NCBI RefSeq assembly: GCF_026210795.1
Contig: NC_089439.1
Span: 3,534,001 to 3,598,000 of the forward strand
Reading direction: 5' to 3'
Length of the DNA stretch: 64,000 nucleotides
Origin: Rhizophagus irregularis
Lineage: Eukaryota; Glomeromycota; Glomeromycetes; Glomerales; Glomeraceae
Of the stretch, positions 1 through 64,000 are shown piece after piece. Below the pieces are notes generated by a model, which saw nothing but the letters and a program-made list of their open reading frames with translations, was not told where the DNA came from and made no database searches. A program made the position numbers and the translations under genes. Position 1 is the stretch's first letter; every line of letters starts with the position of its first letter.

Positions 1-760
1 ATGCCGCATTTTAAACCATCATGCCGATTCAAATAATAATCGGACTGCCGACTTGTAAATAAATTTACAAAATATCATCACAATCAGACTGCCGGCATGA
101 AAATAAACATGCTGATTCATAACATATAGAAGTGCCGATTTTTAAATCAGAACAACAAACATTTTATATTACCTGCCGATTCTTCAATAATCTCCCAAAT
201 CGGACTGCCTATTGTACCGATTCGTATAATAATTTTTCAAAAAATAAGTGCCGATTTATAAATTGGCACAACAGACTAACACTACCATGCAGATTCATGC
301 AGTAATCATCCAAAATCGGACTGCGATAATCATGCCATTCTCACAAATAGAAATGCCGATATATAGATCAGTAAGAACAATACTTAAAATAACATATGCC
401 TGTTTTTATTTCGATCACAAATAGATTTGAAAAGGAATGCCGATTCATAGATCGGTAAGAGCAATACTTAAAATAACATATGCCTGTTTTTATTTCGATC
501 ACAAATAGATTTGAAAAGGAATGCCGATTCAATAGATCAGTAACAATCAAAATAACAAAATAGCTGCCTGTTTTTATTTCGATCTCAAATAGTTTTGAAA
601 AGGAATGCCGATTCATAGATCAGTAAGAACAATACTTAAAATAACATATGCCTGTTTTTATTTCGATCACAAATAGATTTGAATAGAAATGCCGATTCAT
701 AGATCAGTAAGAGCAATACTTAAAATAATCTATGCCTGTTTTTATTTCGAGTAAGCCAGA
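1..760. repeat. Left subterminal repeat region of a large DNA transposon
   Basis: This AT-rich stretch carries a dense scatter of TGCCGAT-like heptamers on the plus strand (for example near 32, 130, 173, 353, 437, 521, 604 and 689). The same motif in inverted form, ATCGGCA, populates 12.8-13.7 kb. Between about 353 and 753 the motif sits in a tandem array of roughly five units with an 83-85 bp period, and small open frames there are repeat artefacts. CACTA-, Plavaka- and EnSpm-type transposons commonly have such subterminal motif clusters as transposase-binding sites, and a matching transposase lies at 6.2-8.4 kb. The element's true left terminus would lie outside the window, so terminal inverted repeats and target duplication cannot be seen. 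Confidence 0.6.
353..753. repeat. Tandem minisatellite, about 84-bp unit, about 4.8 copies
   Basis: Successive units start at 353, 437, 521, 604 and 689 and each opens with ATGCCGATTCATAGATC or a close variant. Copies differ by a few substitutions and small indels, the third being the most diverged. The array ends abruptly near 753, after which sequence becomes ordinary AT-rich DNA. Confidence 0.9.
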
Positions 761-937
761 ATCTTTCTATTTTTTTGATTTTTTCGTAATTCATCATTAC
801 CCGTTTTTTTCTATTATTGACCGATTTTAATTTATATGAACACATTGTAATATACGTTTTTTTATTTTGCAGTTTATGATATATTTATTATTATATTCTT
901 GCTATATTTATTATTACTATGTGCTATAATCATCTTA

Positions 938-3060
938 CTATTTTCTTTCACTTTTTAAAAGAGAACATTTTTTAGTAGTTGATCTCCTAATAATTTCTTT
1001 TGGAACCACTAGTTGAAATGGATCATCCTTTTCATCGCTGTCATCGATAAAAATATAATCATTATTATCAGTTTTCTTATCGTCATCATTCTTATCGTCA
1101 TCATTCTTATCGTTATTATCATTGTTAACGTTATTGTCGTTTTTATCGTTACTAGCATTGTTTTTATCTTTGTCGTTATTGTCGTCATTGTTATCGTCAT
1201 TGTTATCGTCGTCACTATTATCCTCTTCATCACCATCTTCGTCGGATTCTTGTGCAACCCAGCTTGACGAAATCCACTAACTGGGAATGTTCTCCTTTGG
1301 TTTGCTTTTTTTATCAAAATTTTCATCTGAGCGGTAACGTGGACGACTTAAACCAGATCCGATGCTAATACCAATTTCTTCCGATCGATGTAGAATTTTT
1401 TGAATCTAATAAAAATTTATAATTTATTAAGCATAAATGTTATATTCATTAATAACATCACGACTTCGCATACTCCCGACGACCGCCGCTTGTCGTAAAT
1501 CTTTATTACTGAATTATTGTTAATTAATCGACCTGATCTTGTATTTTTACTGCGTTCTTTGTTTGCTAATTCCTCGTCTTCTGTGGACCATTCGTCCGAG
1601 TGTATGTCGAAGTATTAGTCGCCTTTATACAATCTTTGATAAATTCTTCCCATTTTAAGTTACGAGGTTGGCATTCAGTCAAAAGTTTGTCTCGTGTCGA
1701 TATCATGTGCTGCAATCCTCTTCTGTGCCGGGGACATCTTCTATTGAAGAGTAAATTAAAAAATTAATTAATTGTATATGTTTTTATTATTAAATAATGA
1801 ATTTTATACCTGATCCCTTCTGGATATCGTGTGTTGTCTTTTGGTATGTTCCGGCATTTTACCTCTTTTTGCAGTTTCCAAATCTCTCGGCGAGATTTAT
1901 GCAATTGTTTTATGATTCTTACTATCTCTATATCATATGCTACAATAGAAGGATTCATGGCCGATTTTACTGCTGGCAAAAGTTTTCTTTCTATTGTTTT
2001 TTTTGTTCACTGTACGTCTTTGATAGGTCGAATTGAAGCGACTGATTAAGATTATTGAGAATATGGACTACTTCATCCTATTTAATAAAACAGTCATTAA
2101 ATGATCAAATATTTAATTTAATAAAGATAAATTTTAATAAAAATGTATATTTACGTGAAATGTCTTACTTATAATTACTTGACATGAGTGGCAGCTCACG
2201 TTTCTGTTCTCTAATAAGAATAGGCGATAAGCTTCTATTGGGACGATTAACTAAAGGTTCTTCATGACTAGCATTTTTTTCGGTTTGGTTATTTAAGCGT
2301 TGTGTGAGATTTAAGATTACATTTCTTAATTCTTGAATTTCTTGGTTTTCAACGCCACCTATTATAAGTCAGTATTTAATATAATTCATTTTGAAAATTT
2401 TTTTTTTACATGTAAGTCAGAATAGGAGCGTGAGGGAAATAATACCGCTATTTAGAGCCGGAGTAATTGAAGAGGAAGGTTGATTTTGCAATATCGAAGA
2501 TTGATTTGTAAGTGTTCCTATAATAATTATGTTAAATCGGTATATGTTTTGAAATGTAATTAAGACTAATTTAAATAATATTACTTTTTGTTAATGATCT
2601 CCCTCTATTTTGTGGTGATGAATCTTTGGATGAGAGAGTGGTAAATTGATCATTAGAATCAGATACTTCATAATAGGATCGATGATGGTTAGAACTGTGG
2701 GATCTAGATTGTGATTTATGTGATCGATGATGTCGACGTGAACGGATAGGGGAACTAGAATGGGATGGAGAGATATGTTGTTGTCGTAATCGGTGACTTA
2801 CGAGATTGGGAATGATTACGACTACGACTACGAGATTGGGAACGACTACGACTACGAGATTGGGAATAACTACGACTACGAGATTGGGAATGACTATGAC
2901 TACGAGGTTGGGAACGATAATGGGAACGACGTGAATGAGAACGACGATGTGAACGACGTGAGTGAGAACGACGTGAGTGGGATCGTTGATGAGAACGATG
3001 TGAGTGAGAACGGGAATCTGATTCTTTTTGTTGAGATCTAGTATTGAGGTTCCTATGCAT
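938..3060 (-). pseudogene. RS-rich/coiled-coil accessory gene, copy A, decayed
   Basis: This is a multi-exon minus-strand gene homologous, exon by exon, to copy B at 8568-10616. From the start near 3060 it encodes an Arg/Ser/His-rich repeat region (2755-3060). It continues across a likely GT-AG intron near 2510-2587, a short Ser/Gln/Pro exon, then a coiled-coil exon near 2170-2350 with an NQEIQELR core. The next exon (about 1795-2078) carries the motif IKQLHKSRREIWK, followed by one with RRGLQHMIST (about 1480-1730) and a last exon with EIGISIGSGL and WISSSW. It ends in a long Asp/Asn-rich tail with a stop at 938-940. Decay is visible: a frameshift before MNPSI, another in the exon near 1600, and a TAG where copy B has the first Trp of its WWISS motif. 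I do not recognise the family. Linkage to the transposase suggests an accessory transposon protein. Confidence 0.6.
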
Positions 3061-3387
3061 CCCGAGAAATTTGTAAAAATTTAAATCTTTTCATTATGGT
3101 ATTTATTATTAAAGATCGGACAAGAGATAAAAAGGCACTTTATATACATATTTTGAATCATCCTATCATTTAACGCGTAATTGCCTAATCAAAATAAACA
3201 TAAAATAAATTATTAACTTCGTTATCACATATCAATAAATTTATACTACATCGCCATCCATCAATTAAATATATTAATAATCAATTAATATCATTAAACT
3301 TAATTAAATTAATTACTTACGGAAGTTTGTTTTTCCGGTAGGAAATCTGTGACGTGACGAAATAGCGATACGTGACGAAAAAGCAAT

Positions 3388-3550
3388 AGGAAATATTTTT
3401 GAAACCGTGATGTGAACGCAAAAAGCGATAGAAAATATTTTCGAAACTGTGATGTGAACGAAAAGAGAGAGGAAATATTTTCGAACTGTGATGTGAACGA
3501 AAAGAGAGAGGAAATATTTCGAACTGTGATGTGAACGAAAAAAAGCGATA
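3388..3550. repeat. Short tandem repeat, about 40-bp unit, 4 copies
   Basis: Four imperfect units each contain AACTGTGATGTGAACGAAAA, separated by GAAATATTT-type spacers. The array lies just upstream of accessory gene A (transcribed leftward). It may be in that gene's promoter or leader region; the minus-strand open frames over it are repeat artefacts. Confidence 0.75.
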
Positions 3551-4288
3551 TAAATATCGTCGAAGAAAGCGTGGTAAACATACACAAATATATCATGATC
3601 GGCACCTCCGATTTTGTAGGATTTATGCATCTGGCGCGTGACACTTATGCGTCATCCAGTCACGTGTAGTAACAAACTGCGCCCAAGGCAGAAAATTAGT
3701 ACTTATTGGGCAATAAAAGAATAACTTTTTATACTTTTATACGTGATTTTGATATTTTGATTAAAAATAACTCAATCAATTAATTTTTAATAAAAAATAA
3801 TATAAAATCTTTCAACTAGATAACATACAAAATCGCCAAAATTTTTTTTTCATTCTTTATGAAACTTGATTAAAAAAACAGGCGCATAAATTTAACCAGC
3901 TAATAACATCGTTGATGTAATAAAGTTCTGAGTTCCATTCTGCCTGCGTACATGAATAACATCTACGGGGAGATGTTAAACCCCATGTCGATAGGGAGGA
4001 TGATCCCCATACTAGACTGACTTTTTGTTTAAATTATAGTTCATATGTATTACTACTAAAATGATAGATGCAAGTTTATCGCGATCATTCGGCGCTGATG
4101 GACAAATCGTTCGTTGAGATACTTGTTACATGCAGTATGATGATTAATTACTATTAGATTTATACAAAATTTATGACATTTTAAATCGATTTTAAAGGTA
4201 TTAATATTATCTTATCTTATATTATGAAAAAAGAAGCTGGTTTAATAGCCAAAAAAAAACATCATATTTACAAAATATAAAGGAATTT

Positions 4289-4733
4289 TCAAATTAAAAA
4301 ATGAAAAAATGAAATATAATTGATTAATCGTGACTTGTGAAATTTGAAGTATTCTGATAAGCTGCTAAATGTAGGTGATTGCGATTGTTGTTGCGATTGT
4401 TGTTGCGATTGTTGTTGCGGCTGCGTTTGTTGATGTTGTTGCGAAAAATATAATCGTAAATTTAAATCATAAATTTCTTTTTCATAGTCTTTTATTTTTT
4501 CGTCGTATATTTTTAACCACTCCACCAAATTATTGTTTTCACGGGAACTTTTCTCCAACTTATTAAGTAATTTCTCTCCCGAATCGTACACAACTTTTTT
4601 AAAGTCCAGCAACTGGACTTGCAAATCGGCAACTTCCTTATCCTACCCCTTTAATTCCTTTAGCATTCGCTCTCTTCTATTTTTTTTTGCGATTTCGCGA
4701 GGATTTGCGAGAATTCAACGATGGTTTGCCCAT
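4289..4733 (-). pseudogene. Small coiled-coil, Gln-rich protein gene, frameshifted
   Basis: A minus-strand ATG at 4733 opens a basic N-terminus (MGKPSLNSRKSS) that runs into a stop after about 18 codons. Another frame then gives RRERMLKELKG, a TAG, and a 111-codon open stretch (4289-4624). That stretch encodes a coiled coil (DLQVQLLDFKK through YEKEIYDLNLRL) followed by a Gln-rich segment of QQQS repeats. The basic start plus coiled coil recalls the plus-strand gene at 11742-12500, so the two may be related accessory ORFs of the same transposon. No function is recognised. A frame change and an in-frame stop indicate decay, unless an unseen intron removes both. Confidence 0.4.
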
Positions 4734-5133
4734 TTTTGCGAAAATAATCTTTCTGGCTAATCTCGGAATTTATAATTCGATGAATAAAGCATGTATTATT
4801 GCTAAAAATGGCTAATAACATTCATTATGCTATATTTTAGGGGGTGGGAGAGGCGCAAAAGTGCCTGTCAGGGTGGTATTTTCCAATCATATATATATAA
4901 ATTGGTTAAAATCCCGAAAGATTTTGAGTAAATATTTGTAATATTATAATTAATACAAATTAAAAAAATGTGGCTGATTGTTTCGCTTTAATAAGTATCT
5001 AGCGGCTTTTTGTGAATCAGAAATTAACTTTTAATATTAATTCAGGATCTCAAAAAATTTCCTAGATAAAAAAATTTTTCAAAAAAATTTCCTATATAAA
5101 AAAAAATTTTCAAAAAAATTTTCTAGATAAAAA

Positions 5134-6178
5134 AATGTCTAACCCTCGAGCTGTTGCCAAATCTAATAGAACAAGAATAAGAACTAAAGTATACTGCTTT
5201 TGTAAAGAATGTAATGGCAAGTTAGTGGACCTAAGAACGAAAACTAAACGTAGGGTTAAAATATAATATATCTTATGCGAATAATAATTTTAGTAACAAT
5301 TATCGAAGCTGAGCCTTCTAATGCTAATCCATCTAATAATTTTGGTGATGATTATCGAGGCTGGGCCTTCTGATGTTGGACAATATACTGACGATAATAA
5401 TGCAATGGAATGCGAACCTTTACTCGAGATGATACCTGCATACGTGAATCGGCAAAACATAAATTCACAAAGAAAGGGAAAATATCTGATCACGTTCTTG
5501 AAAATTTATTACCGGATAATGGAAGAGATATGAATGATGATCAAGATAGAGATTTTGAAGACTATGACGAACGAAAATAGAGATTCTGAAAGTTTTGAAG
5601 ATGATGACGAAGATGGTGTTTCTAGCGATTTTGAAGATGATGACGAAGACGGTAATTTTGGAGATTTTGAAAGCGATGAAGAATATAGAGACTCTGAAGA
5701 TTTTGAAGATGATGATGAGGAAGAAGTCAATTTTGCGTCAAAAGATTTTGACGATGGTGAACCAAAACTTCCTAATATCAACAATGATAATTATACCTGG
5801 ATTATCTTATGGATATTACAATATCAACAAAGATATAAGCTTCCTAATGTTTCAATAGATTCTTTATTTAAATTTCTAAGGTTTTTTCTTTTAACGGTAG
5901 ATGAAAATAAATTTTCATCTTTTCCTTCCCTCCCTGTACGTAGCCAAAAAAATATTGGGAATATCAACGAATATTATCAAATATGCCGCATGTAATAAAT
6001 GTCGCAAATTGTATGACATAAATGAAATATCAAACACAACCGAAGTACCAACATGTAGTTTTATAAACTACCCGAATCATAACGCATAGAAAGATTTCGA
6101 CAAAAATGTAATAACCCTCTAGTCAAAAAAATAGACAGTAATAAAGATGGTGGAAATAATCCAATTATCCGTCCGATA
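5134..6178 (+). pseudogene. N-terminal part of Plavaka/CACTA-like transposase, frame-broken
   Basis: An ATG at 5134 opens a short exon with a Cys motif (YCFCKECNGKL), typical of the N-terminal zinc module of these fungal transposases. An intron from about 5249 could follow. An acidic Asp/Glu/Ser-rich linker comes next (about 5560-5760), then a conserved segment beginning WIILWILQYQQRY at about 5800, and a second zinc-like motif (YAACNKCRKLYD) near 5985-6025. The frame changes at least three times: near 5480, between about 5925 and 5940, and back again near 6083. After 6083 the frame is continuous with the main transposase ORF. Because the last two shifts compensate, sequencing or assembly indels are possible, but decay is equally likely. 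Confidence 0.6.
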
Positions 6179-8404
6179 ATGACATTTCCATTAGTTAACA
6201 TTAGGCGCCAACTAACCCTATTTTTCGGTCGCAAAGATTTTGAGGTGACATGTCGAAAGTGGGCAGAAAGGGAAAACGAAACTGAAGCCTTATTTGACAT
6301 TTATGATGGGAGGATTTGGATGAGTTTTGAAGATGGCAAAGGAGAACCATTCTTCCAAAAAGAATACGCCGAAACTCATATCGGATTAATGCTAAACATG
6401 GATTGGTTTCAACCCTATATAAATTCCCAATATTCTGTCGGTGTAATATATGCCGTTATTTGTAACTTACCCCGAACGAACGAACGTTTCAAGCCCTACA
6501 ATATTCTCACACTAGCAGTTATACCCAGTCCTAAAGAGCCAAAGAAACATGAAATCAACAATTACTTATACCCCATCATAAATCAGCTGAATCGGTTATG
6601 GGAAGGGTATCATATAAAAACTTACGAATATAACAACGGTCGTTTTATCCGTGGCGTGATAATAGGTTGTGCTAGTGACGTTCCTGCGACTCGAAAATTA
6701 TGTGGTTTTATATCAGCTCGAATCGCATGTTATCGATGCTATAAATCAGCAAACTTGGTAAATAATCAACCCAATTTTGGTGGGTTTGAAGACATTGACG
6801 ACTGGTTTGTTGAGAGAGATATTAATTTAATAAGGGAGAAGGCACGTGAATGGAAGAAATGTGCAACCGAAGAATCGCGTAAGGCTCATGTCTCACAGTA
6901 TCATGTTCGTTGGTCGGAAGTATACCAATTACCTTATTTTAATTCTGTGCGCTTTTGCGTAGTTGATCCCATGCACTGCCTCTTTCTCGGGGTAGCAAAG
7001 TGGATTGTAATGAAGCTCTGGATCGACGAAGGTATATTAAATAATGAAAAGCTCAAAATAATGCAAGAGCGAGCCGACTTGATAAAATTTCCAAGTGACC
7101 TCGGTCGCCGTCCCGTTAGAATAGCCACTGGCGACGGCTTTTCAAATTTTACGGCGGACATGTGGAAGACGTTTGTTCTAATTTTTGCAATACCTATCAC
7201 ATGGAATCTTTTGGGAGAGATCGATCGAAAAATTCTTGCTTATTTCGTACGTTCCTGTAAAATTTTAACAAATCGGGAACTACAAAAAAGTGATCTAAAC
7301 GAAGCATTTACAAAACTACTCGAAATGAATAAATTAATTGAAAAAAAATACGGACAAAAAAAAATAAGCCCAAATCTTCATTTATGCCTTCACATATGTG
7401 AATGCGCTTTAGATTATGGACCTTTATCCTCATTTTGGTGTTTTAGCTTCGAACGAATGAACGGAATTCTAGGTATGATATATTAATTTCGCCGATTTGA
7501 AAATCGTATTGTTTTTTTTAATTTATACAGATTGACCAATTTATTTCTTAAGAACATAGGATCGTATAAAAATAGCAAACGTAATATTAAACCAGAGCTA
7601 TTAAAAATAATGGTTGAAAGTTCCTTTTTAAACTATTACCTCACAAATTGCGATAGCAATATATTAAACACCACTTTGGACATTATAAAGCCTAGAAAAT
7701 CTGCAGGAAGCTTGGCTGCACTTGACGATTTTACAAGTGATGAGTATCAAAATTTTCTGAGGCTTTCACTTATCGAAAATGAATCGGCTTATGGAACAGA
7801 ACGTTTTCCCGGGTTGCTAATGAAACTGCGCCAAGAAACATTTCTCCCAAACCGTGTCTTGGACTTACTGGTTGAGTTTTATAATAGTTTGTATGAAGAA
7901 CATTTCGTCCCCATTTATTCTATAACGGGTCCAAATAACGATATTGTTGTAATTTCCAAAATTATACAATACGGTAGAATAAGAATTGGGGCAGATATAT
8001 TTGGTTCCATTCAGGCAGCTCGTCATGAGAAATCATCATACATATTAGCTCGTTTTGAGCAGGAAGATGGAACTATAGACACATACCCCGGTCAAGTTCA
8101 ATTTTATTTTGAACATACTATTTATTTAAAAAATTCATCATCATTAACTCATTCGCTAGCACTAGTTAAATGGTACAGGCCGGCCCAAGATCATAGGACA
8201 AGATATTTTTGTCAAGTAGACGATGACATAAAATCATGTAATATAGAATTATGGACAAATGGGTTTTATGATATGAGTCGAGATAGTATTATACCGGTAC
8301 ATCATATATTAGGAAAATTTATAAAATGTGATTTTAATATTGGAACGAGAAAGATAAAAGAATATATGGCCGTGATTCCTTTAAATAAAAAAATTTCATT
8401 TTAA
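6179..8404 (+). CDS. Transposase_21 (Tnp2)-like transposase of a CACTA/Plavaka-type element
   Basis: The catalytic body of a cut-and-paste transposase, in two exons: 6179-7472 and 7560-8404. The 87-bp intron has GT at 7473 and AG at 7558-7559. This acceptor, rather than the AG at 7530, keeps the frame and rebuilds the family's conserved FERMNGILG-SYK junction. Visible landmarks are MDWFQPY and GVIYAVICNLPR (about residues 80-100), a Cys pair in ARIACYRCYKSA, VVDPMHCLFLGVAKW near residue 263 (the family's D-x-M-H block), and CECALDYGPLSSFW before the intron. The ATG at 6179 is internal to the ancestral protein; its true N-terminus is the broken 5134-6178 region. The spliced product would be about 712 aa. 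It is convergent with accessory gene B and divergent from accessory gene A. The family assignment is from recognised motifs; whether it is Plavaka or another CACTA-like branch is not settled. Confidence 0.75.
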
Positions 8405-8567
8405 AAAACAAATGAATCTTATATAAAATTGTTTATATGTAAATCGGAATGACGAATTTGAATTATATAACATTTGTATTTGATTAAATTATAACTAATT
8501 TTTTTTATTAAAGGATATATCATATTTTTATTATATTATTATTATATTATTGTTACATATATTATAT

Positions 8568-10616
8568 TTATAAAACTACTAAAGGGTTATTATTGTTGTT
8601 GTTGTTGTTGTTGTCATCGAATTCGTTGTTATTATTATTGCCACTATTGTTATTATTGTCATCCTCATCATTATTGTCATCATTATTATTATTGTCATCA
8701 TTATTATCGCTACCTTCATTATGACTTTCATTGCTGTCTTCGCTGTCTTCGCTGTCTTCGCTAACTGGCGCCCAGGTGGAAGAAATCCACCAGTCTGGCA
8801 TTATTTCTGTCGGTCTACTTTTATTATCGATGACATTATCTAAATGATGACGCATACGGATTAGACCAGTTCCAATACTCTCCCCGATTTCATCCGCCCT
8901 ACTTAGAATTCTCCTAATCTAATTAAAAAAAAAATATTATTTATAAATGTTATATTGATAAAGAAATAACTTTACATACTCGTAGATTTCCATTTTTTTT
9001 CATGTATTTTGATTACAGAATTCGATTTATCTAAACGTTCTGGTCTTTTCTCTAGATTTTTTTCATTGTTGGCAAGATTTTCATCTTCTGATACCGACTC
9101 ATCGGAATGAAGTTCCGAGATCACTACAATTTTTTCACAATCTTTCATGTACTCGTCCCAGGTAATTTCTTGAGGTTTGCAGTCATTTAAAACCTTGTCT
9201 TTTGTGTTAATCATGTGTTGTAAACCGCGTTTACGTCGCGTCATTTTCTGTTAAAAAGTTAATTAATAGTTAATTAATAATGTTAATTGATTGCATAGAC
9301 AATTAGAAATAATTGACAAATTTTGCATTTTATTAAATTTCGTACTTGGTCTCGCCGAGAAGTCATATATTGACGTCTACTGTGCGTATCTAATTTGCCA
9401 TCCTGGGTTATTTTCCAGATATCTCGGCGAGACTTATGAAGCTGTTTGATTACATTAACAATCTCGGTATCGTATACTTCAATCGATGGATTCATTGCCG
9501 CTTTTACCGCTGGTAAAAGTTTTTTGTTTATTGATTTCTTCTGGTCACTAAACGTTTGTGAAACATCAAACGAAATTCTGGAACCTAAATTATTAATGAT
9601 TTGAACAACTTCATCCTATTTAAAATAATAATGAATATGATTAAAGATTATAAAAGATAAATATTTTATAATAGAGGTGTAACTACTACAAGTGTTTTTT
9701 AAAAAGTTTTTTAAAAACTGAGGTCATTGGTGATAGTTTTTTTCCTTTATTTCTGCTTATTACGGGTGATAGACTTCGATTAACACTTGTTGTTATACTC
9801 GCGATCGTCTTATCACTAGAATGGCTGGAGTTACTGCCTGTCAAAGCCTCCAGTCGACTAGACAATTGTGATACTGCGCTTTTTAGTTCTTGAATTTCTT
9901 GATTTAATAATTTTATAATAGGAAAAACAGTTATGCAAAAAAGCGCGAAGTTGATGAAGCGATGATATGAATGGGTCCTCACCTAAAGATTGCGAAGATT
10001 GCTCTTCTTGATGATGTTGCTGTTGTCCACCTATCAGAAGTTAATAAAATATTATAAATTTATTATATTTTTAATTGATTTGATAATAATATATATATAT
10101 AACCACCTTCCGATAAATCCGGCAAATTTCCTATTATTTTACAAGTAATTAGTACAGGTCATATTAAATATAATTTCAATAAAAATATAAATAATAATAC
10201 TTTTTGTTAACGATCTCCCCTAGAGGGAGAGAGGATTGTTGAGAATGAGAATTGGAAGAACGAGAATGATAATGATGTCAACGTTGACGAGAGTGAGAGG
10301 GAGGGAGGAGGAGAGAGAATGATAATGGTGTCAAGAACGAGAATGATGTCGACGTCGACGTCGGCGAGTGAGAGGAGGGAGGAGGAGGAGAGAGAATCAT
10401 AATGGTGTCGAGAACGAGAATGATGTCGAACGTCGACGTCGACGAGAGTGAGAGGAGGAGAGGGGGAGAGAGAACGAGAATGATGTCGACGTCGACGTCG
10501 ATGGGAGTGAGAGGAAGGAGATTGATGATATTGCTGAGAGCGACCCTGAGAAGGAGAACGAGGATGTGATTCGCTACGTGAAATAGGAATAAGCGTCAAT
10601 TTATTTTTTTTTTCAT
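8568..10616 (-). CDS. RS-rich/coiled-coil accessory gene, copy B
   Basis: The better preserved of two homologous accessory genes. In transcription order: an Arg/Ser/His-rich exon (about 10600-10201); a short exon with NLPDLSEG; a Gln/His-rich piece; a coiled-coil exon (about 9700-9960, LLNQEIQELKSAVSQLSSRL); exon 9615-9346 (KLLPAVKAAMNPSIEVYD, then IKQLHKSRRDIWK); exon 9247-8980 (RRKRGLQHMINTKDK and an acidic stretch); and last exon 8918-8568 (ADEIGESIGTGLIRMR, WWISSTW). It ends in Ser/Glu/Asp and then Asn/Asp runs. Introns have GT-AG ends, for example GTATGT at 8979 and AG at 8919-8920. The RS region contains frame breaks (a stop near 10220 in the expected frame), so copy B may also be inactive. 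No known domain is recognised. RS plus coiled coil suggests a nuclear, protein- or RNA-binding accessory factor; this is an inference. Confidence 0.55.
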
Positions 10617-11261
10617 TTTAATAATGTAAAGAAACAAGATTGAACCGAAAAGAAAGGTGAAAAGTCACCTATTTAACCATTACTTACATCATTAAAATAA
10701 TATCATAATCGTTATCTCTTAATTAAAAATTAATATCATCGATATCACTTAATTAAATTAATATCATCGATATCACTAAATTAATTATCATGTGTATATC
10801 ACTATTAAAATTAAACTAAAAATTGATACCATCGATATCACTTAATTAATTATCATGTATATATCACTATTAAAAATCGTAAAATGAAATTTACTTAGCA
10901 AAACAATCAATCAACCATCGTTCTAAAATTCGATAAAGGGATGGAGAAAGTTTTATATAAATAATTATTGATTTGTTTGTTCACGTGAAATATTAACAAA
11001 TAATTATACTACGATTATTGCCGTTTTTGACAATTGGAATGTCGAACAATATAAGGCGATTTTATAGTAACCAATCAATTGACAAAAGTATTTTTTTTAA
11101 TCATGATTGTTGCAATTGGGCGTATGTATCAGTTTGGAAACGGCTAAACTATCACTCGTAAATACTAACCATTGTGGGTCCAGAGTGAAAATTCATGTGA
11201 TTTGCAAATTTTTAGACATTCCGGACCTATAGACCTTAAGGGACAGGTCTTATTTAAATAA
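10617..11261. other. AT-rich spacer with short ATATCATCGATATCAC repeats
   Basis: No gene is visible. Between about 10690 and 10880 the phrase AATATCATCGATATCACTTA recurs several times in degenerate direct repeats. The remainder is unstructured AT-rich DNA. Confidence 0.5.
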
Positions 11262-11481
11262 TTACTTGCACTAGTTAAATGGTATAAACCGATTCATGAT
11301 TCTCAAGATAAGATTTTATTGTCAAGTATATAACGACATAAAATCATGTAATATAGAATTATGGATAGAGATAGTATAATACCAATATATAATGTATTAT
11401 TACATGTAATTTAATGTTGAAGTGAGAAAAATAAAAAATTATATGGCAGTTATTCCTTTAAATAAAAAAATAACATTTTAA
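11262..11481 (+). pseudogene. Diverged copy of the transposase 3' end
   Basis: This stretch repeats, in degraded form, the last 80 or so codons of the 6179-8404 transposase. It shows ALVKWYKP, then a CNIELW-like segment, then RDSIIPIYNV, and ends near KKITF followed by TAA. Several frame breaks and a deletion (the segment between IELW and RDS is shortened) mark it as a relic. It follows accessory gene B, so the region contains parts of at least two transposase-accessory units. Confidence 0.65.
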
Positions 11482-11741
11482 TAAAATGAATTTTCTATAA
11501 ATTTGAATAACGTTATTAAAAATCGGCTCAAATCTCAAAATAATATATTACTAATTTAAAGTTGCTATTCTCCTTATTCTAAAAATAATTATTCTAAAAT
11601 TCACGTGTATTTTCATCAGCTTGTTCGCGTTTTTCAGGACGCGTATTTTTATTATATAAAGTCTACTTTTCATCATTCCATGCCTTTACTTTCGCTCAAT
11701 AATTTTTGTCTTTTCATCAATTATATTTTATTAACGCCATT

Positions 11742-12500
11742 ATGGGTTCTCGCCGTTCCACAACCTCGCAGAAAAAATCTAAGGAGCGTTTTAAGACGCT
11801 CAAAGCGAAGCGTATGATGACCGTAAAATTTTTGAAAAGTGGGTATCGTACGCAAGGTTCATGGTTGTATTTCTCTAATGGAGTCGCCTGTAGATGGAGT
11901 TTTATACTCCCAGAGCTGTCCGGTTCTTAGATGGGTCACCTGAAGAGACGAGGTCTTGTACCTCCAGGGCAGTCTCGGTTCTTAAATGGAACAATCCTGA
12001 AGAATGCTTCCAAGGACTATCGACTTATTCACTTAGCTTTTGCTAACCACCCATTATTTTTATATATATGTATTTTTTTTTATTGCTCAGTGAATGTCGA
12101 TTGTTATAACAGAGGCCTGGGAACATGCCTTGCGGAGTTAAAAGCAACGAAAAAAGCATTAGATGCTTCGCAAACCAAGATACAAGAGCTCCAAAATGCT
12201 CATTGAAGGACTACTAATGCACTACAAGAGCTCCAAAATGCTCACCAAAAGACTATTAATGCACTGGGTACGACAGAAGATAGGGTTGAGGAGCTGGAGA
12301 ACCATGAAGTAGAATCAATTTCTACTCTTCACCGGCAAATACGCAAATTACGATGTAAGTATCTTCCTTATTACTTAAAAATATCTTTGTCCTATTATTT
12401 CATATTATTTCATTAACATATCTTTTGTTAATTTCAGCGGAAAATCGAAGCTCTAAAAAATCCGAGAAACTTATTACGTTCGCGCTCCAACTTACCTGAT
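11742..12500 (+). pseudogene. Basic N-terminus plus coiled-coil protein gene with internal stops
   Basis: The ATG at 11742 starts a Lys/Arg/Ser-rich segment (MGSRRSTTSQKKSKERFK) that stays open to 11930, and the same frame set continues to 12206. After a poorly conserved middle, the frame encodes ELKATKKALDASQTKIQELQ. A 42-bp tandem repeat (two copies, about 12181-12264) then encodes ALQELQNAH-type heptads, interrupted by TGA at 12204-12206. The coiled coil ends at a canonical intron, 12355-12437, with GTAAGT donor and TTTCAG acceptor. The last short exon runs to a TGA near 12500. The function is unknown. Its position inside the transposon and its likeness in layout to the gene at 4289-4733 suggest another element-borne accessory gene. 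Confidence 0.4.
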
Positions 12501-12779
12501 AATAATAATAATAATAAAAAAAAAATCAAAATAATTTTTTTTTAAATAATTATGTTCTCTTTTTCTTATATGGTATAAGTATATTTCCATTTGTTAAGTT
12601 AAGAGCTTAATTAATTTTCCACTAGTCCATAAGTTTATTATCTTTAAGTATATCGTGAAGGTTTAATTCGCTTATTTTCCAATGCTTCCTTTTTTTCTTC
12701 TCTATCCGAATTTTCATTGTTATGAAGTCGGTACATTAGTGTATATATATATATATTAAAATTATTAAGTCTGCAGTAT

Positions 12780-13680
12780 TACCGCGACAGTATTATACTT
12801 TAAATCGGCAAAGATATGCTGTAATCGGCATGGCTATATTTAAAGGAGCGAATTCTGATTTGTACATCAGACCTGCGATATGAAAAGCGAACAATACTAT
12901 ATAATAATAACAACATCCGAATTTAATATCGGTTTTATTTAACAAAGATCGGTCATTAAAAATTGGTATTTCCGACTGAATTATCGGATTTCATCGAAAG
13001 CTATACTGAAATTGGCATGGCTATATTTAAAGGAGCGAATTCCGATTTGTACATCAGACCTGCGATATGAAAAGCGAACAATACTATATAATAATAACAA
13101 CATCCGAATTTAATATCGGTTTTATTTAACAAAGATCGGTCATTAAAAATTGGTATTTCCGACTGAATTATCAGATTTCATCGAAAGCTATACTGAAATT
13201 GGCATAGCTATATTTAAAGGAGCGAATTCCGATTTGTACATCAGACCTGCGATATGAAAAGCGAACAATACTATATAATAATAACAACATCCGAATTTAA
13301 TATCAGTTTTATTTAACAAAGATCGGTCATTAAAAATTGATATTTCCGACTGAATTATCGGATTTCATCGAAAGCTATACTAAATTGGCATGCTATATTT
13401 AAAGGAGCAAATTCCGATTTGTATATCAAACCTCCGATGTGAAAAGCGTACAATACTATATAATAATAATAACATCCGAATTTAATATTAATAAAGAAAA
13501 ATCGGCTGCATTAAAAATTGGCATTTCTGACTGATGTATCGGATTTTATTAAAATCGGCATAAATGGGCAAATCTATACATAAATACGCGAAAAATCGGC
13601 ATATATATGCTAATATCGGCAAAACTATTTTAAAAGGGTCAAAATCCGATTTTTTTTCATTCGACCTGTGAGAGTTGACT
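12780..13680. repeat. Right subterminal repeat region, 187-bp tandem unit
   Basis: Units beginning GGCATGGCTATATTTAAAGG start at 12827, 13014, 13201 and 13387 (periods 187, 187 and 186 bp), and degenerate material extends to about 13680. Each unit carries ATCGGCA or ATTGGCA and ATCGG motifs, the reverse complement of the TGCCGAT motif that fills 1-760. The two arrays are therefore in inverted orientation around the transposase and accessory genes, as expected of subterminal transposase-binding regions. Confidence 0.75.
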
Positions 13681-14127
13681 GTACTTTAATTATTTCACAA
13701 AATATACTAATTTATTATGACTGAAAATGTTATTGTTATAAAATATGCATATGACAATGATCAATTATTTAAGTACGTAATAAATCAGAATTATATTTAA
13801 TAACGAAATTAGAGGATTTATCAGATACTTTGATAGGTCTTTAATAGGTTATATATATATCAAAAACTTTTATAAAACTTATCGATTAACTGATATGTTT
13901 CTGCAAAAAGCCTGATTTTTTATTACACATATCGGTATTATATAATAGAATATCATATGAAAATGGGTATGTTGATTCTTACTTTATATGTTTAAGACCT
14001 ATTCAGCAAATATCAATTTTCTGATCTGTCCTAATATTTGCCTAATACATAGTATACCAATACCCTTACATTTGACCTGTATGATTCGTTAAATATAAGG
14101 GTTTGAGTTAGGGATTGAAATTGATTC
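13681..14127. other. AT-rich spacer, nothing recognised
   Basis: No coding frame or strong repeat is seen. It probably flanks the right end of the large transposon, whose exact terminus I could not place. Confidence 0.4.
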
Positions 14128-14130
14128 TCA

Positions 14131-14409
14131 CACTGGTAAAAAAATGATTTATCCTACACATATCTTACACATATTGGGTACTTAAAATGTAGAAAATCAT
14201 ACACAAATAATACACATATCATACACATATCGGGTACTAATATATATATCATACATATATCAGGTACCTGATAGGTATACTATATATATAAGTACACGAT
14301 ATGTATATGATATGTGTATTATTTGTGTATGATTTTCTACATTTTGAGTACCTGATATATGTAAGATATGTGTAGGATATGTGTAGGATAGACCATTTTT
14401 TTACCAGTG
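14131..14409. mobile_element. Fold-back MITE with CACTGG termini and 3-bp TSD (CACTA-type)
   Basis: The element is almost entirely a long inverted repeat. It begins CACTGGTAAAAAAATG and ends with the exact reverse complement CATTTTTTTACCAGTG. The arms continue as tandem ACACATATC-type stretches around a centre near 14275. TCA occurs immediately before (14128-14130) and after (14410-14412), giving a 3-bp target duplication. CACT termini plus a 3-bp TSD match the CACTA superfamily, so the transposase at 6.2 kb or a relative could mobilise it. Confidence 0.8.
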
Positions 14410-14620
14410 TCAAAATAAGAATCGATTTAAGAATCAATTAATTACAATTAATTAAATCTTGAGATTCGATTCTAAGATTTAATTTTCAATTCTAATTAAA
14501 TCAATTCTAATTGATTTTATATATCAAAAAAAAATAATCATCATTTGTGATTAAATTTGTGCTGCAACAATTTTACTAGGCAAAAATCTATTTTTTTTTA
14601 CAGTAATTTTGTTTAGACGT

Positions 14621-15931
14621 TGTAGCCATAGATACTGGAGTAATCGTATAATATGGAGGAATAATATGGAATAAAAGATCAAACGATAGAAAGTCACATG
14701 ATGGGATAAAATTAACCGGAAAGGATAAACTTTTAGGAGAAGGAATGATCTACATGATGTAATGTTTATTAAATGATTAACGGAGAACCAATAGATCAAG
14801 TGGGGAGTTGATCGATGTGGCTTAGCAACCAGTTTATCAAGTTCAACAATAGGAACAATTAGGAGGAGTAATCATAAGCCACAAATGGTAAATCATATAA
14901 AAAGGAAGGATAGCGAATTAAAGGAACAAAAAAAATAGGAACATGTAAAATATTGATGAACTGCAGCCGCAGTAGAAGAATAGCTGACGAGACGCAGTAG
15001 AAAAGATAGCACAGCCACAAAAGATGGATCTTTACGATATAATATTTGAAAGATTATTTTATTTTAAAGAAAAGATAGCACAGCCACAAAAGATGGATCT
15101 TTACAATATAATATTTGAAAGATTACTTTATTTTAAAGAAAAGATAGCACAGCCACAAAAGATGGATCTTTACAATATAATATTTGAAAGATTATTTTAT
15201 TTTAAAGAAAAGATAGCACGGCCACAAAAGATGGATTATGTCTTTACAACATAATATGCGAAAGATTATTTTAAAGAAAAGATAGCATATTAAAATAGTA
15301 TAACATATTAGAAAAGATAACATATAAAATAGCATATAAGATAGCGCATAAAAGATAACATATAAAATATTAGAAAGAAATAAGAAGTAGGAAAAGAAAG
15401 AATAAGAAAGTTGGTTTAAATAGGAGCGGAATGGGAAGTGAATTCCACAGTCGTTAGATACGATGTAAAACTTTAAGTAAATTAGTTAATTGTGAATTTT
15501 ATGAAGAATAAATAAAATACCCTTTGATATGAAAATAAATTGTTTCGATTGTTTTTGTTACTATTTTCTTATGATGAAAAAGTAATTTTGTTTAATTAAT
15601 TGTTAGTAGAGCGTAATGTTATTTTAAAGGTAATAGGTTCGCCCTAAACTTTATTGTAATGTTCGCTTAATTAATTTTAATTGGACAAATTCATGGTGAA
15701 TTTAATGTCATAACAAGAATTATGAAATGAATAAAATATAAACTTTTGTAAAGAGAACTATCGTATTTTGAAGGAAGATAATGGATGAAATATCGTGGCG
15801 AGAGCTATCGCAATTTGAAAGTTAAGTAGCAATAAAACTAAACCAAGCAAGAATATTAATGTTTCGTGGAGAACGAATATACATTAAAGCAGGGAACTTT
15901 GTTTACCGCCGGGTGGCAGACGGGGGTGACA
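14621..15931 (+). repeat. 5' LTR
   Basis: It begins TGTAGCCATAGATACTGG, ends GGGGGTGACA, and has canonical TG/CA ends. It contains an internal 69-bp tandem repeat (15001-15290). It is identical to the 3' LTR as far as I could compare, apart from one transition near its start. Confidence 0.95.
15001..15290 (+). repeat. 69-bp (23-codon) tandem repeat in the LTR, with an in-frame small ORF
   Basis: Units opening AAAAGATAGCACAGCCAC start at 15001, 15070, 15139 and 15208, with a truncated fifth near 15277. Each is exactly 69 bp. An ATG at 15024 opens a 76-codon frame that reads through the units as MDLYNIIFERLLYFKEKIA-type repeats. The exact multiple of three keeps the frame open. It may be a leader ORF, or the length may be coincidental. 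Confidence 0.85.
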
Positions 15932-15932
15932 A

Positions 15933-15952
15933 TTTGGTGCATGCTCCGAGAA
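15933..15952 (+). promoter_or_regulatory. Candidate primer-binding site
   Basis: Immediately after the 5' LTR, TTTGGTGCATGCTCCGAG begins with the TGG expected for pairing with a tRNA 3' CCA end. Which tRNA matches cannot be decided without a tRNA set. Confidence 0.6.
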
Positions 15953-17629
15953 AGGAAATGTTGACTTTGCGTCGACATTTTGACTATCTTCTTATAGTCA
16001 AGTACCTATGCGGTATTAAGAAAGAAACGGTTAACAACTAAGTGAATTGATCACTCGCGAAGGGAAGGATCGTTCCGATCATGGTACCGACGTGGTATTC
16101 CAAAGAATCTGAACTCAGAAAAAGAGGTATTAGAATTAAAATATAATATTGGGGAAAAGGTTGTAAGTACCTGAAAAACTTTAAAATGGGAACGGGCGAA
16201 ATAGCGATATTATACACCTACCTTAGGAATTATAAAAAGAAGGATGCGGTGATATGATGGAATATAATGAACTCGTTTCAAAGTAATAGATTTGTTACAA
16301 GAATATCCGGAAAAGTATTGTAGTAAGTCACAAAAGTTGTCGTCTTTAAAGTTTTCGCGCTAATAATTGTAAAACCAAGAAATTAAGGAAGCCCTCGTAA
16401 GATGTTGTATTCTGGGAGGGGCACCATTGTATTTTGCAGATGCCAGAAGTTCCTGGGGATACAATGTTGTAACGAAAAGTTGACGGGTAAACTATAAACT
16501 CAAGGGTTGCGTGGGAACCTGTTACCAAAACACAAGGGTTGCGTGGGAACCTATTTAAAACACAAGGGTTACGTGGGAACCTATTACAAAAACACCGGCT
16601 GTAAATATAACTTCTTCGGATGGGAATCGAAATAATTGGACTCAGACGTGAGTGGAACATCTCCCTACTGAAAGCATTTTGAGAATGCGTAACTGAATTT
16701 ACAAGGCAAAAAGAGAAACCATCGTGAGTAAAATTTCTTCAGATGAAACTGGAAGCATTGAGGGAAATGCGCAACTGAACTCATGAAAAGAAGATAAGTA
16801 TTATGGGATAAGATGAATAGCAAACCTCGAAACTACTATACTTCATTGGGAAGGTAAAGGCAAGCCGAGTATAGGTTATTGAATTGTAAAAGATAATAAA
16901 TAAGAAGAAACACCGTTAAATAAGTATAAATGCGTGTGTCGCATAAGTATAAATGCGTGTGTCGCATAAGTGTAGATGCGTGTGTCGCATAAAGTATAAT
17001 ATGTTGTGTGTCGATATAATGGTTATGATAAGAGTTAGTACAAGATTAAACAAAGAAGATATTTTGCGTAATATTAAATATTTGGATGTAAAGATTACAT
17101 ATATAATGAAAAAGAACTAAAAAATTCACGAACTTTAGAAGTTATGAGAATTTTGAAGTTCGTGAAATGCGAAAATTATAAATTTCGGTGATAAAAGGAA
17201 ATTTTGAGGCGCAGTAAAAACTTAGAAAATTTTTGAAATTTTTAGAATGCGCAGTAAAAACCTCCGCGGTCTGAGGAGATTGTGGACTTAGAATAATTTT
17301 TGAATTAATGGCGCAGTAAAATATATACATGAAATTATGAAAGATAAAAATAGCGGAAGAAACTTGTGAAAATCAAAAAAGGGGATTTAAAGATTGAAAG
17401 ATCAACATGAGAATATTATGAATAAGTAAAAGATTTAGAAGAATAAGTTGTTAAATGAATATTCTTAATGAAAGAAAGATTATACATTCAATATATGTAA
17501 TAGAAAAGGACGATATAGTGAAGGATGGTTAGAAGATCAAAATAGAAGCGATAAAAATGATATATAAGAGAGCGGAATTTCAATTTGAATTCTGGATGAA
17601 TATTTATAATAATTTAATTGGAGTATACG
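15953..17629 (+). other. Long untranslated leader of the LTR element with short tandem repeats
   Basis: There is no convincing gene in these 1.7 kb. There are three copies of ACACAAGGGTTGCGTGGGAA at about 16498-16590. A 23-bp unit containing AAATGCGTGTGTCGCATAAG runs four times at about 16918-17010. GCGCAGTAAAA recurs three times at 17210-17325. These may be packaging, dimerisation or ribosome-recruiting structures; that is inference. Confidence 0.6.
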
Positions 17630-20600
17630 ATGGAATGGTACCATCAATGGGAAAGTGAATATAGGACACATAAAGAAGAACATGAGTTAAGAGCGGGAGA
17701 ATTAGATGAATGTTTAAATTGTGAATTATGTCATCCGATAGAAAATGAACCAATGGTATTCAAGAAATTTTGGGATGCATTATTTAAGTTCGAAGATACA
17801 ATAATAATATATAATAATGTAACGATCAAGGGAGTAATAGATTTATTAAGTATGGATAATTCAGAAAGAGAAGATACAATACACAAGGGAAAATGTAGAG
17901 ACATAATGGATAGAATAACAGAGTCAATAAGATATAGAATACAACCAAAAATGAAAGAGAAAGGATTACGAACAATTATATTAGTAATTGTAAGAGATTG
18001 TATTGAAGGAGATTTAGAGAATGAAGTATTTGATAGATTAATTGGGAATCCTGAATTAATAGAACACAAATATATTTTGGAAGATTGGGATGTTGAAAGA
18101 AGGTTTGAAAAATTTTGGCAATGGTACAAGATCACATCGAAAGAAGTTAAACCATTACGGGTAAAGATGGGAGCAATAAAGACATTCAGGGAATTACTTT
18201 ATGAAGAAGAAGGAATAGCTACGAATGAGGAGAAAGTAAAAGAATTAATGTCCAATATGGAATATGGGAATATAGACATAGAAAATGTTCACGAATATCG
18301 CAGGAATATGGTACAAAAGATAATAAGAATATTTATAGATACTAGGGGCTTTATAAAAGAACCAGAAGATTCAGAAAGCGAAGATAGTTTAGAAAGTTAC
18401 GAAATGAAAAAGAATTTTAACACGAGTTTATATCTTAGATTTGAAAGATTTAGGTACTGGTGGAATGACAAATATGAAGGTAAACAAATACATACATATC
18501 ATGAAAATGATTCACCAGAATGGTTCGAGAAGATGTTATCTGAGGGAGAAAATTTGCAAGAAGATACTGTAAGAAAACTAATGGATAGTATGACATTTAA
18601 AGATAGCGAAGATATATATACAAGAAATCCTATCATATTGAGAATAGATGATGGTGTAATAGAATGGGTTGTAACAGATTTAAAAGAAACAATGGAAAGA
18701 ACACAAAAATTCAAGTTAGTGGAGATAAAGCAAGAAGAAGATAATGAAATGTATGATTCTGAAGAAGAAATAGAAATAATAGTAGAAGATAAAACGTGGA
18801 AGTTAAGTGAAATAAGGACAGGATTAAGACAACTGATGGTAAATCCAAAAGAAGAATTCATCAGAGAAATAATGAAATTTGGAATAAAAGAAAAGATAGA
18901 GACGGGAGTACTGTTGACATATGATTTTATAAGATATTATATTTTTCAGGAGGGGAAATTTGATAAGTCTGAAGACATAAAGGAGTGGATAGATTTGAGT
19001 ACAAAAATATGTGGTAGATGCAATAAACAGAAATTAGATTATGTGATATCGGAAGAGGACGGCAGATGTGAAGAATGTAATCGGGAAATACGGGAAGATG
19101 AACAAGATGAATTAATAGAACTAAAAAACAACTTAGAAAAATTAGGATACGAAATAGATGTATCGGAAATTCAAAGAATAAAAAATTTTGGAGTTAATAA
19201 TCGAATAATAGTAACAGAAGGATTCATAGAAAGGTATATGGGGATAATAGAATTAGAAGATAGAGAGTTAAGAAAAGAGGTGCACAAATGGTTAAATGAG
19301 AACACAACCTGGTGCGAAAGATGCGAAATAAGATGGATGAATGATATGTTTAGATTAGAAGGAACTATATGCAAAGATTGTGAGGAAGAAGATATTGATG
19401 AAATTGATGATCGGGTAAAAAGATTGCAAAAGATTTTTGAAGATATTGGAACAATGATAACTGAAGAAGAATTGTTAAGATTAACTAGTATGGGATATAC
19501 AGATGGAGAAATTTTAGATAAAGAATTCATTGAAATCTTTCAAGAAAATAAGAATGAGTCGGAAAAAGAATTGAAGAAAAAGTTAGATAAGTTGTTGAAA
19601 GAACAAGCAGGAGTAATGGATAGTGAAGAAAGTGGTGAAAAGAGTGATAATGAAGAATCAGAAGAAGACAATACGGATAATTCAGAAAAGATTGGAGAAA
19701 TATTAAGTCCGGATGAAATATGGGACGGAAGTGATGAAGATTTTGAAGAAGAAGAATCTGAAAATGAAATCGAAAATGTTATAAATACAGGAGGTTTTGG
19801 TCTGAATCAAAATTCAGATTCGAATAGTTCATTAAATTTTAAAAATTCTGACACAGAAAGTGAAATATCTGATTACAATTTACAAGAATTATTTCAAGAG
19901 AATATAGTAAATATGGCAAATGAAGCACAAATAAGAAGAATAATGGAGAATGCTATGGGATTGGCACCAAATGCATTAGATAATGCGTTAGGAGCAGGAC
20001 AGACTTTGGCGGATAGGATTCAGACTGCAGGAATGGGGGGAATAGTAGGTATGCCAACTTTTAGTGGAAAAGAGGATGAAGATATTAATGATTGGATTAG
20101 ACAATTTGAGATAGCATTTACAGTAAGTGGACGACCAGAAGGAAATGTTGGAGGAGGTGTATGTAGACAAAATAAGGCGAACATAGCTATAACTTGTTTA
20201 AGAGGAATTGCATTACAATGGTATAATGAGGAAAAAGAAAGGGTAGCAGCTAATTTAGTGAATTGGTGTGACCATAATGAGGACAGGAATTTAAAAAGAA
20301 GATTAATCGACAGATTTACTAGGAATGATGTTCAAAGAAGAAAGATGTTAGAATTAACAAGAATTAGACAGGGAACAAATGAAAGTGTTGAGGAATATAC
20401 TAGAAGATTTAGGTCAATATTAAGAGTTGCAACTAGAGGTCATGCGTTAGATGATTTATATCAAGTGAATTATTTTATTCAAGGGTTAGATGCTATGCTA
20501 GGTTATCATGTTAGGAGAAGCAATCCGACGAATCTGAATGATGCAGTTAACGAAGCAAAAAGAGAAGAGGAAGCGAAGGATGAGTTGTTAATAAAAACAA

Positions 20601-21535
20601 CGGGGTTAGATATGAAACGAGTAGGACAAGAGAAAAACATGGAAGAAATTTTGAAAGAAGAGACAAATGAATACAAAGGAATGAATCCAATTGCGAAAGA
20701 ATTACAAAAAAAAGAAGTTAAAAGTGAGGAATGGGATGAGTTAATTGATGGAATAAAAAGGTTGGAAGCACATGTAATGCAAAGAAATGAAGCGTATGTA
20801 ATGCAAAGGAATAGGAATGATAGGAGACCGATTGGAAATAATAATGTCCAAAGAAATAATATGAACTGGGATAGAATGACTTGCTATACATGTGGAAGAA
20901 AAGGACATACTTCTAGAGTTTGTAGGGAAGGTCAAAGAAGATCATATGGAGGAAATAATAAAGGGTCATATAGCCAAAATAATCAAGTTAATTACCTTGA
21001 TGAAGAATATTATGGTGAAGGATATAATGTGTATAATATGGAATATAATAATGAATATGATGGATATAATGAGGGTGGTGGATATGATAACTATAATAAT
21101 GGATTCGATGGATACGAAGCGAATAACTATGAAGATGAGGAGAGATATGATATGTTCCCAGTACCACCTAGAAAGAGTGAAAGAAATAAAGACAAGGTTA
21201 TGAACGATGAAAGAGATAGAAGAAGAAATGTACAATGGCAAGGACAACAGCAAAAAGCACAGGAGAATAATAAGAGGGGTTTTACAAAAGAACAATTACA
21301 GAAAGGATATGAAACTAGAAAGAATAATAATAGGTGTCACAATTGTGGACAACAAGGACATTTTGCTAGAGAATGTACAAACGAGAAAGTGAAGTTAAAT
21401 CGAAATATACCAAATGTTGGAGATTTTGATCCATTTGAGCAATTTGTAAATTCAAGCGTACCAATTAATTGGGGACAAATGATGAATGAAAGACCAGAAG
21501 TAAGGAAGAAATTATTAAATGGTTTGAGATATTGA
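17630..21535 (+). CDS. Gag polyprotein with a large N-terminal extension
   Basis: The structural protein of the LTR element; the ATG at 17630 is the first in frame and gives about 1301 aa, roughly three times a usual Ty3 Gag. The N-terminal 700 residues hold a CLNCELC motif, repeated helical modules, and two zinc-ribbon-like modules starting at about C461 (CGRCNKQK...CEECN) and C562 (CERCEIRW...CKDC), then an acidic tract. The retrotransposon Gag core lies around residues 807-1000 (GMPTFSGKEDEDINDWIRQF, then LKRRLIDRFTRND and VEEYTRRFRSIL). Two CCHC knuckles follow, CYTCGRKGHTSRVC at about 1085 and CHNCGQQGHFAREC at about 1236. It ends at TGA (21533-21535), in the same frame as protease. The extended N-terminus is unrecognised and could be a host-derived module. 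Confidence 0.93.
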   Translation: MEWYHQWESEYRTHKEEHELRAGELDECLNCELCHPIENEPMVFKKFWDALFKFEDTIIIYNNVTIKGVIDLLSMDNSEREDTIHKGKCRDIMDRITESIRYRIQPKMKEKGLRTIILVIVRDCIEGDLENEVFDRLIGNPELIEHKYILEDWDVERRFEKFWQWYKITSKEVKPLRVKMGAIKTFRELLYEEEGIATNEEKVKELMSNMEYGNIDIENVHEYRRNMVQKIIRIFIDTRGFIKEPEDSESEDSLESYEMKKNFNTSLYLRFERFRYWWNDKYEGKQIHTYHENDSPEWFEKMLSEGENLQEDTVRKLMDSMTFKDSEDIYTRNPIILRIDDGVIEWVVTDLKETMERTQKFKLVEIKQEEDNEMYDSEEEIEIIVEDKTWKLSEIRTGLRQLMVNPKEEFIREIMKFGIKEKIETGVLLTYDFIRYYIFQEGKFDKSEDIKEWIDLSTKICGRCNKQKLDYVISEEDGRCEECNREIREDEQDELIELKNNLEKLGYEIDVSEIQRIKNFGVNNRIIVTEGFIERYMGIIELEDRELRKEVHKWLNENTTWCERCEIRWMNDMFRLEGTICKDCEEEDIDEIDDRVKRLQKIFEDIGTMITEEELLRLTSMGYTDGEILDKEFIEIFQENKNESEKELKKKLDKLLKEQAGVMDSEESGEKSDNEESEEDNTDNSEKIGEILSPDEIWDGSDEDFEEEESENEIENVINTGGFGLNQNSDSNSSLNFKNSDTESEISDYNLQELFQENIVNMANEAQIRRIMENAMGLAPNALDNALGAGQTLADRIQTAGMGGIVGMPTFSGKEDEDINDWIRQFEIAFTVSGRPEGNVGGGVCRQNKANIAITCLRGIALQWYNEEKERVAANLVNWCDHNEDRNLKRRLIDRFTRNDVQRRKMLELTRIRQGTNESVEEYTRRFRSILRVATRGHALDDLYQVNYFIQGLDAMLGYHVRRSNPTNLNDAVNEAKREEEAKDELLIKTTGLDMKRVGQEKNMEEILKEETNEYKGMNPIAKELQKKEVKSEEWDELIDGIKRLEAHVMQRNEAYVMQRNRNDRRPIGNNNVQRNNMNWDRMTCYTCGRKGHTSRVCREGQRRSYGGNNKGSYSQNNQVNYLDEEYYGEGYNVYNMEYNNEYDGYNEGGGYDNYNNGFDGYEANNYEDEERYDMFPVPPRKSERNKDKVMNDERDRRRNVQWQGQQQKAQENNKRGFTKEQLQKGYETRKNNNRCHNCGQQGHFARECTNEKVKLNRNIPNVGDFDPFEQFVNSSVPINWGQMMNERPEVRKKLLNGLRY

Positions 21536-21538
21536 CTA
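21533..21538 (+). promoter_or_regulatory. Candidate readthrough stop, UGA-CUA, between Gag and protease
   Basis: Gag and the downstream protease frame are in the same register and are separated only by this TGA, which is followed directly by CTA. UGA CUA is an established leaky-termination context in fungi and animals. The fused product would be Gag-protease. Readthrough itself is inferred. Confidence 0.6.
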
Positions 21539-22141
21539 CACTCGGGGGAATTGAAGAATATTAATCAGAAAGAAGAAAAATCACAAGCAACAAGATGTAA
21601 TATAATAATTGAAGGAAAAATGATTAGAGCATTAGTTGATACAGGAGCAGGACCTTCAGTAATAACGAATGAACTGAGAAAAGAATTAAATATACCAATA
21701 ACGAAGGAAAGTAATGTCGTATTAACAATAGCAGATGGAAATAACATAGCTTCATTAGGAAGAGTGGAAATTAGAATAGAAATTGACGAAAATTTAGAAA
21801 TACCTTTGGAGTTCGAAGTAATCGACTCGAGAAGAAAAGATTTAATATTAGGAACTGATTTATTAAGATATGGGATAATAAATATGAAAGAAGGTCTGTT
21901 AACAATAGAATGGGATAATGGAATATATGAAATACCAATTGATTTTAGAGGAAAGAAAAATGTTGAATTTGAGGAGTCAGGGAATAGGGGTGAATTTAAT
22001 GGAGATCCAAAGAATATAGATGATATAGATGGCAATTCTAGTGAAGAGTCAGAGAGTGAAGATGAATATGAGGAGATGGAAAAAGAAGAGTTGTTATCGA
22101 TTGTAAAAACTGATAGAGAAAAGAGGGATGAGGAAAAATGA
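21536..22141 (+). CDS. Retroviral-type aspartic protease, continuous with Gag through a stop
   Basis: The open frame following the Gag stop encodes a pepsin-like retropepsin: LVDTGAGPSVI at about 21629-21661 with the catalytic Asp in DTGA, then LGRVEI and a DLILGTDLLRYG block near 21838-21872 corresponding to the family's ILGxD segment. An acidic C-terminal tail follows (SSEESESEDEYEE). There is no ATG at the expected beginning, which supports expression as a Gag extension. The stop TGA (22139-22141) overlaps the ATG of the next ORF in ATGA. Confidence 0.88.
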   Translation, partial: LHSGELKNINQKEEKSQATRCNIIIEGKMIRALVDTGAGPSVITNELRKELNIPITKESNVVLTIADGNNIASLGRVEIRIEIDENLEIPLEFEVIDSRRKDLILGTDLLRYGIINMKEGLLTIEWDNGIYEIPIDFRGKKNVEFEESGNRGEFNGDPKNIDDIDGNSSEESESEDEYEEMEKEELLSIVKTDREKRDEEK

Positions 22142-24471
22142 ATGGTCTTGGCTTTCTGAATGAAGGAGAGACGGTAAAGATGCTAAATGAGAGCAAAGAA
22201 GAAAAATTTGAAAAGAAAACACATCTGGGAGAAATGAGCGATGAGGAGAGAATAGCATTTAAAAAATTGATAAGGGAATATGAAGATATATTCGAATATG
22301 ACGAAGAGAAACTGGGAAGGATAAATACAGTTAAACATGAAATAATAATTGAAGAAAATCAAGGACCAATAGCACAAAAGAGATATAAAGAAACTGATGA
22401 AAAAGGAAAGTTTATAAAGAAAGAAATTGAACAATTGTTGAAGATGGGGAAGATAAGAGAATCATGGAGTAATTGGGCATCTCCAGTAACGTTAGCAGGA
22501 AAGAAAACTGGAAATTATAGATTTTGTATAGATTATAGAAAGCTGAATAATGTGACAAAGTCAGATGAATATCCTTTACCCCGGATAGACGAATTGTTAG
22601 AAAAATTTAGAAAGGGAAGTTGGTTCACAAGTTTGGACTTAGCAGCAGGATATCATCAAGTAGAAATGGCAGAAGAAGATAAAGAGAAAACAGCGTTCAT
22701 TTGTTCACAAGGATTATATGAATACAATGTTATGCCATTTGGATTGAAGAATGCACCAGGAACATTTCAGAGATTAATGGATAAAATATTAAAAGAATAT
22801 ATAGGAGAATTTGTTACAGTGTATTTAGATGATATAATGATTTATTCAGAAGATTTTGAGAAACATATAGAGCATGTAGATAAAGTATTGAGTAAATTGA
22901 GAGAGAATAATATGATTGTGAAATTGAAGAAATGTCAGTTTGGATTGAGAAATATAAATTTCTTAGGGCATATAGTAGGAAGAGATGGATTGCGACCGGA
23001 TAAAGAGAAAGTTGAGAAGATAGAAAATATGAGGAGGCCGAAAACTGTCACAGAAGTAAGATCATTTTTAGGATTATGTTCATATTATAGGAGATTTATA
23101 AAAGGTTTTTCGAAGATAGCAAAACCTTTGCTTAACTTAACAAGAAAGAATGAAAAGTTTGAATGGAAAGAAGAACAACAAGAAGCATTTGACGTATTAA
23201 GGACAAAATTGACAGAAAATCCAATTTTAGTATATCCGGATTTCAGCAGAGAATTTATATTGATAACTGATGGATCTAAGATAGGATTAGGAGCAGTGTT
23301 AGCTCAAATGAATGAAGAAAATAGAGAGGTTGTAATAGCTTACGCAAGTAGGAGTACAGTTGGAGCAGAGAAGAATTATCCACCAACAGAATTGGAATGC
23401 TTAGCGGTATTTTGGGGAATACAACATTTTCAGAAATATTTAGTAGGAAGGAAATTTATAGTGATAACAGATCACGCAGCATTAAAAGGATTAACAGATG
23501 GAAAGGAACAAACAGGAAGGAGAGCAAGATGGGTAATGAAATTACAACAATTTGATTTTAAAATAGTACATAGAAGTGGAAAGAAAATCAAAAATGCAGA
23601 TGGATTATCAAGACTGAGATTTAAAGAAAAAGAAACAGAAAGGAACGAGAATCAAGAAATAACAAAAATAGAAAGTAATAAGGGGAAATTGAGATATATC
23701 AAATTTAGGAATAAGTGGTATAATGCTAAAAGATTTAAAGGGAGATGGGATGATGAAAAATATTTTACCGATAAAGAAGCAATACTTTTGAATTTGGAGG
23801 AAAGGACAGAAAAAGAATTATTAAAGAAATTGGGAAGAGAAAATAAGCCACAAATTATTATAATCGACGGAGTGGATGGATTAGGAAAAACAAGTATAGT
23901 ACAAAATTTGATTAAAGAGTGGGAAAAGCAAGGATTAAAAGTAAGATTTAATACATTCAAAAGGAGAAGAAAAGACAAAGGTGAATTTCACGAATCAAAA
24001 TTAGAAACAGAATGGAAATTTAGAAAGGAAGTAGTAGAACAAATAAACAGAAGAATGTTAGAATATGATGAAGATACAGATATAATAATTCTAGACAAAT
24101 CGCCATATTGCGAATATTATTATCAGAAGACGAAAAGTTTCAACAGAGGATTAATTACTCCACATGGGAACCATGAGATGGAAAAAGAAATATTCAGATT
24201 AAAAGGAACAATAGATGAATCAATAGTGATATTTTTGGAAAAAGATGGTGATGTATGTTGGGAAAATTATATTGGAAGAGAAACGAAGAAATTGGAGAAA
24301 TCGTCATACCCAACATTAAAGAAAAATGAATATTTGGACATGGTTAAAATGTTTAAAGAAAACCAGGATGTATACGAAGATACCAAAAGATACAGTCAAA
24401 TTGAAGTTAGGAATGACGATAGTAGTTGGAGAAAAGTATATAAGGAGATAGAAAAACACCAAAGAGCTTAA
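22138..24471 (+). CDS. Reverse transcriptase-RNase H fused to a thymidylate-kinase-like domain
   Basis: A 777-aa protein. The RT has YRFCIDYRKLNN, FTSLDLAAGYHQ, MPFGLKNAPGTFQ and the catalytic YLDD at residues 229-232. RNase H follows, with the first Asp at about 378 (TDGSKIGLG), TELECLAV near 420 and TDHAALKGL. After a 70-residue linker, the C-terminus (about 570-777) is a P-loop kinase-like domain. It has a Walker A GVDGLGKTS at 578-586 preceded by a hydrophobic strand, LDKSPYCEYYYQ at about 652 matching the DR(Y/S) substrate-binding block of thymidylate and deoxynucleoside kinases, a hydrophobic strand SIVIFLEKD, and a basic lid-like region (RETKKLEKS). In usual Ty3 Pol the integrase follows RNase H directly. 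Kinase function is inferred from motifs; another P-loop nucleotide kinase is possible. Confidence 0.9.
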   Translation: MNGLGFLNEGETVKMLNESKEEKFEKKTHLGEMSDEERIAFKKLIREYEDIFEYDEEKLGRINTVKHEIIIEENQGPIAQKRYKETDEKGKFIKKEIEQLLKMGKIRESWSNWASPVTLAGKKTGNYRFCIDYRKLNNVTKSDEYPLPRIDELLEKFRKGSWFTSLDLAAGYHQVEMAEEDKEKTAFICSQGLYEYNVMPFGLKNAPGTFQRLMDKILKEYIGEFVTVYLDDIMIYSEDFEKHIEHVDKVLSKLRENNMIVKLKKCQFGLRNINFLGHIVGRDGLRPDKEKVEKIENMRRPKTVTEVRSFLGLCSYYRRFIKGFSKIAKPLLNLTRKNEKFEWKEEQQEAFDVLRTKLTENPILVYPDFSREFILITDGSKIGLGAVLAQMNEENREVVIAYASRSTVGAEKNYPPTELECLAVFWGIQHFQKYLVGRKFIVITDHAALKGLTDGKEQTGRRARWVMKLQQFDFKIVHRSGKKIKNADGLSRLRFKEKETERNENQEITKIESNKGKLRYIKFRNKWYNAKRFKGRWDDEKYFTDKEAILLNLEERTEKELLKKLGRENKPQIIIIDGVDGLGKTSIVQNLIKEWEKQGLKVRFNTFKRRRKDKGEFHESKLETEWKFRKEVVEQINRRMLEYDEDTDIIILDKSPYCEYYYQKTKSFNRGLITPHGNHEMEKEIFRLKGTIDESIVIFLEKDGDVCWENYIGRETKKLEKSSYPTLKKNEYLDMVKMFKENQDVYEDTKRYSQIEVRNDDSSWRKVYKEIEKHQRA

Positions 24472-24486
24472 AATTATATTTCCAAA

Positions 24487-24828
24487 ATGGTATTAGGAGA
24501 TTGTTATATGAATTGGTTTCTTACCTATCGAGTAAAGGTCGATAAGATATGGAAAGTGACTATAAAAGAAGAAGAGAACGAAACAATTATCCATTTAAGG
24601 ATTGAAGAAGAAGAAGACTTCATACTAGTAGATGTACACATTATAATAAGACTAAAAGAGAAAAAGGTGAAATTAATTATGGAAGATGGAAACAATATGA
24701 TAATAGAAGGAAGACCAATAGAAAAAGGATTAGGATGGGTACGATCTAAATTGATTATAGGGAATGAAAAATATATAAGGAGGATAGAAATACCAAGGAT
24801 CAAAAGTAAATCAAGAGATAAAAATTAA
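24487..24828 (+). CDS. 113-aa ORF of unknown function inside the LTR element
   Basis: It begins with ATG 15 bp after the stop of the RT-kinase ORF, in the same frame, so a single readthrough would join them. The sequence is Lys/Glu/Ile-rich with alternating hydrophobic patterns (IWKVTIKEEENETIIHLRIE, then VDVHIIIRLKEKKVKLIME) suggesting a small beta-sheet domain, and ends in a basic tail. No family is recognised. Its composition matches the neighbouring ORFs of the element, so it appears to be part of it rather than a recent insertion. It lies with the kinase domain between RNase H and integrase. Confidence 0.6.
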   Translation: MVLGDCYMNWFLTYRVKVDKIWKVTIKEEENETIIHLRIEEEEDFILVDVHIIIRLKEKKVKLIMEDGNNMIIEGRPIEKGLGWVRSKLIIGNEKYIRRIEIPRIKSKSRDKN

Positions 24829-24859
24829 AAATATATGGAACAGTTATCACGACGCTTTA

Positions 24860-24971
24860 TTTTTTACAACACCTTAATTTTTACAACACCTTAATTTTTA
24901 CAACACCTTAATTTTTACAACACTTCAACCCTTTATAACATTTCAACCTTTTACAACACTTTAGCTTTTAG
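24860..24971 (+). repeat. 17-bp pyrimidine-rich tandem repeat upstream of integrase
   Basis: TTAATTTTTACAACACC repeats about four times perfectly, then degenerates into TTCAACC and TTTACAACAC units. The coding strand is T/C-rich here, while all flanking ORFs are strongly A/G-rich. It ends CTTTTAG at 24965-24971. This resembles an extended polypyrimidine tract and a 3' splice site placed in frame before the integrase ATG (24987). Confidence 0.8.
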
Positions 24972-24986
24972 AATTACAACATAGAC

Positions 24987-26174
24987 ATGGAAGAGGAAGA
25001 ATATAATAGGATAGCGAGGAATATCAATGACGAACGGGAATATGAAATTATAGGAGGATTAATTTACAAAATAAAAGATGAGAAAAGACTAAGAGTGATA
25101 AGAAAATACGAATTTGAAGGATTAATGTACATAGCTCATGATCATGAATTATCAGGACACTTTGGAATAGATGCAACGTATAATAGGATCAAGGATGGGT
25201 ATTATTGGAAAGGGATGAGAAAAGATGTGGAAGCTTATGTCAAATCATGTAATAATTGTCAGAGAAGAGGAAAACCAATAGGAAAACATGAACTGAATGT
25301 AATCAAAGTTATAGAACCATTTTATCAAATTGGGATTGATGTAGTGGGACCATTACCAGCAACAAAGAGAAATAATAGATATATAGTTACAGCGATGGAT
25401 TATTTTACAAAATGGCCTGAAGCAAAGGCATTGGAAACAGCAGATGCTAAGGAAATTGCAAGATTTATTTATGAAGATATAATATGTAGGCATGGATGTC
25501 CAAAGAAGATATTGAGTGATAGAGGAAGTCATTTCAATAATAAATTAGTGAAATCATTAATGGAGGAATTTCAGATAAAACATAACTTTTCGACGCCTTA
25601 TCATCCAAAAACTAATGGGTTAATTGAAAGATTTAACAAGACATTATGTGAATCATTAGCAAAGCTAAGTAATATCGAAGATTGGGATTTGAAAGTACCA
25701 GGAGTATTGTTCGCGTATCGAACTAAAAGGAATGATTCAACGAAAATGGAACCAGGATATTTAATATATGGGAGACAAATGAAGACGTTATTAGATTTAG
25801 AAGATAAGAAAATTACCATGGCAGAGAGAGTTAATGGGTTGATCGAAGGATTACCAAACATTAGGAATCAAGCTAAAGAAAATGTCAGGAAATCTCAGGA
25901 AAAACAAAAATCGTACCATGATAAAAAGAATAGAATAAAGCAGAAATTACAAATCGGAGATAAAGTACTATATTATGATGCAGCAAAAGAGAAACAATGG
26001 TCTGGAAAGTTAGAAGAAAAATGGAAAGGACCTTATTATGTACATGAGATAATTTCTAAAGGATCATACAGAATTAAAACTATGGAAGGGAAGATATTGA
26101 AAACACCAGTAAATGGTGAATTACTGAAAGAATATATTGATAGGACAAATTTTGAAGTAATAGTTCGAATTTGA
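24987..26174 (+). CDS. Ty3-type integrase, separate ORF
   Basis: A 395-aa integrase. The N-terminal HHCC zinc domain reads HDHELSGH and ends CNNCQRRG. The DDE catalytic core has D118 (IGIDVVGPL), D178 (LSDRGSHF) and E214 (NGLIERFNK), with the canonical 35-residue spacing between the last two. The C-terminus has a GPY/F-type module (LQIGDKVLYY then WKGPYYVHEI). It joins the ends of the cDNA to host DNA. Unlike normal Ty3 elements it is not fused to RT-RNase H: 515 bp, a stop and a different frame separate them. No stop lies between 24972 and the ATG in this frame, so a splice acceptor at 24971 would also give an open frame. Confidence 0.95.
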   Translation: MEEEEYNRIARNINDEREYEIIGGLIYKIKDEKRLRVIRKYEFEGLMYIAHDHELSGHFGIDATYNRIKDGYYWKGMRKDVEAYVKSCNNCQRRGKPIGKHELNVIKVIEPFYQIGIDVVGPLPATKRNNRYIVTAMDYFTKWPEAKALETADAKEIARFIYEDIICRHGCPKKILSDRGSHFNNKLVKSLMEEFQIKHNFSTPYHPKTNGLIERFNKTLCESLAKLSNIEDWDLKVPGVLFAYRTKRNDSTKMEPGYLIYGRQMKTLLDLEDKKITMAERVNGLIEGLPNIRNQAKENVRKSQEKQKSYHDKKNRIKQKLQIGDKVLYYDAAKEKQWSGKLEEKWKGPYYVHEIISKGSYRIKTMEGKILKTPVNGELLKEYIDRTNFEVIVRI

Positions 26175-26189
26175 TGGGACTCAAATTTT

Positions 26190-26204
26190 AGGTGGGGGGC
26201 AAAC
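26190..26204 (+). promoter_or_regulatory. Polypurine tract
   Basis: AGGTGGGGGGCAAAC directly precedes the 3' LTR and is the expected plus-strand primer. Confidence 0.8.
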
Positions 26205-27515
26205 TGTAGCCATAGATACTGGAGTAATTGTATAATATGGAGGAATAATATGGAATAAAAGATCAAACGATAGAAAGTCACATGATGGGATAAAATTAAC
26301 CGGAAAGGATAAACTTTTAGGAGAAGGAATGATCTACATGATGTAATGTTTATTAAATGATTAACGGAGAACCAATAGATCAAGTGGGGAGTTGATCGAT
26401 GTGGCTTAGCAACCAGTTTATCAAGTTCAACAATAGGAACAATTAGGAGGAGTAATCATAAGCCACAAATGGTAAATCATATAAAAAGGAAGGATAGCGA
26501 ATTAAAGGAACAAAAAAAATAGGAACATGTAAAATATTGATGAACTGCAGCCGCAGTAGAAGAATAGCTGACGAGACGCAGTAGAAAAGATAGCACAGCC
26601 ACAAAAGATGGATCTTTACGATATAATATTTGAAAGATTATTTTATTTTAAAGAAAAGATAGCACAGCCACAAAAGATGGATCTTTACAATATAATATTT
26701 GAAAGATTACTTTATTTTAAAGAAAAGATAGCACAGCCACAAAAGATGGATCTTTACAATATAATATTTGAAAGATTATTTTATTTTAAAGAAAAGATAG
26801 CACGGCCACAAAAGATGGATTATGTCTTTACAACATAATATGCGAAAGATTATTTTAAAGAAAAGATAGCATATTAAAATAGTATAACATATTAGAAAAG
26901 ATAACATATAAAATAGCATATAAGATAGCGCATAAAAGATAACATATAAAATATTAGAAAGAAATAAGAAGTAGGAAAAGAAAGAATAAGAAAGTTGGTT
27001 TAAATAGGAGCGGAATGGGAAGTGAATTCCACAGTCGTTAGATACGATGTAAAACTTTAAGTAAATTAGTTAATTGTGAATTTTATGAAGAATAAATAAA
27101 ATACCCTTTGATATGAAAATAAATTGTTTCGATTGTTTTTGTTACTATTTTCTTATGATGAAAAAGTAATTTTGTTTAATTAATTGTTAGTAGAGCGTAA
27201 TGTTATTTTAAAGGTAATAGGTTCGCCCTAAACTTTATTGTAATGTTCGCTTAATTAATTTTAATTGGACAAATTCATGGTGAATTTAATGTCATAACAA
27301 GAATTATGAAATGAATAAAATATAAACTTTTGTAAAGAGAACTATCGTATTTTGAAGGAAGATAATGGATGAAATATCGTGGCGAGAGCTATCGCAATTT
27401 GAAAGTTAAGTAGCAATAAAACTAAACCAAGCAAGAATATTAATGTTTCGTGGAGAACGAATATACATTAAAGCAGGGAACTTTGTTTACCGCCGGGTGG
27501 CAGACGGGGGTGACA
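26205..27515 (+). repeat. 3' LTR
   Basis: It has the same length (1311 bp) and termini as the 5' LTR and carries the same four-unit 69-bp tandem repeat at 26585-26874. It is followed by ACGT and then older inverted-repeat DNA. Confidence 0.95.
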
Positions 27516-27519
27516 ACGT

Positions 27520-27630
27520 TGCTAAATCTAACCGCTGGTGCTTAATTTCAGCCAGAATTATAATTTAATTGAAGTTAATTATATATATATATATAAAGTT
27601 ATATAAATTACTAAAATCTATTTCATAATG
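27520..27630. repeat. Left arm of an older inverted-repeat element
   Basis: TAAATCT...CTTAATTTCAGCCAGAATTATAA here is the reverse complement of sequence at about 37575-37625. The next stretch, GTTAAAAGTGATCTA, matches the reverse complement of 37435-37450. The LINE split this element near its left end, and the LTR element inserted next to its outer edge. Confidence 0.65.
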
Positions 27631-27645
27631 GTTAAAAGTGATCTA
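27631..27645. repeat. LINE target-site duplication, left copy
   Basis: The 15-bp sequence GTTAAAAGTGATCTA is repeated exactly at 35875-35889, at the other end of the LINE. Confidence 0.85.
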
Positions 27646-27901
27646 GGCAAACGTGGCATAGTAGCCTTTATCTTTATTAAATTTATTCGAACTTTAACAA
27701 TTTACAAAAATAAAAAGAAAGATATAAAAATAAAACTAACTAAAAACAAAGCTATATAGTCTCCTAAGAAAAAATAAAGTAAAAAATTAATCTAAAAAAA
27801 GAAAAATCGCATTACACTAAATTTCCCCAGATCTTCCCCCTTGATATATTCCAACCAAAGTAGAAGCAACTATGCTAACAAAATAACGAATAGCGCGCCC
27901 A

Positions 27902-29506
27902 CTATAAAAATCGACACTCCATCCTGCAAAAGCTGTTATTAAGTAGCACCGTTAGACGACCCATAAAACCCGAAAAGTGATTAAACCAAGGCAAACCATA
28001 TTTCATCGAGTTCTTCAACCAATCGGTTCCGGAGTCACGTGAATCGTGTAGGGTCGGAGGTGGTAAAGATGAGTAAGGTATGTACATCGACAAAGGCAGA
28101 TTGGATGGCTTCGGAGTAGTTTTCAACTTATAGGTAATGTTCATCGCATTTTCCCATCTACTTTTCTCATAAGAACGCGGATTCCAGATTCGTCTTCTGA
28201 ATTTCTGGACAAAATTGTTATGAATAGCAGCGATAACTTTAATCGCAGAAGTTCTCGGAATGGATAAATCAACAAATAAGTCGATGAAAAGTTTGGGTAA
28301 GCAACCACGGATAAGGGCGAAGGAGGACCAATTTGTAGAAGAAAAGGACCAGCACGAAAGAGAAGTAAGTTTAGCTATAAATGGAGTAGGATCAGTATCA
28401 ACCAAATTACTCGCTTCCAGAAGTTTGGAAATCAAATGATTTTGATAAGATTGGAGAATTTGCTGCATAGGCAGACGTCGTCTTTTGCACATAAAAAGGT
28501 GCATCAGGTCTTCCATGCGGTCGATACAAGAACGGCAAGTTAATTCGTCCATGTATAAGTCTGGTCGGGTCCGTTTAAGCTTTTCCAGTGTAGGCAAATC
28601 ATCCAAGAAAAGTTTGAATTTAAAGGTTAGGTGTCTTGAAGCGTGCTCAGGAGTAAAAGATGCATCATGAGAGGGCTTAAAATTTAAGGTGAACCAAGTA
28701 AGTTCCCAGTCAACAATATAATCTATATTAATTGATAATAAAGTAATAAAGTGAAATCGCGTTAAATTTAACAAATCGCGCATTAACTGCGTTTGATAAT
28801 ATTGTTTTAGGAGGTGTCGTGGATTAAATTCACAAACAACATCATTGTCATAAATTAAGACAAAATCATGGGCAGAGGCCAGGTCCATTCCAGAGATCAA
28901 AATACTGGTTGACGCGGTATGAGCAGTATTGGCCAAGGAGTCAGCAAAATCGTTTAAGTAATTGCCAGAATGAGCTTTAACTTTGACGGGAAGGACAGTC
29001 AAATTTTTTGAGAGGATGGTTCGCTCGATAATAACCCAAAGTTCAAAATTTGTAGTTTTATAGTACAAACGACTATTTGAATAAATAGAGGAAAAACAAC
29101 TTCGGAGACCATCAATGGCAGTTTGCGAGTCAGTATAAATAGTAACTTCTGAGTCACGTGGAGAAATAGTTAAAACTGCATAAATAGCAGCAGCCTCAGC
29201 ACGAGAAGAAGAGGGATTATCACGTATGAGGCCGTGAGCATAAGTGGCGATAGAGTTAGGAAAACCTGCATCAGGGACTATTTGCATCCAAGACCAGCCC
29301 ATAGAGACATCGGGAGTGCCTAAATTAATAAGAGACCCATCAGTGAAAAAGGTATAACGCGAATCCGAGGAAACGACCAGCGGGGAATTTGCAAAGACAG
29401 CAGCAGCCGAGGATTCAATAGTGACAGGAGTATTAGGGGCTATAGCGGTATCTGCAGAATAAGAATCGGAATCAAAATCCAATCTACTATAATAAAGACG
29501 GACCAT
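27902..29506 (-). pseudogene. LINE ORF2, RNase H and C-terminal zinc region
   Basis: The open 534-codon frame holds a type I RNase H: FFTDGSLINLG (first Asp), SRAEAAAIYAVL (Glu), IYTDSQTAIDGL (second Asp) and VKAHSGNYLNDFAD (last Asp). A Cys/His cluster (CRSCIDRMEDLMHLFMC) follows, as in many LINE C-termini. It overlaps the RT frame by 20 nt in another register. Its ATG is probably incidental, since in the ancestral element this is the C-terminal half of the RT protein. Confidence 0.85.
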
Positions 29507-31700
29507 CTTCTATATCGCCAGAGGTAAAAGGTGAAGTCACTTCAGAGGTAGTACGTCTAATTCGTTCATTGGTAGTGGGCAAAATAAGCGAATGGCGTAG
29601 AGAGACCGTAGTTGTACATAGGGTTAAATCAGCATTCCGTTTTTTGGAAGGAGGTAGGGGAATATGGGCAGCGCAGCCAGGGCAAGGAGAAAGTCGAATA
29701 AGATCTCCAGGCGAAGATTCACAATCAGGAGAGACCCAATGGACAATGGAACAAGTACCACGACTTGTTTGGACCAAAAGTTGTTTGCCGAAGATGGGAG
29801 AACCAAGATCGTCTAACGTGACAATCCAATTTTTTGTAGTGGGAGGAGAGGATAGACAAGGTTCCAATTCATAAAATGAAGAAGCATTCGTATGCAGAGT
29901 AATAAACTGATCCAGCAAACGATTATTGGAGTCAGGAACAGTGGTAGCTTGTTGGATATCTTTATACCAATAAGGGATACGGCCAGGGCCACGTCGTCCA
30001 ACCAAATTATCATAGTAAGCCTTCCAGGAAATTAAATGAGTTCCTTGAGGAGTAACAAGCTGAGATAAATAAAACAGTTGTCGTTTACGCAGGATGGGAA
30101 AATAAGCTTTAAAGGCTATAGGCGTCATGCATTCAAATAAAGGAACGCATCCATCTATCAAGGATAAATTTGGAAGCTTCGATAATTGAGTGTGAAGCAA
30201 CCGAAAAGGAGTAGAAGACAAGAGAGCAATAGTGCATGCGATATAATCTTTTTTGAAAGAAAATAGAGAAGACCATATAGACCAATCTTTAATTAAAAGG
30301 GGAGAAATAGGAATCAAAAAATTATATTGAATTAAACTCAATCTATAAATAAAAAGAGATTGAATAAAAACAGAAGAAGAGTTAGCCATTAAAAATAAAT
30401 TAGTAATATGACATTGTCGTTGATGAGCAAACAAATTAATCAAGCCCAAGGCATGAGACAAAAATAAAATGGAATTAGGTAAAGAACGAGAAAAGTTTGC
30501 TTTATGCTTTACGACAGATCGTATACTTCTCGTTATTAGGTGACAATCAGATTCAGATAAGTGAGTAACTTGCATCCGATATTCAAGTTTCGGTATAAGG
30601 ACGGCATTATGTAAATACGCAACTTGTTTGGAAGAGAGCTTTGCAGGTCGGATGGTCGCAGCAAAGGAGCAGCATTCGCGTTTGAGTTGCTTCTTGACAA
30701 AATCACGGGAGCTCTTAATGTTAAACCAAACACCTAAAAAACGAAAAGAAGTTGTCATGGAAATTGGGGTAATAGTAATGGAAGGAACACTATTTAAAAA
30801 GGATAAATCCAAATTAAAAGTGATAGGGGATAAAGTGGAATTCGGAGTCAAAGGCAACGAATTAGTGATTAACACATATTTGTTATGATTGGCAGAAGTG
30901 TTATTGATCTGATAAAATTCTTCAGTAATGGATAACATAAATTCCATGCCAGCTTTTGACGAGGAAATAAGAGTAGAGTCATCCATAAATACTAAATTAT
31001 TAATCTTCAAATCAAGAGAAGGACTTGAAGAATCAATTAAAGACGGTGTAGAAAGAACATAAGGGTCCATCATCTCATTCTTCAGAATAGTAAGTAAGGG
31101 ATCAATATAAATGACCCATAAAAGAGGAGAAATAACTTCGCCTTGGTCAATACCAATGCGAACCCTATAGGCAGGCGTAGATCCATGAGCAGTGAAAACG
31201 CGATTAGTGCGTTTCATAAAAAGTGAAAGAATAAACATAACAGCGGAGGCTGGAAGACGTATACGTTCTAAAGCGAAACGTAACATCGTTAAATCAACAG
31301 AATCAAAAGCTTTAGAAATATCTTGGGAAAGAATCCAAAGTGGGTTTTTGTTGATATCAGCATCATGGATAATAGATTCTAAAGTAATAATAGGGTCGCG
31401 GCAAGAACCTCCAGGAAGACCAGCGAAGTTACCACCTTTAAGAACATCATGCGAAGCCATAATGGTAGAAAGGCGATTATAAAAAAGTTTGACAAGAGAT
31501 TTCCTAATCACTTCAAGTAGGGTAATAGGGCGAGTATTTTTTAATTGACACTTCCATTCGTGAGGTTTGGGGATAGGAAAAACCATTGCTTGTCGCCATA
31601 AATCAGGAATATCAGCTTTGGAAAGACATGCTTGAATCAAAATGAGAAGTAAAGCCGAGGTACGAGATCCGAGATGTTTGAGCATTTCATAAGTAATCAT
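29487..31700 (-). pseudogene. LINE ORF2, reverse transcriptase domain
   Basis: An open 737-codon frame with RT landmarks: PIPKPHEWKCQLKNTRPITL, LSQDISKAFDSVDL, IDQGEVISPLLW and FMDDSTLI, the last being the catalytic xxDD block (FMDD in place of YxDD). A long thumb/connection region follows. The frame probably begins upstream: sequence between about 31765 and 31700 still encodes conserved-looking residues (DEWLSTVSSTPNGKASGPS). It is separated from the endonuclease frame by two shifts and from RNase H by one. Confidence 0.88.
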
Positions 31701-31755
31701 GGAAGGACCAGAGGCTTTACCGTTAGGAGTGGAAGAAACGGTGGATAACCATTCA

Positions 31756-33505
31756 TCAGGGTAGGGGATTCATTAAAGAATCATAGATGGAGGAGGACAC
31801 ATCATCCATAGGTTGATAGGCAGAAGACCATCTATCAGGTAGTGTATCGATAGATACAGGAGGAGTGGACTTTATAGGTACAAAGTTTTGGAAATGGTTA
31901 ACAACAGCATCATCTATGTCCTTAGGAGCAGTCAACAACTGAGGTTGAGAAGGATGGTCGATGAAGACGCGGTCCAAAGTGATACGGCGACGGGTGCGAA
32001 AGCGCTGAATCAATAAAGGAGGAAAGGTCAGTTTCAAAATTATTATTCCTATCGTCCAAGTGAACACGGATGGAGGAGTCTTGGAATTCTTTTTCTTGTA
32101 GTAAATGAAATCCCCGTAAGGATTTTGAAATATTGGATAAATCATCAAGAAGTGACTTGAAATTATCTTGTCGACATGATGAAAGAGAAAAGGGCAGAGT
32201 AGGAATGAAAGTAAAAATTTTCTTATATAATTGAAGAATGTTCTGAAGTCGATGCAAATGTATAGACCACTTATGTTCATGAGCAGCAGAATAAGTTAAA
32301 GGATATTTGCGCAATAGACGTATCGAATGCATTAGGCGATTTAAAAACCGATAATTTTGAGTTAAAATTTCCAGATCTTTAGGAACCTTAGGAGTATAAT
32401 TATTGCCAACAGTAGAAGAAGGTAAAGTAGCGTTGGCGGATTTAAGGATTCGCGATTGAAGGTATTCGCACATCTGATTGATATGCCAGGAGGAAAAGGT
32501 TGATGGTGAAACATCACATAAGGCATCAGCTTTGTCAGCAAATTCCGTCCATTGAGTATCAGTTACAGAATCAAATTTGAAAATGCGACGGGTTTGGCGC
32601 TTAAGTTGACGAGCGCGAGCCAATTTGGTAGAGGCAAAAAGTAAAGACATATCATAATATGTGATGACAGGGTTGTGATCAGATGTGCAGATGTCTTGAG
32701 CATTAAAAATACAAGCAGTAAGAGCAAATCCTTTGAGAAGAGGGCAGGACCATACATAATCAACACGAGTAATGTGGTCATTGCGTTGAAAGGTACCTAA
32801 AGAATCGGAAAGATTAATGGGTGTAAAATCTTCATATCCATGGGAAAGGAGATGAAAAAGTAATCGGTGTATATGTTTTGAAGCAATTTGAGGTTGATTA
32901 AAATAAATAGGATAATATTTATCTAAATGCATATTAAAATCGCCACAAACAGCATGATAAAAACCAGCTTGTTTAGTAAGGATAAGTTGTTGAATAAGCA
33001 AATCAATAGTGTCAGTGCGCAGAACACTTTCAGCAGGTGGGGGAGGGATATAAATAACAAATATACGCAATTTAACATTGCCTTTGAAATATAAATCAAC
33101 AGAAAGCAGTCGTGAAGAATGGGATTTAAAGTCTTGTACATGTGATGCAAGAGAATTTTCTATAAATAGGGAAACACCACCAGAAGAGAGAATTTGTTTA
33201 GAAGTATCCAAATTCGAAGAAAACACAGTATAATTAGAAAGTCGTTTGGATAAAAACTTCATTTGTTTAGGGTGGATATGAGTATCAACAATACCACCAA
33301 AGGAAATATGTTTTAGAGAAAAGAAGGTAGAAATCTCTTCTAATTTAGTCTGACCATGCATTTTAAGGCCATTGACATTAAAAGAGGAGATATTAAATGA
33401 ATTGGGGATAGGAGAAGTGTTACTTGGGAGAAGAAAATAATGATTCATGTGAAAAAAGTTCAGTAACATTATTGGGGTTGGGAGGGTTTCGTACAAAGGT
33501 GTCAT
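31756..33505 (-). pseudogene. LINE ORF2, APE-type endonuclease domain, frameshifted at its 3' end
   Basis: The endonuclease/exonuclease/phosphatase fold is clear: SFNVNGL, IVDTHIH, GDFNMHLD, RVDYVWSC and SDHNPVITYY, covering the Asn, Glu/Asp and His catalytic positions. It nicks target DNA to prime reverse transcription. The first frame runs 33505-31922. The protein appears to continue in another frame (about 32010 to 31756: RTRRRITLDRVFIDH and DDVSSSIYDSLMNPL) before shifting again into the RT frame. Confidence 0.85.
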
Positions 33506-33577
33506 AATTAAAATTATTGTTCGACATTAAAACACAATGATAAAAACAGTCGGGAAGATAAGATTTGAAGAAGAAAA

Positions 33578-34640
33578 TTAAATAGAAGAAGCTGAATCAG
33601 CTTGTTCTAGGGGAGCACCACCAATGGAGCTAATGAATTGTTTGATATGACCAGTAAGTTGGTCCAATTTACTTTCAATAACGACTCTACTATTTTTGAG
33701 ATCATTAATTTCTTCTTGCGTGGAGGAGATAGGGGTAAAAGGAGGAGCATTTGGAGAAAGGTGAGAAGAAGGAAGTGATGTGTCGGGAATAATAGTGAAT
33801 GTAGGCGAAGGTCGCGTTAAAATGCTTTTGGGGGGCAGTGAAGATTTAGCGGAAGACTGAATATTAAGCGGAACATGCAGTTACGGGCATCTTCTTGCAT
33901 GGAGGTCCGGTTCAGGTTCATGGGCAGAGGGGAAGTGGATCGGAGGCCAAGGTGCGATTCAATACGAGTCCATCCGTTGGTCAGCAAGTTCAAGAGCGGA
34001 GATGCGTTTGTGAAAGTTGGCAACTTCACATTGTAATTCTCGCAAAAGGTTTAAAATGTTATTAGCGTCATCAGGGAGATAATGCAGAGTTAGGAGTTTG
34101 TCGAGGTAAGGGACGTGCTTTAGAACGAGAGGAGGAAGAAAAGGAGACCGATCGTTCTTTGCTATTATGGCGGGCACGATGAGAGGTACTGGGAGGGGGT
34201 TTGTTATGATTATTATCATTATTAGTGCGGTCGTGGGAAACGTTGTTGGCTCGTCCAGAATTGGAAGCGGATCGATCTTTAGATTTGGAGCGAGATCGAG
34301 AGCGAGAACGTGCATTGGCAGCATTAGAATTGGAGCGATGAGGTTGATTAACATTAAATCGTTCTTTAAGCTTTTTGCACAAGGTACAAGGAAGGCGACT
34401 TCTAATTGCTCGCTTGTATGTAAGAAAATTCTCGGAAGACAACCTAATTTGCCGCCATCTAAGACAAAGCCAGTATTATCTGGGGAGGACCAGAAAAGCA
34501 CTTTTGCCTTGGAAGCCGACAGTCTGTTCCATAGCAGCATCCATGGTTTCTTGGGAATTGACTGTGACATAAGCCCATCTTTTGGGCTTGTAAGAGTTTA
34601 GAGAAAGCGGCACATTGACAGCTTTAGCGCCAAGCTTACG

Positions 34641-34677
<37 letters not shown>

Positions 34678-35741
34678 GGGAGCCAAATTGATATCCTTAA
34701 CATTGGGGGGAAGTTGGGTGAGGGTGGTGCAACGTATTGACGGCGCGCAGCCTTGCATCCACAGAATAAGAACATGGAGTAATTCTGAGGCAGGTGGAGA
34801 AACAGTACACAGCCCATTGGTCGGTAAAACGAGCAATAGAATCGGCGTGATCATAAACAATGCGGGGCTTGCTGAACTTTGGCATTAGGCCTGGAGAAAA
34901 GGCGGCAAGAGGTGATATTACCAAATTTCTTAAAATAAGCCATGAGGTTGTCTTTTTTAATGAAGAAAGGGATATCGGTAACTTGGATAGCCCGGAGATC
35001 TTCGTTGGATCGGAGTTGGCGAGGGGTCGTATGCATGAAAGATTAAGTCGGGGGAGAACTCGGGATGGGTGGAACCAACGCACAGATCGCGTGCTTCAGC
35101 TGTATGGAAGTGGATAACGAGGCGTTTGGCTTCACCAGAACCAGTCATACGTGCTTTTCCAGTAAACGACTCGTAAGTTTCTAAAAAAAGATTATTAACA
35201 GCCTCAATAAGGGCTTGTTGGTAGGGAATTTCTTAGGGAGCATTCAGGGGCAGCATTCGGTGCAGCCGCAGCCTGAAAATCTTCTCTGGTTATGGCGAGG
35301 GTCACCACTGGATCTGAAGTATGATCGTCATCTGGAGCACCATTGGTATCCAAATTGGGCGACGCTGCTTAGGGGTTGTTGCAAGTCTTTGTTTAAAGGT
35401 GCATGCATGGACGCGTCCACATTTCCAGAAGACGCGACGTGACTGGGCGCAGTTGGCGCAGCAGATTTTTTCGGGGAGGAGGTCAAAGTATTTTCGCCAG
35501 AGATATTTTGTTGAGGAGAAGAGGAAAATCCATCTACTCCAACGTCAGCCGTCTGGTCATCGGCAACGTAGTCTTCTTCCATAGAATTTTCGGTAATCGT
35601 ACGATTACGTTTCTGCTGGACAGTGTTTTCACCATCGGAGCTTGAGTTATCGGAGTTATTATTTTTTCGTTCTTGACGGGAAGCTTTCCTACTGTTAGGG
35701 TTATGACTTCCACGGCCTCTCTTGGCATAGTTACCAGACAT
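33578..35741 (-). pseudogene. LINE ORF1, RRM-like and RS-rich RNA-binding protein, broken
   Basis: The start ATG at 35741 opens a Ser/Asn/Lys-rich N-terminus for 137 codons. The protein then continues in other frames. An RRM-like domain comes first (VTDIPFFIKKDNLMAYFKKF near 34970, then RIVYDHADSIARF), followed by a second RRM-like piece (WAYVTVNSQETMDAAM near 34580). Next are a Cys motif (CTLCKKLKERF), an RS-rich tract (SRSRSRSKSKDRS near 34290) and a coiled coil near 34000. A final helical segment ends SGGAPLEQADSASSI-like at the stop 33578-33580. At least four frame breaks occur, including one at a run of 32 or so A (about 34641-34673), where assembly error is also possible. Confidence 0.7.
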
Positions 35742-35889
35742 AGTAGAGGGCTTCGAGTTGGGAATATATAAAATATAAAATTTTATTAGTAGTTTGTATT
35801 ATTTTTTAAAAATAATAAAAAATATTTTTCGTCGAAAATTTCGTTTTTGAAAAATTCAGGAGAGAGTTACTACTGTTAAAAGTGATCTA

Positions 35890-37630
35890 AATAACCTTAA
35901 AAATTGTAAGTTTAGCATATGTGCCGATTTTTGGAATTAGTCTAAATTAAGATTTTTATAAAAATTTAATATTTTAGTAAGATTAACATTACACAAATCT
36001 AAATTAAATATGTGTTACATATTTACGTAACTCAGATTTAATAAAAAATAAAAAAAATTTTTTTAATCAATATTCAAAAATAACGGTAATAACCACTTCT
36101 TTTTCCCCATCACTGCCCATCACTTTTCCATTATTTTTCTATTCACTTTTATTAAATATGACAAAAAAGTTTATAAGCAAATATAGCAGTTATTTTTAAG
36201 TGGTAAGTAAAAGAAAAAACTTAATATTTTATATACATAGATAAGATATATTTTTTCATAATTTTTAGCTTTAATTTATTGTTTTTTCTTTGTAAAAAAT
36301 ACATGCAAATAAAAAATAATTATGATGTAAAATAGTTGTAAAATGAATAATAAGATATTCTTTTTTTTCAAAATAACTAATTATATATTTGTTTTTTATA
36401 TTTTAAAATTATTTTATTAGATTTATTCTATTAAAATCCTTAAATGGCAAATAAAATCTTTTAAATAAAGTAAAAGAATTTGGGATTCTCTTATGAAAGC
36501 ATTTTTTGGTAAGAAATAAAATTTTCAGATCGGACTTTATGCAGGTGACAAAATCGTGCATTATTATTCCTGGAGATATGCTAACGTCATCATTTTACAT
36601 TCATTTGAAAGCTGAGAATTTGCTCTATCGTAAGAATCAAAGATCAGGAAAATTGGATCACCGGATGAGGCGTAATTAACGATCAAAGTCAAATCAAATT
36701 TAAAAATTAAAAATAAATATATTAGACGTAATTATTCACAATCCAGTGATTCAATTCATTCGATTTTAGGCTTATTAGATAGACCTCAATTTTCTCTTTC
36801 AAATGAATATAATTTCATTCGTGTAGCTTGCATCTACAGGTATTTAATAAATTTTTTTATATCAGATTTTATCAAACTTATAAAATTTTATATTAATAAT
36901 ATAATTGATGATTTCTAAACATCTACATATATTAAACGAATTATTTTAAATTTATTTTAAAGATAAAAGTTGGCATCACCTTAGGGAGCAAAGATCATTC
37001 AAATTGAATCACTACATGTGAAGTAATTAATGATCAAATTTAGATAAAATTCAATAAATATACTGAATGTGATTACTGAACAACTAGTGATTCAATTCAC
37101 TTGATTTTAGATTCATTAGATAGATCTCGATTTTCTCTTTCAAATGAATGTAAATTTATTTGTATAGCTTATTTCTATGAAGAATTATCAATGATTTTGT
37201 CATGAGAGTTATATTTGATCTTTTAAATTTTAATGATATCTTATATTAAAAAAAAATTAAAAATTATATAATTAATTAGTTTTTTTTGCATTATCTAGTA
37301 TAAATTTATTATTCTTATATAAATGATAATTTATATTTGCTTTAATAAAATTATTTTTGTGTAAAAAAATTAGATTCTAAGGATCGGCCCATATGGTATA
37401 TTTAATTGATGGATATTTGACTACTTTTAGGGTCATTTAGATCACTTTTAACCATCAACTAAAATAGTTGATGATAATATTTGACCACTTTTAGGTCATT
37501 TAGACCACTTTTAATCATTAACTAAAAAAGTTAAAACTTTATTAGGTTATACAGTTAACTCTGGCCAAATTATAATTCTGGCTGAAATTAAGCGATGAGA
37601 ATCACCTGTGGTGAGATTTAGTAATGTCAT
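35890..37630. repeat. Right part of the older inverted-repeat element, with internal duplicated 350-bp block
   Basis: The terminal part (about 37430-37625) is inverted relative to 27520-27645. Inside, two related blocks lie about 350 bp apart (near 36640-36840 and 36990-37190), both containing TTCTCTTTCAAATGAAT and GATTCAATTCA-type phrases. No coding region is seen. It looks like a large non-autonomous element interrupted by the LINE. Confidence 0.5.
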
Positions 37631-38026
37631 ATTTAATTTTATATTCAATTAATATGTAATTTATTATGCAATAACTAAAGAAAAATAAATTAATTTATGT
37701 AAAAATAATAAAAAAAAAATTAATTAATTTAAAAAAATATTAAAAGCTAAAAAAAATTGAATTACTGCGCCATAATAAAAGATTCGATTTTTTAATTTGA
37801 TTTTTGATTAATTGATTTAGATTCAATTTTCGATTAATTCAATTTTGCTAAAATCAATTCCATTCTCTAGCCTAAATTACAAATCATGATTTAGTATTGT
37901 TATCAATAATAAGGAAAAGTAATAATGACATTTGATAACAGTTGGTCTTAATGGTATTATCATTTAAAATAACATCATAATACTCTAACCAAATAGTAAT
38001 TTAGGCTGGAGACATTTAAAAAGGCT
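37631..38026. other. AT-rich spacer
   Basis: There is no gene. Degenerate GATTCGATTTTTAATT phrases near 37780-37860 recall sequence at about 14410-14520 flanking the CACTA-type MITE. Confidence 0.4.
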
Positions 38027-38034
38027 GAGTAAGT

Positions 38035-39168
38035 AGGACCCCGAAGAATACATATACAACTCAGATCCAGATCCAAAATTTTAATATAACTTTATACACC
38101 TAATTTTATTAGAAGCTTTATACAAAATCATCACATAAGTTCAAATTTTATTATAAATTATACAATTATAAATCTGAGTTTATATAAAAAAAAATTTTTA
38201 AAGAAAAATTTCAAATAAATTTTATTGAAAATTTTAATAAATATTATTAAAAATTCTAACAAATACTTAAAAATTTTTTTTAAAAAAAATTATTAAAAAA
38301 TAACTTAAATAAAATTTTTAAACAAAATTGCATGTTAAAATTTTAAATACCTTATAGATATTGATGCCCAATATGTATAATATAGTAAGTTTTATGCAAA
38401 AATTTGGGTGTATATTACAAAATAAAAGAAAATACATTTTGTTATATATCTCACCACCCAGTGATCGTAAAAAGATGAAACACAGCTCGTTGGATTCGTC
38501 TTGACAAGACGAATCGAATGGTAGTAGTTTCGTGTTTCTAGGTGTGATAGATGTTGAGCTATACCACACATCGGCACTTTGTATTTTCGTCTACTGTGCA
38601 TTTTTACATTTTATCACATAACTCGGCATCTATCGCGCCTAGAAATATGAAACTACCACCATTCGACTCGTTGTATTGAGGCGAATCCAATAAGCTGTGT
38701 TTCATTTCTCTATGATCACTAGATGCCGAGATATGTAATAAAATGTATTTTTTTTTAATTTTGTAAATGAATTTTAAAAAAATTTCTTCATTTTTATTAA
38801 AAAAATGTCTTAAAACGAACCTTTAAAAACTTCTTAAACAAAAAACAATTTCTATTAAAAAATATTTCAAGTGTTTTTTAAAACAAATAAAAAAACTCTT
38901 TTTTAAAAAATATCTTAAAAATTTCTTAAACAAAAAATAAAAAAAAACTAAAAAATTTTAAACGTATATAAAAAAAATTCTAATATCCGTTATACAAAAT
39001 GAAAATCTTACTTATTGTAAAAATCATTATTGTTATACAAATAAAAATCTGACTTTTTGCGTAACTGCTATTTGGTTATACAATTTCAAACATATGACTT
39101 ATTAAGAAATTACATAGTAAGTTTATACAAAATTGGATCCCAGTATTATATGTATTCTTCGGGGTCCT
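38035..39168. mobile_element. hAT-type MITE, 1134 bp, with perfect TIRs and 8-bp TSD
   Basis: The ends are exact inverted repeats, AGGACCCCGAAGAATACATA on the left and its reverse complement on the right. GAGTAAGT lies immediately outside both ends (38027-38034 and 39169-39176). An 8-bp TSD is the hallmark of hAT transposons. There is no coding capacity. The interior is AT-rich and contains two inverted copies of a hairpin-forming minisatellite unit (about 38440-38730) that also occurs inside the unrelated MITE at 62814-63774. Confidence 0.92.
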
Positions 39169-39528
39169 GAGTAAGTCTCTTATTTTGATTAAGCTGAAAA
39201 TCAATGAACTATCTGAGATCGTTTGACTTATGCTTAATTAGGATTCCATCTACTACTAAGATATGCTACCAGTAGAAATTTTACTTTCATATGAAACCTT
39301 ACCTTAGGATTTGCTTAAATTCTATTGGTTAATTAACTAAAAAGGAAAAAAATCATAACAATATAATATAAAATTTCTTTTTATAGTAGGATCTTTAAAG
39401 TGTTTTATATATAAACCTTACCTTAGGCCATAGAGTGACCTATTTTAATAGTAGGCAGGGTTTTGCTCAATTAGTATTTTTAGTAAATGAGATGTATCAT
39501 GGATTACATCTGGTTTAACTTTATATTT

Positions 39529-40020
39529 TTATATCGCATTAGAGAGATCACAGTTGAGAATAGATATAGTCAGAAATTTTGCCTTCAATAACTTTTGTTG
39601 AGTGGTAATCAGTAAATTTCCATGTTCAGTAAGAAATTGGACTTCTTTAAGAACATCATTAGAAATGCAACAGTATTTTGATGAATAATATTCAGGATCA
39701 GTAGGAAATAACGCATAGTTGTGCAAATTATTGAAAGTAGTAAAAGATACGACTTGAAAGTTTTGAGGGCAATTGAAATTTGCATTCCATGGACATTGCT
39801 GGCGTTTTGATTTACAATCTCGATGTCTATTAATATCAACTTGTTTTTATGAATGATAACGGCTGCCAAATTCACATCTAAAGTTATGATGTTTAATATT
39901 CCTATTCTCACACTGAGCTAATCGTTTCTTTATAATCATAAATCCATATCTTTTGCCATAGGCTTCCATAATTCTGTTTACATCTTCCTACGACTTAAAG
40001 GTATCACCTATAGAAAGATT
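39529..40020 (-). pseudogene. FAR1/MULE-type transposase fragment
   Basis: On the minus strand the residues MEAYGKRYGFMIIKKRLAQC, RCEFGSRYHS, CKSKRQQCPWNANFNCPQN and LHNYALFPTD give the FAR1-type N-terminal WRKY/GCM1-like zinc domain, which in these fungi belongs to MULE-related transposases. Two in-frame stops (one near 40000, one after RYHS) and the absence of a DDE core show it is a fragment. The last open part ends at 39529. Confidence 0.65.
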
Positions 40021-41060
40021 TGTTGTAGTTGAATTTTTAAGGTAAAGTGATATTGTTTGTTATTGCTTTTAGCCGATTGTTATATCTTTACATGAAAAAA
40101 ATTAATAATTATACCTTCACTTTCTAGGTTTTAAGATACTGTATCATTCAGCTCAACCTGTTCTATATAAAAAAATAAATGTATGAATATTGCAAAATAA
40201 ATTAGGTATATCATAAGAAACACAATATACTTATATTAGCATCATCCTGGTGTACTTTTTCTGATTTCTCTTCTGAGTTTATATGTTCCAGAATAAAAAA
40301 TGATATTATACCTACTCAAAGTACATAAATAAAGAACTTACATACTTTCATGAGGTGTCATAAATGTAATAATGGATTCTTAAATATTCAATTCAAATAC
40401 ATCCATCTCAATAATAATAATACTTCAATTTGTAAAAGATAAAAAAAAAAACTTGTAAAGAAAAAACGAAGTAAATAAAGTAAGCAAAGTATTATACTGT
40501 GAGAATAGTATGAAAATTAATTAAAGATAATACACATGTAACAAGTGACAAATAAAGGTAACAAATAAGTTTTACAATAACGTGTCATTACAGCGACTTG
40601 TGAAGTGTTACAATTACTATGTAATGTCACAGATTTGATATCATTTTGATTGAAATTAACACTAATTTTAGATTAATTGTAAGATTTAATACAAAAAGAA
40701 TAATTTCAGCCAGAATTAATGACACACTCTAAAAATTTCCTTTTTTGGAAATTTGTGTAATACTTGTGCAGCAGGTTTCCCCATATAAATAACTTAATTC
40801 AGAATTAGGTCCTGGGATTAGGTTCAGAACTGGTCCTAACAGAACCTAATCCACAAATCCATTCAATAAGACTTATAGGTCTTAGAATCAAGACCAGATC
40901 AGGTCTGATCTAACCATCTATTCCTAAATAAAGCTGCCATTAAATTAAGATTGTTTGGAATATTCCAGTAGTAAATTAGTGCATTATATATATTTTGCTT
41001 TACTTTCTCCAAAACACCTGTTGTATTTAATAAATTCTTAATTGAAATACTTTCTTTGCA
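40021..41060. other. AT-rich spacer with a short inverted-repeat region
   Basis: No gene is seen. Around 40790-40920 several GGTCCTGGGATTAGG, GGTCCTAACAGAACC and AGATCAGGTCTGATCT phrases form partial palindromes, possibly a degraded MITE. Confidence 0.35.
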
Positions 41061-41480
41061 ATATTACTTATAACTTAATTATGATCAAAATCAATAGGTC
41101 ATGTTTCTACAATTTCAGAGTTAAATACAGTATCTTCATCCAAAAACTCATCAATATTTTATGGTACTTCAGAAGTTAAATCAAAAATTCTTGCCTTAAT
41201 AATAGTTGGAATGGTTTGGCTTAAAGTTACATATATATTGCCAGAAAATTCACAAGTTGCTTTCTCAAATGGCATTAATATATCAATAAGTTGATCTAAC
41301 AGACTCCATTTTTCATCAGAAAGTAAGATTTTTTTCAATCTATTGCCATTTTTCTTACTTTTCTGATCAGTTGATATACATAAATCTGCTTTAAGTTGGA
41401 TAATAGCATCTTTAAAAAGAAAAGATCCCAAGCATAATACGTTAAATTCCAACATGTAGATATATCTTAAATACAGCACA
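41060..41480 (-). pseudogene. hAT transposase C-terminal fragment
   Basis: The minus-strand frame 41479-41159 reads NRLKKILLSDEKWSLLDQLI, LMPFEKATCEFSG and TLSQTIPTIIKARIFDL. This is the segment preceding the dimerisation domain of hAT transposases (ZBED/RICESLEEPER type). Beyond the stop another frame gives DEFLDEDTVFNSEIVET, typical of the acidic linker. No catalytic core is present. Confidence 0.65.
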
Positions 41481-41759
41481 TAATATTTACATAGCCAAGT
41501 TTTTTTTTATCTGCTCTAATCTTTCTACTCGTTTTTGATATTGAAAAAAAATGAATTAATCTCCTTAGTCCTAATAGCCGATATTCTGGATAGAATAAAA
41601 TGGTAGTCAGTTATACAAGATATGAAGTGTCACAAAATGTGAATAGCATAACCTTAATAAAGTTGATCGAAAATTATGTTGTTTGCATTCCGTGATGTTA
41701 GTAAGGTCTTCAGAAATCTATACGAAAAAATAGTCATTAGTTTGCAAGCTCTGGGTTGA

Positions 41760-42350
41760 TGCACAGCTACAGCCAAAAAAAATATATCTCATTCATACCT
41801 TAATTTGTCTCGTCCAGACTTCAATAATTTTTTCGCCAACACTTATTTCAAACTAGGCCAACCAACATCATAATCTAAGAAATGCCTCTATTATCGACTA
41901 TACTCTAACAATGCAAAGCATATCCTTTCTTCCTGGTAGAATAAACTTCTTGTCCTTTGTTGGAGCATTTCGTAAAATGAAATGAGTCCCATCTATTGAC
42001 CCAATAATATCTTCAATACCTCCAATTGCTTTAAATCCTTCATGAACAAATTCCCTAACTTGACCACTTGGCCATTTATTTTATGAGAAATAATAGCTTT
42101 TATAACTCATTTGCAAAACAGAATTACTGCTATTCTAAAATTAGAACAAATTGAAAATATATCATTTCTTGACCTTAATCTTATTAATACTGCGAGTTGA
42201 AGTTCTACAGGTGATTGTTGTTTTGAAAAATTGAATGGTTTTAATTAAATTAACCAACAATTTAAAATTTCTTAGAAGCATTCTTAAAATTTTTTTAAAC
42301 CTAATCTCATCATAAGCATCGTTCTTCATTTAAAGCTCTTCTTCACTTCG
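41760..42350 (-). pseudogene. PIF/Harbinger-type transposase (DDE_Tnp_4) remnant
   Basis: Minus-strand frames, with breaks, show RFKKILRMLLRNFKLLVNLI (about 42300), PVELQLAVLIRLRS (about 42205), then GFKAIGGIEDIIGSIDGTHF and LRNAPTKDKK (about 41955-42045), and HFLDYDVGWP (about 41880). The IDGTHF block carries the first catalytic Asp and DYDVGWP corresponds to the second Asp region. Several stops and frame changes mark it as dead. Confidence 0.7.
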
Positions 42351-42678
42351 GAGTCTATATCTTCAATTATTTTTAAACTAATTGATTTCTATTATTTGTT
42401 GACGAATAACATATAATGTTCAAATTAAAAACCGATCAAATGATAATTTATATAATTTAAAGACGGATAAGTTTAACAATATGATAAAAAAAATTGATGA
42501 ACCGGAGAATATATTAAACACCAAGGTGGTTACCGAATTTTTATTGTTTAAGACGTTGTACAACTACTTATAATCAACCTCTTTTTATAAGGGTGATTTT
42601 ATAGAGATCCTTGGATATAATTACGTGAAGTTAATTATGCACTTAATTATGCAAACTGGCAACACCAACCACGCTACC

Positions 42679-43739
42679 ATGTCTGAAAGTACACATTCAA
42701 TGCCATTTTTCTGCAAATGGTTAGATTCTCGTCCAAACCACAGTACTTTAAAACCGTGAAGGAACTCAGAAAACACGTCGCTAAACACGACATTAATTCT
42801 TGCAACAAATCTCTTCCGGGAAATCATATTTACATATGTCCGTGGAAAGATTGCAAGAAATCTCATAATAGTATTATCATGTTAGAAGGTATAAAAAATT
42901 TGCAAGTATTTTTTGGCGCCGATACTGTAGAAATTATATTGTATCTTGTATCTTACAGAACATTTACGTAAGCACATTCAACAAAGACCATTTAAGGTTG
43001 ATTCAAAAAACTATTTTATCCGTTACATTGCTTGCTTTGTAGGTACTAGAACGACCATATTAACTTTTTTCTTTAATATTTAGTGTTCAGTTTGTAATAC
43101 CCGATTTGATACTCCTGTTGCACTAGGCCAACACTTGATCAACAACCATAAAGATAGTTTTACGGACTTTACAAGTGATGATGAAATAGAAGAATTGAAT
43201 TCAGGTATTGTTATCATAATTCTTTCCTTTATTTAAAATTTAGCATAGTTACCTTAACATATTTTCTTTCCAAAGATGAAGTCGATGTCCTTGTGAAAGA
43301 AAAAGTTGATAGAGATGAAGCTAACTTTCTTATTGATGGAAAAGTCAAAGTCTCCCCAACAAGCCATACTGCAAAATTATCCTATCGTGATGTTCTCATC
43401 AAAGAAAGCGTTAATAATGATGTCACCAATACTTCTAAGAAAAGTAGCCCGGATACAAAGTACCCTTTTTATATAAGTTATGACCAGAGAGAAGAAGGTT
43501 TGAAATTATTACATGAAGGGTTAATTGCTATTTCAAACATGGCGGAGAAAAGGATAGAGGAAAACCTTGCCAATTATGATCCTAATAACACTGATAATTT
43601 GCCTGCAGCACCAAAAGATCATTTAACCGAGGAAGAAGAGGAAAAACTTTTTTGGGAAACAATTTATGATGTATATAAAGGGACAGATGCTATCATGATG
43701 TTAACTAAAGCTCGCGAAATGTTAGGAATGGAAATTTGA
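42679..43739 (+). CDS. C2H2 zinc-finger protein gene, four exons
   Basis: Probably the only host-type gene here. Introns are 42889-42958, 42997-43083 and 43205-43275, all GT-AG and frame-preserving. The spliced product has CPWKDCKKSH...HLRKH (finger spanning exons 1-2) and CSVCNTRFDTPVALGQHLINNH (a classic C2H2 finger in exon 3), then an acidic linker and a 150-aa tail without a recognised domain. An upstream half-finger (CKWLDSRPNHSTLK) is in another frame from KTVKELRKHVAKH: one base appears missing in the T/A run near 42745, and a Ser sits where the second Cys is expected. If translation starts at 42717 the first finger is lost. A putative DNA-binding regulator; the target is unknown. Confidence 0.7.
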
Positions 43740-46380
43740 GCGTGAAATCTGTTTTAATGAGATTCTTTACAGCAAAGATTTTATTTCTTATATACTTCTC
43801 AAATTTAAATCAGAGAAATAAAATAATAAATATTTTTATTGATTTACACAAATTATTATTTATTTTTAGGAAAAATGTATCTGTAACATCCTATTACACG
43901 TTTCATCTGTAACAACCTCGGATTTATTACATGCAAATTTCTAAAAAAGGAAATATTTTTTCCCATCAAAATGATTTTATGAATCTAATGATAACTACAT
44001 CAGAAAATTTTTACAGGTGATATATAGCAATATATATCATTTTATCGATATATATCACATTATTTATAAAATGTGATATACATCAATAATAATTGAACAT
44101 TGATTATTAATGATATAATTAAATTACAACTATCATCACTAATGACTATTATCTTATAATAAAATAACATAAGATTATTTATTGTATTAAATAACATTAT
44201 ATTATTATTGTTAAATAATATTAAATTACTTTATTGTTAAATGTTATTCAGTTTTATTATATCAATAAAATACATTTGAAATTTTTGCTAAATCTATACT
44301 AAATTCTATACTAAAATTATATAAATCTATTATGCCTATAAAAAATTTTTTACAAAAATATTCTGAATTTTATCTGGTTTTTGTATTCTGAAAATGTTCT
44401 GATTTTTACTATTATGATTCCATTCCAAAAAGTGATCATTTTTCAGAACAATACTTTATGTTATTACCCAAAAACACTCAAATTATACTCAGTAAATTTA
44501 TGAATTTAAATGGAATATTATCAGATGATTTGCACAGATATTATCTGAAAGTATTCAGTAAATTTTATTGAATGCAATCAAAATACACTTCAATTATATT
44601 TGCAGGATATTATCTATAAAATGTGAACTATGTAGTTTTCAATAATACGTAAATAAATTGATACATTAATAGAACCCTCTTTATTAATAAGGTTCTCCAT
44701 CATTTTTCCTAGCTTTCTTACAAGTGTTGTATAACCTTAGTTGTTTTGGTTACTTTTTCTGAATTTGCACATTATTCATTTTAGTTGACCTTCTTTTTCT
44801 TTCTCACAAAGATAATTAGGTATCATTAGTTTTTATTTTAGTAAGAATTATACTTGATGATCATTCAGAAATAAATGTGGATGAAATAGCAATATCAGTA
44901 TGTGAAAGTGATTCAGAAATTGAATATTAGCAAAGTATTTTCATCCATTTTTGGAGATATTGGTATATCAGGTGATGTTCTTAGAAATTAGAATAGGTAG
45001 TGATACCACTTTCTTGAGTTTTTATTAGGTGGTGTGATTTTTCGCATTTAAGAGATGGATTGATATCTTGGATAAAAGCTTCTTAATTTTTTTTAAAGGG
45101 TTTCAGCTTAGAAAACTTATTAGGTTTTGCTTATAGATTAAAAATAAAATGCCAAGATCTATAAAAAAGAAATAAATATGTCATACTAATGTTTTTTATT
45201 AAAGTTTCAGACTTTTTTTAAAAACTTACTTAAGATTCAGAATCAAAGTTTGACCAGATCTTTACAAAATAGAAATAATAAAGTATTGCAATAATAAACA
45301 TTTTTTTAAATTAGTTTTTGAAAAATTCCAAAAATTTACTATGATTCCAGCGTTTTGAAATCAGTAGTTATCTAAAAATAAAGCAATTATTTCATTTTAA
45401 AATAGAATTAATTCAAAGGAAAAATATCCACTTACTGAATTTTTTTACAATCCTACATGTTTAGATACTTCAAAGAACAAAAGAAAAAAAATGAAATATT
45501 CTTTGTTAAAATACTTTACTAATGTCCAAAATGGCTTGCCAGATTCTTACACATTTAAAAACTCTTCCTGCTATTTAAAGATTAATGATTTCATGCCAAA
45601 TTTTCATATGTTTAAGGCTAGTCCATTAAAAAAAAAGAAAAGATGAAATATTAATAAAACATTTATTAAATTAATAATTAAAAAGAAAAAAGATAAACTG
45701 CTAGTAAAATTTGTTGAAATAAAATAAAAAAAATTTTGAAAAACTTATCAAAATTTCGCATTTAAGGAGACCGAAAAAATGGCCTAAAAAGTTTTATTTA
45801 GGATTTTTTTTCAACAGAAAATATGAGGTGGAAAAGGAAAAAGAAAAAAAAAGGAATGGTAGAGAAAAGACAAAGAAAAAGAAAGGATAAAAGGAAGGAT
45901 GAAGGGAAGAGAAAAAAAATGAAGAAGAGTTTAAAAAGTTAAAAAAAAAAGTGTAAATTAATTAATTTAGAAGTCTAATTGCTAATGATTATCATTACTA
46001 ATTAAGGTCAAATATAGGGTAAATTGTTTTAAAACCAAATATTTATCATTAATAGAGAAGGTTACACCTTATTGAAATATATTGTTAATAAAAATATTTT
46101 AAATAATCAGAATATAATTAGAATATTTTCAATTTGAATACAAAATCAGAATATCTTCAAAATTTTTTCTGAGTATTTCCTAATACTTTTAAAACTTCTA
46201 AATTTTAACTTAAAATATAATCAGAATGTTATCAGTATAATCAAAGTATTTTTAATAAATTCAAAAAAAAATTGGAATGTATTTGACAAAAATTTTTTAT
46301 AGGAATAGTATCTAACTAGATTTTAACATTTCTAATTGATATCCTATTAAAAAATCTACAAAATAAAATAAAATAAGTAA
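43740..46380. other. AT-rich gene desert
   Basis: No coding gene is supported. Notable: short palindromes near 44029-44096 built on GATATATATCA, and a purine-rich tract at about 45830-45960. Confidence 0.5.
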
Positions 46381-46381
46381 T

Positions 46382-46413
46382 AGTTATTTCATGGATATTC
46401 CCATGAAATAACT
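46382..46413. repeat. Perfect 13-bp-stem hairpin
   Basis: AGTTATTTCATGG and its exact reverse complement are separated by a short ATATT-type loop, directly upstream of a Crypton-like pseudogene. It could be a recombination or regulatory site, or chance in AT-rich DNA. Confidence 0.6.
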
Positions 46414-46554
46414 GTTTTATCCCCTGGAGACTAACGTCCTGTGATAAAAATAATTATAAAAAGCTTATTTTATTACATTTTTATTATAAAAAGTTTATTT
46501 TATTTAAAAAGTAAGTTACGTCTAAACTTGCTCTTAAAAATTTATTCATTATTA

Positions 46555-47844
46555 AAATGCTTCAAAAACACAAGAAAAAGCTGCAAGAACTCCAAATTTT
46601 TAGACCTGTATTTACTAGTGCAAAAAATTTAAAAGTCACAGCTTCTACTCCGGCTCAGGTTGATTCTATTCCCAAAATACTTCAAATCCAACTTTATCTC
46701 TTAAAGAAAAACTTGATTTTTATCGTTAGAAGAAATTTAAGTTCCAAATACTGAAAAGTCAACTTGAAATTGGATTATTCAGTTTGAAGAATTTCATAAA
46801 GAATACAAATATATTATATCACTTGAACAGATTACAGATTTCAAACTAATTGAAAAGCAAGTCTGCTCAAATGTCAAAAAAGAATAATTCTGACCAAAAT
46901 CAATAAAACAAGCTGTTGATGCTATTAATCGTCATTTAGTAAAAATTTCTCTAATTCATAGAATTAACTTACATGACAAATATGAATTTCCAGATTTATG
47001 GACTGTATTAAATGGCAAAATGAAATATCTGCAAAAAAACAGGTTTGATAAAAAAGAAGGATTAATGGCATTATCTGCACAACAAGTTCAAGAAATTCTT
47101 GCTGATGAATTTCTTAATCCAAGCACTCCTGAGGGTCTTTTATACCATGTATTTTTTTGAATTGCAATTAATTTTGCATGTTGAGGTAAAGAATATCATG
47201 GCCTTTATGTTGATCAATTTCATTCTCCACCTGATGGTAGTTTAATTTTTTGCCAGTATCGCAGTAAAAATAATCAACGTGGAATTGAAAGGAGTTCAGT
47301 ACAGGATATTCATCTTCCTTCAAATTCAGAAGTAATTACAGATATTAATAAGTATCTTTCAAAATGACCCAGTGGTGCTCCTAAAAATTTTTACTTATAA
47401 GTTAACACACTTTGATGTGAAAGTGGTATTTATATTTAGTACAAGAAAACTCATTGTGGAGTTAATAGAGTAGGAAATTTTATGAAAGATATTGGAAAAT
47501 CAGTAAAAGTAGATCTTCTGCCTGGCATTCTAACAAATCATTCTGGTTGCAAAACTGTTGCGCAGATTCTTCAGGATGCTGATGTACCAAAGGATGCTAT
47601 AATGGAAGTAATAGGTCACAAAAGTGTTTAAGGTATTCGTGCATATAAAGAAGTAAATGAAAAGCAATATCTTGCTGCTATGAACACTTTAATTCATGCT
47701 ATAGAACCATCAAGATCTTCAATTCTTGATGATTCAACAAATACTAATATTGCTGACACACCTGTTGAATTTTCCTTTGATGATGATAAAAAATTTCCTA
47801 TTTTTAATAATTGTCATTTTAATAATGTAACTTTTAAACTTTGA
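46555..47844 (+). pseudogene. Crypton-like tyrosine recombinase (DUF3504/ZMYM-type), many stops
   Basis: The reading frame, interrupted by about ten stops, shows WIIQFEEFHKEYKY (46765), SIKQAVDAINRHLVKI (46900), NLHDKYEFPDLW, ADEFLNPSTPEGLLYHVFF (47105), KEYHGLYVDQF, GVNRVGNFMKDIGKS (47460), LTNHSGCKTVAQILQDADVP and VIGHKSV-GIRAYKEVNE (47610). These are the core and catalytic C-terminal blocks of Crypton-derived recombinases. By family expectation the stops sit at Gln, Arg and Trp codons (for example TAA in GHKSV-x-GIRAY). The C-terminus ends NNCHFNNVTFKL at TGA 47842-47844. It lacks function as it stands. Confidence 0.72.
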
Positions 47845-49730
47845 AATACAAAATCATCTTTTTTATTTGTAACATAAATAATAATAATTAATTCCGCAGT
47901 AATAATAAAATATTAAAATGATCTGCATTTAATATTAATATTTTCATGATTATAAAAATATCACTATGAAAAATCACAGGTAACCATTAGTAAACATGGG
48001 ATAAAATAAGTTAAAAATGTCTTTAATAGTAAAAATAAAGTAAAAAAAAGTAAGTTTAAAATTAAAACTTACTATTCAAAGTTCATTTACTGATAATCAA
48101 GGTTAGAATTTACAAAGAAGACAAAAAACATTAATAATTGTTTTAAAAAAATATTTTAAAATATATTATAACTTTACAAAAATTTAAAGTCAAATCTAAA
48201 GCTAAAACTTATAAAAGAAATAGTAAGAAATATTAGTTTAGCATTTCCAATTAATAGAAATAAAAAAAGTGTTTTATACTGTAATATTCTATTGTAAAAT
48301 TTATATTTCAAGTACATTAATATATTCTAAACCTGAAATTTAAAAAATAAATAAAAAAAATATTAGTAATACTTTTAATTAACAAATATTTTGCAAAACT
48401 TGCAAAACTTATTACTTTCATTTTTCAATTTACCTATAAGTTCAAAATTTATAAAGAGAAAAAAAAAATATCAAAGTTACAATTTTAAGATTTATTAGTA
48501 TTTAATACAGCAAAGAAACTATAATTTACAAAAAGAATAAAAATTAAGTTTTGCAACTTTATTGCAAAACTTATTATATTGTTGTAATATCATTTATTCA
48601 CAAAGATCTAAACTTACTTACAAATATTTTGATAAAAGAAATAGTTTATTATCAACTCTTTTTTACTTTTACTGAAATCCAATTAATTCACTAAATATGG
48701 TGTAATCTCTAAAATTCTTTTATATTGTAGATTTATATAAACTTATAAGGCCTATAAAGATTTATATATTATAATATTTTTATAATTTTATAAAATGTAA
48801 TTTTATATAGATTTGCAAAATATAATTTTTTATAATTTTGCAAACTGTAATATTATGTAATTTTGCAAACTATAATATTTTGTAATCTTATTAAATGTAA
48901 TATTTTGAATATTTATATTTTTTAGTTTTTTTGTAAAATTATAAGGCATAATTCTTTAAAAATTTTACATTTTGTAACATTATAATGCATAAATTTTTGT
49001 AATTTTATTAGGCATAATTCTCTATAAATTTTATATTTTATAACATTATAATATATAACTTATTGTAATTTTATTTTGGTTTTTTATAATTTTATTAGAT
49101 ATACTGTAATTCTCTAAAAAATTTACATTTTATAATCTTATAATACATAATTTTTTGTAATTTAGTTTATTAAATATTTTTATTTGTAATTTTTAATAAT
49201 ACTAATAAATTATTGTACATACCTAAATTATATAATAATTAATGTTAAAACTAGTATTGTTAAGTTCAAGTTGGACTGGATTAAACTGAACTGGACTGAT
49301 AAGGTCAATTTAGTTTGACTTCAAGATTTAAATTGATCAGTTTAGTTTAACTTGAAAAAATTTAAGTTGCAGTTTGATTTAACTTAAAGAAGCTAAGCCG
49401 ATAGAGGTCAATGGAACTGATGTAGCTAATTGGCTGATTTTTTTATTTAGTGATGATCATAATAAGAATTTTCTTAAATCACATTTTTTTATTTTTTTTC
49501 ATTTTATTAAAGTATTTTATTACATTATTAGATTATTTAAATTTTGAAATTCCAAAAAAAAGAAATGTTAGATTTTTTTAAATATCCATTCCAGTCCTTT
49601 TCTTCTCTTTATTTTTCAAAAACCTGAATTCAAAGCCATATTATCAGGCTGAATGTATAGTTACTACATGTCTTTACCTTAATTTCAAGATCTTGCAGTA
49701 TCTACATTACTTCTATGGAGCATAACTATA
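47845..49730. other. AT-rich gene desert
   Basis: No gene is seen. Near 48760-49160 the phrase TTTTATAATTTTGCAAACTG and variants recur as degenerate repeats. At 49260-49400 variants of AGTTTGACTT/AACTTGAA alternate in both orientations. Confidence 0.5.
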
Positions 49731-49734
49731 CCAG

Positions 49735-49910
49735 GATCCCGAACATTATATATAATACTGGGATCCGATTTTATATAGACTTACTATGTAATTTTCTGAT
49801 AAGTCATGTGTTTGAATTTGTATAGCCAATTGGTAATTATAGAAATTTGTTTGTATAATAATAATGATTTTTAAAGCAAGTTAGATTTTATTTTGTATAA
49901 AATATTATAT
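49735..49910. mobile_element. Remnant end of the hAT-type MITE family
   Basis: From ATAATACTGGGATCC onward the sequence follows the right end of the 38035-39168 MITE in reverse orientation (GACTTACTATGTAATTT, TAAGTCATGTGTTTGAA, TAATAATGATTTTTA). The terminal AGGACCCCG is degraded and no partner end is seen. Confidence 0.6.
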
Positions 49911-50198
49911 AAATAAATAAATATATATGTATATATAAAGCAAAGCAAAATAAACATTTATCTAAAAAAATTTCACACACTTTTCAAAAATTATAGATCA
50001 AATAGGGGATTTGTTTACAAATAGAGGATTTTGTTTATGAAAGAGGGTTTGTTTATACAAGTTCACTACAATACTCTAATTTTATGATTATTGTCTTATA
50101 ATTAATGGGTCACATACTTTTTTAGTTTAGTCTGTTGCTTTTCTGTAAAAATAAAAAATGGATCAGAAAAAAAAAATTGGTATACATTTTTCTTGAAA

Positions 50199-50578
50199 AA
50201 TGCCGCTACCTTGGAAATATAGTAAAAAAAGACTTGTAAAACATCCATATTGTGCTCATATTATTTGAATGAAAAAGTTATTTGTCGTTATGGCAAAGTT
50301 ATCAAACTGGATTGTCGCTATGATGAAACTTTTTTAAATATTCATGTTAACGGTAAAGGATGTTTGGCTAAGCAAGGAGTTCAGTCAATCCTAAATTATT
50401 TTAAACCAGTTTCTAAATCAAAAAAATTAAAAATGATAATGTTAGCAGTGCTGAAGAATGGAAAAGTGACGATGATAAAAAAATGGATGACGATGATTTG
50501 TTTAATGTTGACAAAATAAGTGATGTGGAAAATGATTGTGAAGATGAAATTTTAAGTGATGATAATATGGGGTGAGTG
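50199..50578 (+). pseudogene. N-terminal zinc-module fragment of an element-type protein
   Basis: Reading across frames: WKYSKKRLVKHPYCAHI, a TGA, then EKVICRYGKVIKLDCRYDET, HVNGKGCLAKQGVQSILNYF and an acidic stretch EEWKSDDDKKMDDDDLF. The pattern CxCG-LDxxYDE-H-GC-GVQSI-YF is familiar from N-termini of repetitive Rhizophagus proteins, but I cannot name the family. It is cut off at 50578 by the inverted repeat of the 6.5-kb element. Confidence 0.4.
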
Positions 50579-51428
50579 CTGGGAAAAGGGACCAAATTGA
50601 CATTTCAGTGAAAATTTATTTTTTATTACAAATGGATAAAGATTTATCTAAGAAACATTTTTACTTAATATCGAAGGGTCATTAGCATAATAAAATGTTG
50701 CGCTACGGCCTTGTAACACTTTGTTACCCTATATCTCAGGTTTAGTTGTTTTTAAATAAGGAGATGCAAATGTCAATCAATTTTGCAGATCACTTCCAAA
50801 ACAGTACTACAACATTTATGAATGCTGAGAAAAGGACCAAATTTTACAACCAATTAAAAGTTTTTGTCAGCACCGGACTCAGTGTACGATTTTTTTTATT
50901 AATAAGGAATTCGCGCCTCGCAATACAACCTTTACACGTCAAGCACCGGACTCGATATACGTTAAATAAAGTATCTATCTAAAATACATGATAAAACAAT
51001 AAACACAGCAAAAAAATAAAGAGCACGCTATATGAAATATTAACGTATTTATGTCTACATCGCACGATACTATTTGACTAAGTAGCCCAACTAAACTAAC
51101 GAACGCGCCTGCATAAAGCCAATGCCGTTTCGCTCCCCTCCCAGTGCGCTTAACGCCACCGATGTCTTTTACTAATTCCTATAAATAATTTTAAACATCA
51201 CTAAAACTCCCTCCCAATAAAGACCTCTGACAAGCCCAAATAGTAGAGTTTTTCCATAACTACTTTATTGGGATTTTTAATTATAAATGCTCCTTCGATA
51301 ATTGCTCCTTAGTAGATAATTGAAACCAACTGGAAACTAAACTAAGTGGTCAACGGGTCAAGGTATATTCATTTGCTTGTTTCCCATTTCGTTTTATTTA
51401 TTCTAATGCTTCTTTTCTTTTATTTTAG

Positions 51429-52220
51429 GTTCTTCAGCTCTCCCGGGTTTGCGATCAAGGTATTTTCCTTTTTTTTCGTTTGTTTATTTCTTTGTTGTTC
51501 CATTTCGTTTTAATAATGCTTTCTTTTCTTTCTTTTTAGGTTCTTCGGCTCTCTCGAGTTTGTGATCAAGGTATTTTCCTTTTTTTTTCATTTGTTTGTT
51601 TCTTCGTTGCTCCATTTCGTTTTAATAATGCTTTCTTTTCTTTCTTTTTAGGAGTTCTTGGCTCTCTTTGGTTTTGATCAAAGTATTTTCTTTTTTTCAT
51701 TTGTTTGTTTTTTCGTTCTTCTATTTTGTTTTACTTTGTTCCTAAACTAATGCTTTCTTTTTTTCTTTTTAGGTTCTTCGGCTCTTTTCGGTTCTGCAGT
51801 CGAAGGTATTTTCATTTTTTTCGTTTGTTTGTTTCTTCGTTTCTCCATTTCATTTTAATTTTGTTTCTAATGCTTTCTTTTCTTTTTAGGTTCTTCGCTC
51901 TTTCTCGGGTTTGCGATCAAAGTATTTTCTTTTTTTTATTTGTTTGTTTAGCCGCTCTATTTTGTTTACTTTTGTTCTAAACTAATGCTTTCTTTTTTTT
52001 CTTTTTAGGTTCTTCGGCTTTTTTCGATTCTGCAGTCAAAGTATTTATTTCATTTTTTTGTTTTAGTTCTCCATTTCGGTTTAATTTTGTTTCTAATGCT
52101 TTCTTTTCTTTCTTTTTAGGTTCTTCCGGCTCTTTTGATTCTGCAGTCAAGGTATTTTCATTTTTTTTTCGTTTATTTGTTCCATTTTATTTATTTTGTC
52201 TCTGCTTTATATTTTAGGTT
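51429..52220 (+). repeat. Left array of about eight mini-exon-like units
   Basis: Units of 98-121 bp begin at about 51429, 51538, 51650, 51771, 51888, 52008, 52118 and 52216. Each has a T/C-rich tract ending TTTTTAG, then a GC-richer core of about 31 bp (such as GTTCTTCGGCTCTCTCGAG through TGATCAAG), then GTATTTTC. Cores differ by several substitutions while the AG and GTATTTT borders are kept. Small open frames here are artefacts. Confidence 0.85.
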
Positions 52221-52719
52221 CTTCATATCTAATTATTTTTCATTTCATTTCATTTACAGTTCGTTTTATTTTGCCAACATTGGTTTTTGTTATTATTATT
52301 CATAATTCGGTTTATTATCATTATTAGCCTTATTATCATCAGGTGTAGTGTATTATTTTAACAAAAATGATAATTTTTTTGGTATTTTGCACTACGGGAA
52401 ATTTGTAATGTGAATTTTCAACGAAAATAATGAAATTTCTGTATTAGTCTAAAATCTTTTTTTGGTATTATGTTGCAAATTTTGGGAAATTTATTTGTTA
52501 TATATCGTTATCTATCGTTATCATCGTTATCTTATCATTTTCATAAGACTATATATGGCTAATGGCGTTGACATCTCATCAATTTAAGTGTTGTATTATG
52601 TTACCAATCCTGTATATTTAATGTTTTTATACAATAAATCTTTTTTTTTGGAGGTATTTTATTTAAATAAATAGAATTTGCATTAATTTTTTTTTTCATT
52701 CTTCTTATCCTTCTTACTA

Positions 52720-55046
52720 ATGGAGTCCACTCACGAAATATTTTATCCTACAATTATAGAAGCCCATTCAATAAATTCATTATCTAAAGAATTTGAACAA
52801 CTTAAAGCATTATATCAAAATAATGGTGAATTAGAAATTAATGACAAACTGGAATCCACTCCAATTCCTGATGAAAGTGATGCATATTCCGTAGATGAAT
52901 TATCAGAAGATGAAGGAAATGAAATTTTAACTTCAGCTCAAAAAGAAAAATTTCAAAAATTATATGATATAATGGATGTTGATGATGATGATGAACAAAA
53001 AGAGCAAAGTAAAATGGAAAAGCTTTTAAATGAACAGGATGAAAAGGCATTTAAGCTTATTCTTCATTCTGACTGTTGTAATAAAAAATGTTATACAACC
53101 AAAATCAATCATCACGAATAGCTCTTCTTTCTTTTCAAACAATAAAATTACTTCCAAAATCTGAGTTAAATATGTTTTTATTAGGATTACTCCACGCTAT
53201 GAAACGTTCAGATCAAACCCATCATAGTAAAACTGAAAAAAAATATTTAACTATTAAATATATTTTTGATGAAATTGAAATTTGTGAAACAGCTTTTCTT
53301 CATATTTATTCACTAAGTATAAAAAAATGGAAGATGATTCGAAGTCATTATCAAATAAATGGGTTTAAACCTATATTACATGGAAATAAAAGAAGAAAAA
53401 GTAGTCATGCTTTAACATTTGAAACAATTTTACATATACTTACTTTTATTATTAATTATGCCAATATTCATGGATTACCTTCTCCAGGTATAATTTATTG
53501 ATTTTTAATCAAATAACTTATTTTACTTAATAAATATATTAATAAGTTATTTAATTTTATAGGACGTAGTTTTCGTGATGATACAATGGCTATAATTTTT
53601 CTTCCAGTTAGTGATAGTTATATAGGATTATATCGACTGTATGAATCAAGTTTAGAAATTGATTCTGAACATTATATAAGTCGTTGGACCTTTTTAAGAG
53701 TTTGGAAAAAATATATTCCAGAAATTAAATTTTTATCTCCTAGAAGTGATTTGTGTTTTCATTGTAAAAATATGAGGTTCAATACACAATTTTGGAATCA
53801 AGATGAAAAGGATGATAAAGTAAAAGAATGGCATGAACATATTACATGGGCTAATCAAGAAAGAGATTATTATAGGTTAGTAACTTATTAATAATAAATT
53901 CTTTACAATTTTGTATATTAATTTATATTTTATATTTATTTAAGAAACTGTATAAAAAATTCTAAAGATCAATTAACAAAAATTGATAAAGAATTAATAA
54001 TACGTCCTGGAGTTTCAAATTCTTTAGAATTTGAAAATCATATTTCATGGGATTTTGCTGAAGGTGTTCACCTTCCCTACTCCTCACAACAAGAGGTAAA
54101 AGTTTAAATATTAAATAATTAAAAACTTAGCATTTTTATTATATATTAATATTATTAATATTTTTAGGGATCAATTTACTTTAAATCACCATGGAAAGTT
54201 TCTATTTTTGGAATTTGTGAAGAAGCCTTTCCCCAACAGGTATAGTTTAATTATATAAACTAAAAAAAAATATATAAAATTAAATTAATTAATAATAAAA
54301 TTAATAATATATTTTATAGAAAAATTATTTAATACAAGAAAATGAAAATGTGGGAAAAGGTGCAGATGCTGTAATTTCTTTGGTCCATCATTATTTTAAA
54401 ATCCATGGTCTTGAGAAAAATACCTAATCGTTCATGCTGATAATTGTTCAGGTCAAAACAAAAATAATGCCATGATTCAATATTTAACATGGAGAGTAAT
54501 GAATGGTTTACATGATCGGATTAAATACTGCATTTAGGTAGCTGTCATACAAAGTTTTCTCCAGATGGATTTTTTGGATTAATTAAATTAAAAATGCGAG
54601 TTTCAGAAGTTCAAGATCTTTCTGATATGGTAGAAGTAGTTCATAATTCTACTACTGGAGGATTTAATACAGCACAAACAATTTATGGTTTAGGTGGAAA
54701 TCAAAAAGTTCTTTTTTATAAATGGACTGAATTTTTAAATAAAGAATTTACTAAAATACCACAAATCCTTCAGCAGCATCATTTTGAAATTTCAAATGAA
54801 AAAAATGGAATAGTAAATGTTCAAACAAAAGTTGATGGAGAAAAAATAGAAATTTCAATTCTTAAAAAAAATATAACTCCTTTAATTAGTTTTCCAAATA
54901 TATTGTTACCAAAGAAATTATCTGCAGAACGACAATGGTACTTATATGAGCAAATCCGTGAACATGTTACTCATCCAGATAAAAAAGATCAATATTGTTC
55001 AAAACCACTTATACCAAAACCTAGTAAAGACAAATCTGAAAATTAG
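52720..55046 (+). pseudogene. DNC-x-GQNK transposase-like gene (DUF7869-like), five exons, frame-broken
   Basis: The ATG at 52720 opens an acidic N-terminus (133 codons), ending at a frame break near 53115. Introns with GT-AG ends at 53488-53562, 53876-53944, 54096-54167 and 54240-54319 keep the frame. Landmarks are RSFRDDTMAIIFLPVSDSY, RSDLCFHCKNMRF, EFENHISWDFAEG, VHADNCSGQNKNNAMIQYLT (about 54430) and HTKFSPDGFFGLIKLKM (about 54550). The Asp-rich, DNC-x-GQNK and HTKFxPDxxFG blocks recall DUF7869-type proteins of repetitive elements and suggest an RNase H-fold transposase. Two further frame breaks lie near 54415 and 54540. The C-terminus reads SAERQWYLYEQIREHV. It is probably the former transposase of the enclosing element. 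Confidence 0.55.
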
Positions 55047-55189
55047 ATAGATATTTAAGACTGTTGCTAATTTGCATTCAGGGTGAAATCACCTAAGGGT
55101 GATTTCACTCATGATTAATTTATTAAATAAAATTCAATATTTCTCACTTCGTAATTTGCATATAAATCCCCTGTAAATTTTTTAAATTT

Positions 55190-55700
55190 TTTGATAGGAA
55201 TTATAAAAAAAATGAGTCGCAACGATAAATAAAAGAGAATAAGTGAATGAAAAAGGAAAAAAGAATGAGGGTGAATGAAAAAAATAGGGAGAGTGAAAGG
55301 GAATGAAAGAAACGAAGGGGGAGCGAAGGAGGAACAAAATGGAGCAAAGGGGGAGTGAAAGAAATGAAAGGAACGAAAAAGAACAAGTGGGAATGAAAAA
55401 AAAAATGAAAAGAATGAAGGGGACGAAATGTAGTAAAGGGGGAATAAAAAAATGAAAGGAACAAAGGGTAGTGTAAAGAAATGAAAAAGATGAAGTGGGA
55501 ATGGAAAAAAAAATGAAAATAACGAAAGGTAGTGTAAAGGAACGAAAAAGATGAAGTGGGAATGGAATAAAAATGGAAGGAACGAAGAGTAGTGTAAAGG
55601 AATGAAAAAGACGAAATGGGAACGAAAAAAAAAGAAAGGAACGGAAAAAACAAAGTGGAAACAAAAAAAATACGAAAGTAACAGGTGACCAAGTGAAAAC
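55190..55700. repeat. Purine-rich tract of GAAAGGAACGAA-like repeats
   Basis: The plus strand is almost pure A/G with C only in AACGAA words. Loose repeats of AAGGAACGAAAAAGATGAAG and GGGAATGGAAAAAAA occur every 60 bp or so. The long minus-strand Phe/Ser-rich frames are artefacts of this composition. Confidence 0.75.
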
Positions 55701-55799
55701 CAAACCCATAAAATAAAAGAAGAAATAAAGTTAGTAGGGAACGGAAATTACATGTAATAAATAAACGAAAACAAAAAAAAATAAAAAACATACCTTAGT

Positions 55800-56860
55800 A
55801 GTTGCAGAGAAGAACCGAAAGACCTAAAAAGAACGAAATACAAAATGTAAGAAACGAAATATAAGAATGAAATAAAAAAATAAGAAGAAACGGCCATGTA
55901 GTGCTGGACATACCTTAATTGCAAAACCGAAAGAGCCAAAGGACCTAAAAAAACGAAATAAAGTTAGTAGGAAACAAAATGCAAGAAGCAAAATGAAAAA
56001 AAAGACATACGATAAATTTTGTGGCCGAAAGTCGAAATGAGATTATATTAGTAGGGAAACAACATATAATCGATTTTTGATTAATATCTCATTGCAACCA
56101 TCGTGTGTACTTGATAATACCCATCAGAGCCGAAGAACCTAAAAAGAAAAAAAAAGAAAGCATTAGAAACAAAATGGAGCAACGAAGAAACAAACAAACG
56201 AAAAATAATAAAAATACCTTGACCGCAGAACTGAGAGAGCCGAAGAACCTAAAAAGAAAGAAAAGAAAGCATTAGAGATATAATTAAAACGAAATAGAGA
56301 AACAAACGAAAAAATGAAAATACCTTGACTGAACCAAAAAAGAGTCGAAGAACCTTAAAAGAAAAAAAAAGAAAGCATTAGAAATAAAATTAAAACGAAA
56401 TAGAGAAATGAAGAACGAAAAAAAATGAAAATACCTTAACTGCAGAACCGAAAAGAGCCGAAGAACCCTAAAATGAAAAAAAAGAAAGCATTAGTTTAGG
56501 AACAAAAGTAAACAAATAGAGCAACAAAGAAACAAACAAATAAAAAAAAAGAAAATACTTTGATCGCAAACCCGAGAGAGCCGAAGAACCTAAAAAGAAA
56601 GAAAAGAAAGCATTATTAGAAACAAAATTAAAACGAAAGGGAGAAACGAAGAAATAAAACAACCGAAAAAAAATGAAAATATGTTGACCAATGACCACAG
56701 AACCGAAAAGAGCCGGAGAACCTGAAAAGAAAAAAAAGAAAGCATTAGAAACGAAATGGAGCAACAAAGAAACAAATAAACGAAAAATAATGAAAATACC
56801 TTGACCGCAGAACCAAGAAAGCCGAAGAACCTAAAAAGAAAGAAAAGAAAGCATTAGAAT
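55800..56860 (-). repeat. Right, inverted array of mini-exon-like units
   Basis: The minus strand repeats the same unit as 51429-52220: T/C tract, TTTTAG, core such as GGTTCTTCGGCTCTCTC, then a TCAAGGTATTTT-type border. The best-ordered units lie at 56140-56860; units near 55800-55930 are more diverged. Confidence 0.8.
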
Positions 56861-57094
56861 ATATTTTTTTTATTCAGATTTTAAAATAAAGATGCGGTTA
56901 CCAGTATTTATTTTAAAACTGTGTATAAATAAATAACTCATCAAATGATCAGATATAAAAACTGGATTTCGTCTTGTAATAAACTGGTTTTTGTCTTGTG
57001 ATCCGAATATTTGGAATTTACGTCAGAAATCACAAAATCGCATTTATCTCAAAATGTATAAAATGTCGATTTGGTCCCTTTTCCCCTTAGCATT

Positions 57095-57257
57095 CTTGCC
57101 CCACCTGATGACCTATTCGGAACTATAGACTCACTCCAGCAAATGACCATAATACTAGATTCTACTGTAGGATTAATGATAAAGTTGAATCTTGTAATAT
57201 TGAACTATGGAAAAAGGAATTTTTTGAATATAGCAGAGATTGTATTATTCCAATATA
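57095..57257 (+). pseudogene. Plavaka-type transposase C-terminal remnant, 5' piece
   Basis: The frame TPANDHNTRFYCRINDKVES, then CNIELWKKEFFEYSRDCIIP, aligns with residues near the C-terminus of the 6179-8404 transposase (CNIELWTNGFYDMSRDSIIP). It is cut at 57257 by a MITE and resumes at 57685. Confidence 0.7.
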
Positions 57258-57684
57258 CAGTCAACTCTGGATATAACGAACTTTCCGTTCATAGGTCAAG
57301 TTGGCAGATATAGTGAATTCGTTATATAATATACCGAACTAGTTTTCTTTATAGGTAATTTAGGCCAAATTTGTAATGCTGGCCAAAATTATAATTTCTT
57401 TTAACATAAATTTTCGAAAAAATTACTAGTAATTCTGGCCAGCATTATAAAATTGGCCTGGACTACTATATAGTCACATGACCGTTCATTATAAAAAGTA
57501 TAAAGTTATTATATAGCTGATATATAGGGGCTGGTTAAGTTTAGTTCGGATGCGTTATATAGTGTTTTATTATAAAAGTTCATTATATCCAGTGAAATTA
57601 TTTATAAAAAATCGGTTCTGGAAATTATGATTTGATATAGCGAGGTTTCGGTACAAACAAGTTCGTTATAACCAGAGTCGACTG
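57258..57684. mobile_element. 427-bp MITE with TA target duplication
   Basis: It starts CAGTCAACTCTGGATATAAC and ends with the inverted form (CAGTCGACTCTGGTTATAAC on the minus strand). TA lies on both sides (57256-57257, 57685-57686). CAGTC termini with a TA duplication indicate a Tc1/mariner-pogo type MITE. Reading across its removal restores the interrupted transposase remnant. Confidence 0.9.
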
Positions 57685-57760
57685 TATAGTATATTAGATT
57701 GATTTGTTAAAGGTTCTTTTATGATAGGTAAAAAATATATATAGTATCAATAATACTAAT
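57685..57760 (+). pseudogene. Plavaka-type transposase C-terminal remnant, 3' piece
   Basis: After the MITE the frame continues SILD, a TGA, FVKGSFMIG, matching HILGKFIKCDFNIG of the intact copy. It ends in AT-rich DNA. Confidence 0.6.
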
Positions 57761-58390
57761 TAATAGAAAAATACATATTTAAAATTAATTTCAATTATAT
57801 ATATATTTATAAATAATAAATAAATTCAGCAGTAAATTGTTAAATAAGTAAAATACCATTAATTAATTTTTTATATGAATTATACACGTTAATGAATTAT
57901 AAATTATAATAATAAATATTACAAAATTTTATACTATCAAACCATTTAATGATTTACTGATACCTTTTAACAAACTAATGATATATTAGAATTTTATTTA
58001 TCAATAATAGGAAACTAATATATTGTTTATTTTTTGCTGATTAAAAAATGAATTAGTTTAAAAGTTATCAATTTCTAATAAGGTAAAATTAGTGTTCCAA
58101 AAAAAATCTGATCTGATCTGTATTAGGACCCTGAAAAATCCTTATATAGGTAAGGTCCCAAAAATATTTTTTACTAATAGCTCTAAGCAAAGGTTTTTAC
58201 TATAATTGCTAAGCATTGTTGATATCTAACCTCAAAAATCATACGAAAATAAGCAATTTAATATTCTAACCTAATAAAATTTTCCATTTTTTTATTTTCA
58301 AATTTTTATAATTAATTAGCTTTATCTTTAAAAATCAATAAATTTTATTAATCAAATTTAAAACAAAAATAAAACATATTACATTAATAA
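57761..58390. other. AT-rich spacer
   Basis: No gene is seen. A small AGGACCCTGAAAAATCC...GGTCCC phrase near 58126-58165 weakly resembles the hAT-type MITE terminus. Confidence 0.4.
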
Positions 58391-58392
58391 TT

Positions 58393-60150
58393 TTATAAGA
58401 TTTTCTCAATAATATCTTTTCTTCCGAAATATTCAAAATAATATTTTTTTTTATTACCCAATAATTTTAAGATATTCCCTTCAATTAAAATGCCAGACGG
58501 TAAAATATGATAAAAAATATTAAATGCTAAATGATGCGTTAAAATATAACAACCCTCTTGAACTATATCACTAAAAAGATCAAGATGAATAGGGATGTAA
58601 ACATGTAATGAAATATATGAAATATCATCTAACGTTGTTATTGGTTCATTGGCAAAACAATGATTTGAATAAGCTTCATAATAAATAGCTATAATCTGGC
58701 CAATACACATTTGATTTCTATATTTAACAAATACATAGTTTCCTTTAATTAATGGTACATCTCTTGAAACATTAGCATTCTCTATATCTGGAACTATAGA
58801 ATTATTAATATTAAATCCTTTTAAAATCAATAACAAATCAATATATATAACTTAATAACTTACTTTCGATTAAAGATTGCTGGAATCTTTTTTTATTTGA
58901 CTTCTATTTGTTTCTTAACTTTTCTAATTCCTCAATATGCAACTGAGTAGGAGTTAATGAAATACTATTTCTATTTTCCTTCCATCATTTTTCTCTTTGA
59001 GTTACAAAATATTGATTAGGATCTTCATTTTTTGAAAAAAAAGAGACTAAATTACTGGCTTTATTTGGCATAATAGAATTTGATGAATTTAAACCTAAAG
59101 ATATTGATTTTTTTATTTTTCATTCTAAAGGTTTTGAACAATAAGCTTCATGATGAGACCTTTGAAGAATTAAACTTTCAAAGTTCAGATTATCATCCAA
59201 AAGAAATTGGTATTTATTATTAACTACAAAAAATTATAATTAATAATTATATATAATATAATATGAATAAGTAAATAAAATAAAACTTACCACTATCTCC
59301 ACCATTGATAATTGATAAGTTATTTGGTTTTTCATTAATTCTTTTAAGTTGGAACTGTCCCTCATTAAATATTAGATCGGAATAATCACTATCAAATATT
59401 TCTGCAGAACCATGTTTCATAATTACAGATACTTCGTTTAACACAGCTGGAATATCTGATTCGTCACCTTCAGATGTTTCACTTTTTATTTCATGCTCAT
59501 ATCTACGATTAATGCTTAGTGATTCTTCATTATGAATTATGATATCTATCATCAAAAATAATTACTACTTTTGGCTCATTAATTACAATAGGCAATTCTA
59601 CTGGTTGAAGCATTTGAAGAAATTCTGCTAATTCACGAGCAAGTTGATAAGAATTATTTAAGATTTGTAGAATTTGATTATCATCAGGCCATAAGCGAAG
59701 CATTTCTAAAGAATTATCATCAATAGAATCAGAGTTTAAGAGTTACATTCGAATTGATAACCTATAAACAAAATAAATAATAATGTAAATAAATCAAATA
59801 AATAATAATGTAAATAAACAAAATAATATAAAATTGTAAATTATTTAAAAAAACTGAAATGACCTTCTCTTACAGATTTTTCTTTATTAAAATTCAACTT
59901 TTCATTTCTTAAAGCCTTTGTGTGTTGTGAGATTTTTGGAACTATTTAAATTAATTCTACAAAGTCAAAATCTGAATTAATTTGACGTGCAATACCAAAA
60001 AAATGTTCTATTGGCTCAGAACTATGAAGCCAAAGTAATAGTGGAATTAAAGGATAAAAGTCTCAATGTGCTTTAACTAAAAGAACCATTGATTCACATA
60101 AAGAATTAAGAATTGCGAAAGTCTGATCAGCTAAAAAGTTATTGCAAATA
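58393..60150 (-). pseudogene. Decayed multi-exon, element-type gene of unknown family
   Basis: In minus-strand order: SMVLLVKAH-(TGA)-DFYPLIPLLLWLHSSEPIEH, FFGIARQINSDFDFVELI-(TAA), then EMLRLWPDDNQILQILNNSY (about 59690), an acidic exon 59555-59290, RSHHEAYCSKPLE-(TGA)-KIKK with NQYFVTQREK-(TGA)-WKENR (about 59150-58970), and a final exon 58836-58393. That exon carries KGNYVFVKYRNQMCIGQIIA and ends FGRKDIIEKIL. The piecewise conservation shows a former gene with several introns. I do not recognise the family with confidence; repeated occurrence in transposon-rich fungal genomes is likely. Confidence 0.5.
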
Positions 60151-60509
60151 GAAATAAAATCCAAATAAATATGATAATAAAATAATTATTTTAATTTGTA
60201 TCATATAAAATTTTGGTTAAAATTAACCAATAAAATCATATGCATAATGTAATAATAAATTAAAATTAACCAATTAAAATCACTTTAATTACATGCATGT
60301 GATATCTAAAAATAGCTAAAATTTGCGTTTATTAATGATTTTTTTTGTTTATTTTCAAAAATACGCTTTTCTCTTGTCTTTTATATTAACACTTTATGGT
60401 ATTTTAGTTCGTCTCTTCTTTTTTCTTTTTAAAGTATACTTTAATTATCTTTTTACAATATTAACAATACTTTGGAACACTTTAGTTTATATATTTAATA
60501 TAGTAAGAC

Positions 60510-60640
60510 ACCCACATACGAAAAGCAAGAATAAAAGCAAGAATAAAGAAAAGAAAATGTACCCACCATTCACATACGAAAGAAAAGAATAAAAGAAAGG
60601 AAAAATGTACCCACCTATCTACATACAAAAGAGAGAAAAG
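60510..60640. repeat. ACATACGAAAAG-type repeats
   Basis: ATGTACCCACC followed by ACATACGAAAGAAAAG-like phrases occurs twice here and again at about 61225-61310. The plus strand is purine-rich between them. The nearby 89-codon plus frame (60323-60592) has no support as a gene. Confidence 0.55.
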
Positions 60641-60915
60641 CTGCTTTTAAATAAATAGTGGAGCTGTTAAGCAAGGTGTGAAAATAGGATATACGCATAT
60701 TTTTCATATATTTTTTTACAATAATATGTTATGGTTTGAGTCTTTTTTTGTTAGACTGTAGTATAAATGTGAATATATTTTTCAACGGCCATGTATCTAT
60801 TGCTTATTAAATATATTTGCAATTTCTTTTATAATATTTGCTTTAACCTGGAAGAAAATGTTGTAAAATAGGGCTGGATATTTATGGCATTTTCTGCCTT
60901 CCAATTACTTTGTCC

Positions 60916-60942
60916 GGGGAGGGGGAGGGGGGAAGAGGGGGG
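60916..60942 (+). other. G-run cluster, potential G-quadruplex
   Basis: GGGG, GGGGG, GGGGGG and GGGGGG runs are separated by one to four bases. This satisfies the usual four-run G-quadruplex pattern and is exceptional in so AT-rich a window. Confidence 0.8.
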
Positions 60943-61719
60943 TAGTCTGACAATTTGTCATTGTTCGTTAATCGTAGCAACCAGCATTTTTTTACAATAT
61001 TATGATTTTAAGAAACAAAATACTTTCAAAAAAAATTTAAAGAAAGAACTAACTTAAAAATATTATCATTTTTATTATTCTTTACAAAATCCCAGAATTA
61101 CCTGCTCTAACTATTATCCCAAGGTTATGTATTAAATTTTAAATATATTTTACAAAGAGTACATTTTATTAATTATGATTGTTTTTTTTATAGTATATAT
61201 ATATATATTTTAAAATTGAAAATAATGTATCCATCCATTCACATACGAAAAGAAAGAATAAAAAAGAGAAGAAAAGAATAAAAAAAAAAGGAAGAAAAGA
61301 AACGTACTCTAATCACCCATAATAATCTACTAATAAAATTATTATTATTAATGTATAATAAATAATAAACATATATTACAATAAAAATATTTTTGTGATG
61401 TTAATTCGGGGTTAATATAATATCATTATGATGTAGTTACGATATTAACATATATCGCGGGCCATAGTACTCCTATGCATAGTACCCCCTTGAAAAATTT
61501 CATAAAATTGTATAGTACCCGGGGGGATATTTTACAATTATCTCGTGATCTAGTGATCAGATTTGAGCCATCTTTTTTTTGTTTTTGATAGCTCTTATTG
61601 AGTTCTTCAAAATAAAAAAAAGATCATTCAAATTGGACTGGTAGATCGTGAGATATTCGCAAAAAACGGAATTTTTAGGCTTTGTTTAGTACCTGGAGGT
61701 ACAGGGTTAAACCCCCGAT

Positions 61720-62130
61720 TTTTGCAAGATTAATTCGATATTAATATGATATTATTTAATATACAATATCAAATAAAATTGTAATATTAATTCAATGTTA
61801 ATATGACATTATTACGATATGGCTACGATATCAAATAAATGTAAAATATTTTTGCAATATTAATTCGATGTTAATATGATATTACTACGATGTGGTTACG
61901 ATATCAAATAAAATGTTAAATATTTTGTAATATTAATTCAATGTTCAATATTAATTCGATAGTATTAATATGATGTGGTTACGATATCAAATAAAATGTC
62001 AAATATTTTGTAATATTAATTCAATATTAATACAATATTACTATGACATAGTTACGATATCAAATAAATGTCAAATATTTTTGTAATATTAATTCAATGT
62101 TAATACAACATCACTACAATGTGGTTACAT
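61720..62130. repeat. Minisatellite, about 75-bp unit
   Basis: The phrases GGTTACGATATCAAATAAA and TTTTGTAATATTAATTCAAT recur about five to six times with substitutions and small deletions. A related phrase at about 61400-61450 suggests the array once extended left and was split by the GC-richer 61455-61720 segment. Confidence 0.7.
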
Positions 62131-62391
62131 GATAATATTTACATCGCATAATGATCGCAGCGATATCGCAGAGATATCGAACTAATTAATGTCGAATAAA
62201 TACAGTTACGACTAACTTAACGATGTTGAATTTATTTTTTATCAAAATATCGTAATGATATCATAATGATATCATTGCGATATCTAATCAATATCGATTG
62301 TAAACTCCAAGTTTCAGCAAAGTAATCCTGATACCAGCCTATGTGTCTATAAGTGGCATAACCAGAACAAATGTCTAGACTTTCATTATGT

Positions 62392-62813
62392 TTCAGATAG
62401 AGAGAAGGGGAGATAAATATAGGCCTGTAAATCTTTTAGTAATTATGAAAGAAGATAAAAACCACTACTGTATTATTAAAGATCTTCACAAGTTAGTGTA
62501 CAATCATAGTAAGCATAAAGGATGAAAATACATCTGCCGATATTGTCTTCATGTATACTCTTCAGAGATAAGATATAATAAACATTTACCAAAATGCAAG
62601 GGTCTAAATAATGCCCCCAACGACCACAAATGCTGGTGAAGAATAGAAGTGTCAAAGCTTTCTATAATCATAAATGCATGCAACCAAATCCATATTGAAT
62701 AATCTGGGATCTTGAAATGCTAACCGAAAAGCTGACTCCAGAAGAGAAAACAAAGTTAATCCATACAAAAAGGCTACAAATGCATAAGCCATGTGGTTAT
62801 TGCTATGTGATTA
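62392..62813 (+). pseudogene. Family-B DNA polymerase (plasmid/Maverick type) fragment, 5' piece
   Basis: The frame shows DKYRPVNLLVIMKEDKNHYC, then a stop, then KYICRYCLHVYSSEIRYNKH, a zinc-like motif. Then, in another frame, come CMQPNPY-(TGA)-IIWDLEMLTEKL and HKPCGYCYVI. The DLE motif would be exonuclease motif I (DxE) of protein-primed family-B polymerases, which are common as repeats in these genomes. The zinc motif precedes it as in those relatives. Stops and one frame shift show decay, and a MITE interrupts it at 62814. Confidence 0.6.
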
Positions 62814-63774
62814 CAGTCAACTCTCTTTATAGTCACACATTTGGGACAGTCCATATTTGGTGATTATAAAGAGATGTGACTATATAAAAAATTTCTTATA
62901 TTTGTATATCATAATTCCGGCCCAAAATTAACATAATTTTAGCCAGAATTATACTTAAAACTTTATTGTATCGTACCTTAACCAATATTAATCGTAAAGA
63001 GATGATCTTACCGCCATTCGATTCGTCTTAATGAGACGGTTCTAATGGTATAAAATACGTCAAAATCCAATCACTAGATTAATTTCCGAAATTAAAAAAA
63101 TATTAATGGTTTTTGTGTAATAACTCTGCCAATATTGATCCTAGAAAGATGATCATACTACCATTCGATTCGTCTTGATGAGACGAATCTAATGGTATAA
63201 AATACATTGAAATCCAATCACTAGATCAATTTCCGAAATTAAAAAATATTAAATGGTTTTTAAGTAATAACTCCGTCAATATTGATCACAGAGAGATGAG
63301 CTTACCACCATTCGATTCATCTCGATGAGGCGATTCCAACGAGCTATAAATCGTCTTTTTACAATCACTAGGTACCGAGAAATCTAGCAAAATGTTAAAT
63401 GGCGCAGTAAACGTAAATCAAGAAATATTATAATGCCGATGTTTAACATTTTGTTGAATAACTCGTCAGCCAGTGATCCGAAAAGGATAAAACTACCACC
63501 ATTCGATTCGTCTCAGTGAGACGATTCTAACAAGCTATGATACATCTTTGTACGATTATTAGATGCCAAGTTATTTAATATATTCTTTATATAACTGTGA
63601 TTATAAACGGTTCTTTTTAATATAAGATTTTTGAGAATAGGTGTGATAGTGACTATAGATAGATTGTGACTATATAGGATAGATTTTAATAATAAAGTGT
63701 TTTGAACATTCAACTGGTGTGACTATATAGTAGAATGTGACTATAACGGGAGTGATTATAGAGGGAGTTGATTG
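62814..63774. mobile_element. 961-bp MITE with TA target duplication and internal hairpin minisatellite
   Basis: It begins CAGTCAACTCTCTTTATAGT and ends with the inverted form (CAATCAACTCCCTCTATAAT on the minus strand). TA is duplicated at 62812-62813 and 63775-63776. Reading across its removal rejoins the polymerase frame exactly. The interior has about four tandem units of roughly 120-135 bp (62990-63560), each containing a self-complementary ATTCGTCT...AGACGAAT hairpin. The termini resemble those of the 57258-57684 MITE. Confidence 0.9.
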
Positions 63775-63776
63775 TA

Positions 63777-64000
63777 TTCGTATAAATAGTTTACTTAACT
63801 ATGAAATTGTAAGTCACGATTTATATAGAGGACCTGATGCGCTAGAAAGATTTGTCCTCAAAATCAAAGAGAAACTCTTAGCTATCTAAGAAGATTTATC
63901 TGCACCGGCTGAAATGATAATGGCACCAGGAGACTTGAAGGTGTATAATGAAGTGACTGAATGCTGGATTTGTAAGTGACCTTTCTTAAAACCAGCACCA
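63777..64000 (+). pseudogene. Family-B DNA polymerase fragment, 3' piece (runs off window)
   Basis: It continues the interrupted frame: NSLLNYEIVSHDLYRGPDAL, ERFVLKIKEKLLAI, a TAA, EDLSAPAEMIMAPGDLKVYN, then ECWICK, a TGA, and PFLKPAP at the window end. This is typical of the exonuclease region of plasmid/Maverick-like polymerases, with a CxxC pair. Confidence 0.6.

Follow-up and report, generated by a model that had tools for sequence, protein, structure and literature searches.

One Ty3-type retrotransposon lineage of the Glomeraceae regularly carries, between RNase H and integrase, a nucleotide-kinase module with a predicted thymidylate kinase (TMPK)/deoxynucleoside kinase (dNK) fold and a conserved P-loop. 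It is under purifying selection, occurs in several element families and species, and has been exchanged between families as a discrete cassette. The module was identified in an element within a window of Rhizophagus irregularis DNA (the whole stretch analysed, 64,000 nucleotides), the features of which are given in Table 1.

Table 1. Coordinates of the kinase-bearing element, as positions within the window.
Feature	Position	Strand	Basis or remark
Target-site duplication ACGT, 5' copy	14617..14620	.	flank read
5' LTR, TG...CA, 1311 bp, 69-bp tandem repeats within	14621..15931	+	1 mismatch vs 3' LTR
Primer-binding site TGGTGCATGCTCCGAG	15935..15950	+	complement of tRNA-Gly(GCC) 3' end plus CCA
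gag ORF, 1305 aa; Retrotrans_gag at 856-958; two CCHC knuckles	17618..21535	+	Pfam
Aspartic protease ORF	21551..22141	+	TGA overlaps next ATG (ATGA)
RT-RNase H-kinase ORF, 777 aa, open frame	22138..24471	+	
Kinase-module N-terminal extension, about residues 513-571	23674..23850	+	
TMPK/dNK-fold kinase domain	23850..24471	+	Pfam profile, motifs, predicted structure
Walker A	23869-23895	+	within kinase domain
DKSPY	24094-24108	+	within kinase domain
Lid-region Arg714 codon	24277-24279	+	within kinase domain
Exchanged cassette	about 23850-24456	+	identity breakpoints
Small accessory ORF, 113 aa	24487..24828	+	no family match above noise
Integrase ORF, 395 aa; H2C2 zinc finger, rve core	24987..26174	+	Pfam
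Polypurine-tract-like stretch ahead of 3' LTR	26190..26204	+	judged by eye
3' LTR	26205..27515	+	1 mismatch vs 5' LTR
Target-site duplication ACGT, 3' copy	27516..27519	.	flank read

The LTRs, target-site duplication and tRNA-Gly primer-binding site are those of a Ty3-type LTR retrotransposon, as is the polypurine-tract-like stretch judged by eye, and the boundary at the LTR end was fixed by the TG...CA termini and the ACGT repeats. The single LTR mismatch together with ACGT on both flanks indicates a recent insertion. The frame is open and the LTRs are near-identical, as described in the first-pass annotation. A second genome site with the complement of the primer-binding site (L073) contained no tRNA. 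The Pfam order of gag, protease, RT, RNase H and integrase is as in Ty3-type elements. A single ORF encodes RT (residues 122-280) and RNase H (343-472) and ends in a P-loop domain. The first-pass annotation had the kinase replacing the integrase; this was rejected, as the integrase is encoded downstream in a separate ORF (H2C2 76.4 bits, rve 47.6 bits) and the kinase is inserted between it and RNase H.

Several further features of the element and its surroundings were observed. The gag ORF is very long, with approximately 850 residues containing CxxC pairs upstream of the recognised gag domain, and is separated from the protease by a stop at 21533-21535. The overlap of the protease stop and RT start (22138-22141) suggests termination-reinitiation, and about six 17-base tandem repeats (TTTTTACAACACCTTAA-like) at 24857-24970, followed by TTTTAG just 5' of the integrase start codon, may serve integrase expression as an internal promoter or an intron end. 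The accessory ORF was matched between kinase and integrase in each of the 21 family A loci that were fetched (L005-L025), with a 54% identical homologue upstream of the kinase in L071 (1473-1784) and another in P0135, and is another movable module within the kinase-bearing lineage. Elsewhere in the window, three ORFs of a LINE-like element (matching RNase H, RT and, below the cut-off, an endonuclease) lie on the minus strand at 27902-33505, approximately 400 bases past the 3' LTR, and an ORF at 6179-7486 matches Transposase_21 (tnp2), as in CACTA-type DNA transposons.

The assignment of the C-terminal domain to the thymidylate and deoxynucleoside kinases was based on motifs, profile matches and predicted structure. 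The Walker A motif GVDGLGKTS and the LDKSPYC block reported initially were located at residues 578-586 and 652-658 of the ORF, respectively. Residues 17-183 of the 218-residue tail align with positions 1-168 of 185 in the Pfam Thymidylate_kin profile (PF02223, E 1.6e-4), a full-length and colinear match although its 21.9 bits are below the gathering score of 27, which relative P0027 reaches with 30.2 bits. Thymidylate_kin matches 39 of 45 family members, and Pfam dNK (PF01712) matches 6 of 45 at E<=0.001; no PF01712 match of the window copy was listed at E<=10, and the best family scores seen (25.1-25.2) are below the gathering score of 27 for that profile. Thymidylate kinases carry a DR(Y/S) or DR(Y/H) motif and deoxynucleoside kinases an ERS motif (block E-R-S-x-Y-x-x-x-Y). 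DR(Y/H) was absent from the family, with DKSPY in its place in all 52 fetched loci where a single frame covers at least 90% of the domain, a sample of the genome matches weighted to families A and B. The D and K of this motif are invariant across 45 aligned sequences, with Lys occupying the position at which the DR(Y/S) and ERS motifs have Arg. Walker A is intact as scored in 50 of the 52 loci, the two misses being one substitution in L021 and a segment starting inside the motif in L052. The acceptor-side loop is very basic (KRRR) and, in a profile alignment with the host dNK-like ORF L061 as the only partner, an invariant Asn followed by basic residues aligns with the L061 Glu after strand 2, which we take to be the dNK general base. 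Relative to the thymidylate kinases (PF02223; S. aureus, Aquifex and yeast structures), the domain differs in its Lys for the DR arginine, in its N-terminal extension of approximately 60 aa and in being retrotransposon-encoded, with about 13% identity to S. aureus TMPK; relative to the deoxynucleoside kinases (PF01712; dCK, dGK and Giardia dAK), it differs in the invariant Asn aligned with the L061 Glu and in scoring below the Pfam cut-off. Families A and C and the metagenomic relatives retain the extension, which was not detected in families B and D.

A sequence search of solved structures gave weak TMPK matches, mostly in the P-loop region, with FtsY proteins ranking first. FtsY was rejected as the family because its match comprises only the P-loop and neighbouring residues, and the Thymidylate_kin profile and structural model match the whole domain. 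This template-free AF2 model, from 45 sequences (pLDDT 92.3, replacing one from 10 sequences with pLDDT 74), superposes on TMPK/dNK structures rather than on an unrelated P-loop family; the TMPK and dNK folds score equally, and the best structural neighbours are deoxynucleoside and deoxynucleoside monophosphate (dNMP) kinases. With this model and its recurrence across the genome the domain is far above chance, and a fold common to kinases does not in itself show function.

Searching the genome (146.7 Mb, 32 contigs) by tblastn with residues 500-777 returned 140 matches (not elements, as some elements yield two), 21 of which cover all or nearly all of the query at 95-100% identity, with most others near 78%, 65% or 60%. 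Named relatives from protein searches belong to R. irregularis, R. clarus, R. diaphanus and Glomus cerebriforme, the last of these being classified, like the Rhizophagus species, in the Glomeraceae; the close hits carry the name R. irregularis DAOM 197198. The searches also gave many metagenome proteins, several of which were named 'thymidylate kinase' by their source. These searches reach only relatives with shared short exact words, so that restriction to the Glomeraceae is not established, although all named relatives belong there as far as checked. The fusion to RT-RNase H proposed in the first-pass annotation is common to many copies, and the RNase H-kinase junction is not unique to the window but recurs in several Glomeraceae species, a single protein containing both domains in R. 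irregularis, R. clarus (P0032) and G. cerebriforme (P0100). In families A-C the kinase shares a reading frame with RNase H, whereas in family D (L057, L058), P0027 and P0031 its partner is integrase, so the position between RNase H and integrase is kept and the frame partner is variable. With an RT-RNase H query, 105 of 108 rows were followed on their own strand by a kinase match at most 6 kb away, and for two of the remaining three such a match lay 10-16 kb downstream, again on that strand, these rows representing the nearest relatives only (107 of 346 candidates scored, two rows being one broken copy). A broken kinase copy was also observed in the 3.2-kb locus L003 (about 1278-2065), behind an ORF judged by eye to be coiled-coil-like and with no RT match in the locus; it resembles P0054, which begins with its own Met, and a coiled-coil-like stretch also precedes the kinase in R. 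clarus P0037.

The kinase is under clear purifying selection. Across seven pairs, not all independent, its dN/dS (Nei-Gojobori, 1000 codon bootstraps) ranged from 0.047 to 0.260: 0.098 [0.054-0.177] for the window copy versus family B (L005-L027), 0.097 [0.048-0.166] for L055-L060, 0.142 [0.079-0.231] for L047-L060, 0.161 [0.085-0.306] for L057-L054, 0.047 [0.010-0.120] for L027-L037, 0.225 [0.132-0.369] for L005-L060 and 0.260 [0.158-0.406] for L027-L055. Because several comparisons between families approach dS saturation, reliance was placed on pairs with dS of about 1 or less. Values for the same pairs were 0.020-0.144 for RT and 0.048-0.267 for integrase, the kinase exceeding RT in five of seven, with the largest gap in family D (0.161 vs 0.035).

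Comparison of element families demonstrated that the kinase has been exchanged as a cassette. The window copy (family A) and L047 have an RT dS of 0.054, an RNase H dS of 0.041 and N-terminal extensions 98% identical in amino acids, whereas identity falls to 65% between their kinase domains (dS 1.32) and is 92% between their integrases (dS 0.48). Conversely, the kinases of families A and B are 89% identical in amino acids (dS 0.52), with backbones of 72% (RT) and 63% (integrase) identity and dS of 1.46 and 1.54. In 50-base steps, identity of the window to L047 is 96-100% until 23849 and then 48-84% to 24499, and identity to L027 is 69% at 23800, 82-98% over 23850-24449 and 30-60% beyond; blastn of L027 against the window gave 87.7% over 23817-24456 and 68-74% on both flanks. 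The exchanged piece starts shortly before the P-loop, stops close to the ORF end and corresponds almost exactly to the catalytic domain, its 5' breakpoint coinciding with the domain start annotated initially. In trees of 18 shared rows, the window copy groups with family B for the kinase (support 100/99) and with L047 for RT (100/99), and swapping the constraint groupings between the two data sets was rejected (AU p 5e-84 and 3e-4); these groups were picked after the trees were seen, so the breakpoints carry more weight than the AU tests. The likely route of exchange is template switching between co-packaged RNAs. The integrase dS of the window copy and L047, set against that of RT, indicates a further mosaic history of these two copies, of which the presence of a B-type kinase in a C-type backbone is independent.

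The same RT clade (100/99) contains L062, in which the RT-RNase H and integrase ORFs are approximately 200 bases apart with no kinase, indicating that the backbone of this lineage can do without the kinase. For eight more distant Ty3 elements (L063-L070; 1.7-kb pieces), none of the 140 matches lay close downstream, by eye; a match about 4-5 kb upstream of L063 belongs to locus L045. Kinase-bearing rows fall on one side of a branch with support of only 75/62, at which level either L062 has lost the kinase or the gain took place within or at the base of the RT clade that includes L062. Among relatives lacking Ty3 domains, the nearest found were 13 metagenome proteins (P0134, P0142-P0153; 366-391 aa in the fuller ones), which share DK(T/S)PY with the family (35% identity for P0134) and differ in the NUDIX domain listed in front of the kinase in 9 of 13 (38 bits in P0134). 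This pairing gives only a lead towards nucleotide metabolism, and the NUDIX part of P0134 was covered by none of its 107 matches in the R. irregularis genome. Pattern scans found no viral relatives in viral contigs (P0134 and two family alignments) and no relatives in genome contigs (one family alignment), and the single match from a phage scan was weak and fell within the NUDIX part; as these scans used few short patterns, such absences are weak evidence. An origin from host TMPK or dNK genes was not supported, the TMPK exons (L002/L004) and L061 matching the family profile weakly (38.6 bits for L061 and 17.5 for one TMPK exon), and the placement of L061 in the kinase tree is uninformative because its branch length is 10. 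L061 (C28:1224011-1224604, minus strand) is a single dNK-like ORF with a 336 aa frame and 112 bits to Pfam dNK, which R. irregularis has beside its own TMPK gene; to our knowledge, fungi mostly lack dNKs.

Reverse transcription needs dNTPs, and hyphal nuclei are mostly outside S phase. Against this background, a slightly better than even chance is given to the account in which the module acts as a dNMP kinase raising dNTP supply for this Ty3 lineage. The kinase would be made within the pol product and, being part of it, would probably be packaged with the reverse transcriptase; most likely it would phosphorylate deoxynucleoside monophosphates (dNMP + ATP -> dNDP + ADP), in the particle or cytoplasm and at a point comparable to dUTPase, making more dNTP available for cDNA synthesis in hyphae with mostly non-replicating nuclei. 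By analogy, this dNTP-supply role may reasonably be inferred. A deoxynucleoside kinase, phosphorylating deoxynucleosides in salvage rather than monophosphates, would offer the same kind of benefit to reverse transcription and is consistent with the tied fold scores against dCK, dGK and the Drosophila and Giardia dNKs, the stronger profile score of L061 than of the TMPK exon, the similarity of D-K-S-x-Y-x-x-x-Y to the dNK block and the few members matched by Pfam dNK; it is nevertheless considered unlikely, given the larger number matched by Thymidylate_kin and the invariant Asn and basic residues where L061 has its putative catalytic Glu.

A small probability, marginally lower than for salvage, attaches to an ATP-binding P-loop module that is mainly structural or regulatory for the RT complex, in assembly or processivity, rather than concerned with dNTP supply. 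The Lys in place of the DR arginine and the in-frame fusions to RNase H or integrase would fit such a role, and dN/dS reveals constraint but not which function is constrained; however, the constraint is centred on Walker A, the basic loop, DKSPY and the lid-region Arg, and exchange between elements with RTs as divergent as those of families A and B better fits a self-contained enzyme. It is improbable that the module, with its fold unchanged, phosphorylates something else, such as a nucleic-acid 5' end, a modified nucleotide or a small molecule: the basic acceptor-side loop, the unusual DK motif and the NUDIX hydrolase of the nearest non-Ty3 relatives, a fold that also handles modified nucleotides, point in that direction, but the best structural neighbours do not, and LTR retrotransposition is not known to require a reaction of this kind. 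That the domain is a chance open frame, or a captured host fragment decaying in one copy, has only its sub-threshold Pfam score in its favour and was refuted, with next to no probability left to it, by the number of genome matches, the four named species, the strong purifying selection and the kinase present at 105 of 108 RT places.

Extra domains in LTR elements are already known, but searches of an open-access library found no nucleotide kinase among those described. According to the accessible portions of PMC2864245 and PMC5408684, dUTPases occur in pol of several retroviruses, some fungal Ty3 elements and LTR elements of bdelloid rotifers, with replication in non-dividing cells as the rationale for the viral enzyme. 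These dUTPases likewise place a nucleotide-metabolism enzyme inside pol, the retroviral form sometimes between RT and integrase as for the kinase and the fungal form in varying places, but are a different enzyme with a different fold, and those portions name dUTPase and not a kinase. Similarly, the orchid Ty3 elements in the accessible part of PMC9289625 have gained an extra enzyme, which differs in being an AlkB-like m6A RNA demethylase encoded by an additional ORF in plants. The available text of PMC11075540, PMC8647823, PMC2774666 and PMC6338049, like that of the three sources above, contains no mention of a nucleotide kinase in a retrotransposon. In line with the initial statement, no earlier description of a Ty3 lineage with this fusion was found in the open-access library searched.

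The full proposal, that a whole Ty3 lineage of arbuscular mycorrhizal fungi possesses its own deoxynucleotide kinase of a new subfamily (invariant DK for DR), delivered with RT, exchangeable as a cassette and making dNTP precursors, is given even chances. It is open to direct testing, since the cassette is exchanged cleanly, a relative lacking the kinase exists and the domain is small and separate. If true, it would add a new kinase subfamily and could explain some metagenome 'thymidylate kinase' names as retrotransposon parts. That reverse transcription in resting cells can be limited by the dNTP pool is evident from retroviral dUTPases and from the host factor SAMHD1. An LTR element bringing a nucleotide kinase would, if confirmed, be a new solution to that limitation, and would operate in a coenocytic fungus with a little-studied dNTP economy.
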